The position numbers and the translations under genes were made by a program. From positions 1 to 48,233 of the IMG/VR virus record IMGVR_UViG_3300021178_000017: a DNA stretch of 48,233 bases. One strand, 5' to 3'. This document shows positions 1 to 48,233 of this stretch, in pieces (the stretch's first letter is position 1; every line of letters starts with the position of its first letter). The notes under the pieces were generated by a model. That model ran no database searches, had not been told where the DNA came from, and was given only the letters and a program-made list of their open reading frames with translations. Source of the stretch: a virus.

Positions 1-375
1 TCCCATGGAGAGGGTAGAGGCCTCCCCTTGGCTGCTGGCTAGGCAGAGGGCATGTGCCCCGATTACTAGGTGTCCCCGTCAGTATCCGAGGTGGATTTTC
101 CAGGCCCCACCTCACGGACGTCGATCTAGCCTTGATCGTCATCCGCCACGTTCACCTCGCCGGGGGATGCCCGGACGCTCCACGGTCACGGGCCCGAGGG
201 TAACGGTTGCCCGCACTTGGTTTTGCTTTCCGGGGAGAGTGCGCCCCGGCCCGCTTACGCACTGAGCGTCATCGGTGTAGCCATCAGGGCCGTTGCCGAT
301 GATCGGTACGATGAGCGTGCTGCCGGGAGAGGGTTCTTGTGCGCCTGTCGGCCTTGGCCTATATCTGGCGCTGCG

Positions 376-395
376 GAACGTCCTGGCAGACGTTC
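376..395. repeat. Short perfect inverted repeat
   Basis: GAACGTC and GACGTTC form a perfect 7-bp stem around a 6-base loop, followed on the plus strand by ATTTTCTC. It could be a weak rightward terminator or an operator. No gene clearly ends or starts at it, so its role is undecided. Confidence 0.35.
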
Positions 396-571
396 ATTTT
401 CTCGGGCCGGACAGAGGGTGAGAGACCTCGCCGGCCCGACGCATTTTTGTAGCGTGGAATTAGCCGGTGAACAAGTCCCCATCGCGATTGACGCGCGAAC
501 GGCAAATCAGATAGCGTTCGGACAAGAGCGGTTGATTGGGTACACTCCCGTCCCCGTGTTCCCGTTCTAGA

Positions 572-601
572 GGCCGTCCACTACCGCCGCAGTGGGCGGC
601 C
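572..601 (-). terminator. Hairpin at the 3' end of the DpdA-like gene
   Basis: GGCCGTCCACT (572-582) pairs with AGTGGGCGGCC (591-601) over 11 bp with one G-U pair and an 8-base loop. It lies 8 bases beyond the stop codon of the leftward gene ending at 610, where a terminator is expected. Neither side has a proper T-run, so it may act only as a stabilising hairpin or work with Rho. Confidence 0.5.
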
Positions 602-609
602 TTGTCTCT

Positions 610-1359
610 TCAGAGCAGCATCATCTGGTAGGACTCGTGGGCGAGACTGGCGGCTGTCTGAACGCGCTCGGCGAAGGATCGAGCCTCACGCCAGTCATTG
701 CGTGCGCTAGGCCGATCGGATTGCCGCCGAGCATGGAAGGACCATGCCATGCTGTCGGCTGAATGAAAGGCCGCTCGGATGCCTGGGTGCAGGAGTGCGG
801 TAATCTTCACACCGAAGCCGTGGAGCCGCAGGTCTGGCCGCAGGCGAGCGATCCTCTCGACGATGTGCAGAATGGTCTCTGGTCGACCTTGGCGCTTGCA
901 GACGCTGCCCAAGCCCGTCCACTGGCCCGATTTGAGGCGGTTGCCGTAGGCTTCGACGTGGCGGCAGTAGTCATCGGCGGAGTAGCCCTGTAGGACGGGC
1001 ATGATCGGCACAGGCAGGCGGCAAGCCATCAAGGCGTCGTAGCGTTCGATGGTCAGGCGCTGATGCTCTGCGATTGTCAGTCCGGTGCGCGCGAGCATGA
1101 ACGGCTCGCACATGAAGTCCTGCGCAACGGCGATCTCGATATCGATGAGGTTGTGCAGGCGGCGCACTTGGTCGGCATATTCTTGCGGCGAGTGCTGGTA
1201 GCGTCCGTAGAGTTCGAGTTCGCGGAAGGCGCCGCTGTCGAGCATGACGCGGCATCCTTCAATCGGGTCCCTGCGTCGGCGCAGTCGGCGTATCGACAGG
1301 CAAGCGCGATCGAAGTGCCGAGCGTGGTGAACCATGTGAAGGCCGACATAGAACAGCAT
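610..1359 (-). CDS. DpdA-like TGT-fold base-exchange enzyme
   Basis: This looks like a phage DpdA-type member of the tRNA-guanine transglycosylase superfamily, enzymes that swap guanine for a 7-deazaguanine base in DNA or tRNA. The N-terminus runs FYVGLHMVHHARHFDRA, then MLDSGAF carries the first catalytic Asp. VAQDF and a glycine-rich GLGSVCKRQG (the GGLA-like loop) follow, and SADSMAWSF near the end carries the likely nucleophilic Asp. I chose the ATG at 1359 (249 residues) because the family pattern begins there. The upstream GTG at 1425 has a better GAGG site but would overlap the divergent gene at 1403. No preQ0 synthesis or DpdB/C-like genes are visible here. The substrate (DNA or tRNA) cannot be told from sequence alone. 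Confidence 0.78.
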   Translation of the reverse strand: MLFYVGLHMVHHARHFDRACLSIRRLRRRRDPIEGCRVMLDSGAFRELELYGRYQHSPQEYADQVRRLHNLIDIEIAVAQDFMCEPFMLARTGLTIAEHQRLTIERYDALMACRLPVPIMPVLQGYSADDYCRHVEAYGNRLKSGQWTGLGSVCKRQGRPETILHIVERIARLRPDLRLHGFGVKITALLHPGIRAAFHSADSMAWSFHARRQSDRPSARNDWREARSFAERVQTAASLAHESYQMMLL

Positions 1360-1402
1360 CGTCTTGTCTTTTATCTGACGCTGTTGCACTCTCGCAAGCG
1401 CA

Positions 1403-1693
1403 ATGGCACCCGACCGGTTCCTCACCCACCTCGGCCTCGATCAAAAAATGTTCGCCAAGATGGCGGGCATCCACCCGGCGACTATCTCCCGCACGGTGCG
1501 TGGGGTATCGTCGCCGACGCTCGCAGTCATCTGGGCGTTCTGGGTCGCGAGCAAGGGGAAGGTCGGAGTGGCCGACTGGAAAAAGATAGGGGAAAGGAAG
1601 GAAAATGGCAGGAGAAAAGACGGTCTTCACAGGCGTGGGAACGAAGCAGAAGGAAGCGGCGGCGGGGATGATGGAGGCGTGGTTCGCGGCTGA
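1403..1693 (+). CDS. Small Cro/XRE-like helix-turn-helix protein
   Basis: The 96-residue product has a helix-turn-helix at about residues 12-40 (QKMFAKMAGIHPATISRTVRG), the pattern of small phage repressors that bind operator DNA. It is divergent from the DpdA-like gene with only 43 bases between them, so it could control both directions. The last 30 codons overlap the next gene in another frame and give a low-complexity basic, Gly-rich tail. The ribosome binding site is weak. Function as a regulator is inferred from the motif and position. Confidence 0.6.
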   Translation: MAPDRFLTHLGLDQKMFAKMAGIHPATISRTVRGVSSPTLAVIWAFWVASKGKVGVADWKKIGERKENGRRKDGLHRRGNEAEGSGGGDDGGVVRG

Positions 1694-2006
1694 GGCTACC
1701 TGCGAATCGGCTATCGGCAAGGCGCGGTCGAAGTGCGGCAACGCCAAGGACGACATCATTGAGCAGGCCGAGCGCATGGGCATCAAGCGCAAGGTGTTCA
1801 AGGAAGCGATGAAGAAGGCCAAGCTCATTGGCAAGGCTCACGATTGCGGGAGTGAGTTCGAGGACGATCTGGCGCGGGTGTTCGAGAACTTGGAAATAGT
1901 GCTTGGTCTGCCGCTCTTCGATGCCGCTGGCGTTGATGCGGATGGAGGCAACGTTCATCCGATCAGCGGTCGCGGCGAGGGCACTGGAGCCGGAGCGGCC
2001 GCCTAA
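1605..2006 (+). CDS. Hypothetical helical early protein
   Basis: I do not recognise this 133-residue protein. It has a very strong ribosome binding site (GGAAAGGAAGG just before the ATG). The central part (about residues 25-100) is charged and helical, with a pattern of short Lys/Glu-rich helices (DDIIEQAERMGIKRKVFKEA), while the C-terminus is a disordered Gly/Ala tail. The helical architecture is reminiscent of small phage proteins related to DUF2312/GapR-like DNA-associated proteins, but I cannot assign it. It sits between the HTH gene and the resolvase, probably in one early operon. Confidence 0.6.
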   Translation: MAGEKTVFTGVGTKQKEAAAGMMEAWFAAEATCESAIGKARSKCGNAKDDIIEQAERMGIKRKVFKEAMKKAKLIGKAHDCGSEFEDDLARVFENLEIVLGLPLFDAAGVDADGGNVHPISGRGEGTGAGAAA

Positions 2007-2011
2007 AGCGT

Positions 2012-2332
2012 TTGGCCGAGCACTTCGAACCAGTCTGTTACCGTTGCGGCGTCCCGGCTTGTTATGGCTGGGACGTCGCTCTCCTGAAGGGGAAGCAGGG
2101 GACATGGAGTTGTGCTGCTCACGTCCCCGATGGCTTCCTGCCCCCATCTCGCAGAGGGCGAAATGACGACAGCGCTGGGAATAGACCAGGCGACCAGGAG
2201 CGGATGGTGCCACGGGGGAACGAAGCTCCCACTGGACCAGTGGTCGACGGGAGTCTTCAAAAGCCCGAAACGGGACGAAGCGGGCGAGAGGCTGATCATA
2301 ATCGAGGACAGCGTAGCTTCCCTGATTTCTAA
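2012..2332 (+). CDS. Small zinc-finger-like phage protein
   Basis: The first 40 residues have CYRCG, then GTWSCAAH: Cys9, Cys12, Cys34 and His37 would bind one zinc ion. This C-x2-C/C-x2-H layout with a G-x-W-x-C core is common in tiny phage proteins of unknown role. The start is a TTG five bases after the previous stop, with no other start nearby. The frame continues 170 bases into the resolvase gene with unremarkable residues. Either the overlap is real or the functional part is only the N-terminal domain. Confidence 0.45.
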   Translation: MAEHFEPVCYRCGVPACYGWDVALLKGKQGTWSCAAHVPDGFLPPSRRGRNDDSAGNRPGDQERMVPRGNEAPTGPVVDGSLQKPETGRSGREADHNRGQRSFPDF

Positions 2333-2810
2333 ATTTGACCCGGACATCGTCGTCTGGGAGGCCCCCTTCAACCCCGTCAGAGAATTGATTGAGAAGGTCC
2401 GCAAGCAAGCCGCTGCGGCCTCGCGTGGCGCATGGAATGAGGTCGCGATCAAGGAAGAGGTCTTCGGTGGCTACAATGTATCGACGATCGAGCTTCTCGC
2501 CCAGATCAAAGGTGCTGTGCTGATGGCGGCCGCGCGAGCTGGCAAGCCGACCGAGGGCTACGCACCGCGGTCGTGGCGCTCGACGCTCAAGCTGCCACGT
2601 CCGCCGGCTGGTCTGATCACTTGGCAGGCCAAGCAGAAATGGACGAAGCAGGCAACGCTTGCGTGGGTTCGCCGAATGGGCGGACAAGTCGAGAGTGAAG
2701 ATGCGGCTGATGCCTTCGGGCTGGTTTTTCATTCACTCCATGGGGAGCCTGGGGCGCGTCGTGCCCAAGGTGACCTTCTCGCCCTTGCAGAGGATTATCT
2801 GAGAGCATGA
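2163..2810 (+). CDS. RuvC-like Holliday junction resolvase
   Basis: This 215-residue protein has the RNase H-like fold pattern of RuvC resolvases, which cut four-way DNA junctions during phage recombination and before packaging. Likely metal-binding acids are Asp8 in ALGIDQATRSGW, Glu66 in DIVVWEAPF, and Asp180/Asp183 in ESEDAADAFGL. I chose the ATG at 2163 because it follows a clear AGAGGG site and places the first catalytic strand at the N-terminus; an in-frame start at 2112 adds only an unconserved leader. It overlaps the next gene by ATGA, so the two are probably co-translated. Confidence 0.75.
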   Translation: MTTALGIDQATRSGWCHGGTKLPLDQWSTGVFKSPKRDEAGERLIIIEDSVASLISKFDPDIVVWEAPFNPVRELIEKVRKQAAAASRGAWNEVAIKEEVFGGYNVSTIELLAQIKGAVLMAAARAGKPTEGYAPRSWRSTLKLPRPPAGLITWQAKQKWTKQATLAWVRRMGGQVESEDAADAFGLVFHSLHGEPGARRAQGDLLALAEDYLRA

Positions 2811-5077
2811 GCGACTATCATCGGTTCCTCGCCAAGAAGTGTCTGGTCGATCCACCTACGGGCATCAGCTATCGTGTTTCGGTTCCAGAAGCGATGAAGC
2901 CGCATCAGGCGGACATTGCGCGATGGGCGCTTCGTCGCGGTCGCGCTGCCGTGTTTGCCGGAACCGGTCTCGGGAAGACGCTGATCGAATTGGTCTGGGC
3001 GCGACAGGTGGCCGAGCATACCGGCAAGCCCGTTCTCATTCTGGCACCCCTCGCTGTGGCGCATCAGCATGTCCGCGAAGGGGCACATTTCGGATTGGTC
3101 GCTATACTCGCCAAGAGGCAATCCGATGTCGGGTCGGCCAGCGTGTTCGTTACCAACTACGGCAAGATGGACCATTTCGACATGGCATCGTTCGGCGGTG
3201 TCGCGCTAGACGAAAGCTCAATCATCAAGAGCCATGATGGCAAGACACGCGAGCGGCTGATCCGCGAGTGTCAGGGTGTCCCATTTCGATTGGCTGCCAC
3301 GGCCACGCCCGCACCGAACGATTTTATGGAGTTGGGCAACCACGCCGAGTTCTTGGGCGTCATGTCCTATGCCGAGATGCTCGCCATGTTTTTCATCCAC
3401 GATGGCGGCGAGACGCAGAAGTGGCGGCTGAAAGGTCATGCGCAATCCGACTTCTGGAAATGGATGGCGTCTTGGTCGGTGATGCTCAGGAAGCCCTCCG
3501 ATCTCGGCTATCCGAATGACGGCTACGACCTGCCTCCGCTGTTCACGCAGCAGCACACGGCCGCAGTAGAGTACCGAGCGGACTTGGACACTGGCACGCT
3601 CTTTCCGATTGAGGCGCGGACTATGCAGGAGCGTATCGGGGCACGCCGATCAAGCATTGATGAGCGGGTGGCGCTCGCGGCCGAAATAGTCGCGACCAAG
3701 GCTGACGTTCCCTGGGTTCTGTGGTGCCAGTTGAATGACGAATCAGCGGCATTGGCGAAGGCGATTCCTGGAGCCGTCGAAGTGCGCGGTAGCGATGATG
3801 AGGATGATAAGGAGCGCAAGCTCATAGCCTTCTCGGAAGGTCGCATTCGAGTCCTTGTGAGCAAGCCAAGCCTGACTGGCTTCGGGCTGAATTGGCAACA
3901 CTGCGCAGATACGATTTTCGTCGGTCTCAACGACAGTTTCGAGCAGGTCTATCAAGCGACACGGCGGTTCTGGCGGTTCGGCCAGACCAAGCCGGTGACG
4001 GCGCATTTCATCGCGTCGGAGCTAGAGGGGGCGGTGGTCGCCAACCTTCGGCGCAAGGAAGCTGACGCAGAGCGAATGGCTGTGGAGATGGTGAACCACA
4101 TCGCGGACCTATCAGCGGCGGAATTGCATGGGATGGAGAGGACGAAGGCTGGCTATGAGCCGCGACAGGTGCAGCCGCCGACGTGGCTACCGGCCTCTCT
4201 GAAGGCCGTAGACGAGGCACATGGGCCTGACTGGTCTCTCTACATGGGCGACGCTGTAGAGGCGCTGGCGGGCTTGCCAGAGGCATCTGTGGGCTATTCC
4301 GTGTTCTCGCCGCCGTTCTCGTCCCTCTACACCTATTCGAACTCCGACCGCGACATGGGCAATTGCTCAGGGGATGACGAGTTCTTTGCCCATTTCGATT
4401 TCCTCCTGTCAGAGCTTTATCGCGTGCTCCTACCAGGGCGCTCGGTGTCGATGCACTGCATGGACCTGCCGACATCGAAGGTGCGCGACGGCATCATCGG
4501 GCTTCGCGATTTCCCCGGAGAGTTGATCAGGGCTGGTGAGCGGATGGGCTTCGTCTACCACTCATCGGTCGTCATCTGGAAAGACCCGGTGACCTCAATG
4601 CAGCGCACGAAGGCGTTCGGACTCCTGCACAAGACGATCCGCAATGACAGCTCCATGTCGCGCATGGGCATCCCCGACCGCGTGGTGACCTTGCGGAAGC
4701 CGGGCGAGAACCCTGTGCCGATATCGCATGGCGAAGACTATCCCGTCGATCGGTGGCAGCGGATTGCCTCGCCGATATGGGATGACATCAACCCCTCTGA
4801 GACGCTGCAATTCCGCGCGGCGCGGGAAGGGAACGATGAGCGCCACATCGCGCCGCTTCAGTTGGAAGTGATTCGCCGCTGCGTTGAACTCTGGTCAGCG
4901 CCGAAGGACATCGTGCTTACTCCGTTTGCCGGCATCGGCTCCGAACTCTATGTCGCTGTCGACATGGGCCGACGTGCGATGGGGATCGAGTTGAAGCCGA
5001 CCTACTTTCAGCAAGCAGTTTCCAATTTGCGCTACGGTGATTCAATCCGTGGCGGCTCGCTATTCGCCAAAGCATAA
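2807..5077 (+). CDS. SF2 helicase fused to a DNA methyltransferase
   Basis: The 756-residue protein joins two enzymes. Residues about 30-450 are a superfamily 2 (SNF2/DEAD-like) helicase: Walker A AGTGLGKT at 51-58, motif II DESS at 135-138, motif III ATATP at 164-168, and a C-terminal lobe with SKPSLTGFGLNW and the arginine-finger region QATRRFWRFGQ. Residues about 470-756 are a beta-class amino-methyltransferase, with catalytic SPPF at 501-504 ahead of the SAM-binding FAGIGS at 707-712 and GIELKPTYFQQA after it. SPPF suggests N4-cytosine or N6-adenine methylation. It could couple DNA translocation or remodelling to methylation of the phage genome, perhaps for protection against restriction. 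The target site is unknown. Confidence 0.85.
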   Translation: MSDYHRFLAKKCLVDPPTGISYRVSVPEAMKPHQADIARWALRRGRAAVFAGTGLGKTLIELVWARQVAEHTGKPVLILAPLAVAHQHVREGAHFGLVAILAKRQSDVGSASVFVTNYGKMDHFDMASFGGVALDESSIIKSHDGKTRERLIRECQGVPFRLAATATPAPNDFMELGNHAEFLGVMSYAEMLAMFFIHDGGETQKWRLKGHAQSDFWKWMASWSVMLRKPSDLGYPNDGYDLPPLFTQQHTAAVEYRADLDTGTLFPIEARTMQERIGARRSSIDERVALAAEIVATKADVPWVLWCQLNDESAALAKAIPGAVEVRGSDDEDDKERKLIAFSEGRIRVLVSKPSLTGFGLNWQHCADTIFVGLNDSFEQVYQATRRFWRFGQTKPVTAHFIASELEGAVVANLRRKEADAERMAVEMVNHIADLSAAELHGMERTKAGYEPRQVQPPTWLPASLKAVDEAHGPDWSLYMGDAVEALAGLPEASVGYSVFSPPFSSLYTYSNSDRDMGNCSGDDEFFAHFDFLLSELYRVLLPGRSVSMHCMDLPTSKVRDGIIGLRDFPGELIRAGERMGFVYHSSVVIWKDPVTSMQRTKAFGLLHKTIRNDSSMSRMGIPDRVVTLRKPGENPVPISHGEDYPVDRWQRIASPIWDDINPSETLQFRAAREGNDERHIAPLQLEVIRRCVELWSAPKDIVLTPFAGIGSELYVAVDMGRRAMGIELKPTYFQQAVSNLRYGDSIRGGSLFAKA

Positions 5078-5092
5078 AGAGGGTGCCAAATC

Positions 5093-6550
5093 ATGAAATT
5101 GGAAATCCCGAGGCCTAAGCGCCTCGAGGCGGAGCGCGGCTTATTGGGGATCCTGCTCCGCGACAATGACGTAGTGCATGACGTCTCTCACCTGGTCACG
5201 AAGGCGGATTTTGCCGATCCCGGCAATGGCGATCTGTTCGACTTGATTAAGGATGTGATCGATGGTGCGAGAGTCGCTAGTGCTGTCACGCTTTCGACCG
5301 ATGCGCAAAACGTCGTCATCGGCGACGGCGGCATGCGGACCGACCAGTACCTCCGCCTCTTGGAGCAGGAAGCGCCGCCGGCTGCGGTAGCCGAAAGTCT
5401 CGCCAAGGCTATCCGGGCTATGGCGATGCTCCGGGCCGAGATCGACACTGCGGTCGCGATGATCGAGGACTGCGTAAGTGCTCCTGCGAGCGTAACGCCG
5501 GAGGAGATCCGGGCGAGCTATGATGCCAAGTTCGCCCGGCTCTTCACCGGGCCCGCTGACCTCGGCATGCGTCGCATATCTGAGGTCGGGGATCGAATCC
5601 TCACGAAGTTGAAGACGGTCGCAGAGACGGGAACCGGCTTGGACCCTGGTCTAGTAGCTGTGTCGTCGCTTACGGGCCCGTGGCAGGGCGGCAAGCTGAT
5701 CATGCTGGGGGCGGCGCCATCAGCGGGTAAGTCGGCATTGGCGCAAATGATCGCCTCGTTCATCGCACGCAAGCGGACGGTCCTCTATGTCTCGCCAGAG
5801 ATGGACGATGAAGAGTTGACGGAGCGCGAGTGGCATCGCCTCACCGGGATACCGGCGAACGATATCGAGGCTGGCAGGATCAACAATCAGTCATACGAGA
5901 GGCTTTATGAGGTGAACCAGAAGCTAGGTGCGTCTGGCCTCTACATTGATTCCCAGCCAGAGCCGAAGGTGCCGATGATTCGGATGAATGCTGGGCGACT
6001 GAAGAAGATCACTGGCGACCTGGCGCTGATCGTAATCGACCACGTTCACTACCTGGCGAAGCCTGATCCGCGGATGTCGGAGAATGACGCCCTAAACGAC
6101 AATCTGAAGGGCTTGAAGCAGCTTGCTCGGACGCTCGACCTGCCGATCCTAACGCTCTGCCATCCATCCACTGAGGCGCTCCGGGACATGAGTAGGCAGC
6201 CGTGGCCGCGGCCGAACAAGTTCCATCTGCTCTATGCGGGCACGATAGACAGGCATGCGGACGTGACGCTGATCCTCCATCGGCGGGAAATCATGCTGCG
6301 GAACAACGAGCCGGAGAAGGAGGATAAGGCTAGGCAGGCGTGGGTGGACGCTCTAGCGGCCTGCGAGGGGCGAGCGGAGTTGATCCTGGGCAAGCGGCGG
6401 GCCGGCGCACTGCGGCCGGATCCAGAGCGCAGGGGGCGAACGGAGATGTTCTTTGATGAGAGACGGGTGGCCTTCACCGACAACCTCGCGCGAGCGGTCA
6501 TCGCTCCGGTCGTGACTGAGGATGATCTGCTGGCGCTTGCGGGCCGGTAG
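5093..6550 (+). CDS. Replicative DNA helicase, DnaB-like
   Basis: The 485-residue product has the two-part layout of DnaB, the ring helicase that unwinds the fork. An N-terminal helical domain (LEAERGLLGILL at about 11-22) is followed by a RecA-like motor with Walker A GAAPSAGKS at 206-214, a Walker B-like ALIVIDHVHYL at 311-321, and an arginine-rich DNA-loop end (GKRRAGALRPDPERRG). The usual Asp-Tyr of Walker B reads Asp-His here. It follows the helicase-methyltransferase by 15 bases with a GAGGG site. With the primase at 10.2 kb it should form the phage's own primosome. Confidence 0.88.
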   Translation: MKLEIPRPKRLEAERGLLGILLRDNDVVHDVSHLVTKADFADPGNGDLFDLIKDVIDGARVASAVTLSTDAQNVVIGDGGMRTDQYLRLLEQEAPPAAVAESLAKAIRAMAMLRAEIDTAVAMIEDCVSAPASVTPEEIRASYDAKFARLFTGPADLGMRRISEVGDRILTKLKTVAETGTGLDPGLVAVSSLTGPWQGGKLIMLGAAPSAGKSALAQMIASFIARKRTVLYVSPEMDDEELTEREWHRLTGIPANDIEAGRINNQSYERLYEVNQKLGASGLYIDSQPEPKVPMIRMNAGRLKKITGDLALIVIDHVHYLAKPDPRMSENDALNDNLKGLKQLARTLDLPILTLCHPSTEALRDMSRQPWPRPNKFHLLYAGTIDRHADVTLILHRREIMLRNNEPEKEDKARQAWVDALAACEGRAELILGKRRAGALRPDPERRGRTEMFFDERRVAFTDNLARAVIAPVVTEDDLLALAGR

Positions 6551-6575
6551 GGCTTGTGATTTCCACAGTCATCAA

Positions 6576-6602
6576 TTATGTTCCGCGCGTTGACGGACGC
6601 AT
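6576..6602 (-). other. Orphan leader with an eight-codon mini-ORF
   Basis: A leftward CCCTGGAGA (6607-6615), identical to the leaders of three other leftward genes, is followed after 4 bases by an ATG. The frame stops after only eight codons. It may be the remnant of a deleted gene or a chance hit. Confidence 0.25.
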
Positions 6603-6626
6603 GATCTCTCCAGGGATTTCGCGTTT

Positions 6627-6674
6627 GGCCCTCCCCTCCCGCTGGGCGGCACCCTCGCGGGAGATGGGAGGGCC
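6627..6674. terminator. Bidirectional terminator hairpin between convergent genes
   Basis: GGCCCTCCCCTCCCGC (6627-6642) pairs with 6657-6674 over 16 bp, with a two-base AT bulge and a 14-base loop. It sits between the end of the DnaB-like gene (6550) and the end of the leftward gene at 6692, where both transcription units need to stop. T-runs are poor on both sides, but the stem is very GC-rich. Confidence 0.65.
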
Positions 6675-6691
6675 GGTCGGCCCCTCATCCC

Positions 6692-6952
6692 CTACTGCCT
6701 CCCTCCGATGGTCTGATTGATCTCGACGAGCGCCTGATTGTTGCCCTCGTCGATGTTCTTCGCGACCAGTTCCATCGCCATCTTCGGGGTGACGATTCGC
6801 TGGTCCTGCATCGCGACTAGCTTCCCGACCATGTTCGAGGCGATCGCCAGCATCTCTAGCGGAGAGACTTTGCTGGCGTGCTTGCCGATGAGCATGCAGA
6901 GGTCGTTGTATGCGACCTGATGCTCCGGCTTCCCAGAGTGTAGGTTCATCAT
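6692..6952 (-). CDS. Hypothetical small helical protein
   Basis: I do not recognise this 86-residue protein. It is predicted all-helical (NDLCMLIGKHASKVSPLEML, then MAMELVAKNIDEGN) with no signal peptide or membrane segment. It is the last gene of the leftward small-gene block and is separated from DUF932 by a clear terminator, so it probably has its own promoter or depends on readthrough. A CGGAGA site lies upstream of its double ATG. Confidence 0.65.
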   Translation of the reverse strand: MMNLHSGKPEHQVAYNDLCMLIGKHASKVSPLEMLAIASNMVGKLVAMQDQRIVTPKMAMELVAKNIDEGNNQALVEINQTIGGRQ

Positions 6953-7007
6953 GGTGTCAGTCTCCGTTGGCCGCTTCTGATCTGGTTATGGCGAAACTCC
7001 GAATAAA

Positions 7008-7035
7008 AAAGCCCGGCCATTGCTGACCGGGCTTT
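7008..7035 (-). terminator. Rho-independent terminator for the DUF932 operon
   Basis: AAAGCCCGG and CCGGGCTTT form a perfect 9-bp stem with a 10-base loop. Read leftward, the stem runs into a T-rich tail (TTTTTTATT), the classical intrinsic terminator pattern, 57 bases past the DUF932 stop codon. In the rightward direction there is no such tail. Confidence 0.85.
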
Positions 7036-7091
7036 AAGGTGAGTGCCCCTTGGGAACGCGGGGTTCGATGGGCGGGGCACTAATTGCAGTC

Positions 7092-8192
7092 TTACGCCGC
7101 TTCGGCGATCAGTTTCCACTCATTCTTGGGCAACTCGATCATCTTTCCACCGAAACGCTCGAAATCGGTCGCGCGATCGTAGTCATCGATGTCCTCGGCC
7201 GTGCGAGTGATGGCGTTGAAAAGGCCGTATTGAGTGAGATCGCCACCCTCTATCAGGTGTCGCAGTACGTTCGACCTCTCGATCTCATTGAAGCCGAAGG
7301 TCTTGCTAGTCAGATCAATGGCCTTCACCGGGTCGCCCGCGATCTTGCGTTCGGTCATCCCGACGATCTTGTCGTCGACCAGGGCGGCAAAGCGGGCCGC
7401 GTCGAAGGCACCCTGGATGATGTCGCCGACCTTAGCCCACAGGGCCGCGTCGTTGAGCCGGCGGGTCTTGTCGGAGAGCATCGCGTAGACGTCCTCTCCG
7501 ATCTCGTGCTTGCCGCCGATATGGTACTGCCGGAGCGAGCCGGCCTTATCGATGGTGCAGAGGTTAGTGCAGACCTTCGTGAAGATCGAGGTCTTGACGG
7601 ACAGGGCGCCCATGCCGACCTCGCTGTTCTCGATCACGATCGCCGGTGACAGCGTGTCAAAGAAGACGTGGCTGCCGTCTCCCAGCTTATTGCCTGTCGG
7701 GATGTCCTTCTCGATCCTGCGATCGACTGCCTTCACGTAGAACCGGCGGTCGGTCACGTCGCAGGAGATGATCTCCACACCGAGCCGGGCGATAGCCGGC
7801 AGGGCAGCGTTGGCGAGGTCCTCGTTCTCAAGCGGGCGGTACTTGTCGGACATGAAGGCGCGGGCCCTATTGTCGAGGGTCCGGACCATGCGCGGGGCCG
7901 GATACCGCTTGAACCATTCGTTGACGTTGTCTGCCAAGAGGTGCGGAGCCTCGGCCCTCATTTTCGCGTAGTAGCGGGCCGGGATGCCGGTGTGGTCGGC
8001 GATCTGGCTGTGGGCAATGTCGTTGATGCTCGTGGCCTGATCACCGAATGCGAGGACCAGATTGTTGCTCGTGCTCGTGCCTTCGACCACTCCCATCTGA
8101 GCAGACTCAGTGCGCACTACGAAGTCGCGCTTGAGAGTGCGGCGGCGCTCCAACTCGATGGCGAGGGAGCGAATGTCTTTGCCGGTCTTCAT
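7092..8192 (-). CDS. DUF932 phage/plasmid-like protein
   Basis: The 366-residue protein matches the DUF932 family (phage/plasmid-like protein), cytosolic proteins of unknown function found on many phages and plasmids. Visible family features are LVLAFGDQATSIND near residue 45, YYAKMRAEAPHLLADNVN, RMVRTLDNRARAFMSDKYRP, and the later SEVGMGALSVKTSIFTKVCT. The start is the ATG at 8192 behind a CCCTGGAGA leader with 6-base spacing. It is the largest gene of the leftward early block and ends at a strong terminator, which suggests high expression. No enzymatic activity can be claimed. Confidence 0.85.
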   Translation of the reverse strand: MKTGKDIRSLAIELERRRTLKRDFVVRTESAQMGVVEGTSTSNNLVLAFGDQATSINDIAHSQIADHTGIPARYYAKMRAEAPHLLADNVNEWFKRYPAPRMVRTLDNRARAFMSDKYRPLENEDLANAALPAIARLGVEIISCDVTDRRFYVKAVDRRIEKDIPTGNKLGDGSHVFFDTLSPAIVIENSEVGMGALSVKTSIFTKVCTNLCTIDKAGSLRQYHIGGKHEIGEDVYAMLSDKTRRLNDAALWAKVGDIIQGAFDAARFAALVDDKIVGMTERKIAGDPVKAIDLTSKTFGFNEIERSNVLRHLIEGGDLTQYGLFNAITRTAEDIDDYDRATDFERFGGKMIELPKNEWKLIAEAA

Positions 8193-8274
8193 AAGATTTC
8201 TCCAGGGTTAGATGCCTTTGATGGCATCGGGCCGCTGCACCCTGACCGAAGCCAGGGCCAGCAGGCCGATGACG

Positions 8275-8490
8275 TCACTCCTCAAACTCAATCCGCAGAT
8301 TGACTACCGTGCTGCCGTCCGAGAGCGTGTCGCGCTCCAACACAGCATGCGTGGCGTCGTAGCCGCGTTCATTCGTTACCCTGACAAAGGTCTCATCGTT
8401 TTGCAGAGCGGCGAGTTGTTCGACGATGAAGTCTGCTAATCCCGCCGCGTCTTCGTTGAAGTTGTAAGTGGCGATCTTGTCCTTCGGCAT
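8275..8490 (-). CDS. Hypothetical 71-residue protein
   Basis: This small acidic protein is unknown to me. It has an N-terminal helix (DAAGLADFIVEQLAALQ) and a beta-rich C-terminus (GSTVVNLRIEFEE). A GGAGG site 6 bases before the ATG supports the start. It starts one base after the stop of its upstream neighbour (8492), so it belongs to the same operon. Confidence 0.6.
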   Translation of the reverse strand: MPKDKIATYNFNEDAAGLADFIVEQLAALQNDETFVRVTNERGYDATHAVLERDTLSDGSTVVNLRIEFEE

Positions 8491-8491
8491 C

Positions 8492-8767
8492 TCAGCCTCC
8501 TAACGTGAGTGCGCATGCCGATCCCGGGTTGGGGTCGGCCTCGTGATCCTCAAGCCAATTCTCGACTGCCTCTTGAATGTCCTGGGAGAGGTCGTTGCGC
8601 TCGGCCTCAGTCCACCCGCTTGTCGACAGGAAATGGTCGGCAAGTTCACGGCAGGCAGGATCGAATGAGAGGCGGCGGGCGCGCTTAGGGATGAATGGGT
8701 TGCTCATGAGGTCAATAGCCTTCTGGCATCGGATGGCGAGGGCGGTGGCTTGGAACTTGCCGATCAC
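8492..8767 (-). CDS. Hypothetical 91-residue protein
   Basis: The function of this protein is unknown. The start is a GTG in a GTGA overlap with the upstream gene's stop, which implies translational coupling. An internal ATG at codon 21 (MSNPFIPKRARR) is a possible alternative. The second half is helical and acidic (LSQDIQEAVENWLEDHEAD). Confidence 0.55.
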   Translation of the reverse strand: MIGKFQATALAIRCQKAIDLMSNPFIPKRARRLSFDPACRELADHFLSTSGWTEAERNDLSQDIQEAVENWLEDHEADPNPGSACALTLGG

Positions 8768-9147
8768 GCTGGTTGCTCCTTGTTGAGGATGACGACAGGA
8801 TCATTGTTCGGGCGGCGGCGCTTCATCGGCCTGACGGTGGTTTCGCCAGCCGGCCCCTCGGGCCAGATGGTAGAGGCCGGGTTCATGCATGGGTGGGGAA
8901 GCGTCGTTGCGGTCATCGCGGGAACGTGCGCGACCTCGCGGGCGATCCGACCCTTAGCCTGGTTCTTGCGGAAGGAGTTCAAGGCGGCGGCCTTGACCGC
9001 GACCGCGAACTTGCCGCTGGCCAAGAGCGATCCGTCGGCCGTGGTCACGGTGAAGGTCTTATCCTTCTCTTTCATCGTGAGCCGCTGCCCGTCCACGTCT
9101 CGGGCCATCGTGGTGGCGTTGACGCGCGTCCATTCGTGATAGGTCAT
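8764..9147 (-). CDS. Hypothetical early protein
   Basis: This protein of 127 residues is not recognised. The frame is open up to 9237, but the ATG at 9147 is preferred because it follows a CCCTGGAGA leader at 7-base spacing and the residues upstream are an Arg/Pro-rich shadow. The N-terminal half is a small beta structure (TMKEKDKTFTVTTADGSLL) followed by a helix, and the C-terminal part is Pro-rich and likely disordered. Confidence 0.55.
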   Translation of the reverse strand: MTYHEWTRVNATTMARDVDGQRLTMKEKDKTFTVTTADGSLLASGKFAVAVKAAALNSFRKNQAKGRIAREVAHVPAMTATTLPHPCMNPASTIWPEGPAGETTVRPMKRRRPNNDPVVILNKEQPA

Positions 9148-9220
9148 TTTCAAGTCTCCAGGGTTTGCGAAGCGGAACCGCTTCGGGCGCCGTCTCCGAA
9201 GAGGCGGCCACCGCTGCGGG

Positions 9221-9442
9221 TCAGTAGTCGCGAGCACGAGCGATGTCGTGCTTGCGCTTCAGGCTTGCTTGCTCGTGTATCTCTTCCGCCTCAGCCCGCT
9301 TGCGGTCGGCCCACGCTTCAATGTCGCGTGCGGCCTTGTTGTAATCCTCTTGGCTGATCTGGCCTGCGAGGAAGATGCGGTCGATGTGGTCGATGAACCG
9401 CTCGACCTTGGTTTCGATCTGGTCCTCGGTCAACGTTTTCAC
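9221..9442 (-). CDS. Hypothetical helical protein
   Basis: The 73-residue product is almost entirely helical and highly charged, likely a coiled coil (EAWADRKRAEAEEIHEQASL), with no known domain. The GTG start overlaps the previous stop as GTGA. An alternative TTG three codons later (9433) has better spacing from a GAGGAG site. It is part of the leftward early block. Confidence 0.6.
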   Translation of the reverse strand: MKTLTEDQIETKVERFIDHIDRIFLAGQISQEDYNKAARDIEAWADRKRAEAEEIHEQASLKRKHDIARARDY

Positions 9443-9648
9443 TCCTCAACGAAATAGACGCGGACTTCGGGAGCCGCACCGCCGCCAATGATGAGGCCGC
9501 CATCGCAGAGATGCTTGAATGCCTTCTCAGGCGAGCCGTACTGCTCGATGATGGCCTCTTCGTTCGCGATGGTGAAGTCGAGCCAATCGGTCTGATCGTC
9601 AAGCTCGACCGTGATCGGATCGGCTTGTTCGTTGATGCGGATGGTCAA
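9439..9648 (-). CDS. Hypothetical acidic protein, first gene of the leftward block
   Basis: This 69-residue acidic protein has no recognisable domain. The N-terminal strand pair (ITVELDDQTDWLDFTIANE) and a Gly-rich turn (GGLIIGGGA) are visible. The start is a TTG with a good GGAGGG site 8 bases upstream. As the gene nearest the divergent promoter region at 9.7 kb it likely heads the transcription unit that runs down to DUF932. Confidence 0.55.
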   Translation of the reverse strand: MTIRINEQADPITVELDDQTDWLDFTIANEEAIIEQYGSPEKAFKHLCDGGLIIGGGAAPEVRVYFVEE

Positions 9649-9672
9649 TGTGGCACCCTCCTAAGTCGGTGG

Positions 9673-9701
9673 TTGACTATCTGCCGACCGAATTATATGT
9701 A
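9673..9701. promoter_or_regulatory. Divergent promoter region
   Basis: Rightward, TTGACT (9673-9678) is 17 bases from TATGTA (9696-9701), which would place the RNA start almost exactly on the ATG at 9709. Leftward, the minus strand reads a perfect TATAAT over 9692-9697, suited to the leftward operon starting at 9648, though its -35 box is unclear. The two would overlap, so one regulator bound here could switch both. Confidence 0.45.
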
Positions 9702-9708
9702 TCAACGT

Positions 9709-10020
9709 ATGGCGGAAAAATCAATAAGTGAAAAACAAAAAAGAGGAAGGGGCAGGCCCCGAACCGATCACAGGTTCGTTGGCCTTCGTATGCTGCCTGA
9801 TCTGCACGGCCGCGTGAAAGAGTGGGCCGCAAGGCAAGGGGATAGGCCCGGCTTTTCTGAGGCCATCCGTCGCCTCATAGAGTGCGGTCTGCTTGAGGAA
9901 GGTGAGACTGGCAGTCGCCTTTTGTCTAGGAAGCTCATAGCGAGGCGTGAGAGGCTCGCCAAGGCGCGTTGGCTATGCGAGCGGCTATCCAAGATGCTTG
10001 ACGAGCTAGAAGCGCTGTAG
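9709..10020 (+). CDS. Ribbon-helix-helix-like DNA-binding regulator
   Basis: The 103-residue protein has a basic N-terminus (KQKRGRGRPRTDHRF) followed by a strand-helix-helix unit (FVGLRMLPDLHGRVKEWAAR, then FSEAIRRLIECGL), the pattern of MetJ/Arc-type repressors. Its C-terminal helix is probably for oligomerisation. The ATG at 9697 is an alternative start, and the longer frame from 9511 overlaps the leftward gene antisense and is not believable. There is no Shine-Dalgarno site, consistent with a leaderless mRNA from the promoter just upstream. It probably represses itself and the leftward operon. Confidence 0.65.
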   Translation: MAEKSISEKQKRGRGRPRTDHRFVGLRMLPDLHGRVKEWAARQGDRPGFSEAIRRLIECGLLEEGETGSRLLSRKLIARRERLAKARWLCERLSKMLDELEAL

Positions 10021-10238
10021 GGGCTTCCTAACAGGCTTGCGCGTAGTTAGCCGTCATGGCAGTGTCACGACCTCGGCCGGCCCGCGTTCAGCGCGTTTTG
10101 TGAGGGCCTTCTGCGAGAGGGGGCTTTCGCCTTTCGCGCCTGCGGTGCCCGGCCGAGCTTGAGGGTGCCAAAAATGCCGAAGATGCCTAGTCCAGCCGGC
10201 ATTGCGCCGGTTATCCGCCTTTGCGCGGGCGAGATGCC
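10021..10238. other. Gap between regulator and primase
   Basis: This stretch of 218 bases carries no convincing gene. The two overlapping minus-strand frames are basic, Pro/Gly-rich shadows without ribosome binding sites. A short GCCGGC/GCCGGT inverted repeat lies close to the primase start. Confidence 0.4.
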
Positions 10239-11888
10239 ATGAGGCCGGCTCCGTCCGACCTCGACAATATCCGGGCGCACCTACCGCCATCCCTAATCGT
10301 CGGGCGCCGCGTCAAGCTCAAGCGGACGGGACGAGTATGGAAGGGCTTGTGCTGTCTGCACTCTGAGAAGACGCCATCGCTTGTCGTTGATGATCGGCGA
10401 GAGACATGGAAGTGCTTCGGCTGCGGCGAGGGTGGGGACATTTTCGCCTTTTTGATGAAGTGCGATGGGCTGTCCTTCTCGGAGAGTGTCGAGCGGCTCG
10501 CTGCCGAGGCTGGCGTGGCGCTGCCTCAGAAGAAATCTGCCGAGATCATTGCCCAAGAGAAGCATCACCTCTCGCTGATCGAGGTCGTCGAACTCGCGGC
10601 CGGCTACTACGCAGATCAGTTATCGGCGTCGCCTGCGGCCAGGGCCTATGTCAAGACGCGCGGCCTCGAAGCGATGGTGAAGCCCTTCAGGCTGGGCTAT
10701 GCGCCGGCCGAGCGATCGGCCCTCAAGAACCACCTCGCGAGCAAGGGCATTGATCAATCCGCAGCGGTCGAGGCCGGCCTGATCGTAGCAGGCGATGACG
10801 TGCCGGTGTCCTTTGACCGATTCCGCAATCGGCTCATGTTCCCGATCCGAGATCCAAAGGGGAGGGTGATCGGCTTCGGCGGCCGCGCGCTCGACAAGGC
10901 TCCGGCGAAGTACCTCAACAGTCCGGAGTCACCGATCTTCGACAAGGGGGCGAACCTCTTCAATCAGGACCGTGCGCGGCCGGCGGCGCATGAGGGCGCC
11001 GAGGTAGTCGCGGTCGAGGGGTATGTCGATTGCCTCGCCGCAGTAGGTGCAGAGATGCCGGCGACGGTAGCAACGATGGGGACCGCCATGACGGAGGGCC
11101 ATCTGCGGCAGCTCTGGCGCCTATCGGATGTCCCGGTCATGTGCTTCGACGGGGATGATGCCGGCAAGTGGGCGATGCGCCGGGTAATGGAGATGTCATT
11201 CCCGCTACTCTCACCAGGAAGGTCGCTCCGCTTTGCGGTCATGCCGGATGCGCTTGATCCTGATGACGTGATCCACAAGCGCGGTGCGCCGCTGTTTCGG
11301 TCGCTGGTAGCGAGCGCGTCCGGCCTCGCCGATTCCTACTGGCAGGCCAGCATCGAAGCGAATGGGGACGTGTCCGTCGACGGGCGAGGCAGGCTTGAGC
11401 GCGACATGGCCGCGGTGCTCGGGTCGATCAAGGATGCGCAGCTCCGCCAGAAGTACCTCGCCGACATGCGGAAGCGGATAAATTCGCTGACCTGGCAGCC
11501 GAAGGTTCACCGATCGAATGGGTACAGCAATCACTCGACCTCACCCGGGTCGATTCGCCTGGCGTTCAGTATCTCGAATGCGCCGGGGACGTTCTCACTG
11601 AAAGATGCCGTCTACCTCGCGTCCGCAGTGGCGGCGCCGGAGATCGCCAGCCAGACGGCCGAGGAGATTGCCGCCGACTTAGGTCTGTCAGAGCGCGCCC
11701 GGGCCGTCATGTGCGAGCTGCTCTACCTGATGGCCGAGCGGCCAGAGATCGAGAGCGGCGACCTTCTGGCAGAACTGCGCGGCGGCCCGCTCGCTGGGGA
11801 GATTGATGCCGCCCTTGCGACTGTGCAACAGGCGGGGATAAGCTCAATCGGCCCAGGAGATGCGGCTAGGGTACTGAGGCGGCGATGA
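10239..11888 (+). CDS. DNA primase, DnaG-like
   Basis: This 549-residue protein makes RNA primers for replication. The N-terminal CHC2 zinc finger is Cys38, His41, Cys59 and Cys62 (GLCCLHSEKTPS and CFGCGEGGDIF). The catalytic domain follows, then a Toprim fold with VVAVEGYVDCLAA (catalytic Glu) and CFDGDDAGKWA (metal-binding Asp cluster near residue 300). The ATG at 10239 has a GCGAG site, and an in-frame TTG six codons upstream is less likely. Its stop overlaps the start of a methyltransferase remnant as ATGA. It pairs naturally with the DnaB-like helicase at 5.1 kb. Confidence 0.88.
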   Translation: MRPAPSDLDNIRAHLPPSLIVGRRVKLKRTGRVWKGLCCLHSEKTPSLVVDDRRETWKCFGCGEGGDIFAFLMKCDGLSFSESVERLAAEAGVALPQKKSAEIIAQEKHHLSLIEVVELAAGYYADQLSASPAARAYVKTRGLEAMVKPFRLGYAPAERSALKNHLASKGIDQSAAVEAGLIVAGDDVPVSFDRFRNRLMFPIRDPKGRVIGFGGRALDKAPAKYLNSPESPIFDKGANLFNQDRARPAAHEGAEVVAVEGYVDCLAAVGAEMPATVATMGTAMTEGHLRQLWRLSDVPVMCFDGDDAGKWAMRRVMEMSFPLLSPGRSLRFAVMPDALDPDDVIHKRGAPLFRSLVASASGLADSYWQASIEANGDVSVDGRGRLERDMAAVLGSIKDAQLRQKYLADMRKRINSLTWQPKVHRSNGYSNHSTSPGSIRLAFSISNAPGTFSLKDAVYLASAVAAPEIASQTAEEIAADLGLSERARAVMCELLYLMAERPEIESGDLLAELRGGPLAGEIDAALATVQQAGISSIGPGDAARVLRRR

Positions 11889-11953
11889 GCGATTTGCGGA
11901 GGACGATCAGGAAGCCGCTGGCGATTGACCTGTTCTGCGGCTTAGGCGGCTGA
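11885..11953 (+). pseudogene. Remnant of a cytosine-C5 DNA methyltransferase (motif I only)
   Basis: A 22-codon frame starts as ATGA on the primase stop and ends at TGA. Its last residues, PLAIDLFCGLGG, are the SAM-binding motif I that opens cytosine-C5 methyltransferases. In that family a Trp or similar residue normally follows, so the TGA may be a mutated TGG. The rest of the enzyme (PCQ and ENV motifs, target domain) is gone and the ParB-domain gene begins 11 bases later. A deletion that kept only the coupled start is the simplest reading; a functional short peptide is unlikely. Confidence 0.65.
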
Positions 11954-11963
11954 CCATCCCGAC

Positions 11964-12566
11964 ATGAGCAGAAAGAACACCCTAAGCGATGCCGAGCGCG
12001 GCTGGCCGGCTACCAAGCCGGCGTTACGCGACACGAAGAGCCTCCATCCCAACCCGCACAATCCCCGTCGCCACACTCCCGAGCAGATCGAGGAGATCGG
12101 GCGGAGCTATGACGCGAATGGCTTCACCATGCCGATCTTGGTCGACGAGAAGAGCGTCATCATTGCCGGCGAGGGGCGCTGGCGAATGGCGCTGGGGAGG
12201 TCGCTGCCGCGCGTTCCGGTGATCCGGGCAGACGGATGGACCGAGGCGCAGAAGCGCGCCTACCAGCTCGTTGATAACCGAATGTCGGAACTGAGCGACT
12301 GGGACACCGATGCCCTCGACCAAGAACTGGCGGAGCTTGCCAAGCTCGGGATCGAGCCGACCACTCTCGGCTTCGAGGAGTTGGACGAAGAGGAGACTGG
12401 CAGCCTCGAAGTGCGTGAGGTTGCCACTGCCGAGGTCGCCGACGAGTTCTGGATCAGCGTGAGAGGAAAACTCAAATATCAGGCCGAGATGTTGTCAGTC
12501 CTGCAGGCTGCGGCATCTGGCCTTGAGGGCGTCTCGGTCGACCTCGACACGATCAAGGTCGATTGA
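11964..12566 (+). CDS. ParB/Srx-like nuclease-domain protein
   Basis: The 200-residue protein has a ParB N-terminal (ParB/sulfiredoxin) fold: LHPNPHNPRRHTPEQIEEI, then TMPILVDEKSVIIAGEGRW (the GxxR-type loop) and RAYQLVDNRMSELSDWD. In many phages this domain is fused to a DNA methyltransferase or sits beside one. Here it stands alone, with an acidic linker and a small C-terminal domain. Since it lies between a methyltransferase remnant and a second methyltransferase, a role linked to DNA modification or DNA binding is more likely than partition. CTP-dependent activity is possible but not shown. Confidence 0.75.
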   Translation: MSRKNTLSDAERGWPATKPALRDTKSLHPNPHNPRRHTPEQIEEIGRSYDANGFTMPILVDEKSVIIAGEGRWRMALGRSLPRVPVIRADGWTEAQKRAYQLVDNRMSELSDWDTDALDQELAELAKLGIEPTTLGFEELDEEETGSLEVREVATAEVADEFWISVRGKLKYQAEMLSVLQAAASGLEGVSVDLDTIKVD

Positions 12567-13237
12567 TGGTCTTCACGCTACCGAAGCCGCGTGAGAAGCG
12601 GGCATCGAAGAAGCAGAGCCATCCCGCCGCATTCGACGCCAAAGTCAGAATCCGCCAACTCGTCCTCTCAGCCATTCCAGAGCCGCGCGTGTTCGATGCC
12701 TTCGCTGGCGAGGGCGGGATGTTCAGGGCCGTCTGGTCGCAAGCCAAGGAGTACGTCGGCTGTGATCTGGAATGGCGCAAGGACGGCCGGAAGATGTTCG
12801 TTGGGGATAATCGGCGCGTCCTTCGTGCGGTCGAACTTGAGCGTTTCAACATCTTCGATCTTGATGCCTTTGGCAGTCCGTGGGAGCAAGCCATCATCAT
12901 AGCCGATCGCCGGCCGGTGGCCGCAGGCGAGTTGATCGGCATTGTGATCACCGAGGGCGTAGCGATGTCACTCGCGGGAAACCAAATGCCGATGGCGATG
13001 CGAGAACTCGCCAGCCTGCCAGGCCGGAATATGGTGGGCCAGCGTCGGGCCGCTGAACTGGTCTACGAGCGGGTAATCGCCGGCCTAGCTAAGAGGATGG
13101 GCTGCAAGATCGAGCGCCGTTGGGAAGCCAGGGGCAAGACCGGGGCGCATCTACGGTATACCGGCCTTGTCCTAAAGGGCAGCGAGGGCCTTCGGCCGCG
13201 GGTGCGGGAACTCGCGGAAGAGCTTGCCGTCGAGTAG
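12566..13237 (+). CDS. Trm1-like SAM-dependent methyltransferase
   Basis: The 223-residue protein has a class I methyltransferase core. Motif I is VFDAFAGEGGMF (about residues 41-52), an acidic second strand is YVGCDLEW, and a motif IV-like stretch is FDLDAFGSPWEQA. The D-x-D-x-FGSP core resembles Trm1-type tRNA guanine-N2 methyltransferases, but the protein is far shorter and lacks their C-terminal domain. The substrate (DNA, tRNA or protein) is open. The ATG overlaps the ParB stop by one base. The 3' end overlaps the convergent DUF5131 gene by 66 bases, an unusually long tail-to-tail overlap. Confidence 0.6.
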   Translation: MVFTLPKPREKRASKKQSHPAAFDAKVRIRQLVLSAIPEPRVFDAFAGEGGMFRAVWSQAKEYVGCDLEWRKDGRKMFVGDNRRVLRAVELERFNIFDLDAFGSPWEQAIIIADRRPVAAGELIGIVITEGVAMSLAGNQMPMAMRELASLPGRNMVGQRRAAELVYERVIAGLAKRMGCKIERRWEARGKTGAHLRYTGLVLKGSEGLRPRVRELAEELAVE

Positions 13238-14056
13238 ACCGCCTCCCTTGCCGTTGGTCTTCGGGTCAGCGACTTCCGCGTGGGATCTGGAAAAGCCGTC
13301 GAGGAAGATCGGGTTATTCCCGTAGTGTCCCCATTGCTTATGGAAGTAGGCGATGCCGAGGTCCGCGCATTGCCGCTGCATCGCACGAGCCCAGAATGGA
13401 TCGCCAGTCCTGGCATGCGGGCCGCTCTCCCCGCCGAAGATCACCCAGTCGGGAACGATGCCTCGGTCCATTCGGTCGCCAAGATCGGGCCGTATATTGA
13501 GCGGCCCGAGCGCCGGCTCGTAGCTGATGAATCGGACCACGGCCGGTGCCTCGGCCACGAATGGCCACAGCTTGTCGAACTGAGCTTGGTTCTCGGTGGT
13601 CACGCCAAGCCAGATGTTCCGGTGCTTCTCCAGCCAGTCAAAGCCGACCCGCTTCGCGAGGTTCTGCGGCCGCTTGGTTAGCATCAGCCAGTCGAGGTTC
13701 GGGCAGGCGTCGATCAGGTCGAGGAGATCCTTCAGCCACTCGATCGGAACTTGGTTGTCGAGCCAGTCAGACAACGAGGAGCAGAAGACACGCTGACGAT
13801 GGCCGTGCTGAAGATCGAAGGCCGTAGCTTCGCGGTTCCACTTGAGCGGTCGCTTCCAGGTCGATGCGGCGGTGCGCTTGCGTTCAACAGCCCAGTTCTT
13901 GTCGTCGGCCGGGACGGTCCATTTATGGAAGCGGGCGAGATCGGCCGCATAACATGCGTCACATGCCGGGGCGATCTTGGTACAGCCAATCCATGCATTG
14001 AACGTGGAATTGGTCCATTCGATCTTTGAGAACTCGCCCAAGTCAGCATCCTCCAT
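13172..14056 (-). CDS. DUF5131 family protein (phage Gp37/Gp68)
   Basis: The 294-residue protein matches the Gp37/Gp68 (DUF5131) family: KIEWTNSTFNAWIGCTKIAP, then CDACYAADLARFHKW, MLTKRPQNL, and IFGGESGPHAR. Cys25, Cys32 and Cys35 (C-x6-C-x2-C) look like the cluster-binding set of radical-SAM-like proteins, though no radical reaction is proven for the family. Homologues occur on many phages and integrative elements, and the true substrate is unknown. The gene is convergent with the Trm1-like methyltransferase and divergent from the small gene at 14243. Confidence 0.8.
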   Translation of the reverse strand: MEDADLGEFSKIEWTNSTFNAWIGCTKIAPACDACYAADLARFHKWTVPADDKNWAVERKRTAASTWKRPLKWNREATAFDLQHGHRQRVFCSSLSDWLDNQVPIEWLKDLLDLIDACPNLDWLMLTKRPQNLAKRVGFDWLEKHRNIWLGVTTENQAQFDKLWPFVAEAPAVVRFISYEPALGPLNIRPDLGDRMDRGIVPDWVIFGGESGPHARTGDPFWARAMQRQCADLGIAYFHKQWGHYGNNPIFLDGFSRSHAEVADPKTNGKGGGLLDGKLFREFPHPRPKALAAL

Positions 14057-14183
14057 GATTTAGCGCCAGCGCACCCGCCTTGCTCTGCGGAGATAGGAGC
14101 GCGTTCCGGCCGTCCGCCCGCAGGATTGGATTTGCTGAGCTGGCCTTTCCAAATCTGCGGGCACTTGGACACTGGCCAGCCCA

Positions 14184-14212
14184 TTGGAGCTGTTTTTCCC
14201 TTGTGGCACAAT
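14184..14212 (+). promoter_or_regulatory. Possible promoter for the small gene at 14243
   Basis: TTGGAG (14184-14189) and CACAAT (14207-14212) are spaced by 17 bases and would start RNA about 24 bases before an ATG with a strong ribosome binding site. Matches to consensus are moderate. The AT-rich context in otherwise GC-rich DNA supports it. Confidence 0.35.
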
Positions 14213-14242
14213 CATTGTTTGAGACCAGAAGGAGAGGAAGAG

Positions 14243-14512
14243 ATGCATGATAAATTTCTCATTGTGATGAGAAGGATGTTGCCGAGCATCGTCAAAAAGG
14301 CGCAGCAAGCCTTGGCCAAAGCAGACACCATTTCAGAGATCGCTCAAGCTCTCGAGTTGGCTGGTGTGGCTTGCGATATGGCGAAGAGAACCGTTAGCTT
14401 CTGTTCCAAGAAACGCCAAGAAAATGTCCGATGGCTGCATGTTCCTGACAGGCTTGACGTGTCATTAGTCCGTCTGGCCGAAGAGTTGGCCGAAATCAAA
14501 GCAATGGCCTAA
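14243..14512 (+). CDS. Hypothetical helical protein, possible moron
   Basis: The 89-residue protein is unknown and mostly helical (KKAQQALAKADTISEIAQAL and LVRLAEELAEIKAMA). It has the best ribosome binding site of the region (AAGGAGAGGAAGAG before the ATG). The longer frame upstream to 14126 lacks such a site. It is transcribed against its two leftward neighbours, is AT-richer than they are, and has its own possible promoter. These are signs of an independently expressed inserted gene. Its 3' end overlaps the next leftward gene by 17 bases. Confidence 0.6.
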   Translation: MHDKFLIVMRRMLPSIVKKAQQALAKADTISEIAQALELAGVACDMAKRTVSFCSKKRQENVRWLHVPDRLDVSLVRLAEELAEIKAMA

Positions 14513-14876
14513 GACTGAAGCCCCACATAGAGAGGCACTTCGTGGCGAACGGTAGATTGGCCTTTCGGCGCTCTCTTGCCCGGAATGCCGGATCATCGAC
14601 CTCGCCCTCAAGCTGAGCATCGCAACCACGGCCGGCACCAATCAGATAGGCGGCAGCCTCGCTCATGATCTTCTTGCCGACCGTGAATGTCCGTACCGGC
14701 ATCCATCTCTCGGGATGCTTGACGAGCCCGCAGCCGAAGCGTTCCCCCTCGCGCTCTAAGGCGGGACACGGCCCTTCCCATCGCTTGAAGACGGCATTAC
14801 CGAGCGGGCAGAGTTCGTTCTTGCAGCACTGGCCGCAGCCATTGCATGCCTGTCCGTAGGGAGGCTTCGTGGTCAT
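14496..14876 (-). CDS. Cys-rich YkgJ-like protein
   Basis: The 126-residue protein begins with a dense cysteine cluster (CNGCGQCCKNELCP, then GPCPALEREGERFGCGL) like the YkgJ family of putative metal-binding (zinc or iron) proteins. The ATG at 14876 places this cluster at the N-terminus and follows a CCCTGGAGA leader, although with a longer 12-base spacing. The alternative start at 14993 would run over the terminase small-subunit gene. The cellular role is unknown. A metal cofactor function is inferred from the cysteines. Confidence 0.65.
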   Translation of the reverse strand: MTTKPPYGQACNGCGQCCKNELCPLGNAVFKRWEGPCPALEREGERFGCGLVKHPERWMPVRTFTVGKKIMSEAAAYLIGAGRGCDAQLEGEVDDPAFRARERRKANLPFATKCLSMWGFSLRPLL

Positions 14877-14911
14877 GGGGCACCGTTGTCTCCAGGGCGA
14901 AAATTGCTGCC

Positions 14912-14941
14912 TTGCACTTGAGAATATCCGAAGCGTAAAAT
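14912..14941 (+). promoter_or_regulatory. Possible late promoter before the terminase genes
   Basis: TTGCAC (14912-14917) and TAAAAT (14936-14941) are 18 bases apart. The predicted RNA start falls on or next to the ATG of the small terminase gene at 14949, so the message may be leaderless. This is the natural entry to the rightward structural operon. The -10 box is good and the -35 box weak. Confidence 0.35.
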
Positions 14942-14948
14942 AATCGCC

Positions 14949-15521
14949 ATGCCAGTCCCTCAAGCGCACCTCCGCGCCCTCATTAGCGAGCATGTCGCCA
15001 TCCGGAAGGCCGGCCGCCCCGTCGAGCCTCTTCTGATCCCCGACGAGCGTACCCGCGTCGTTCTTCGTGGGGTGGGCAAGGTCTTCGGCTCTCTGGCTGA
15101 GGCCGCCGCAGTTCTTAACGTTAGCCGCTTCGCGCTGTCAAAGTTCCTCAAGCGGCATCCTGAGATGCAGGACGCCTACGACACTGGCTGGATGGAAGGC
15201 TGCATCTCGCTGCGGCGATCCAATATCCAACTCGCTCGTAAGAACGCCGCAATGGCTATCTTCCTCTCCACTAACGTTCTTGGGATGGACAATTCGGGGT
15301 ATGCCAACTATCGCGCCGCGCAGACTGGGGCGCCTGGCGAGAGCGCTGTGAATGTCGAAGGTCCGTCACCTCGAGAGAAAGTCGAAAGCCGAATTGCTCG
15401 CCTCGCTGACGCAATACGAGCGTCGGAAAGCGCTGAGGAAGCTGACCGACAGCGAGTTCGCGAGACTGGCGACGGACTGGCGGTTCTGGGCGAGACCGAA
15501 ACAACTCCCGCCGCCGGGTGA
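14949..15521 (+). CDS. Terminase small subunit
   Basis: The 190-residue protein lies directly before the large terminase gene and carries a helix-turn-helix (GSLAEAAAVLNVSRFALSKF, about residues 47-66) typical of small terminases that recognise the packaging site. A helical oligomerisation region (SIQLARKN-like, residues 90-110) follows, with an acidic C-terminal tail probably contacting the large subunit. Its last 170 bases overlap the large-subunit gene in another frame. Identification rests mostly on position plus the HTH. Confidence 0.7.
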   Translation: MPVPQAHLRALISEHVAIRKAGRPVEPLLIPDERTRVVLRGVGKVFGSLAEAAAVLNVSRFALSKFLKRHPEMQDAYDTGWMEGCISLRRSNIQLARKNAAMAIFLSTNVLGMDNSGYANYRAAQTGAPGESAVNVEGPSPREKVESRIARLADAIRASESAEEADRQRVRETGDGLAVLGETETTPAAG

Positions 15522-17490
15522 CTGGTTAACTTGGCTATTGATGGCCGGCCGCGGGTTCGGCAAGACTCGGACCGGCACTGGTTGGACCCACGAAGAGGCG
15601 ATGCGCGAGGGCTGCCACATTGCCCTAGTCGCACGCAATCCAGCAGACTTCCGAGACTATATGTGGGATGGTCCCGGCGGGTTCCGGCGTAACTGTCCGA
15701 TGGGACAGATGCCGACCTATCAGTCATCAGTCCGTCGCGTCACTTGGCCGAACGGGTCAATTGGGACGATCTACTCGGGCGAGGACCCGGAAGCCATCCG
15801 CGGCTTCTCGGGGTCACGGTTCTGGATCGACGAGTTCGCGAAGTTCCGATATCCGGAGGACCTCTGGGACAATCTTCAGTTCGGCATGCGCGAGGTCTCA
15901 GTCAATAGACCGCGCGGCTTGATCACGACGACTCCGAGGCCGTCGCCCATTCTGAGAAAGATCATAAAACTGAAGGGGACGGTCAAAGTCGTTGGGACCA
16001 CCTACGAGAACCGCAACAATCTGGATCCGGCGTTCTTTGAGACAACGATCAAGGCCTATGAGGGGACGCGGCTCGGCAGGCAGGAGATCCAGGCAGAGAT
16101 TCTCGACGACGTTCAAGGAGCTCTCTGGACGAGGGCTATGATCGACAAGGCGCGAGCTGCGCCGGCCCGCATCCCGGATATGTCGCGGATCGTGGTGGCG
16201 ATTGATCCTTCTGGCGCGCGAGGTGCCGACGATGAGAATGCTAACTCTATTGGTATTGTCGTGGCTGGTCGTGGCGTTGATGGCCGTGGCTACATCCTGG
16301 CTGATCGGTCATGTAAACTTTCTCCGGCTGGATGGGCGCGCCGGGCACTCTTGGCCTATAACGGTTTCAGTGCGGACCGCATCATTGCCGAGCGGAACTT
16401 TGGCGGCGCGATGGTCGAGAGCACCATCAAGCTAGTCGCCGAGGCCATGGAGCCGCCGATGATCGTCTCCTACAGCGAGGTCGTGGCGTCCCGTGGGAAG
16501 GTCCAGCGGGCCGAGCCGGTAGCGGCTCTCTACGAGCAGGGGCGCGTCAGCCACATAGCTTCTGACACCCTCGAACTGGTCGAACTCGAGGATCAGCTTT
16601 GCCTGGCCGCCGGAACTCGCATTGAGACATCGCGTGGGCAAACACCGATCGAGGATGTGAGACGCGGCGATCTGGTGGCGACGCGAAATGGGCTTGCTCC
16701 AGTGCGTTGGGCTGGGAGGACTGGTGTGTCATCGTCATTAGTGCGAATGTGTACTCCAAGCTCAATGCTGGAAGCGACACCATGTCATCCCGTTTTCGTC
16801 CAGGACAAGTTTGTCAGTGCGCGACATGTGCGGCCTTCGGACAGCCTCCGCGTAAGCCCCAGATGGGGAAGCACGGCGAGCCAGTGGCATGGCGCGGGCG
16901 CTGGTATCACAGGATGGAGCGAGGGCATTTCCGGCACGCTAAGGGAGCTTTGCTTCATAGAGAAATCTATGAAAGCCATGTTGGACCGATCCCTCCTGGA
17001 TGGCATGTCCATCACCTCAATGGCGATCCCGGCGACGACCGTCCCGAGAATTTTGAGTGCATCAGTCCCGCAGAGCACTATCGACGCCATCCGCCGCGTG
17101 GCTGGCATCAGTCAGCAACTCATGAAACTCGCTCTCGCGCCACCAAGCGGATGTGGACAAATCGCAAGCCGCGCCCGTTCGTCTGTGTGGAGTGTGGTGC
17201 AAGCGGCCAGACGGTTAATCTGCGGCCTCAGTTCTACTGTTCAGTCAAATGTCAGCGACGTGCATTGTATCGCCGCAGCCGTGCCCGTATACAATCTGCA
17301 GGTCGAGGAGGGGTTCCTGCCTGAGTATTTTGCGAATGGCATTCTCGTTCACAATTGCCAGATGACCACATCGGGGTATCTTGGCGAAGGTTCGCCAGAC
17401 CGAGTGGACGCCGACGTGTGGGCGCTGACTGAGTTGATGCTGCCGAAGTCGACTTACGATTCGTCGATGAGTTGGGTATCTGGATCATGA
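15352..17490 (+). CDS. Terminase large subunit precursor containing an intein
   Basis: This is the packaging motor and nuclease. The N-terminal ATPase has Walker A AGRGFGKT at 65-72 and Walker B FWIDE at 157-161. The RNase H-like nuclease has Asp285 (VVAIDPSG), Glu347 (IIAERNFGG) and Asp686 (SPDRVDADVWAL). Between the last two, residues 417-668 are an intein, with Cys417 at the start and His-Asn before Cys669 at the end. Splicing would join EDQL to CQMTTSGYLGEG and give a normal 460-residue terminase. The insertion lies 17 residues before the last catalytic acid, the kind of conserved place inteins prefer. The start at 15352 overlaps the small subunit gene but is needed for the conserved N-terminal helix region. 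Confidence 0.9.
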   Translation: MSKVRHLERKSKAELLASLTQYERRKALRKLTDSEFARLATDWRFWARPKQLPPPGDWLTWLLMAGRGFGKTRTGTGWTHEEAMREGCHIALVARNPADFRDYMWDGPGGFRRNCPMGQMPTYQSSVRRVTWPNGSIGTIYSGEDPEAIRGFSGSRFWIDEFAKFRYPEDLWDNLQFGMREVSVNRPRGLITTTPRPSPILRKIIKLKGTVKVVGTTYENRNNLDPAFFETTIKAYEGTRLGRQEIQAEILDDVQGALWTRAMIDKARAAPARIPDMSRIVVAIDPSGARGADDENANSIGIVVAGRGVDGRGYILADRSCKLSPAGWARRALLAYNGFSADRIIAERNFGGAMVESTIKLVAEAMEPPMIVSYSEVVASRGKVQRAEPVAALYEQGRVSHIASDTLELVELEDQLCLAAGTRIETSRGQTPIEDVRRGDLVATRNGLAPVRWAGRTGVSSSLVRMCTPSSMLEATPCHPVFVQDKFVSARHVRPSDSLRVSPRWGSTASQWHGAGAGITGWSEGISGTLRELCFIEKSMKAMLDRSLLDGMSITSMAIPATTVPRILSASVPQSTIDAIRRVAGISQQLMKLALAPPSGCGQIASRARSSVWSVVQAARRLICGLSSTVQSNVSDVHCIAAAVPVYNLQVEEGFLPEYFANGILVHNCQMTTSGYLGEGSPDRVDADVWALTELMLPKSTYDSSMSWVSGS
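16600..17355 (+). mobile_element. Intein (Hint splicing domain) in the large terminase
   Basis: The 252-residue intein is in frame with the terminase. Block A is CLAAGTRIETSRGQTPIED, with GDLVATRNGLAPVRWAG after it. Block B is the TPCH of LEATPCHPVFV, and the C-terminal blocks are PVYNLQVEEG and YFANGILVHN followed by Cys. These are the residues needed for protein splicing: the first Cys, the block B His, the penultimate His and Asn, and the +1 Cys. The 450 or so bases between the two halves read, in this frame, as low-information Ser/Ala/Ile-rich sequence with no endonuclease. The endonuclease lies in another frame of the same DNA. Confidence 0.88.
16782..17324 (+). CDS. HNH endonuclease overprinted on the intein
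   Basis: In a frame shifted from the terminase/intein frame lies a 180-residue HNH nuclease. The core is WHVHHLNGDPGDDRPENF (17001-17054) followed by ISPAEHYRRH, the classic HNH_3 pattern with the catalytic His and metal-binding residues. A C-terminal zinc finger has CVECG and FYCSVKCQRR. The ATG at 16782 has a GGAAG site 6 bases upstream; an ATG at 16863 and the longer frame from 16707 are alternatives. It would be a homing nuclease that spreads the intein, made separately from it. That separation is unusual, since intein nucleases are normally in frame. Confidence 0.8.
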   Translation: MSSRFRPGQVCQCATCAAFGQPPRKPQMGKHGEPVAWRGRWYHRMERGHFRHAKGALLHREIYESHVGPIPPGWHVHHLNGDPGDDRPENFECISPAEHYRRHPPRGWHQSATHETRSRATKRMWTNRKPRPFVCVECGASGQTVNLRPQFYCSVKCQRRALYRRSRARIQSAGRGGVPA

Positions 17491-18293
17491 AACAGACGAC
17501 GAAGCTAGACGCGCTGCGAGCACTCGGACCGGGTGGCCTCGCACGCCAATTCGGCCCAGCCGGAAGCACCAAGCCTGCGGCGAACGTGGTCAATCTCCGG
17601 AAGGAGGTCGCTCAGGTTCAAGAGCGCATGGCGCTTCCAGCTGGCATCGATGTGGCTAGCGCTTCATTGCCGGCCACGTATGAGAACGCGAAGCGCGCTC
17701 TGGCAGAGTGTGAGCAGATAGACGAGTGCAAGGAGTGGGCCGACAAGGCGGCGGCTCTAGCTTCTTATGCGAAGCAGGCTGAGAACCAAGAACTTTTCGA
17801 CATAGCGCGCCGCATTCAAGCCAGGGCCGTCAGGCGCTATGGCGAACTCCTTCGTGAGTTTGATGGTCGTGGCGGGGATGCCAAAAGCAAAAGTACCGCT
17901 ACCGATACTTTTGCTCCGACGCAAAACAAAGTGGCTCGGAAGGCCGGCCTATCGAAGCGAAAACAGGTGACCGCGGTTCGTGTCGCTAGAGTTCCAGAAG
18001 AGAAGTTCGAGGAGCTTGTCGAAAAAGAGCGTCCGGCATCAATAAGTGAACTGGCAGAACTCGGGAAGGAACCGGCGAAGGCAGAGGTGAGCCAAGAAGG
18101 TGCAACCGAGAAAAGGCTAACGCTCGGTTCTATGCGGCGTCTGTCGTCGTGCGCTGACTATTCGCCGACGATGATTGCGGATGCCTTGTCGGAAGAAGAG
18201 CATGCTGAGTTCAGAACACTGGCGCTGAGAATAGGTCGATGGCTGGCGGAAGTCGCTGAGAGCCTCAAGGAAAAGAGCGGGGACGGCGCATGA
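17487..18293 (+). CDS. Hypothetical phage protein, regulator-like
   Basis: The 268-residue protein starts with an ATGA overlap on the terminase stop. Its middle part (YENAKRALAECEQIDECKEW and LFDIARRIQARAVRRYGELL) is a helical region common to phage and plasmid proteins of the ParB-like or replication-regulator kind. After it comes a basic stretch resembling a helix-turn-helix (NKVARKAGLSKRKQVTAVRV). DNA binding is therefore plausible but unproven. Its place between terminase and portal is odd for a regulator. Confidence 0.6.
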   Translation: MKQTTKLDALRALGPGGLARQFGPAGSTKPAANVVNLRKEVAQVQERMALPAGIDVASASLPATYENAKRALAECEQIDECKEWADKAAALASYAKQAENQELFDIARRIQARAVRRYGELLREFDGRGGDAKSKSTATDTFAPTQNKVARKAGLSKRKQVTAVRVARVPEEKFEELVEKERPASISELAELGKEPAKAEVSQEGATEKRLTLGSMRRLSSCADYSPTMIADALSEEEHAEFRTLALRIGRWLAEVAESLKEKSGDGA

Positions 18294-18790
18294 CCAGTCG
18301 CGCCGATCTACCGAAGCCAGACCGTTCGATACCGCCGCGGGATAGGGGCGTATCTTCTTCAAGCGAGCGCCTTGCTAAATCAGCGAACGCTGTGGTCAAC
18401 GAACTGACGTTGCAGGAACACCAAGACTATCTGGTATGGATTCTTCTTCAGCGACCGTTGTTACGCGAAGAGGCTGTTGCTGTCGGCCATCGCCATAATG
18501 AGATCGAAGCCTACTTCGGACCAGATGCACCCCGAGCGCAGGCCGTAGCCGGAGAGGGGAAGCTCGCCAGCAATCCGGCTGGAGCTACGGCCACCCCTTC
18601 CCGCGATGCCTTCCATCGCATTGCACCGGTCACGATGGCCGCCGAGAAGCCGACCGGCTTTGACCGTCTCCGGGCACGCACGATGGGCTTTACTGGCGAC
18701 GTCTGTCTCAATTGCGGCTCGACAAGGATGGCGCGCAACGGCTCCTGCCTGATATGTCAAGAGTGCGGGCAGACGACGGGCTGCTCGTGA
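18290..18790 (+). CDS. Hypothetical protein with an RNR-like C-terminal zinc motif
   Basis: The last 35 residues of this 166-residue protein (CLNCGSTRMARNGSC then ICQECGQTTGCS) are strikingly like the C-terminal zinc domain of B12-dependent ribonucleotide reductases. The reductase itself is absent, and the N-terminal part (LTLQEHQDYLVWILLQRPLL) is unrelated. Four cysteines would bind zinc. Phages often carry such orphan zinc tails with unknown purpose. The ATG overlaps the previous stop by ATGA. Confidence 0.6.
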   Translation: MTSRADLPKPDRSIPPRDRGVSSSSERLAKSANAVVNELTLQEHQDYLVWILLQRPLLREEAVAVGHRHNEIEAYFGPDAPRAQAVAGEGKLASNPAGATATPSRDAFHRIAPVTMAAEKPTGFDRLRARTMGFTGDVCLNCGSTRMARNGSCLICQECGQTTGCS

Positions 18791-18990
18791 TGGGCGGTAA
18801 TCCATTCATCGTTTCCTGCTCGCCGTCAGACCTCATTCGGCTGGCGATGGCTTGCCTGCGCGTCGGTGACGCGGATGGCGCTAGGCGATATGCCGCCGAG
18901 GCAAGGCGCGTGTGCCGAGCCTGCGGGCGTAGGTTCAATGATGGGGAGACCTGTCATATGGGCGGCTGTCCGATGGGCGGAGATTTTTGA
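18790..18990 (+). CDS. Small zinc-ribbon-like protein
   Basis: The 66-residue protein has an N-terminal helix pair (SPSDLIRLAMACLRVGDADG) and a Cys-rich C-terminus (CRACGRRFNDGETCHMGGCP) that could hold a zinc ion. The ATG overlaps the previous stop by one base, and its own stop overlaps the portal start, so it is inside a tightly coupled operon. The function is unknown. Confidence 0.55.
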   Translation: MGGNPFIVSCSPSDLIRLAMACLRVGDADGARRYAAEARRVCRACGRRFNDGETCHMGGCPMGGDF

Positions 18991-21623
18991 TGAGCCTCGT
19001 CTCCTACGCCGCGTCGATCAAAGACTCGCTGGTCAATTTCGTCACCGGCCTTGGTACGGCGAAGGACCCGCGTCGTTCGACCCACTATCACGAGTCGTTC
19101 CTCGACCGGAATGTCCTCGAAATCATGTATCGGTCGGACTGGCTGGCTCGAAAGATTGTCGATGCCCCCGCCGAAGACGCTACTAGGGAATGGCGGACGT
19201 GGCTGGCCGAGAAGGCCGACGTCGCCAAGATCGAGAAGTTGGAGAAGTCGCTTCAGATCCAGCGCAAGACGAGGGAAGCGCTGATCCGGGCTCGGCTCTA
19301 TGGCGGTGGGGCGATGGTCCTCGGCGTCGACCAGGGACAGCCTGACGAAGAACTCGACCTGACGGCGATCCAGAAGGACTCGCTCAAGTTCGTCGTTGTC
19401 TTGAATAGGTGGGAGTTGAACGCCGGCCCACGCATCTACAACGTGGATTCGCCATACTACACCCGGCCAGAGTACTACACCGTCGCGACGCCGATGTTTG
19501 GTTTTTTCGGGGAGACCGGTGGCGCCTACCCGAACAGCATCGGCCCCAACGGGATGACCTATCAGTATCCGCAGGGCCAGGCCCCGCCAGCGAGGTCGCC
19601 CAACGATCCGCTGCCGAAGTCGTATGCAGGAGGGAGAACCCAAGAGGTCAACCGTTTGGCCAGCTATGCCTCGCCTGGCATGGTCGCCATTCACCCGTCA
19701 CGAGTGGTCGAGTTCTGCGGCAACGAGTTACCAGACTGGCGCTTGGCGCCGATCGGCGGCAATTGGGGCGATCCGGTGCTTCAGACCGTTGAGGACAGTC
19801 TCAAGGACTTCCAGATGATCATCGCGGGCTTGGCCTCGATGATCAACGACATGAAGATGGATGTCGTCAAGATTCCGGAGCTGTCCCGAAAGCTGTCGAC
19901 CGCCGAGAATTCGTCCAAGCTCCTCCAGCGTTTCACGCTCGCTAACCAGGCCAAGAGCACCATCAACACACTGCTCCTCGATAAGGAGGAGGACTGGGAG
20001 AGGATAACGACACAGTTCGGCTCGACGCCTGGACTGATCGAGATCGCGATGCAGGTTGCATGCGCGGCCGGCGGCATTCCGCTTAGCCGAGCGATGGGCT
20101 CGGCGCCGAACAAGGGTCTCGACTCGAAGGGCGGCTCGGGCGGCGAGATTGATATCCGCAACTACTACGACGTGGTCAGTTCGGACCAGATCACGAAGTA
20201 CAAACCAAAGATGACGTCGCTCGATATCAGCTTGGCTTGCTCAGCTCTCGGGCCGAAGGGCATCGACGTCGATTATAACTGGAATCCTCTCTACAAGCCG
20301 ACGGCAGCGGAAGAGGCCCAGAACGCGCTCGTGAAGGCCCAGGCGACCCAAGTCTACGTCGGGAGCGGCCTGATTAATGAGGACGCGCTACGCCAAGGCG
20401 TAGTCAACCAACTGATCGAGGATGACGTTTATCCAGGGCTCGATGACGCGATCGATGAGTTCGGTGCCGAGCCAGAGGAAGAGCCGCCACCCGAGCCGCC
20501 GCCGACACCGCCGACTGGGTTCCTGCCAAAGGGACAGTTTGAGCCCAATCCGTTCGCCATGCTCAAGGCCCAGAAGGGCGGGCCGCTGCCGCCGGACAAG
20601 CCGCCTCAGAAGCAGATCGCCAAGGACGCCGTCGAGGACGAGCCGCGTGATGATCGCGGGCAGTGGACATCAGGAGGCGGAGGCGGTGAAGAGAAGCCGA
20701 CGCTCGCCGGGGGTAAGCTGTCGGGCATGCCTCATGCGAAGTACCACGGCGGCGACCCGCGATTACCAGAAGGTCACACCTATCACCAAGCGCCGAGCGG
20801 CAACTGGCATGTGGCGAACCCAGACGGTGATTCGCTAGGCTTTGGCAAGACCAAGCGAGATGCAGTAGAATCAGCAAAGCAGAACTACAAGCGATTTGCC
20901 GCCAAGCAGAAGAAGGTTGAGGCGAGGGACTTCGACCCTGACGAGCCGCGAGATGAGACGGGGAAGTGGACCGGCGGCGGAGGTGAGTTGACGTCAGAAG
21001 GCGATCACGATCAGACGTTTCGATTGAGCCACGAAAGTCTGATCCCAGGCACTGGCGTCAGTAAAGGATTCTCTGTCGTTAGGGCCTCAAGCATGGAGAA
21101 TGCGGCGAAGCAGTTGATGGCCGAAAGAGGCATCTCGCACATATCAATCAAAAGCAGGTCGATGAGCGCCGAGAAACCTGCCTCGCAGGCGCGACCGGTT
21201 GATCAGTTGTTTGAATTGCATCCAGGAGCCAAGGAAGAAGCGGAAAAGCGGCACGTCGAGTTGACGGCGGCGAAAGAAAAAGAATCAGCCGCCGCCATGA
21301 AGACGGCAGAAAGGGCGGCGGCGAAGGTAGCCGGCGCGCCCGATGTAGCAGGAATGAAGGGGAAGGAAATCGCCAAGGAGGCTTCTGAGCACGGCGGCCA
21401 TCTCGCAAAACTACAGGAAGAATTTGTCAAGAGAGGTATGGAACACGCAAGTGGATGGGGCATGCGCCCAGAGTTCTTCTCGTTGCATGAGGGCAAGCCA
21501 GGAATTGCTGCTGCGAAGACGATCAAAGGACGCTTGGATGCCTTGAAAGCAGAAGCTGTTTTGCGTGGCGGTTCAGGCAAGATGAAATCACCTAAATTTG
21601 CCAACAAGACTAGGGCCGGATGA
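18990..21623 (+). CDS. Portal protein with long C-terminal extension (DUF1073-like)
   Basis: Residues 1 to about 500 are a portal protein of the DUF1073 type, the ring at the capsid vertex through which DNA is packed: RSDWLARKIVDAPAEDATRE, the central PSRVVEFCGNELPDW, and GGIPLSRAMGSAPNKGLDSK are typical. A Pro/Glu-rich hinge (EPPPEPPPTPPTGF) leads to an extra 350 residues that most portals lack. The extension contains two copies of a PRD-x-x-G-x-W-T-x-GGG motif and a helical Ala/Lys/Glu-rich region. It may be cleaved by the prohead protease or be injected, but nothing here proves that. The ATG at 18990 is used; the TTG one codon before is less likely. Confidence 0.82.
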   Translation: MSLVSYAASIKDSLVNFVTGLGTAKDPRRSTHYHESFLDRNVLEIMYRSDWLARKIVDAPAEDATREWRTWLAEKADVAKIEKLEKSLQIQRKTREALIRARLYGGGAMVLGVDQGQPDEELDLTAIQKDSLKFVVVLNRWELNAGPRIYNVDSPYYTRPEYYTVATPMFGFFGETGGAYPNSIGPNGMTYQYPQGQAPPARSPNDPLPKSYAGGRTQEVNRLASYASPGMVAIHPSRVVEFCGNELPDWRLAPIGGNWGDPVLQTVEDSLKDFQMIIAGLASMINDMKMDVVKIPELSRKLSTAENSSKLLQRFTLANQAKSTINTLLLDKEEDWERITTQFGSTPGLIEIAMQVACAAGGIPLSRAMGSAPNKGLDSKGGSGGEIDIRNYYDVVSSDQITKYKPKMTSLDISLACSALGPKGIDVDYNWNPLYKPTAAEEAQNALVKAQATQVYVGSGLINEDALRQGVVNQLIEDDVYPGLDDAIDEFGAEPEEEPPPEPPPTPPTGFLPKGQFEPNPFAMLKAQKGGPLPPDKPPQKQIAKDAVEDEPRDDRGQWTSGGGGGEEKPTLAGGKLSGMPHAKYHGGDPRLPEGHTYHQAPSGNWHVANPDGDSLGFGKTKRDAVESAKQNYKRFAAKQKKVEARDFDPDEPRDETGKWTGGGGELTSEGDHDQTFRLSHESLIPGTGVSKGFSVVRASSMENAAKQLMAERGISHISIKSRSMSAEKPASQARPVDQLFELHPGAKEEAEKRHVELTAAKEKESAAAMKTAERAAAKVAGAPDVAGMKGKEIAKEASEHGGHLAKLQEEFVKRGMEHASGWGMRPEFFSLHEGKPGIAAAKTIKGRLDALKAEAVLRGGSGKMKSPKFANKTRAG

Positions 21624-22954
21624 CGAGCCGCGATCCGACTGGACTGACTGATGTCCGCAACGCCATCGGTGGGGAGATGGACAAGCGATGGAATGCTGTC
21701 CGCCGCATCGCCCGCCGTGCTCTTGCGCCGGCCACCTCAAAGGAAGCCGCGCCGCCTATGCGGCCCGAAGTCTCGCCGCCACTCGATATTCGTGGGTGGC
21801 TGTCTGACCAACTCGCCTATCGCGTCGGCGGCCGCGATGGGCGCTGGCTCTATCCCCACCTCGAGACCGCGGCGAGCCGCGCCGTGGATCGAGTAGGCAG
21901 GCTGACGGGAGGTTCCTCCTCCCGCTTACCCGTCGACCTGCCGCCTGCGTCGTTGCCGGCCTGCCATCTCGCTTCGGCCACATACCTCGCCGGGATATGC
22001 GCGGACACTGCGGCGGAAGCTCACTCTGCCGTGGCTGAGGGGCTGCTGCGCCGCCCTGGTAGAGGTCCGTCGGTTCGGGCCGTGGACCGCGCTCTCCTAC
22101 GCGGGCGATCTCGGTCCCGCGTCCTTGCAGAGCACGCGATCACGCAGGCTCATGCTCAGGCGACGCTCGACGCTCTGCGCGCCGCCGGGATCGAGCTGGT
22201 CGGGTCGATCAGCGAGCATCGGGCGCTTCCGATTTCTGATCAATTTATCGATCCAGAAACCGAAGTGGCCGAGGACCATGACCACGACGTTCCTGAGCTG
22301 TCCTGCATGTCACGCGACGGCCGGACATTCTACTGGGATCGCCGGCTACCACTGACCGCTCAGATCGGCGACAAGACCGCCTTCGTTCCAGAACTGCTCA
22401 GCGACCATGAGACTGCTGAGTTGAAGATGGTCCGCGACCTTCAAGCCGTCTTCATCATGGAGCATGGCCGCGAGCCAGACCAGGCAGAGCGCGTCGCCAT
22501 CTACGAACGCGCTCACCATCGTGGTGGCCTAGTTGCCGAGAAGGCCGAGGCAGATCGCCAAGGAATCGACTGGCGAAAGTGGAACGACTGGTGCGGCGCC
22601 AAGTATGAGGAGATCAAGTCGCTGCCGGTAACCAACCCAGTACCCGATCCGCACGTGCGGCCGGCACCGCACGATCGCGGCGACTACGAGGAGACGCTCG
22701 ACGCGGACGATCCCTACTGGCGCTCTTCCCACTCAGGCAAGTTCGTGACCAAGGCGCACCATGCGGCGCTTGATCCCGACGATGAGTGGGAAGGGCCAGA
22801 AGAGGGCTCGGTTGGCGTCGAGACGGCGGAGGATGATCGCGTCTGTCAAGTCTGCGAAGACATTTCTGACAATGGGCCTTATACTATTGATGAGGCGCGC
22901 GACCTAATTCCCTCGCATCCAGGATGCCGATGCCTTCTGGTCCCGGCCGATTGA
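21620..22954 (+). CDS. Minor head protein, MuF-like
   Basis: This 444-residue protein starts on the portal stop (ATGA) and ends with VCQVCEDISDNGPYTIDEA and HPGCRCLLV, the signature end of Mu gpF-like head morphogenesis proteins. The N-terminal half is Arg/Ala-rich and helical. Near residue 370 is a short RSSHSGKFVTKAHHAALDP motif that recurs as an accessory tail in phage proteins. MuF proteins join portal and capsid during assembly and may enter the cell with the DNA. Confidence 0.75.
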   Translation: MTSRDPTGLTDVRNAIGGEMDKRWNAVRRIARRALAPATSKEAAPPMRPEVSPPLDIRGWLSDQLAYRVGGRDGRWLYPHLETAASRAVDRVGRLTGGSSSRLPVDLPPASLPACHLASATYLAGICADTAAEAHSAVAEGLLRRPGRGPSVRAVDRALLRGRSRSRVLAEHAITQAHAQATLDALRAAGIELVGSISEHRALPISDQFIDPETEVAEDHDHDVPELSCMSRDGRTFYWDRRLPLTAQIGDKTAFVPELLSDHETAELKMVRDLQAVFIMEHGREPDQAERVAIYERAHHRGGLVAEKAEADRQGIDWRKWNDWCGAKYEEIKSLPVTNPVPDPHVRPAPHDRGDYEETLDADDPYWRSSHSGKFVTKAHHAALDPDDEWEGPEEGSVGVETAEDDRVCQVCEDISDNGPYTIDEARDLIPSHPGCRCLLVPAD

Positions 22955-22955
22955 G

Positions 22956-23249
22956 ATGATGATAGCTAAGGCTCTATTCGTCAGTTCGCTGGCTTTCCAG
23001 TTGGCCTATGACACGGACCCCTATCGCGGATACAAGCAGATCGGGACCACCATCTCGTGCTGCGGCGGTAACGACTGTGCGGTCCTGCCAGATCAGGCTG
23101 TTCACGCGGTCAAGGGCGGCTACCAAGTCGATGGATGGGGATTCATCCCGAACGAGCGCGCCCAGTCCGGCCCTGACCCGTACCACTATCACCTCTGCCA
23201 TGCTGGGCCGACGCTCTACTGCTTTCTAACGCCGGCACCCGGCATATGA
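22956..23249 (+). CDS. Small secreted Cys-rich protein
   Basis: The 97-residue protein has a short hydrophobic N-terminus (AKALFVSSLAFQLAYDT) that looks like a signal sequence, then a CCGGNDCAVLP motif and a C-terminal LCHAGPTLYCFLTP. Similar small exported proteins with CCxGxDC occur in rhizobial-type genomes, without a known function. An accessory (moron) role toward the host envelope is a guess. Its stop overlaps the next small gene as ATGA. Confidence 0.55.
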   Translation: MMIAKALFVSSLAFQLAYDTDPYRGYKQIGTTISCCGGNDCAVLPDQAVHAVKGGYQVDGWGFIPNERAQSGPDPYHYHLCHAGPTLYCFLTPAPGI

Positions 23250-23407
23250 CCGAGAGTTGGCAATCCTATCGTCCAGTCCTCGGTGTCCGCATCGGTCGCT
23301 GCGACCTACCGGGCGCGACCATGTGGATCATCAGCTTCTGGAGGACGTTTGCCGTCATCGCCTCGATGGAGGCGCGCTACCTGTGCCTGATCTGGTGCGA
23401 CGGATGA
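23246..23407 (+). CDS. Short hydrophobic 53-residue protein
   Basis: This frame was found by hand between two genes. The ATG overlaps the preceding stop (ATGA, 23246-23249) and its own stop overlaps the next start (ATGA, 23404-23407). Residues 26-50 are hydrophobic (MWIISFWRTFAVIASM), so it is possibly membrane-inserted. Double coupling is the main evidence. The function is unknown. Confidence 0.5.
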   Translation: MTESWQSYRPVLGVRIGRCDLPGATMWIISFWRTFAVIASMEARYLCLIWCDG

Positions 23408-23985
23408 CCGACCTCCGCACCTGGGATGCGTGGCGCGAGAATCACCAGCCGTTCGAGCTAGGTTGGTGGCGGGAGCACGCGCAGAACTACCAGGACCCGA
23501 CCTTCACGCAGATGTGGCAGGTCTTCAGCGACTTCATCGAGCCGCGCGGGCGGATAATCGACATAGGGTGTGGTCCGCGGCCGCCGTTTGCGCCCTGCGT
23601 GGTAATAGAGCCGCTGGCCGACGCCTACCTCGATCTGCCTGGCGTCGACCATACGTGGTGGTGGGGCGTCGAGGTTCACGCCCAGCCGGCCGAGCAGCGC
23701 GTCCCCGGTCTCTTGGGCGACACGATCGTCTGCTGGAACGCGATCGACCACGCCATCGGTTGGCGCGATATACTCGACAACATGGTCGCCTATGCGGCGC
23801 CACATGCCCACCTGGCGCTTAGCACCGACTTCTGGCCGCCATTCGACGGCCACCCAGGGTTCGACCGCGATGAGTTCCTCGCCGAAGTCGACAAAAGGTT
23901 TATCACCATCAGGAGGCGGGACAAGCGGGAGGACGACCTGATCTGGCGTGAGGTCGCCCTCATCCTCCATGTCAAGGAGACCTAG
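23404..23985 (+). CDS. SAM-dependent methyltransferase in the head cluster
   Basis: The 193-residue protein has a class I methyltransferase core: RIIDIGCGPRPPF is motif I, LLGDTIVCWNAIDHAIGW is the motif IV region, and NMVAYAAPHAHLALSTDF is the motif V/VI region. I use the ATG at 23404, in a double overlap with the preceding small gene; a longer frame from 23257 has no ribosome site and covers the small gene. The substrate is unknown (sugar, protein and small-molecule methyltransferases share this pattern). Its position inside the head genes marks it as an accessory gene. Confidence 0.65.
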   Translation: MTDLRTWDAWRENHQPFELGWWREHAQNYQDPTFTQMWQVFSDFIEPRGRIIDIGCGPRPPFAPCVVIEPLADAYLDLPGVDHTWWWGVEVHAQPAEQRVPGLLGDTIVCWNAIDHAIGWRDILDNMVAYAAPHAHLALSTDFWPPFDGHPGFDRDEFLAEVDKRFITIRRRDKREDDLIWREVALILHVKET

Positions 23986-23987
23986 CA

Positions 23988-24296
23988 ATGATCGGTATGG
24001 CAATCCAAATCCTCTGGCTTCTCATCGGGGTCGTCATTCTTGGCGGAATCATCTGGCTCGCCCTCTACGTGGTCAGGACGATTCTTGGGATAGCGATACC
24101 TCCCCGTATCGAGCAGGCGGTCTGGCTGATCTTCCTGCTCTTGATCCTGATCGCCGTCCTAACGCTCCTCGCCGGCGGATCGATCGGCGGCTACCACCTC
24201 GGAAAGATCGGGTCGATCTTGACGTCGGCCATGGCGTGGGCCGCGACGCTCTCGGCGTCTGTACTCGTCAGCGTGATCATGATCGGAAGGTTCTAG
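23988..24296 (+). CDS. Small integral membrane protein
   Basis: The 102-residue protein has three predicted membrane helices, at about residues 5-31, 44-63 and 77-99, linked by short loops. An AAGGAGA site supports the ATG at 23988. Size and topology would suit a class I-like holin. However, no endolysin is near and it sits in the head cluster, so this remains open. Confidence 0.6.
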   Translation: MIGMAIQILWLLIGVVILGGIIWLALYVVRTILGIAIPPRIEQAVWLIFLLLILIAVLTLLAGGSIGGYHLGKIGSILTSAMAWAATLSASVLVSVIMIGRF

Positions 24297-24337
24297 TGCG
24301 CGTCGCCGTCCTCCTCTTGAATGTGGGATTGTGAGAC

Positions 24338-26221
24338 ATGCCACTCAACGCCAAGGGCCAGACAATCCTCGCCGCGATGGTCAAGCAGTATGGCGAAGAG
24401 CAGGGAACCAAGGTCTTCTACGCATCGAAGAACGCCGGCACCATCGAGGGCGTTGACGCGACGGATGGCCTCGAGCATCAGCCGCGTGACAACGGGCGAT
24501 GGAGCCTTGGATCTGGCGGGGACAAGACCAAGCCGCCGCCAGACGGCAAGTTCAAGAAGGATGATGTTGTCGGCCATCGTCATCACGGCATCGGCGAGGT
24601 GACCGCTGTCAGTTCAGGCGGCAGCGTTGCCACGGTGAAGTACCCGGCCGGCTACTCCGCGACGCACTCGGCTGATGATTTGTCATTCGTCCACAGGATG
24701 GGGGACGCTGTCGCTCTCAGCGACGCCGGCAAGATCGAGGTGACCGATGCCAGCCGGCGAACAGCGGACGGTTATCTGGTCGCTTCGGCCAAGGTCGCCC
24801 GCGTCGGCGTGCAGAAGTATAAGGGCACTGAAGTCGGCCGGCCGACGATGGACTCCGTGATCCTCTACCGGCCAGAGGAAGAGGTGTTCTCGCGCGACGC
24901 CATGCACTCGATGGCCAACAAGCCGGTGACCTTCACGCACCCCTCGAGGATGGTCGACGCGAAGAGCTGGACCAAGCACGCTAAGGGCTTCTCCGGTAAC
25001 GACGTCGTGCGAGATGGAGACTTCGTGCGCGTGCCGCTGATGCTGACTGACGCGGAGACAATCAAGGCTTTCGAGGAGGGGGGCGCGCGCGAACTCTCTG
25101 TAGGATATACTACCGACATTGAGTGGACTGCGGGGACCACGTCTTCCGGTGAGAAGTACGATGGTATCCAGCGGGCGATACGCGCCAACCACCACGCTCT
25201 GGTCCCTGTTGCCAGGGGTGGGCGCGACCTCACTCTCGGAGACGCCGGCATGAAGTGCAAGAACTGCGGCTCCTACGTGGCGGACGACGACAAGACCTGT
25301 CCGAGCTGTCATGTGAACCTGCACGACGCCCAGTTCACGGCAGAGGAACGGAAGTCCCTCGCCAAGGCGGGCAAGGCGAAGCCGGATGGCAGTTACCCTA
25401 TCCGCAACGTCGCCGACTTGAAGAATGCCATTCACGCCTGGGGACGCGGCGGCGCGACTGCCTCGGACAGGGCTTGGATCATCAAGCGCGCCAAGGCTCT
25501 GGGCGCCACTTCAGAGCTGCCGGAAGACTGGACCAGCAAGGATGCTGGCGAACACGGAGAAAGAAAGATGACGCAGATCATGGTCGACGGCATCCCAATC
25601 GAGGTCGCAGACGAAAAGAGTGCGATGATCCTCCAGCAGGCGCTTGCTCGCCGGAAGGTCAGAGATCAGAACGGCGACGATGACGATGATGACGATACCG
25701 ACCAGGGTGGCCGCCCTGGCAAGAAGGCTGACGAGGAGGCGGAGCGCGAGAAGCAGGAGCGCGGCTATAAGGACGCTATCGCGGCCAAGGATGGCGAGAT
25801 CGCCGCTCTGCGCGATCAGCTAAAGAAGGCCTCGCTGACCGATGCGCAGCAGGACGCGATCATTGCCCAGCGAACGACCGTGCTTGATGCAGCGAAGCCG
25901 CTCCTGCCGTCGGGTTGGTCACCGGCCGGGAAGTCCTTGGCGGAGATTAGCCGCGCTGCCGTCACCAACCAGATGGGCGACGCGGCGGTGAAAGACATGG
26001 ATGACGCAGCGATCGCTGGCGCCTTCCGCGCCTACACTGACGGCAAGAACAAGCCCTCTGGCTACCGGATGATGGCCGACGGAATGAGTCGCGCTCTTCA
26101 TGACAGTGAGCATCGGCACACCAACCAAGTGGCGGCCAACGACGCCTCTGCCGCCTACGACGAGATGGTGAAGGAGCGCGGCGAGGCCTACAAGAAGCCG
26201 ATCAGCATCGCTCGCAACTGA
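24338..26221 (+). CDS. Prohead protease / scaffold fusion (DUF2213-like)
   Basis: The 627-residue protein lies directly before the cement and capsid genes. Residues about 130-310 match DUF2213-type prohead proteases (VILYRPEEEVFSRDAMHSMA, NKPVTFTHPSRMVDA, LSVGYTTDIEWTAG). Around residue 45 is a PRDNGRWSLGSGGD motif shared with the portal extension. In the middle is a zinc ribbon (CKNCG, then CPSCH) and a domain with SYPIRNVADLKNAIHAWGRG. The C-terminal third is acidic and coiled (DDDDDDDTDQGG, then EKQERGYKDAIAAKDGEIAAL), as expected of an internal scaffold removed by proteolysis. Confidence 0.78.
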   Translation: MPLNAKGQTILAAMVKQYGEEQGTKVFYASKNAGTIEGVDATDGLEHQPRDNGRWSLGSGGDKTKPPPDGKFKKDDVVGHRHHGIGEVTAVSSGGSVATVKYPAGYSATHSADDLSFVHRMGDAVALSDAGKIEVTDASRRTADGYLVASAKVARVGVQKYKGTEVGRPTMDSVILYRPEEEVFSRDAMHSMANKPVTFTHPSRMVDAKSWTKHAKGFSGNDVVRDGDFVRVPLMLTDAETIKAFEEGGARELSVGYTTDIEWTAGTTSSGEKYDGIQRAIRANHHALVPVARGGRDLTLGDAGMKCKNCGSYVADDDKTCPSCHVNLHDAQFTAEERKSLAKAGKAKPDGSYPIRNVADLKNAIHAWGRGGATASDRAWIIKRAKALGATSELPEDWTSKDAGEHGERKMTQIMVDGIPIEVADEKSAMILQQALARRKVRDQNGDDDDDDDTDQGGRPGKKADEEAEREKQERGYKDAIAAKDGEIAALRDQLKKASLTDAQQDAIIAQRTTVLDAAKPLLPSGWSPAGKSLAEISRAAVTNQMGDAAVKDMDDAAIAGAFRAYTDGKNKPSGYRMMADGMSRALHDSEHRHTNQVAANDASAAYDEMVKERGEAYKKPISIARN

Positions 26222-26268
26222 CGAGGACGACTTAACGAGGCGCGCCCAAAGAACAGGAATAAAGCACC

Positions 26269-26802
26269 ATGCTTCAGCCTGCCCCGCTCCAGACCACGTA
26301 TCAGCAATATGAGACCTTCGGCCAGGTCGGCATGTCTGGCTCGATGGTTCCGTGGTCGATCGACAACCGCATCCTCGAGGATCCCACTGGTAACGGCGTC
26401 GGCTTCGGCTTGGCCGTCTGCCAGGGGTACAAGTCCGACAAGGGATGCACCCTCGGCCAGTTGAGTGGAGGCGCCTTCGTCGGCATCACCCACTCCGACA
26501 TTACGATCCTGCTCACCAGCGTGCCGCTCGCGAACGGCAGCCAGCGCAAGATCGACACGTTCTACGACACCGACAATGTGCCGGTGCAGACCCTCGGTGA
26601 CATCGTGGTGGCTCCTCTCGGGGTCGTCGCCGCCGGTAGCCCGGTGTACTTCGATAGCGTCACCGGTCAGCTCGGTCCGTCCTCCGTCGCCAACGCCGTC
26701 CTCATCGACGGGGCGATCTGGATCACCTCGCTGCCGAACGGTTCGCAGCCGGCGATCAACTTCAACGGCCTCGCCATCGTTCGCCTCGGCATGATGGCTT
26801 GA
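26269..26802 (+). CDS. Capsid cement/decoration protein
   Basis: The 177-residue beta-rich protein lies between the protease/scaffold and the major capsid. Its repetitive small-residue strands (GFGLAVCQGYKSDKG, GDIVVAPLGVVAAGSPVYF, NFNGLAIVRLGM) fit the structural-cement/DUF2190-type proteins that stabilise the expanded shell. A GGCGCGCC motif lies in its leader. The assignment is by position and fold pattern. Confidence 0.65.
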   Translation: MLQPAPLQTTYQQYETFGQVGMSGSMVPWSIDNRILEDPTGNGVGFGLAVCQGYKSDKGCTLGQLSGGAFVGITHSDITILLTSVPLANGSQRKIDTFYDTDNVPVQTLGDIVVAPLGVVAAGSPVYFDSVTGQLGPSSVANAVLIDGAIWITSLPNGSQPAINFNGLAIVRLGMMA

Positions 26803-26842
26803 TCGAAAACCAACAAGGCGCGCTTTAAGGAGACGAATAGAA

Positions 26843-27787
26843 ATGCGCTACGGAATCTTTGACTCCCAACAGGCGCTTGGCTTTCTGATCAGCCAGACGA
26901 CCTACATCGAGTCCCAAGTCTACCGCATCCAATATCCGGAGATCATGTATCCGAGAATATTGCCGGTAGACTCATCCGCAAGTGAATGGGCCAAGTCGAT
27001 CACCTATTACTCGATCGACCGCGTCGGTAACGCCGACTGGTTCGACGGCTATGCCAAAGACATGCCGATGGCGGATGTCAACCGGGACAAGCGCGAGCAG
27101 GGCATCGAGATGGCGGGCATCGGCTACCGCTACACGCTCGAGGAACTCGGGACCGCGATGATGATCCCGGGCATGAACCTCTCGACGGAGCGGGCAGAGG
27201 CCGCGCGCCGAGCGTATGAGGAGTTCATCGACCGCTTGGCTCGCTCGGGAGATACTCGCAAGGGCATCACTGGCCTGTTCAACAATGCCTTCGTGACGCG
27301 GACGAACGCGATCGCGGATGGCTCGGGTAGCTCGGCCCTATGGTCGACCAAGACAGCGGACCAGATGATCCGTGACGTCCAGGGGGCCTTGACCCAGGTC
27401 TACACTGGGTCGCTGACGGTCGAAATGGCGGACACCGTCCTCCTGCCGATCGCCAATATGCAGATCCTCGCCAATACTCGCGTTCCGAACACCTACGGCA
27501 ACGCGCTCGATTACCTCATGAAGTACAATCTCTATACGGCCCAGACTGGTGCGCCGCTTTCCATCCTCGGCGTGCTGAACCTTGACACGGCAGGCTTGGG
27601 CGGCACGGCACGTATGGTCGCCTATCGGCGTGACCCAATGGTGGTCAAGCTCCATATCCCGATGATCCATCGATTCCTGCCGGTGTGGCAGACCGGGCCG
27701 ATCACCTACGACATCCCCGGGATCTTCCGCGTCGGCTCGGTTGAGGTTCGCCGTCCCGGAGCGATGGCGTACATCGACGGGATCTGA
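26843..27787 (+). CDS. Major capsid protein (DUF2184-like)
   Basis: The 314-residue protein is the main shell subunit by position and pattern: QTTYIESQVYRIQYPEI near the N-terminus, DVNRDKREQGIEMAGIGYRY, GITGLFNNAF, and TVLLPIANMQILAN all fit DUF2184 capsid proteins with an HK97-type fold. An AAGGAGA site precedes the ATG. A separate protease/scaffold gene is present, so the shell protein itself need not carry a long delta domain. Confidence 0.82.
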   Translation: MRYGIFDSQQALGFLISQTTYIESQVYRIQYPEIMYPRILPVDSSASEWAKSITYYSIDRVGNADWFDGYAKDMPMADVNRDKREQGIEMAGIGYRYTLEELGTAMMIPGMNLSTERAEAARRAYEEFIDRLARSGDTRKGITGLFNNAFVTRTNAIADGSGSSALWSTKTADQMIRDVQGALTQVYTGSLTVEMADTVLLPIANMQILANTRVPNTYGNALDYLMKYNLYTAQTGAPLSILGVLNLDTAGLGGTARMVAYRRDPMVVKLHIPMIHRFLPVWQTGPITYDIPGIFRVGSVEVRRPGAMAYIDGI

Positions 27788-27815
27788 GGTTCACCAAAGG
27801 AAAGAGGCGCGCACC

Positions 27816-28151
27816 ATGATGTACGATCTGCGTAATCCGACCACTGCGACGAGGGTGATCTACGACGGAATAACTAATACGAAGCCGATCAGGATTGCCC
27901 CCGGCGAGACTGTCCGCGGCGTTGAACTCGCCGACCATGTTGTCGACACCCTCCGGCGCTCAGCGGCGTCTGGTAGCAATATCGATCTGGAGGTGACGGA
28001 GAGTGAGGACGATGTAGTTGGGGATGACCAGACCGCACCTCCTGCCACCCATACCGCTGCGCTCCAGCTTCCCCAACGCGATCCGGAGCCAGAACAACGC
28101 CGACTGCTGCAAGACGTCTCTTCTCAGCCGCGGAGGAAGAGGGGACGCTAA
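27816..28151 (+). CDS. Hypothetical head-associated protein
   Basis: This 111-residue protein follows the capsid gene. The N-terminal half is a small beta structure (TRVIYDGITNTKPIRIAPGE), and the C-terminal half is acidic then basic and disordered (DVVGDDQTAPPATHTA). A double ATG at 27816 is used, behind an AAAGGAAAGAGGCGCGC leader. It is possibly a second capsid accessory protein. Confidence 0.6.
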   Translation: MMYDLRNPTTATRVIYDGITNTKPIRIAPGETVRGVELADHVVDTLRRSAASGSNIDLEVTESEDDVVGDDQTAPPATHTAALQLPQRDPEPEQRRLLQDVSSQPRRKRGR

Positions 28152-28178
28152 CTTCTTCGTGGCGCGTCACGGGGCTTA

Positions 28179-28223
28179 GGCCGGCCCCAGACGCTCGATG
28201 CGCCTCAGCAGAAGGGGCCGGCC
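28179..28223 (+). terminator. Long GC-rich hairpin after the capsid genes
   Basis: GGCCGGCCCC (28179-28188) and GGGGCCGGCC (28214-28223) are a perfect 10-bp inverted repeat with a 25-base loop, in the 93-base gap after the capsid block. There is no T-run, so it may attenuate, stabilise capsid mRNA, or be a processing site rather than a strong terminator. Confidence 0.4.
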
Positions 28224-28244
28224 GATAGCAAAAAGGGAAATCAG

Positions 28245-28838
28245 ATGACGCATGAGCAAGGTCGAGCCGAAAATGTCAGCGAGGCCGCCGTGATCCGCGG
28301 TGCAATGCAGGTAGATATCCTCGAAGTGCATGGTCGCTGGGAGGTCGCCTGCCTGGGACCTGACGGCGTCGAGAAGTGGCGTGACGTCGTTGAGAACGTG
28401 GTCTGCACCGAGGGGAAGAACGTCATGCTCGACGCCGCCCTCGCCGGGTCGTCCTACACGGTGACCGGGCCCTTCGTCGGTCTGGTCTCCTCCGTCTCCT
28501 ACACGGCCGTCGCCGCGGGGGACGTCGGCACGCAGATCAACGGGACGAACGGCTGGAAGGAGGCCGGTGGCGGCAACGCGCCGACCTACTCCGGCAATCG
28601 GCCCACGGCGGCGTGGTCGGCGGCCTCTGCCGGCGCCAAGGCATTCTCGGGTGCCTCGGTCTTCAACATCACCGGGACGGGGACGGTCAAGGGTATGTTC
28701 CTGGTCTACGGGACCGGCGCGACTCACACGATCGACGACGCGCACGGCTCCCTGTGGTCGGCCGGCCTCTTCTCCCAGGGGGACAAGGTCGTCGGCAATG
28801 GTGACACGCTCAACGCCTCCTACAGCACGAGCCTCTGA
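28245..28838 (+). CDS. Virion structural protein, unknown
   Basis: The 197-residue protein has an N-terminal helical or strand part (MQVDILEVHGRWEVACLGP) and a Gly/Ser/Thr-rich beta part (GKNVMLDAALAGSSYTVTG, then FNITGTGTVKGMFLVYGTG), the composition of virion surface or fibre-base proteins. An AGGGAA site supports the ATG. Its place right after capsid genes suggests a head-surface fibre or the first gene of the adhesin block. Confidence 0.6.
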   Translation: MTHEQGRAENVSEAAVIRGAMQVDILEVHGRWEVACLGPDGVEKWRDVVENVVCTEGKNVMLDAALAGSSYTVTGPFVGLVSSVSYTAVAAGDVGTQINGTNGWKEAGGGNAPTYSGNRPTAAWSAASAGAKAFSGASVFNITGTGTVKGMFLVYGTGATHTIDDAHGSLWSAGLFSQGDKVVGNGDTLNASYSTSL

Positions 28839-28840
28839 AG

Positions 28841-29314
28841 GTGTCGATCGTCTCCTCGGTCATCGTGGAGACCGACGTCCAGAAGGATGGCCGGAAGTGG
28901 GTCCACGAGGTCCACGTTGACCAGCTCGGTCTCAAGTATGAGCGGAACTACCTGGCCGGCGCTGCGGACGATCTTAACGTGGCTCTCGCGGCCTACGCGG
29001 TCCTGCTAGCTAACGTCATCCAGGCGAACGAGATCAACACGAACCTCGGCAGCGTCGTCGGCTTCGGATCGTTGGCGACGTACACGCTCAATTACTCCAC
29101 GGCGGCGCAGAACTTCGCCGCCCTCCGCATTGCCTACCACGACGCGACCCAGACCCAGGCGATCATGATCGGGGACTTTCTGTCGAGCCTGACCGACGTG
29201 CAGCTGGAGAACGCCTTCGGCTTGACCCAGGCCCAGGTGACGGCGCTGCGGTCGAGCAAGCTGACGCCGGCCGTGACCGCTGCGGCGACCATCCGCGCGA
29301 CCACCGGAGCCTGA
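28841..29314 (+). CDS. Hypothetical virion protein
   Basis: This 157-residue protein starts with GTG two bases after the previous stop. Its first half looks like two strands and helices (IVETDVQKDGRKWVHEVHVD), and the rest is helical, with SLTDVQLENAFGLTQAQVTA near the end. The function is unknown. It is tightly packed with its neighbours and probably a structural accessory. Confidence 0.6.
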   Translation: MSIVSSVIVETDVQKDGRKWVHEVHVDQLGLKYERNYLAGAADDLNVALAAYAVLLANVIQANEINTNLGSVVGFGSLATYTLNYSTAAQNFAALRIAYHDATQTQAIMIGDFLSSLTDVQLENAFGLTQAQVTALRSSKLTPAVTAAATIRATTGA

Positions 29315-29317
29315 TCT

Positions 29318-32080
29318 GTGCCCCTCGTCGACTCCGCCTGGTACGTCGACGGATCGACTGGCATCCAGGTCACCGACCTCGGCACGTCGAACAACGCGGC
29401 GGGCGCCACCCTCACGCTGGCGGGGATCACAGTCCCGGCCAACTCCCTGATCGTCGTCGTCACCAACGAGGCCGTGGCGACGACCGACGGCACGCTGAGC
29501 GACGGCGGCACCAACACCTACGCGAAGGCCGCGGCCGTCACCGAGTCGACCAGCGCCGGACGGGCGATAGTCTGGTACATCTACAACTGCGCGGCGCTCA
29601 ACAACGCCACGCTGACGTTCACCAAGGCCGGCACCGGTCACGTCGCGGCGATGACGGCGTTCTATGCCACCGGCGTGCAGATCTCTCCCGATCCGCGAGA
29701 CACGGCCTTCCAGAATAGCTCGGCGGTGAACTCAGCGACGCCGACGGTCACGTCCAACGCACCGACCGCCGCGGGGGAGCTGGTCGTCGCCGTCTGCGCC
29801 TACAGCAACGCGGTGGCGAAGACTTACACCCAGGACTCGACCCACAACTTCAACGTCCCGATATCGGCGACCAACGCCCAGGGGACGGCGAGCCTCGGGG
29901 GCGGACACCTCAACGTTGGCGGTTCGCTGGCCGTCACCTTCGCGCCGACGCTCTCCGGCGCCTCCGACAATGCCTGCATCCTCCTCGCCTTCGCCGCAGC
30001 GAGCGCCCCCGTGGGCTGGTGGAACGTCACCAGGTGGGCGGCGAGCCACACCCAGCACGCGGGCGACGTGGTCCGCCAGAACGCCCAGCCGGCGATCGGC
30101 AACGAGCGCTGCTTCGTCTGCTACTCATCGACCTCGGGCACGGGCACAACCGGCTCGAGCGAGCCGAACTGGTCCGTGGGCCGTGGCAACAGCATAGCCG
30201 ACAATACGGTGACGTGGTTGGAGTGTACGGGTGTCGCGGCGCTCAACGGAGACTACGGCAAGGCATTAACCGGGACGACGAATGGCATCACGGCGGCGGG
30301 CAGCGCGATCCTCCACTTTGCCTCGGCCCCGGTCGTGCCGATCGGCGCGCGGGTCAACGACCAGACGGCGATCACCGTCATCCCGGCCAACGCGACCGTC
30401 GTCGCTCGCGACGCGACGACGATCACGCTCAGCGCCAACGTCACCGGAGCCGGCGTCGGCAGCGCCGACGTGATTGGATTCAGCAACTGCCCGAGGTGGT
30501 TCGACGTCAAGAGCACGACGGTGAACGCCGGTCAGGTCGTCCAGTCCGGCGACGGGACCAAGATTCTCCTCTGCACCACGGGCGGGGCCGCCGGCACCGG
30601 CGCAGAGCCGACCTGGGCGACATATACCAACGCCGGCGCGACGACGGTCGACAACGCTGCCACCTGGAGGACGATCGCCGCGGTGCCGAGCGGGTTCGCG
30701 GCGTGGGCGGCGCCGCATGCGCGGCTGGCGAACGCCTTCGCGGCGAACTGGGGGCAGAACGGGAATGCCTTTTACGTCTCCAACCATCACGCGGAGGCGC
30801 AGGCGTCAGCGATGACGCTGAACAGCGGCGCGATAGGAACACCATCGTTTACCTACTGCGTCGATGACTCCGTCGCACTCCCGCCCGCGACACTGGCGAC
30901 GACTGCGACGATCACGACGACTGGTAGCAGTTTAATGACGATCAACGGAGCGGCGGGTTCCAACGATGGTTATTTCTACGGAATTACTTTTTCAGAAGGC
31001 TCGGGAGCAGTTTCTTCTAACTTAGCCATCGGGGCATCTAGTGCCAATAGTGGTGCCGTTTTTGAAAATTGTAAATTCGTCATCGGAGGTTCGAGTGGCG
31101 GCACCTTACTCGTCGAGCAGAGTCCTGGGTTTTCCAACCGAATAAAGTTCAAGAATACTACTGTTCAATTTAACGCCGCTGGCTCGGGTATGGCCTGTTT
31201 CGCCAGCGATTTCGTTTGGGAGGCGACCGCCTCGGCGATCGTGAGTGGTACGCTACCGACCAAGCTGTTTCTCGGGAGTCAAGGGTCGGCATACAATGCG
31301 ATCCTGCGTGGCGTCGATCTGAGCGCGCTGGGATCGGGGAAGACCATCGTCGGTGCTGGCGGTGTCGGATCCACTGTTAAGTTGATCGACTGCAAGCTCG
31401 GGGCCTCGGTCACGGTTGCGGGAACGCCCACAGTTCCAGGGTGCGTGATCGACTTAATCCGTGGTGACAGCGGTGCCACCAACTATCGTGATGAGCGCTA
31501 CAAGTACGAGGGCACGCAGACGGCCGAGACCGCGATAGTTCGAACTGGTGGCGCGACGGACGGCGCGACGCCCGTGAGTTGGAAGCTGGTCACTACGGCC
31601 AACAGCAAGTGGTCGTTCCCCTTCGAGTCACAGCCGATAGCCATCTGGAACGATGTCGCCGGTTCGCCGATCACTGTGACAATGTACGGCATCTGGGGCG
31701 GTGCCGCAGTGCCGAATACCGACGACGTCTGGATCGAGGCCGAGTATCTCGCCGACTCCGGCGACCCGCTCGGGGGGTTCGTCAACTCGACGAAGGCTAA
31801 CAATCTCGCCGCCGGCGTGGCGCTGACAGCCGACGGATCGACGTGGGGCGGCTCGACCACGGCGTTCTCGATGAGCGTCACCTTCACGCCGCAGCAGAAG
31901 GGACCGATCAACCTCGTGGTCAAGGCGGCCAAGGCCTCGTCGACCTTCTACGTCGACCCGCGTCCGGTGATCACCGGCGGGCCGCCGGTGCGCAGGAGCG
32001 AGATCGTCGCGCCGGGCGTCTACATCAGCGAGATTTCCAACATGATCCTCGGCGACATGGTGGGAGGCTGCGCTGGCTAA
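29318..32080 (+). CDS. Large fibre/adhesin-like protein
   Basis: The 920-residue protein (GTG start) is almost all small residues in beta-rich repeats. The N-terminal third contains Ig-like sandwich patterns (GATLTLAGITVPANSLIVVV). The middle (about residues 530-720) resembles a parallel beta-helix with short strands (GYFYGIT, AVFENCKFVIGG, NRIKFKNTTVQF) and is AT-richer than the flanks. The C-terminus has a sandwich-like domain (TVTMYGIWGGAAVPNTDDVW) and ends GGPPVRRSEIVAPGVYISE. It is likely a virion fibre that binds the host surface. Confidence 0.65.
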   Translation: MPLVDSAWYVDGSTGIQVTDLGTSNNAAGATLTLAGITVPANSLIVVVTNEAVATTDGTLSDGGTNTYAKAAAVTESTSAGRAIVWYIYNCAALNNATLTFTKAGTGHVAAMTAFYATGVQISPDPRDTAFQNSSAVNSATPTVTSNAPTAAGELVVAVCAYSNAVAKTYTQDSTHNFNVPISATNAQGTASLGGGHLNVGGSLAVTFAPTLSGASDNACILLAFAAASAPVGWWNVTRWAASHTQHAGDVVRQNAQPAIGNERCFVCYSSTSGTGTTGSSEPNWSVGRGNSIADNTVTWLECTGVAALNGDYGKALTGTTNGITAAGSAILHFASAPVVPIGARVNDQTAITVIPANATVVARDATTITLSANVTGAGVGSADVIGFSNCPRWFDVKSTTVNAGQVVQSGDGTKILLCTTGGAAGTGAEPTWATYTNAGATTVDNAATWRTIAAVPSGFAAWAAPHARLANAFAANWGQNGNAFYVSNHHAEAQASAMTLNSGAIGTPSFTYCVDDSVALPPATLATTATITTTGSSLMTINGAAGSNDGYFYGITFSEGSGAVSSNLAIGASSANSGAVFENCKFVIGGSSGGTLLVEQSPGFSNRIKFKNTTVQFNAAGSGMACFASDFVWEATASAIVSGTLPTKLFLGSQGSAYNAILRGVDLSALGSGKTIVGAGGVGSTVKLIDCKLGASVTVAGTPTVPGCVIDLIRGDSGATNYRDERYKYEGTQTAETAIVRTGGATDGATPVSWKLVTTANSKWSFPFESQPIAIWNDVAGSPITVTMYGIWGGAAVPNTDDVWIEAEYLADSGDPLGGFVNSTKANNLAAGVALTADGSTWGGSTTAFSMSVTFTPQQKGPINLVVKAAKASSTFYVDPRPVITGGPPVRRSEIVAPGVYISEISNMILGDMVGGCAG

Positions 32081-34127
32081 GCGGACCTTCCTCGCCGGGG
32101 CGACCAGCCAGACGATCGACGTCTTCGTCCGGGACTCGTCGTCGGCCGTCGGCGCCGGCCTGTCCGGCCTGACCTCCGGATCCGCCGGTCTCGCTGCCTA
32201 TTATCGGAAGGGGGCGACTGGGACGCCGACGGCGATCACGCTGGGGTCTCAGACGGTGGGAGGTGTCTGGTCGTCAGGTGGATTCGTCGAACTCGACGCG
32301 GTCCACATGAAGGGGATGTACCGGCTCGATGTGCCGGATACCGTCTTCGCCTCGACGCCTTGGGCAATCGTCTATCTCTACGGCGCTGCCAACATGGCGC
32401 CGGCGGTCTGCGAGCTGGAGATCGTCTCCTATAACCCATTCGACGCCGTGCGGCTCGGGCTGACCGCGCTACCGAACGCGAACGCCGGCGTCTCCGGTGG
32501 CCTGCCGACGATCGACGCTGCGCTGAACGTCAGCACGCTCCAAGTCGATTCCGGCACGGCGCAGGCTGGGGGCACCAACACCATCACCCTGCGCTCAGGC
32601 GCCTCGGCCACAGACAGCCTGTTCAATGGCGCCGTGGTGACGATTTACGGTGGGACCGGCGCCGGTCAGTCTCGAGTGATCACCGGGTACGTCGGTTCGA
32701 CCAAGGTGGCCACGGTTGGCCGGAATTGGGTCATTCAGCCCGACAGCACGTCCGTCTACAAGATCCACGGTCTGGCCGTGCCGCGGGTCGACGACAACTT
32801 GGCGGTAATAGTCCAGGCGGGTGCCGGCACTGGCCAGCTCGACTTCACCTCCGGCGTGGTCAAGGCGAACGCTACCCAGTGGGCCAGTGGGGCTATTCCG
32901 GCGCCGAACGTGACCGGCGTGCCCCTGGTCGACGTCAAGTACTCGCTCGGCACGCTCTCGGCCGGAGCGGCCGGATACTTCGCGCCAGACTGGGGCCACG
33001 TCAACGCGCCGACCACGGTGCTGAATCTCTCCGGTACCAACGTGGCAGGGGTCAACTCGCTCGCGAGCGGCACGGACTCGGTCAACACCGTGGCTACGTC
33101 TGGCTCGACCCTGACCACCGGCACGACGATCTCCGGCAGCTACGCATCGACGGCTCAGCTCGACGGGACCTACTGGCAGATCGCCGACTCGGCCGGCACG
33201 CTCGACATGTACTTCGAGTTCAACGTCGGGACGCTGGGGGTTCCGACCTCGGCGTTCTGGAACGGCGGCCTGACCACCGCCGTGGATTCGCTCAAGGTCT
33301 ATGCCTACAACTGGGCGGGGTCGTCGTGGGACCAGGTCGGCACGGTCGCCGGCACGTCCAGCCTGATCAGCGCCGCCCAGGAATTCAACTTCACGACGGC
33401 GCACGTCGGCACGGGCGGCAACCTCGGCCTCGTTCGTCTGCGCTTCCAGAACACCGGCCTCGTCTCGGCCAACTTCTACACGGACCGAGTGCTCTGCGCC
33501 TACACCAACGTGTACGTCTTCCCGACCAACTTTTCGTCTCTGTCGATCGACGGTTCTGGCAGGGTCGACCTCGGCAAGTGGATAGGCTCGGCGCCCGCTG
33601 CTCTCGATGGGACCTACGTCAAGGTAGACGTGGAGGACTGGAAGGCGGCCACAGCGCCGGCGATGACCGGCGACGCCTTCGCTCGCCTCGGCGCTCCCGC
33701 CGGTGCCTCGGTCTCGGCGGACATTGCAGAGATTGCCGCAGAGACAGATAACATCGCAGCAGTAAAGACTCAGACCGACAAGCTCGTCTTCACCGTGGCC
33801 AACCAGATCGATGCCAACCCGCTTTCGATCAATGGCGATGCCACGGCCGCCGCTAACTTGGCCAAGACGACTAGGGCCATAGGCCGCGGAACCGTGACCA
33901 CCGGTGGATCGACGACTTCTGTGCCGACCTCCGCCTTCGCGCCGGCAGGTGCGATCGCCGATCAGTTCAAGGGTCGCGTCGTGCTCTTCGACGCGAACAC
34001 GACCACGGCCACCCTGCGAGGCGTCGCATCCGCCATATCGGCGAGCAGCAACGCGGCAAATCCGACGTTCACCGTGGGGGCTCTGCCGGCGACTCCCGCC
34101 AGCGGCGACCTCTTCTCGGTGCTCTGA
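32073..34127 (+). CDS. Fibre-like structural protein, probable CTG start
   Basis: The protein is 684 residues if started at CTG 32073. Residues from LAKRTFLAGATSQTIDVFVR onward are clearly protein-like, but no ATG, GTG or TTG exists in frame before 32256. A GGGAGG site lies 5 bases before the CTG, which itself overlaps the upstream stop. The next possible start (GTG 32256) would delete 61 good residues. The body is a series of beta-sandwich or jelly-roll-like domains, then a helical linker (RLGAPAGASVSADIAEIAAE) and a small C-terminal domain ending ATPASGDLFSVL, a common end of phage appendage proteins. Confidence 0.65.
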   Translation: MAKRTFLAGATSQTIDVFVRDSSSAVGAGLSGLTSGSAGLAAYYRKGATGTPTAITLGSQTVGGVWSSGGFVELDAVHMKGMYRLDVPDTVFASTPWAIVYLYGAANMAPAVCELEIVSYNPFDAVRLGLTALPNANAGVSGGLPTIDAALNVSTLQVDSGTAQAGGTNTITLRSGASATDSLFNGAVVTIYGGTGAGQSRVITGYVGSTKVATVGRNWVIQPDSTSVYKIHGLAVPRVDDNLAVIVQAGAGTGQLDFTSGVVKANATQWASGAIPAPNVTGVPLVDVKYSLGTLSAGAAGYFAPDWGHVNAPTTVLNLSGTNVAGVNSLASGTDSVNTVATSGSTLTTGTTISGSYASTAQLDGTYWQIADSAGTLDMYFEFNVGTLGVPTSAFWNGGLTTAVDSLKVYAYNWAGSSWDQVGTVAGTSSLISAAQEFNFTTAHVGTGGNLGLVRLRFQNTGLVSANFYTDRVLCAYTNVYVFPTNFSSLSIDGSGRVDLGKWIGSAPAALDGTYVKVDVEDWKAATAPAMTGDAFARLGAPAGASVSADIAEIAAETDNIAAVKTQTDKLVFTVANQIDANPLSINGDATAAANLAKTTRAIGRGTVTTGGSTTSVPTSAFAPAGAIADQFKGRVVLFDANTTTATLRGVASAISASSNAANPTFTVGALPATPASGDLFSVL

Positions 34128-35374
34128 TGGCGACCACCCGCCTCGGACCGGGCGGGTATCCGGTAGCCGCCGCTGGGCAGAGCACATCGGTATCTGTCTC
34201 CGAGGCGGCATCTGCCGCGGACTCGCCATCGGCGCTGGTCACCTACGTCGGGACGGTCACCGAGACTGGCGCGGCGGCGTCCGCCCAGTCCGCTCTGGTC
34301 ACATATGTCGGGACGCGCGTCGAGGCGGCCAGCGCATCTGACGCTCCCTCCGGGATGATGGTCACGGCGCGGTCGGCCAATGAGGCGGCCAGTGCGGTCG
34401 ACCATCCCTCTGGGCTGGCGACCTTCGCGGCCTCCAGGTCCGAGGCCGGCGTGGCTGCGGACTCGCCATCTGTGGCGCTGACGCTCGTGGCGTCGCTGAC
34501 TGCTCCGGCGGCGGCGGCCGACCATCCGTCTGCTGTATCGACGCTGAACGCCAGCGCCGCGGCGGCTGGCGCGGCGGCCGATGCTCCGTCTGGGGCGTCG
34601 ACCAGGATAGCCTCACTGACCGAGGTGGCTGCGGCGACCGACTCTCCGTCGCGTACGGTCTCTGAGATCGCGTCCCTCGCCGAGGCCAGCAGTGCGGCGG
34701 ATCACCCGTCGTCGCTGGCCACCTTCGCGGTCAACTCGACGGGGACCGCGGCGGCCACCGATGCTCTGGCCGCCGTGGCCGCTCGCGTCGGGTCGGTCGC
34801 CGAGGCAACATCGGCGGCAGACTCAGCCAGTCGCAGCTCGGCGCCTGGCGGCAGCGTCTTCGAGGCGGCCGGCGCGGTCGACCATCCCGCCGCGACGGCG
34901 GTTCGCGTGGTGACGCGGACCGAGTCGACATTGGCGCTCGACGCGCCCTTGGGAGCGAAGGTATCGGGAGCCAGCGTCGCGGAGAGCGCCAGCGCCCAGG
35001 ACGCTCCCTCCGGGTCGGCGCACAGGTCGGTCAGTGCCTCGGAGGCCGCCAGCGCCGCGGACGCGCCCCGGGGCGGCCTGCACGCGGTCGCTTCTGGGAC
35101 GGACCACCTGGCCGCCGCGGACGCGCCAGCGGTGACCCTGGCCGCCCTGGCGCGCGTCCTGGAGGCGGCGGACGCGATAGACCTGGCAGCCGCTCAGTAC
35201 CAGGCGGTCGTCTCGGTGGCGGAGGCCGCGCACGCGACGGAGGTCAACAAAGTCCGCCGTCGCGTCTTTGGGATAAACCCGAGGCCGATGACGGCGCGGG
35301 CGGATCGTGATAGTCCATTCGTCGTGGCGGATCGCCGCAGCGCCGCCCTGAGAGCATCTCGCCTGAGCCCATGA
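34127..35374 (+). CDS. Ala/Ser-rich tandem-repeat protein
   Basis: The 415-residue protein is built from about 15 copies of a 21-residue unit of the form E-A-A-S-A-A-D-x-P-S with a V/I-x-S strand between copies (see the repeat entry). This suggests a solenoid or a long fibrous shaft. The C-terminus changes to a basic tail (NKVRRRVFGINPRPMTARAD, then VVADRRS) that recurs in similar form at the end of the Asp-box protein (LRADRRSP). The two may therefore dock at the same place. An ATG overlap with the previous stop supports the start. Confidence 0.65.
   Translation: MATTRLGPGGYPVAAAGQSTSVSVSEAASAADSPSALVTYVGTVTETGAAASAQSALVTYVGTRVEAASASDAPSGMMVTARSANEAASAVDHPSGLATFAASRSEAGVAADSPSVALTLVASLTAPAAAADHPSAVSTLNASAAAAGAAADAPSGASTRIASLTEVAAATDSPSRTVSEIASLAEASSAADHPSSLATFAVNSTGTAAATDALAAVAARVGSVAEATSAADSASRSSAPGGSVFEAAGAVDHPAATAVRVVTRTESTLALDAPLGAKVSGASVAESASAQDAPSGSAHRSVSASEAASAADAPRGGLHAVASGTDHLAAADAPAVTLAALARVLEAADAIDLAAAQYQAVVSVAEAAHATEVNKVRRRVFGINPRPMTARADRDSPFVVADRRSAALRASRLSP
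34195..35250 (+). repeat. Tandem 63-base coding repeats
   Basis: Roughly 15 diverged copies of a 63-base unit encode E-A-A-S-A-A-D-x-P-S-type repeats. Copies are much more alike at the protein level than in DNA, with varied codons, so they are old or under selection rather than recent duplications. Confidence 0.7.
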
Positions 35375-35385
35375 AGAGGGAGATC

Positions 35386-36564
35386 ATGATCAAGATCGTC
35401 TCAGCGCTGGCCTTGCTGATAGCTCTGACGACGGGTGCCTCTGCGGCGTTCTACGTCTCATCGTCGGGGAACGATGGCAACGTCGGTTCCCGGGCCAGCC
35501 CGTTTCTGACGGCGAGCAAGTGCGATGCGGCGATGGTCGCCTCGCCGACGGTCAAGACCTGCTACTTCCTCACCTCGATGACCCTCGCCTCGTGGCCGAT
35601 CCACGGTAGCGAGACGTGGAGCGGCGATCCCGCTCAGGCCGCCCGCTCGATTGCGCTGACGCTGGCCGTGGCGAACGTCGGCTGCGCCGGTTGCTCGAAC
35701 GTCGTCATAACCGACCTGATCATTAGTAGCGGGTCGTTGGGCGGCAACAGCAACATGTTCAACTTCTCCGCAACCAGCGGCGTCCACATCGAACTCGACA
35801 CCGTCAACATTACATCGGCGGTTCAGGCGATCAGTGCCTTCAACAACGACTCGTTCTACGTTCGAGGGAACACGTTCAACGGCAGCACGACGAATGCTCT
35901 CGATGTGATCTCCGTTCCGATCAACGACCACGTCAGCCACTCCAGCATCTACATCACGGACAACGTATTCGATGGCTGCGATCGGATGTGCCTGGAGATG
36001 CAGAATCAGACCGACGTGATCGTGACTAACTTCCACGTCGATCGAAACTGGTTCTTCAACTTCGAGGGCGCCCACAACACCTGTGCCCCCGGCGCCCCCA
36101 CCTACATGGCCGCGAGCATCGTCTATGGCAACGCGGCCGGGAACAACGGCAACACGTTCTGGGGCAACGTAATGACCACGCCCATGAACGCCAACACCTG
36201 CATCATCGGACTGGAGATGACGACCGGCGGCACGTCGATCGAGGAAAATACGTTCAACGGCCAGAGCTACATGGTCGAGATCGCAGGCGCGTCGGGAACC
36301 GAGTTCGAGAACAACACCTTCAATATGCCGATCACCAACACGGTTGCCACCAGCCCGCACATCCAGAGCTGGAGCCAAGATGGCGGCTTCGTCAATCCCG
36401 TAGCCTTCTGGATCGGAACCAACACGATCGTGGGCGTCAGCACCAATAGCGTCACCGGTTGCCTCAGCGGAGCCGGAAACCCTCCGGGTTATTGCGGCCT
36501 GAGTTCGGGCAACGTCTTTCCGCCAAAGCCTCCCGTCTATTCTCCCAGCCCAGCCTTTCCGTGA
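35386..36564 (+). CDS. Secreted parallel beta-helix protein
   Basis: The 392-residue protein opens with a clean signal peptide (MIKIVSALALLIALTTGASA, cut before AFYVSS). It continues as a right-handed beta-helix of pectate-lyase type: short N/V/I strands with turns such as GNTFNGS, DNVFDGC and ENTFNGQS. The start at 35386 is chosen over 35371 because it places AGAGG 6 bases upstream and gives an intact signal peptide. A Sec signal is unusual for a virion appendage. It could be exported to act on host polysaccharide, or be an accessory gene inserted between the tail proteins. Confidence 0.65.
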   Translation: MIKIVSALALLIALTTGASAAFYVSSSGNDGNVGSRASPFLTASKCDAAMVASPTVKTCYFLTSMTLASWPIHGSETWSGDPAQAARSIALTLAVANVGCAGCSNVVITDLIISSGSLGGNSNMFNFSATSGVHIELDTVNITSAVQAISAFNNDSFYVRGNTFNGSTTNALDVISVPINDHVSHSSIYITDNVFDGCDRMCLEMQNQTDVIVTNFHVDRNWFFNFEGAHNTCAPGAPTYMAASIVYGNAAGNNGNTFWGNVMTTPMNANTCIIGLEMTTGGTSIEENTFNGQSYMVEIAGASGTEFENNTFNMPITNTVATSPHIQSWSQDGGFVNPVAFWIGTNTIVGVSTNSVTGCLSGAGNPPGYCGLSSGNVFPPKPPVYSPSPAFP

Positions 36565-36574
36565 GGATGGTTCG

Positions 36575-39500
36575 ATGCCGTTCCAGTGGGACCCAGTAAA
36601 GATCGGCGGCGGCGGCCTGACGTCGGGCATCCAGGTCCACGCCGATGGCACGCGCATCTGCAAGACGGACGGGACCGGTTGCTATAAGTGGGACGGCAGC
36701 GAGTGGGTCTACCTCCCGACCAACTCCGCCATGCCGCCGGCCTACACCGGGATCAACCCGAGTTCCGGCTATGGCATGTCGACCGGCTGCTACGAGTTCG
36801 TCGTGGCGCCGTCGAACTCGTCGCGGATGTGGCTGGCGTATCTTAACAACGTCTTTACGTCGGTCGACGGCGGCGCCAACTGGACGGACACCTTCTTCCG
36901 GCAGTTCGCCGGGTTCACCTACCCCGGTGGCGGGGCGGGATGGGCCGCGGGAGTATCCGGCAACACCCGGTTTGACCAGCGCAAGATGGCGGTCGATCCG
37001 GCCAACGAGGCGGTCTGCTTCCTGGGTTCCGCAGTAGACAGCCTCGGGGCTGGGACCGGCGTCTACTACACCCTGGATGGAGGGGGCCACTGGAACTTGG
37101 TTCCGGCGACGCAGATTCCCGTGCCGATCGCGGACGCCTCCAGCAAGGGGACGTACCTGATCGCCTTCGACTCGACCCAGGGAACTTCCGGCGGTCGAAG
37201 CAACGGCATCTTCGTCTTCGTCTATGGCCATGGCCTCTACCGCTCGACGAACGGTGGATCATCCTGGGCTCAGGTCGGCGCGGGCAGTGGCCCCACGAAG
37301 TGCCGGGCGATGACGTGTGATCTCCGCGGCAGGGTCTGGGTCGCCGTGGGTCCTCCCGCGGCCAACGCCGGGTGGCTGTGGAACGGATCCGCCTGGATCC
37401 AGGAGTTCACCGGCAGCACCACCGTCACCGCCGTCGACGTCAAGCCCGGGGCGAGCGCCGGCCTCGATACGATCGTATTTCTTCAGATCGATGGCAACAT
37501 TCACTGGAGCACGAACGGGGGGGCCAACTGGACCGCCAGCGGCGGCGTCAATCTGTCCGTCAGCCCCGGCGATCCGTCGTGGCTGGCGAACAGCGGTTTC
37601 CTCACCGCCACCTCCCTGTCCCACGATCCGATCACCGATAGGTGGTACGCCGGCAACGGGGTCGGCGTCGCCTACGTCCCCGCCCTGGCGTCGCCCGTGC
37701 ATCACGTGTTCGAGACGCGGGGCATCGAGGACCTCGACGGGTGGTGGGTCACGTTCCCGCCCGGCGGCGCTCTTTCCGTGTCCATGGAGGACCGGTCGGT
37801 CGCCCGCGTTCCCGACCCAACGTTCTTCGCCAGCGGCTTCCTGCCGCCGACGGCTAGCGGCGTCATCACGTGGGGCTATCACGTCGCCTACGACCCGACC
37901 AATCCCCGAAAGATGGTCGCCATCACTCAGCACCTCATGGATGCCACCGACCTGTCGGGGTACTCGACCGACGGAGGCATCAGCTACTCGTCGTTTGCCT
38001 CTCATCCGACGCCGTTCCAGCGCGGCGGGTCGATGGCGGTGGTCGGCAACGTCATCTTCTGGTCTCCTGGCGATCCGTCGGGCGTCGCTCGAGTGTCGAC
38101 CGACAACGGCGGCACGTGGAACCCAGCCGCGGTCGGCAGTATTCCGATCACCGGCCAGACCGACTACGGGTGGGCGAACGGATCGTTTACCAATCGCCAC
38201 GTGGCCTGCGCCGACGACGGGGGGAACTTCTACATCCACAACGGTGGCAACAGCGCCGCCGACACCGTCCACTCCGGCGTCTACTGGTCACCGAGCGGGT
38301 TGAATGGGACCTGGACCCAGATATTCAAGGGGTTCCTGACGGGCAGTCGCCTCGGAGACTATGCCTCCGGGAATCGCCTCCAGTGCGTGCCCGGGCAGGT
38401 CGGCCATGTCTGGTTCTCTAGCTCCGGCAACGGCATGTGGCGGTGCCTGACGGCGACCGCCGGAGGTATCCAGACCTGGCAGCACGACGCTCGCTGGACC
38501 CAGGTCAAGGCCATGGGCTGGGGCAAGTCGGTAACCGGGCGCTCGTATCCCTCGATGTTCGCCGTGGGCACCTACAATGGCGTCTACGGCATCTACCGGG
38601 CCGATGACGCAGACGCAGCTACCGTCGGAGCCATCGTCTGGAACTACCTGACTACCTGGCCGCTCGACATGAGCTACCTGGTGAACGTGATCGGCGGCGA
38701 TCCGGTCAATCCCGGGTGGTTCTACACCGACACCACGAACGCTGGCTTCGCCTACTGGCACGACACGGGAAACACCGCTGCCGGGTCGGTGACGGAGTCA
38801 GGGTCGGCGGCCTCGACGGCCTCTGGTCACCTCCACTCCGTGGGTTCCGTGACGGAGATCGCGTCGGCATCCTCCTCGGCGTCCGTGATCGTCAACAGCA
38901 ACTCGGTGTCTCTAACCGAGGCTGCCGCAGCCACCTCGACCGCGTCCGCGTCCGTCCACGCGACTCGCTCCCGGTCTGAGGCAGCTGCGGCAGCGTCGTC
39001 AGCATCGATCTCCGTCCACGCCGTCGCCTCCAGGACGGAGCGGGCTGCCGCGTTTGACTATCCCAGCCAGAGCGCCTCTCCTCCGATCGCGGTCACGGCC
39101 AGGGATCGCGGATTCGCCGCCGATGCCCCATCGGTCACGGCGATCATGGTGGCCTCTGCGTCAGCTACTGCCGCGGCAGCGGACGCTCCGTTCGTGGTCC
39201 CGCCATTTCAGGTGTCGGCGTCAGATGTCATCTTCGCAATCGACGCGCCCATGGTCGCGGCGATCAGGGTGGCATCCGCCTCGGCCATCGCCCATGCCAT
39301 CGATGCATCCTCCATGACGGCGATCATGGTGGCCTCTGCCTCGGACGCCCTGGCTGCGGCGGATCATCCTGGTCTCCCATCGCCGATCGCGGTGACGGCA
39401 TCGGACGGCCTCACGGCCCTCGATGCTCCGTTCTTCGTCTCCGACATCTTGGTGAGCGCCTCGGACGCGCTGACGGCCACTGACATGCCGTTCATTCTCA

Positions 39501-39595
39501 ACCTGCCCGGGGTGAGTCCGAAGGGACCGGTGCTGCGGGCCGATAGGCGGTCACCGACGATCCACATCGAGCTTCCGAGGAGCGCGTTCTTTTGA
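36575..39595 (+). CDS. Asp-box beta-propeller tail protein with repeat shaft
   Basis: Residues 1 to about 735 of this 1006-residue protein form one or two propellers marked by at least six Asp-boxes: FTSVDGGANW, YTLDGGGHW, YRSTNGGSSW, HWSTNGGANW, YSTDGGISY and VSTDNGGTW. Such propellers occur in sialidases and xyloglucanases (GH74). The general acid and nucleophile of these families cannot be assigned by eye, so binding or cleavage of surface glycan is only a proposal. From about residue 740 come Ala/Ser-rich repeats like those of the gene at 34127, then a basic end (LRADRRSPTI). Confidence 0.75.
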   Translation: MPFQWDPVKIGGGGLTSGIQVHADGTRICKTDGTGCYKWDGSEWVYLPTNSAMPPAYTGINPSSGYGMSTGCYEFVVAPSNSSRMWLAYLNNVFTSVDGGANWTDTFFRQFAGFTYPGGGAGWAAGVSGNTRFDQRKMAVDPANEAVCFLGSAVDSLGAGTGVYYTLDGGGHWNLVPATQIPVPIADASSKGTYLIAFDSTQGTSGGRSNGIFVFVYGHGLYRSTNGGSSWAQVGAGSGPTKCRAMTCDLRGRVWVAVGPPAANAGWLWNGSAWIQEFTGSTTVTAVDVKPGASAGLDTIVFLQIDGNIHWSTNGGANWTASGGVNLSVSPGDPSWLANSGFLTATSLSHDPITDRWYAGNGVGVAYVPALASPVHHVFETRGIEDLDGWWVTFPPGGALSVSMEDRSVARVPDPTFFASGFLPPTASGVITWGYHVAYDPTNPRKMVAITQHLMDATDLSGYSTDGGISYSSFASHPTPFQRGGSMAVVGNVIFWSPGDPSGVARVSTDNGGTWNPAAVGSIPITGQTDYGWANGSFTNRHVACADDGGNFYIHNGGNSAADTVHSGVYWSPSGLNGTWTQIFKGFLTGSRLGDYASGNRLQCVPGQVGHVWFSSSGNGMWRCLTATAGGIQTWQHDARWTQVKAMGWGKSVTGRSYPSMFAVGTYNGVYGIYRADDADAATVGAIVWNYLTTWPLDMSYLVNVIGGDPVNPGWFYTDTTNAGFAYWHDTGNTAAGSVTESGSAASTASGHLHSVGSVTEIASASSSASVIVNSNSVSLTEAAAATSTASASVHATRSRSEAAAAASSASISVHAVASRTERAAAFDYPSQSASPPIAVTARDRGFAADAPSVTAIMVASASATAAAADAPFVVPPFQVSASDVIFAIDAPMVAAIRVASASAIAHAIDASSMTAIMVASASDALAAADHPGLPSPIAVTASDGLTALDAPFFVSDILVSASDALTATDMPFILNLPGVSPKGPVLRADRRSPTIHIELPRSAFF
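38787..39500 (+). repeat. Second tandem-repeat block in the Asp-box protein
   Basis: About a dozen copies of a 20-21-residue unit are present. The first few are of the T-E-A-A-A-A-x-S-A-S type. The later ones are of the A-S-D-A-L-A-A-x-D-x-P type, matching the repeats at 34195-35250. DNA copies are diverged. Confidence 0.65.
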
Positions 39596-39957
39596 CCATC
39601 ATCCAGGACTTCTCCGTTCCGGCCAGCAACGATATGGACGTGACCTTCATCCTTGATCCGGCGGATGGAATCTCCCTGACCGACGCCCAGGTCCTGTGGA
39701 GTGCCTACGGCGCGTCCTTCGCCGCGCCGGTTCCCTTGCCCGTCTTGATCGTCAAGGACAGCAACGTGATCGGCCCGGACGGGACCGAGATAACCATCGT
39801 GGAGTCGCCGGAGACGTTCGTCGTCCACCTCTTCTCGGATGACACCGCACTCGCTCCTGGCAACTACTATCACGAGGCCGAGGTGATCGACGCCTCCGGC
39901 AACCACGCCACGGTCTGCCAGGGATCGATGACCGTTACCTTAGCCTTGGTGTCCTGA
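39592..39957 (+). CDS. Small structural protein, unknown
   Basis: This 121-residue beta-rich protein (SNDMDVTFILDPADGISLTD, then LAPGNYYHEAEVIDASGN) has an Ig-like or baseplate-type sandwich pattern. It starts at a TTG that overlaps the previous stop, with a GAGGAG about 10 bases upstream. It ends one base into the connector gene (TGATG). It is possibly a fibre-attachment or baseplate-related protein. Confidence 0.6.
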   Translation: MTIIQDFSVPASNDMDVTFILDPADGISLTDAQVLWSAYGASFAAPVPLPVLIVKDSNVIGPDGTEITIVESPETFVVHLFSDDTALAPGNYYHEAEVIDASGNHATVCQGSMTVTLALVS

Positions 39958-40331
39958 TGACCCTCCCTCATGCGATAAGCGCGACGTCCGTCAAGATGCG
40001 CTTCCCGGTCTTCCGCGACACGCCGGACGCGCTGGTCGAGTTCGCCTTGGAGGAGGCTGACGTCCAGTGCGACCCGACGCAGCTAGGCAGCTACTACCTG
40101 CCGTGCCTCCTCTACCTGACGGCTCACATCATGACGCGGGCGCTCCAGACCCTGGAGGGCGGCGTCGGCATGCCCCTGAGGTCCGTCTCCGTCGGCGGGG
40201 AGATAACCTACTCCTACGAGACGCCGGACCAGCCGAAGCTGTCCGACCCGAGCGACCTGACGACGACTTCCTTCGGGACGCGGTTCCTCGAGTTCGTGAC
40301 GCTCACGGTTCCGGCGGTAGCGATAATCTGA
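39957..40331 (+). CDS. Head-tail connector (DUF4054-like)
   Basis: The 124-residue protein fits the DUF4054 family of head-tail adaptors: MRFPVFRDTPDALVEFALEE at the N-terminus, YYLPCLLYLTAHIMT in the middle, and FGTRFLEFVTLTVPAVAI at the end. It closes the portal after packaging and begins the neck. It is coupled to the previous gene by a TGATG overlap. This marks where the classical neck-tail gene order starts after the adhesin block. Confidence 0.75.
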   Translation: MTLPHAISATSVKMRFPVFRDTPDALVEFALEEADVQCDPTQLGSYYLPCLLYLTAHIMTRALQTLEGGVGMPLRSVSVGGEITYSYETPDQPKLSDPSDLTTTSFGTRFLEFVTLTVPAVAII

Positions 40332-40343
40332 GGAGATAGGTCA

Positions 40344-41387
40344 ATGGCTTTGACTGGCAACGAAGAGGTCCCGATCTTTGGCGGCATCGGGCCGCTGGCC
40401 AACGACTTGGTCAGGCGCGTGACGACGCAGGCGATCGCGGATGACGGCGGGATCGACGAGGTGCCGGTATTCTCCGGTCCTGGACCACTTGCGTCGCCCG
40501 ATGCCGAGCGGATGACATTGACCGAGATTGCTGCCGGTGGGACGGCCGAGGTGCCGCTCTTCGATGGGAGTGGACCGCTGGCCGCGCCGAGCCTTGTCCG
40601 GCGGGCGACGGCGACGGAGATCAAGGCTCTGGCGGGGGGCGGCGCCTACCATGCCAAGGCGGTGCATTTCGATAGCAGCAGCGGAACAAGACTGATAATC
40701 GGAGCGGCCGGGGCCGACGCGGCGAAGGTGCTGTATTCTCTGTGGGTGGCGAATGCGACGTTGCCGCCGGATCCGGGTGTGAATGACATAATTTTTCTCA
40801 CTTCATACCCGAACAATAATTTTGAGACCGATACGCAACAGACGCTAGGGCCGGGGTTTGTCGCGTCGGCCTTGCAAATCCAGCTCAATAATCAGTTCTA
40901 TTCAACATCGAACAGCTTCTTCCCCTTAACGGGGTGGACGAACATAATCTTTTCTTATGATGCGGCGGCTGGAACAGCGCAGTGCTACGTCAACGGAGCG
41001 GGCCTGGACTTCTACACAACGGTCCAGGGAACACAGGGGCCGACCGGAACAATAACCGGGCTGCGGAACCTGAGCGTGGGCTTCGGTGTCGAGAATAGCA
41101 TTCGCTTCGGCGATGATGGATATACTGGCGACAACGGATATTTTGACTGCGCCGATGTTCAGTTTTGGAACGGTGTCTCGACCGACCTTCGCGTGGCTGG
41201 AAATCTGGCCAAGTTCATCAGCGGCGGGAAACCCGTCAATCCGTCCGTCGCGGCGGCCGCGTTCGGTCGACAGACCATCTTGTACTCTGGAGATCACGCG
41301 TCCTTCCCGATAAATCAGGGCACGCTCGGAGCGGCTACCATCACCGGGCCGCCCCTCACAGATGCTCCTTCGAGCCCGAGCGATTGA
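40344..41387 (+). CDS. LamG-like tail protein with repeated N-terminal module
   Basis: The 347-residue protein has three copies of a 30-residue module (EEVPIFGGIGPLAN, DEVPVFSGPGPLAS, AEVPLFDGSGPLAA) in its first 95 residues. A concanavalin/laminin-G-like beta-sandwich follows (VLYSLWVANATLPPD, GWTNIIFSYDAAAGTAQCYV, DCADVQFWNGVSTDLRVAG), a fold that usually binds glycans. The lectin half is AT-richer than its surroundings. A GAGGAGA site precedes the ATG. It is likely a receptor-binding or decoration protein. Confidence 0.65.
   Translation: MALTGNEEVPIFGGIGPLANDLVRRVTTQAIADDGGIDEVPVFSGPGPLASPDAERMTLTEIAAGGTAEVPLFDGSGPLAAPSLVRRATATEIKALAGGGAYHAKAVHFDSSSGTRLIIGAAGADAAKVLYSLWVANATLPPDPGVNDIIFLTSYPNNNFETDTQQTLGPGFVASALQIQLNNQFYSTSNSFFPLTGWTNIIFSYDAAAGTAQCYVNGAGLDFYTTVQGTQGPTGTITGLRNLSVGFGVENSIRFGDDGYTGDNGYFDCADVQFWNGVSTDLRVAGNLAKFISGGKPVNPSVAAAAFGRQTILYSGDHASFPINQGTLGAATITGPPLTDAPSSPSD
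40353..40640 (+). repeat. Triplicated EEVPLF-GPLA module
   Basis: Three consecutive units of roughly 30 codons encode E-V-P-x-F-x-G-x-G-P-L-A followed by a helix of the form T-x-x-E-I. A fourth copy stands alone at the start of the gene at 41782. The copies differ in codons. Confidence 0.65.
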
Positions 41388-41391
41388 CCGA

Positions 41392-41778
41392 ATGGCCTCC
41401 GTCATCCTCCCGCCGCCGCGTGGCGCCCCTCTCTTCGCCTGGGGGACGGTCGCGCGCCAGGCAGCCATGCTGATCTCCCGGCACGGCCAGCAGTGCGTCC
41501 TCCGGCGGGCGTCCGGCGACCGCTGGGTTCGCGCCTTCATTCGCCGCTTCACGCAGCGGGAGATGATGGGCGGCCTCGTCGATCCGCTCGTCCGCTACGC
41601 CCTGATCGCCGTGCCGATCATTCCGCCGCCGGACCACCAGCAGGATCGGCTGGTTACCTACGTCCAGCCGCTCGGCAACCCGCCCGTCGAGCTCGAGGTC
41701 CTTCGCATCTTGACCAACCCGGAGCGGATCGAGCCGGCCGGGACCATCGCTTTCTGGAAGCTGACGGTGAGGAGATAA
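41392..41778 (+). CDS. Neck/head-closure-like protein
   Basis: The 128-residue protein (ATG 41392) lies in the neck region and reads like a small beta-barrel head-closure protein (AMLISRHGQQCVLRRASGDR, ALIAVPIIPP, RILTNPERIEPAGTIAFWKL). The frame is open upstream to 41362, but the shorter start just after the preceding stop is simpler. The exact role is unproven. Confidence 0.6.
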   Translation: MASVILPPPRGAPLFAWGTVARQAAMLISRHGQQCVLRRASGDRWVRAFIRRFTQREMMGGLVDPLVRYALIAVPIIPPPDHQQDRLVTYVQPLGNPPVELEVLRILTNPERIEPAGTIAFWKLTVRR

Positions 41779-41781
41779 TCC

Positions 41782-42060
41782 ATGACCACTTTGACCGGCA
41801 CCGAGGAAGTTGCCCTGTTCACGGGCGTCGGTCCGCTCGCCGCCCTGGAAGGGGGACGGACGACGGCGCAGGCCATCGCGAACCTCGGCGGTGGCGGAGG
41901 AGGGGGTCTGGTTCTGATTTCTTCGGGAATCATCTCATCTCCCGTATCGTTCTTGGACGTCGTCTTGCAGTGTTACGGCAATGGACACACGCCGCCCACC
42001 GATGGGTCGCACTTGACGGCAGGTTCTTGGTTGCTGTTTGGCATCCCGGGCGTCTCGTGA
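41782..42060 (+). CDS. Short protein with one EEVPLF-type module
   Basis: The 92-residue protein starts with the same module as the gene at 40344 (TEEVALFTGVGPLAALEGGR, then TTAQAIANL), followed by a Gly run and about 40 residues of beta sequence ending abruptly. It looks like the LamG protein with its domain replaced or deleted. A GAGGAGA site precedes the ATG. It is possibly a truncated or minimal virion protein. Confidence 0.6.
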   Translation: MTTLTGTEEVALFTGVGPLAALEGGRTTAQAIANLGGGGGGGLVLISSGIISSPVSFLDVVLQCYGNGHTPPTDGSHLTAGSWLLFGIPGVS

Positions 42061-42572
42061 TCATCGGCACCCGCGAGGAGATACTGGAGCGGATCGTCGC
42101 CGTCCTCGGTGCCGTCCCCGGCGTCGCCATCTCGGCGCGCAACCGGGCAGATCTCGCCGACACGACCTTGGCCGACGCCTTCCCGGCGGTGATCGTCCTC
42201 GACGGCGCGGAGGACATGGTCCAGCAGATCGTGCCGAATAAGACGGTGCGGATGCCCCCAGCGATCATGCGGCTGAGGCCCGAGATATTCGTCATCTTGC
42301 CCCAGCGGGACGACGCGACCAACCAGACCCTCGGCGGCGTCGACCAGCCGATCGGGCCCGACCTCTCCGCCTTCCGCGACTCCTGCCTCGCCGCCCTGAT
42401 CAACGACGCGGTGCTCTGCGGCAACGGGCGCGATGTCCAAGGTCTCCTGACCACCTCCGGTCAGATAGTGTATCGTGGATGCTCGACAGACATGGCGTCG
42501 GGGCGGACGCTGTGGGGCCAGCTCCAGCTGTTCATCGACTTCCACTATGTGTGGGTCCCGCCTAGAGCCTGA
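42057..42572 (+). CDS. Neck/tail-terminator-like protein
   Basis: The 171-residue protein starts with GTG in a GTGA overlap with the previous stop. The N-terminal helix (REEILERIVAVLGAVPGVAI) and a later strand region (PAIMRLRPEIFVILPQRD, then LWGQLQLFIDFHYVWVP) resemble tail-completion proteins that sit between connector and tube. A longer frame from 41493 overlaps two genes and is rejected. The assignment rests on position before the tube gene. Confidence 0.6.
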   Translation: MIIGTREEILERIVAVLGAVPGVAISARNRADLADTTLADAFPAVIVLDGAEDMVQQIVPNKTVRMPPAIMRLRPEIFVILPQRDDATNQTLGGVDQPIGPDLSAFRDSCLAALINDAVLCGNGRDVQGLLTTSGQIVYRGCSTDMASGRTLWGQLQLFIDFHYVWVPPRA

Positions 42573-42590
42573 CAAAGGAGAGAACACTCG

Positions 42591-43139
42591 ATGCCTACCC
42601 TTCCCCCAAACCTGACGTCGCCGAACATCGGCAACTTGGTCGTCGGCCGCGGCTACCTGTCTATGAAGCTCATCGGCGAGAGCAGCTTCCAAGACATGGG
42701 AAACGCCACGCGCCTGACCCTCCAGGTAAATCCGACTCGCCTGGACCACTACTCCTCGCGCATCGGCGTACGGAGGAAGGACCTCACCGTGGTCACCCAG
42801 CTCGACGCCAAGATGACGATGACGCTGGAGGAGGCCACGGTGCGGAACATGCAGCTGATGGTCCTGGGCCTGGGTCAGGAGTCGGCGGCGGACAGCATCC
42901 AGCTGATGGAGGAGCCGCTGTTCTACGCGGCGATCAACTTCACGGCGACCAACGTGGTCGGTCCGCGCTGGAACGTGGTCCTCCCGAACGTGCTCCTCAC
43001 CCCGACGAACGCCTTCATGCTCATCGCCGAGGGCAGCGGAACCTGGGCGTCGATGGAGATCGAGGGCGATATCCAGTTCGACCAGGTCAGCCAGGGGTTC
43101 GGTTGGATGTGGACGGACGACTTCGTCCCGGCGCACTGA
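42591..43139 (+). CDS. Major tail tube protein
   Basis: The 182-residue protein matches siphovirus tube proteins: LVVGRGYLSMKLIGESSFQD, LTLQVNPTRLDHYSSRIGV, RKDLTVVTQLDAKMTMTLEE, and FGWMWTDDFVP at the end. Hexamers stack into the tail tube around the tape measure. A strong AAAGGAGAG site precedes the ATG. It is placed as expected, right before the chaperone genes. Confidence 0.8.
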   Translation: MPTLPPNLTSPNIGNLVVGRGYLSMKLIGESSFQDMGNATRLTLQVNPTRLDHYSSRIGVRRKDLTVVTQLDAKMTMTLEEATVRNMQLMVLGLGQESAADSIQLMEEPLFYAAINFTATNVVGPRWNVVLPNVLLTPTNAFMLIAEGSGTWASMEIEGDIQFDQVSQGFGWMWTDDFVPAH

Positions 43140-43163
43140 CGAGGAAAACGAAGAGAGGCGCGT

Positions 43164-43340
43164 ATGACCGAACAAGAAATCAGGGCGCGGTGGTCCCGCG
43201 TTCGTTCCATTCTGATCAAGGCCGTTCGCGAGGACGAGGAACCCTCCAAGGAGGACAAGGTCGAGTTGATCGATTCTGGCCTTCTTCTGTTGGAACAGTT
43301 ATCCATTGATCTTCACGACGTCTCCGTGGGGAGGGTATGA
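43164..43340 (+). CDS. Small protein (58 residues) before the tail chaperone
   Basis: The frame starts behind an AAGAGAGGCGCGT leader and ends in an ATGA overlap with the chaperone gene. The product is charged and helical (EQEIRARWSRVRSILIKAVR, then VELIDSGLLLLEQLSIDLHD). Coupling and composition support it as real. Its function is unknown, possibly a tail assembly helper. Confidence 0.6.
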   Translation: MTEQEIRARWSRVRSILIKAVREDEEPSKEDKVELIDSGLLLLEQLSIDLHDVSVGRV

Positions 43341-43834
43341 TGGCCGAGCCGATCTCCCTGTTCGACCTGCGGCGAAAGAAGAAGACCGTCGAGCTGAACG
43401 GCGGCGACCAGACGGTCGTCGTCACCGGCCTGACCGCCCGCCAGGTCTGCGACCACCTAGAGCGTTTCCCGGCCCTCGCCTCGCTGTCGATCGGTGGGGC
43501 GATGACGCCGATGGAGGCGATCAAGGCCGTTCCGGGCGTCACGGCGGCGTGGGTGGCCTCCGCCCTCGGCCATCATGGAGACACCGCTGCGGAGGCCGCT
43601 GCGGAGGAGAACCTGTCGATTGAGGACACGGCCTTCATTATCCAGGAGTCGATGCCCCTGACCTTCTCGCGGGGCTTTGGCCCTTTCGTCGAGCGGCTGG
43701 GGGCGGTCATGGGCAGCCTCACCGCTGGTCCTGGAAGGGCGCCGGCTACGAGGTCGCCTATGCCCTCGCCGCCGCAGGGGGCCCTCTCGACGACGGAGCC
43801 TGGGACCTCACCCCAAGACAACTCGCCGCAATGA
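43337..43834 (+). CDS. Tail assembly chaperone, short form (gpG-like)
   Basis: The 165-residue protein sits between tube and tape measure, the standard place for the lambda G-type chaperone. It has an N-terminal strand region (KKTVELNGGDQTVVVTGLTA) and a helical body. Its last 35 residues (RAPATRSPMPSPPQGALSTT) are a low-complexity read of the downstream -1 frame region, so the zero-frame tail is probably functionally dispensable. Ribosomes would make the longer form by frameshifting. Confidence 0.7.
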   Translation: MMAEPISLFDLRRKKKTVELNGGDQTVVVTGLTARQVCDHLERFPALASLSIGGAMTPMEAIKAVPGVTAAWVASALGHHGDTAAEAAAEENLSIEDTAFIIQESMPLTFSRGFGPFVERLGAVMGSLTAGPGRAPATRSPMPSPPQGALSTTEPGTSPQDNSPQ

Positions 43835-43959
43835 TGTTTCTCTCGGAGCGGAGAAGGCTGACATCTGTCCACGACGATATATCCTCCGTCGCCCTTGGTG
43901 CCCGCGGTAAGCCTGACGCCTTGCGGGAGCGTCTTGATGAACTGGAGAAATTGCTATGA
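43337..43959 (+). CDS. Tail assembly chaperone, frameshifted long form (gpGT-like)
   Basis: The -1 frame is open from 43624 to the TGA at 43957-43959 and encodes a clearly real C-terminal domain (GAGYEVAYALAAAGGPLDDG, LTPRQLAAMMFLSERRR, ALRERLDELEKLL). It has no ATG, GTG or TTG start before the late Met pair at about 43831. The simplest expression is a -1 shift from the gene starting at 43337, giving about 207 residues, as known for lambda G/GT. Its stop overlaps the next ATG (ATGA at 43956), which fits coupling to the long form. The slip position is not certain. Confidence 0.7.
43681..43687 (+). promoter_or_regulatory. Candidate -1 slippery heptamer C CCT TTC
   Basis: In the zero frame the codons are GGC CCT TTC, so C-CCT-TTC fits the X-XXY-YYZ form in the right phase for a -1 slip onto CCC-TTT. 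A second, non-canonical candidate is the G-run G-GGG-GCG at 43699-43705. The zero-frame residues just after (VERLGAVMGSL) look protein-like, which would argue for a later slip. Confidence 0.4.
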
Positions 43960-44186
43960 CGGCCATCACTCAGTTCGACCTGCTCGATCCCGCCTCCCTT
44001 GCCAGGAAGGTTAACGCCGCTCACGGCGCCAACACCGTCGACTACTTCGGTCTCTTGGACCCGGCGCGGGGTGCCCATCAGATGAACGTCGCCGCCGGCT
44101 CGACCGTGTTCCACGCGCCGCCCGGCAAGGGCTGGTACGACCCGGGCTGGAGCCCCGCGGCCCTGACCACGGCGCTCGGAACGTAG
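43956..44186 (+). CDS. Small tail-region protein
   Basis: The 76-residue protein begins in an ATGA overlap with the frameshifted chaperone. It contains QFDLLDPASLARKVNAAHG and YFGLLDPARGAHQMNVAAGS, an internal near-repeat of F-x-L-L-D-P. The function is unknown. Its location suggests tail assembly. Confidence 0.6.
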   Translation: MTAITQFDLLDPASLARKVNAAHGANTVDYFGLLDPARGAHQMNVAAGSTVFHAPPGKGWYDPGWSPAALTTALGT

Positions 44187-44187
44187 C

Positions 44188-44748
44188 ATGCGGGTCCGCG
44201 CCTACGTCGACGACGCCAGGGTCGGCGCGCTCTTCCAGCGTTCCTCTCAGAGGTTAGAGCGGGCGGGGCGCGACGCGATCCGCTGGTCGGCCAACGAGGT
44301 GGCGGAGGAGATCCTCCGTGTCGGCCGCCTTGACATCCAGGGAGCCGGCAACTTCGGGACGCGGTGGACGGAGGGCTTGGAGGCCGGCGTCACGGTCACG
44401 GAGGGCGGCGGCAACGTCCGGATCAATGTCACTCATAGTGTCGGGTATTGGGGCATTTTCGAGCATGGAGCCGTTATTCATGGTCGCCCCTTACTGTGGC
44501 TGCCTCTTTCATTCGCGAATATCCCCCAGGGAGTGAGTGCTCGCGACTTCGGCCCATTGTTCCGAGTAGATCGCAAATCAGGTGCCGCACCTCTGCTCCT
44601 GTCATTTGCTGACCGCCAAGCGAAGTATGTGGGAAAATCGCAGGTCACTATCCCGAAAAAATTCCACCTGACAGAGATAGCAAAACGAGCGGCCGCAAGG
44701 CTACCATTGCTCTGGAAGGCGCGGCTGAAGGAAGAGGGATTGAAATGA
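44188..44748 (+). CDS. Tail-region virion protein, gp10-like possible
   Basis: The 186-residue protein has an N-terminal helix (ALFQRSSQRLERAGRDAIRW), a middle with WTEGLEAGVTVTEGGGNV and VGYWGIFEHGAVIHGRPLLW, and a basic C-terminus. The G-x-I-FEHG-x-x-I-x-G element resembles HK97 gp10-like tail or neck proteins. From about 44430 on the DNA becomes AT-richer, a likely recombination joint inside the gene. Confidence 0.6.
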   Translation: MRVRAYVDDARVGALFQRSSQRLERAGRDAIRWSANEVAEEILRVGRLDIQGAGNFGTRWTEGLEAGVTVTEGGGNVRINVTHSVGYWGIFEHGAVIHGRPLLWLPLSFANIPQGVSARDFGPLFRVDRKSGAAPLLLSFADRQAKYVGKSQVTIPKKFHLTEIAKRAAARLPLLWKARLKEEGLK

Positions 44749-44891
44749 TTAATGATTGGCGCTGGCGGCTACTGCATCCACGGTGGTGGCAGCTATACTT
44801 TTCCCACGGCGTTTTGATCGGGTCCTTCGGCAGGAGGGGCGGCTATCGGCATTCCATACGGCTGTTCCCTCCTCGATGGGGACGAAGATAG
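44745..44891 (+). CDS. Tiny 48-residue basic protein
   Basis: A hand-found frame begins with an ATGA overlap on the previous stop, behind GAGGG, and ends directly before the tape-measure ATG. The product is rich in Trp and Arg (MINDWRWRLLHPRWWQLYF) and the DNA has the same AT-rich bias as the 3' half of its neighbour. It could be a real small protein or only a coupling leader. Confidence 0.45.
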   Translation: MINDWRWRLLHPRWWQLYFSHGVLIGSFGRRGGYRHSIRLFPPRWGRR

Positions 44892-47696
44892 ATGAGCTCC
44901 GGCGGCATGGACGAGGTCTTCAACGTCGGCTTGAGGCTCGACTCCTCCGGCGTGCGGGCGGAGGGCGAGGCGGCCGGGCGCCATGCCAAGGAGGGGTTCG
45001 AGTCCGGCTTCGGCCGGGCCGGGGCGGCTCTCCTGGAGCCGTTCGGCATCAACCTGGAGAAGATCAAGACTCAGGTCGAGGCCATCGGCAGAGGTGGTGG
45101 TGGTCTATCCATCCTGACCCGCAACTTCGGTGAGATGGCCGTCGCCGTGACCGGTGGCCTCATCGCGTTCCAGGGCCTGGAGTCGACCATCGAGCGGGTG
45201 ACCGAGGCCGGCCACAAGTTCCAGGAGATGTGGGACGGCATCCGCGAGTCCGGCGTCGGCGCGGATACGTTCCAGGCCCTCCAGGACTCGGCAGCCAAGG
45301 CTGGCGTCTCTGTGGATGCCATCGGTCCGGCTCTTCAGCGGTTCCAGATGAATCTCAGCCGCATGGCCCTCGGTCAGGGGACGCCTCTGGAACGGACCAT
45401 GCTCAACCTCGGTCAGGGCGGCATTCTCCAGCAGATGCTCGGCACGCAGGACGCCGGCAAGCAGTTGGAGCTGTTTCAGCGCGCTCTTCAGGGTACTTCC
45501 ACGGAGGGCGAGAAGCTCAACTTGGTCATGCAGGCGTTCCGCTCCCGGGAGATGCTCCGCGTCTTCGATGAGACCGGCGGCAGCATTCAGAAGGTGGTCG
45601 CTCATCTCCGCGAGATGGGGGCGCTCCAGTCGCCGCAGTTCATAAAGGACGCGGCGGAGGCCCACGCCCAATTCGAGGAATTGTCCCACGTCGTCGGCGT
45701 CAAGCTGGAGGCGGCGCTGGTCAAGTTGGAGCCGGTGCTCACTGCCATCCTCGGCTTCGTCAATGCCATAGCCAGCGGCTTCGGCGCCATCGTCGGCGGG
45801 ATAGAGAGCGCGGCGAAGTGGGCTGGTCTTTCCGGGGGAGAGAAGGCTTCGGAAGGGACTGCGGCGACGGGGCCGGTGGTCACGTCTCCCTTCCCCGGCG
45901 TTCGCGTGACCCAGTACGCTCCCGGCCTGTCCGTGACCCGGCCATTCTCCCTGCCGATCCTGCGCGGAGGCGGAGGCGGAGGCGGGATGGGAATGGGGGC
46001 CAGCGGAGGAGCAGAAGGATCGGTGTTTCCGAACAATATCAGGTCCGTGCTCGATGCTTCCGGCAATCCCGTCGCTCCCATGTTCTCCGGCCTTCCCAAC
46101 ACGAGCACGATGGATCTCAACAATCGCACCCTCTCCGTAGAATCTCCATTGAACAAGATCGAGGAGAACACGAGGAGGACGGCGGATAACACGGCGAAGC
46201 CCGGGCCGACGATAGGTTTCACCGGAACTGCTCTTCCGACGACGCCCGGAGCGATAGGGCGTCCGGTGTTCTCGCCTCTGGTGCCAGGAGAGGTAGGGGC
46301 ACAGGATGTTGGTGGTTTCGGTCTGCGCCGTCCGGCTCCAGGAGAGGGCGCGCTGGATATTCCGCCCACCTGGGGGCTGTCGACCATCAACCTCAGAGGA
46401 GGGGCCGCGGCGGCCGGCGGCATTGGCCTCGATCCGTCTTTTAAAGTGACGAAGGCGCTGAACGATCTCGCCGATGCCATCGTGGTCGGGAAGGAAAAGG
46501 TGCTCGGCGCGGCGCAACAGGAACCCCGTCAGTATTTTGGGCAGCTGGCGCCCTGGCAGAAGGCCCGTGGCGGCGCGATCGACGGCCCCGGCACGGAGAC
46601 CTCGGACTCCATCCCGGCGATGCTATCCCGCGGCGAGTACGTGATTCGTGCTCACGCCGTGCGCCAAGTCGGTCTGCCGTTCCTCGACGCGCTCAACAGA
46701 GAGCCGCACCGGACGCTGAGCGGCGCCCTCAACCTGGAGGCCGGCTACAATCACGGCGGCCTGATTCCCGGGTTCGCCGGGGGCGGCTCGGCCCCGTCCC
46801 AGGGCGATCCGGTCTGGGCGAAGGTCTACGAGGAGTTGCCGAAGCTGGGCGCCCACTGGAGCCGAAGATGGAGTGCCTGGGAGTGGGGCGCCAGTGCTCC
46901 GCTCGGGGAGTTGCGGCACAGTCGCGTGTCCAACGGATTTCTGATCCGCCTTCACGACGAGGTCCTCGGCGGAGGCAAGTCGGATTCCTCGAGGATTCGA
47001 CAGATAAACATGGACAGGGCCGCGGTGCAGGCGCGGCACACCACCGATCCATCGCAGCTGGCGATGTTGAAGAAGGGTTATACTCGTGACGAGGTTGGCC
47101 ATTGGTACGATCCCGAGGGTCGGCTGGTTCCTGCCAATCTCGTCTCCATGAACTACATGGTGAGGCCGGACATCTACGAAGGTGGCGGATCCGGAGTCGG
47201 CGGTGACAGTGGTCCCGGGTTTCGTCTCGGCGGACTTGTCCGCGGCCTCGCCAGAGGCGGACTGATCACGCTGCCTGGCGGACCGACGCTGGGGAACGTT
47301 CCGGCGGCCGCGGGGACTTCCCCAGGGCTCTTGGCAGCCACGGCAGCCCTCCGCGAGGCTGCTATCGGTGGCGGTGACATCATGGGCGCCCTCAGGGCCG
47401 TCGGCGCGGCCGACGTGCCCAACTTCAACCTATCTGGAATCCAGCTCTCCACGCAGGCTCTGAGGAACACGGCGGAGTGGTCACGGATCGGGCCGAGCAT
47501 GCTCCAGGGCGTCAACCGCCTCGGCGGCGGGGAGGGCGGCGCCCTCGGTAGCGCCGGCACTCACACGCTCGACATACGGACCAACGCCGGGACCTTCTCG
47601 ACCTGGACCGACAACCCGACGATAGAGGCGATTCGCTCCTCCTCGATCGGCGAGCAGCTCTACTCTACCGGCGCGCGACCGAGCTGGTTTTCATAA
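44892..47696 (+). CDS. Tail tape-measure protein
   Basis: The 934-residue protein is the longest in the tail cluster and lies after the chaperones, which identify it as the ruler that sets tail length. The N-terminal part is helical and amphipathic (VGLRLDSSGVRAEGEAAGRH), with hydrophobic helices around residues 75-95 and 275-300 (LEPVLTAILGFVNAIASGFG). Tape-measure motifs ARGGAIDGPGTETSDSIPAM and LSRGEYVIRAHAVRQVG occur near residue 560-600. A Gly-rich hinge precedes a C-terminal region that probably meets the tail tip. By the usual rule of about 0.15 nm per residue, the tail would be near 140 nm. Confidence 0.85.
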   Translation: MSSGGMDEVFNVGLRLDSSGVRAEGEAAGRHAKEGFESGFGRAGAALLEPFGINLEKIKTQVEAIGRGGGGLSILTRNFGEMAVAVTGGLIAFQGLESTIERVTEAGHKFQEMWDGIRESGVGADTFQALQDSAAKAGVSVDAIGPALQRFQMNLSRMALGQGTPLERTMLNLGQGGILQQMLGTQDAGKQLELFQRALQGTSTEGEKLNLVMQAFRSREMLRVFDETGGSIQKVVAHLREMGALQSPQFIKDAAEAHAQFEELSHVVGVKLEAALVKLEPVLTAILGFVNAIASGFGAIVGGIESAAKWAGLSGGEKASEGTAATGPVVTSPFPGVRVTQYAPGLSVTRPFSLPILRGGGGGGGMGMGASGGAEGSVFPNNIRSVLDASGNPVAPMFSGLPNTSTMDLNNRTLSVESPLNKIEENTRRTADNTAKPGPTIGFTGTALPTTPGAIGRPVFSPLVPGEVGAQDVGGFGLRRPAPGEGALDIPPTWGLSTINLRGGAAAAGGIGLDPSFKVTKALNDLADAIVVGKEKVLGAAQQEPRQYFGQLAPWQKARGGAIDGPGTETSDSIPAMLSRGEYVIRAHAVRQVGLPFLDALNREPHRTLSGALNLEAGYNHGGLIPGFAGGGSAPSQGDPVWAKVYEELPKLGAHWSRRWSAWEWGASAPLGELRHSRVSNGFLIRLHDEVLGGGKSDSSRIRQINMDRAAVQARHTTDPSQLAMLKKGYTRDEVGHWYDPEGRLVPANLVSMNYMVRPDIYEGGGSGVGGDSGPGFRLGGLVRGLARGGLITLPGGPTLGNVPAAAGTSPGLLAATAALREAAIGGGDIMGALRAVGAADVPNFNLSGIQLSTQALRNTAEWSRIGPSMLQGVNRLGGGEGGALGSAGTHTLDIRTNAGTFSTWTDNPTIEAIRSSSIGEQLYSTGARPSWFS

Positions 47697-47708
47697 AGGA
47701 GGAAGGTT

Positions 47709-47954
47709 ATGAGGAAGTGGCGCTCGCACAAGATAGTCGAGGCCGAGCCGATCAAGAGCTTGTGGCCGGATCGGATGCAGGACACGACGAAGTACACGGT
47801 GGAGTTCGAGGACGGCTCGCAGATCGAGGTCAAGCCAGACGTGTTCAAGCGGGCGCATCCGAAGATCGGTGACTATCTCGTCCGTTACGAGGATGGTTAC
47901 GTGTCCTGGTCGCCGAAGAAGACGTTCGAGAAAGGCTACGACGAGATCGCCTGA
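47709..47954 (+). CDS. Hypothetical tail-region protein
   Basis: The 81-residue protein has a beta pattern (YTVEFEDGSQIEVKPDVFKR, then YLVRYEDGYVSWSPKKTF) seen in small phage proteins, although its function is unknown. A strong AAAGGAGGAAGG site precedes the ATG. It overlaps the next gene by one base. Confidence 0.65.
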   Translation: MRKWRSHKIVEAEPIKSLWPDRMQDTTKYTVEFEDGSQIEVKPDVFKRAHPKIGDYLVRYEDGYVSWSPKKTFEKGYDEIA

Positions 47955-48233
47955 TGCCAGGTCCATCCCTGACCCTCCTCGACGGCACCCTCCTCGTCCT
48001 GACGCCTCTCTCCGGCCAGGCGACGGTCATCCTGACGCCCTACGCGGCGCGGGGGCTGACCCAGACCCTCGACCTGGTCACCAACGCCCAGTGGACGCGG
48101 CGGGACGTCAATGGATTTTTGAGGTCGGTGGCAGATGACAGATTTCGGAAGTATAGATCGGTGATCAGCTGCCGGGATGGCGAGATGCCGGCGATCGACG
48201 GGACTTGGATCGGAGAGATCGTCGACGTGTCCT
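47954..48233 (+). CDS. Tail-tip protein, cut by the window edge
   Basis: The frame starts at an ATG overlapping the previous stop and is open to the last base (93 codons). The stretch RDVNGFLRSVADDRFRKYRS, then VISCRDGEMPAIDGTWIGE, is a conserved signature of siphovirus distal tail or baseplate proteins. The rest of the gene lies outside the window. Confidence 0.7.
   Translation, partial: MPGPSLTLLDGTLLVLTPLSGQATVILTPYAARGLTQTLDLVTNAQWTRRDVNGFLRSVADDRFRKYRSVISCRDGEMPAIDGTWIGEIVDVS

Follow-up and report, generated by a model that had tools for sequence, protein, structure and literature searches.

The large terminase subunit gene (terL) of the virus record analysed here, a 48 kb stretch of DNA referred to below as the window, carries a complete intein, and the bases coding for this intein also contain, in another reading frame, a gene for an HNH endonuclease (Table 1). 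A domain search with the 712-residue TerL product returned the Pfam models Terminase_6N (1.8e-17), Hint_2 (3.2e-11) and Terminase_6C (1e-6), and the intein_Cterm model TIGR01443 scored above its own cut-off. The first-pass annotation had placed a complete intein in the terminase frame, which is borne out by its limits and motifs: Cys1 (16600), a block B of the TxxH type (TPCH) and the terminal YFANGILVHN, in which the His-Asn pair ends at Asn252 (17355) and is followed by a +1 Cys. Moreover, two TerL relatives, L002 and L003, have no intein at this site and read DQM^CQM and DQM^VAM, respectively. Upstream, a 190-residue open reading frame with no Pfam match (14949-15521), possibly coding for the small terminase subunit, overlaps the start of terL (15352) by about 170 bases.

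Table 1. Features of terL and of the overlapping HNH gene in the window.
Feature	Coordinates	Strand	Remarks
terL, large terminase subunit gene including the intein	15352..17490	+	Open frame, 712-residue precursor; Terminase_6N, Terminase_6C, Hint_2
N-extein of TerL, 416 residues, ending ...LVELEDQL	15352..16599	+	Intein-free relatives L002, L003
Intein, 252 residues, Cys1...HisAsn, +1 Cys	16600..17355	+	Hint fold; top structure matches are mini-inteins
N-terminal Hint half, residues 1-90	16600..16869	+	pLDDT 86-98; kept in relatives
Block B (TPCH) of the intein	about 16777-16788	+	Within the N-terminal Hint half
HNH endonuclease gene, 180 residues, ATG start, TGA stop	16782..17324	+	-1 frame relative to terL (start offset 2); mean pLDDT 88.3
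N-terminal CxCxxC motif of the HNH protein	16812..16829	+	Over structured Hint sequence just past block B; double-coded zone
Intein-frame middle, residues about 91-210, low-confidence linker	16870..17229	+	pLDDT 45-62; low host-frame identity
HNH core, HH...N...H, HHLNGDPGDDRPENF...EHYRRH	17010..17090	+	HNH_3 3.6e-14
Zinc ribbon CxxC...CxxxC (CVECG...CSVKC)	17184..17252	+	Conserved Cys
C-terminal Hint half, VPVYNLQVEEG...YFANGILVHN	17230..17355	+	pLDDT 91-97; TIGR01443
C-extein of TerL, 44 residues, CQMTTSGYLGEGSPDRVDADVWALTEL...	17356..17487	+	terL reading frame

An AlphaFold model of the intein, built with a 46-row alignment, displays two confidently predicted halves (residues 1-90 and 211-252) flanking a poorly predicted middle (residues 91-210), and its top fold matches are mini-inteins (E 6e-7), in agreement with a Hint fold. 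The bases of this middle segment also code, in the -1 frame, for the HNH core and the zinc ribbon of the second gene, whose product was modelled with high confidence by AlphaFold; I-HmuI was its sole convincing fold match, weak as measured against solved structures (Foldseek 4.8e-3). The low confidence of the intein-frame middle, set against the confident HNH fold, suggests that this part of the intein is probably a floppy linker, whereas the folded nuclease is encoded by the same DNA.

The HNH frame is open from stop to stop over 16626-17324 and matches Pfam HNH_3 as well as PHROG HNH families. The catalytic H, H, N and H of an HNH homing endonuclease (H77, H78, N90 and H99) and the four cysteines of the zinc ribbon (C135, C138, C153 and C157) are all invariant over 43 relatives, confirming the HNH core and zinc finger that had been read from this frame in the first-pass annotation. 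The ATG at 16782 proposed there also stands, since relatives share the N-terminus encoded from this position, with the pattern VCxCxxC...RKxQxGK, but the accompanying GGAAG is only a weak Shine-Dalgarno (SD) match. A start at 16863, initially favoured on the basis of an alignment with the TJE1 and MD07 sequences introduced below, was dropped because closer relatives conserve the N-terminus from 16782. When the intein was recoded synonymously, the HNH frame was left open over 16782-17321 by chance in 1.5% of cases (293/20000), so that openness alone is weak evidence in such G+C-rich DNA. Taken together, the HNH match, the residues of the HNH core and zinc ribbon that are invariant in relatives, and the pattern of selection exclude a chance overlap.

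In close pairs of relatives, the HNH frame of the overlap gave dN/dS values such as 0.03/0.52, 0.05/0.54 and 0.04/0.48, a ratio well below 1, whereas these bases read in the terL frame gave values such as 0.13/0.03, 0.14/0.07 and 0.14/0.01, mostly above 1; the upstream part of TerL in these pairs shows normal third-position change. The pair L049/L079 and the pairs around L043/L053/L061 are exceptions, with no host-frame ratio clearly above 1. The close pairs thus indicate that purifying selection on the overlap acts in the HNH frame only, the outcome of comparing both frames in relatives as the first-pass annotation had proposed. Among ten members of the HNH subfamily of the window, change is fastest at third codon positions of terL ahead of the HNH start and at third codon positions of the HNH frame within the core, and over 16782-16862 neither frame is free, both being about 42% identical. 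The CxCxxC motif within this zone is invariant in the window, L019, L020 and L021, and both frames are equally conserved at the motif. These patterns indicate that 16782-16862 is truly double-coded, the Hint strand that follows block B and the CxCxxC of the HNH protein sharing the same bases. The earlier claim of two truly overlapping coding sequences is therefore upheld by the two open frames and their domains, by the relatives, which keep the HNH frame open and not filled with stops, and by the pattern of selection.

Single-protein scans detected no relatives of the HNH protein of the window in viral or genome contigs, unlike alignment-led contig scans, by which they were recovered. A tblastn search with the HNH protein matched terL in two phages, Tetrasphaera phage TJE1 and Rhodobacteraceae phage LS06-2018-MD07. 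Further searches contributed Acinetobacter phage Highwayman, the gut phage contig MT838676, one Halobacterium plasmid and one Streptomyces plasmid, and each of these six named records has an intein-bearing TerL gene with the HNH in its -1 frame. Three of them (TJE1, LS06-2018-MD07 and Highwayman) are annotated with one TerL gene and no nuclease. A first scan of viral contigs with an HNH alignment yielded 80 loci, in 70 of which (66 distinct) the HNH lies inside a long open frame of another register; a scan with the HNH subfamily of the window added six distinct loci and a second broad HNH scan a further 53. With the window included, the total amounts to 132 distinct overprinted loci, where distinct denotes a different HNH DNA sequence and some loci are closely related; 131 are at -1 and one is in the other frame. 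This sole +1-frame case (L044/L046) is found in an intein-bearing TerL of high G+C content. No in-frame version of the HNH was found among the scanned loci by a motif test, a check that could miss unusual cases.

The elements that host overprinted HNH genes include actinobacterial, alphaproteobacterial, Acinetobacter and haloarchaeal ones, and the host genes are mostly terL, at several insertion sites, but also portal and one probable recombinase gene. In Pfam searches of 56 containing genes, most matched Hint or intein models, most matched terminase domains and two matched portal domains, and all 56 aligned inteins have Cys1 and a final Asn with C or S as the next residue. Among the insertion sites are ELEDQ^C (the group of the window), DNH^C, ALYEQ^C, SPDR^C and RLRGPQ^C. 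In L092 (2204-3952) the intein with an overprinted HNH lies in a non-terminase gene that, from its sequence, probably encodes a single-strand annealing recombinase, and L048 and L101 have two inteins per TerL, one at the Walker A site and a farther one with the overprinted HNH. The recurrence of the double-coded arrangement in more than 130 other viral sequences points to a widespread element and not to a quirk of a single genome; the out-of-frame HNH is a design and no frameshifted oddity.

HNH and Hint distances correlate beyond the relatedness of TerL (partial r of 0.35); for instance, L064 and L095 are 63% identical in HNH and 51% in Hint, compared with 28% in TerL. Intein-free TerL relatives exist and are without the HNH, and free-standing members of the same HNH family adjoin terL in several phages. 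In the HNH tree, overprinted and free forms are intermingled, with at least 12 changes between them, of which well-supported branches force only one, a result compatible with a single origin of overprinting as well as with several. A further arrangement occurs in Vibrio phage 1.245.O (L012, 2899-3889), where the second TerL intein is split into IntN, an HNH open frame and an IntC ending in VVHN^C; the terL frame has stops at the HNH, which is a distant relative of that of the window. In the TerL of this phage, the Walker A site is occupied by another intein, the first of the two.

With a probability of roughly 0.85, the locus is a mobile intein in a phage terL whose homing nuclease is a second gene on the same bases, a reading for which the anatomy, distribution, selection and predicted folds are shown, whereas splicing, internal initiation, cutting and homing are inferred. 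Translation of the terL frame would yield a precursor with two Hint halves around about 120 low-confidence linker residues, and excision of the intein would restore TerL. Initiation at the internal ATG (16782), in the -1 frame, would produce the free 180-residue nuclease, which most likely cuts intein-free terL at or near LEDQ[LM]^C, a target suggested solely by the insertion pattern. Cutting of the empty allele would then lead to the intein and the nuclease being copied together.

The HNH protein could instead serve as a terminase packaging cofactor, given that some packaging machines include HNH proteins (Kala et al., as cited in PMC4422536) and that free relatives of this HNH occur near terL. 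This is unlikely, since the HNH sits in inteins and moves with them between unrelated TerL proteins, is also found in portal and in a recombinase-like gene, and is dispensed with by the intein-free TerL relatives.

The means by which a separate nuclease would be produced can be approached from its start region. An SD-like motif precedes 46% of the HNH-frame ATGs at the expected distance, compared with 15% of the remaining ATGs of these genes (p of 1.6e-7), and an ATG or SD-linked start is present at the expected position in 74 of 78 loci; a clear SD start is absent in nearly half of the loci, and the ribosome site of the window itself is weak. Programmed -1 frameshifting by ribosomes translating terL, which would deliver the nuclease as a TerL-IntN-HNH fusion, is compatible with the -1 overlap in 131 of the 132 loci and with a slight excess of in-phase -1 slippery heptamers (9/77 loci against about four expected, few loci in all). 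Such heptamers are, however, missing from 88% of loci, the window among them, the HNH frames possess a Met of their own with an excess of SD motifs, and one locus sits in the other frame. The preference for -1 is also predicted by stop-codon statistics: when HNH genes were recoded with host codon use, the mean probability of an open terL frame was 0.10 at -1 and 0.006 in the other frame, so that stop-codon chemistry favours -1 by about 16:1. The frame preference requires no special mechanism, and frameshifting, in and out of the terminase frame as initially suggested, is unneeded and distinctly improbable. Free-standing HNH relatives have fewer stops in the -1-type frame in 14 of 14 cases, and in none of the 14 is that frame fully open; in the overprinted loci the open terL frame is clearly maintained.

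The first-pass annotation had favoured an in-frame HNH intein displaced by two compensating frameshifts, and the HNH indeed occupies the exact position of the endonuclease domain of classical inteins. This origin appears wrong or superfluous, and we consider it very improbable: the same layout recurs with intact open frames in 131 distinct loci, the scans found no in-frame member of this HNH family, the HNH has a start and a stop of its own, and close free-standing relatives adjoin terL. Assembly indels, likewise, cannot account for so many independent loci. The settling of an HNH gene in a mini-intein, the third option raised at the outset, fits best. An RNA intron bearing an open reading frame, with the open terL frame being incidental, is a scarcely credible identity for the insert, for although HNH-bearing phage introns are known (PMC3428280), the intein motifs and Hint fold are complete and no Rfam match was found within the window, a group I or II intron RNA core included.

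As to why a mobile intein should carry its nuclease gene in this manner, an HNH gene with its own stop could be accommodated in a gene under translation only in a frame other than that of the host, and only if the host frame were free of stops, which is more easily attained at -1. It is probable that overprinting is the usual form for phage terminase inteins with this HNH family, which would be widespread and old two-layer elements of bacterial and archaeal viruses, their splicing and homing proteins being separate, encoded in overlapping frames and moving as a unit. Stop-codon statistics would determine the frame, and in short zones the shared bases would encode folded portions of the two proteins.

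I-HmuI is intron-encoded. It is an HNH homing endonuclease (PDB 1u3e) and the best fold and profile match to the HNH protein of the window, although the overall similarity is weak (TM 0.32). Fractured genes, in which the two halves of a split intein are separated by a free-standing endonuclease gene, were reportedly described by Dassa et al. in 2009; the free nuclease gene between IntN and IntC, a form seen in the TerL of Vibrio phage 1.245.O, is a shared trait, but in the window the terL frame is uninterrupted between the two halves and stays open across the nuclease, so that the intein is a single chain. Mycobacteriophage TerL inteins are large inteins with an in-frame endonuclease (PMC5050341). 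They share the Hint splicing domain, the TerL host and an endonuclease located between the Hint halves, but their endonuclease is built into the intein as a domain, whereas in the window it is a separate overlapping gene, offset by 2 from terL. An 'intein-encoded HNH endonuclease ... located out of frame' was noted in brucellaphage TerL (PMC4422536, 2015). That HNH open frame likewise lies over the middle of TerL, but, going by the description in that paper, the case is a single remark on near-identical phages, with no analysis of splice motifs, selection or distribution. The ShiLan domain is an out-of-frame HNH insert in DNA methylases with no splicing motifs (PMC11855218, 2025). It resembles the window in having an HNH gene out of frame in a host gene that stays open, in its disjunct distribution and, by our reading of its coordinates (GTG at base 18), in the same -1 relation; the insert, however, sits in DNA methylases and its translation in the host frame lacks intein motifs, while the carrier in the window is a complete intein.

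A literature search that covered few subscription journals brought up no description of inteins with overprinted nucleases as a general class, the precedents being the brucellaphage remark and ShiLan. Such inteins are mobile elements of a widespread kind that has gone almost unreported, hidden because annotation tends to report a single frame and to overlook the second. The class shows a way for a nuclease gene with its own stop to live in an essential gene, and connects three forms of one HNH family, namely free-standing, overprinted and within a split intein. It also supplies numerous naturally overlapping genes for measuring selection frame by frame, as well as natural inteins whose nuclease is removable with the splicing frame untouched.

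Elsewhere in the window, a helicase and N6_N4 DNA methylase fusion (2807-5077), in which no insert was noticed, is of the gene kind in which phage Pacc40 carries an HNH insert out of frame (PMC11855218). On the minus strand, a DpdA-like protein (610-1425; Pfam DpdA, 2.9e-40) suggests that the phage may carry a 7-deazaguanine DNA modification, and a DUF5131 protein (13172-14056; 6.9e-69) also matches the PADLOC candidate-defence model PDC-M41B/M30B.
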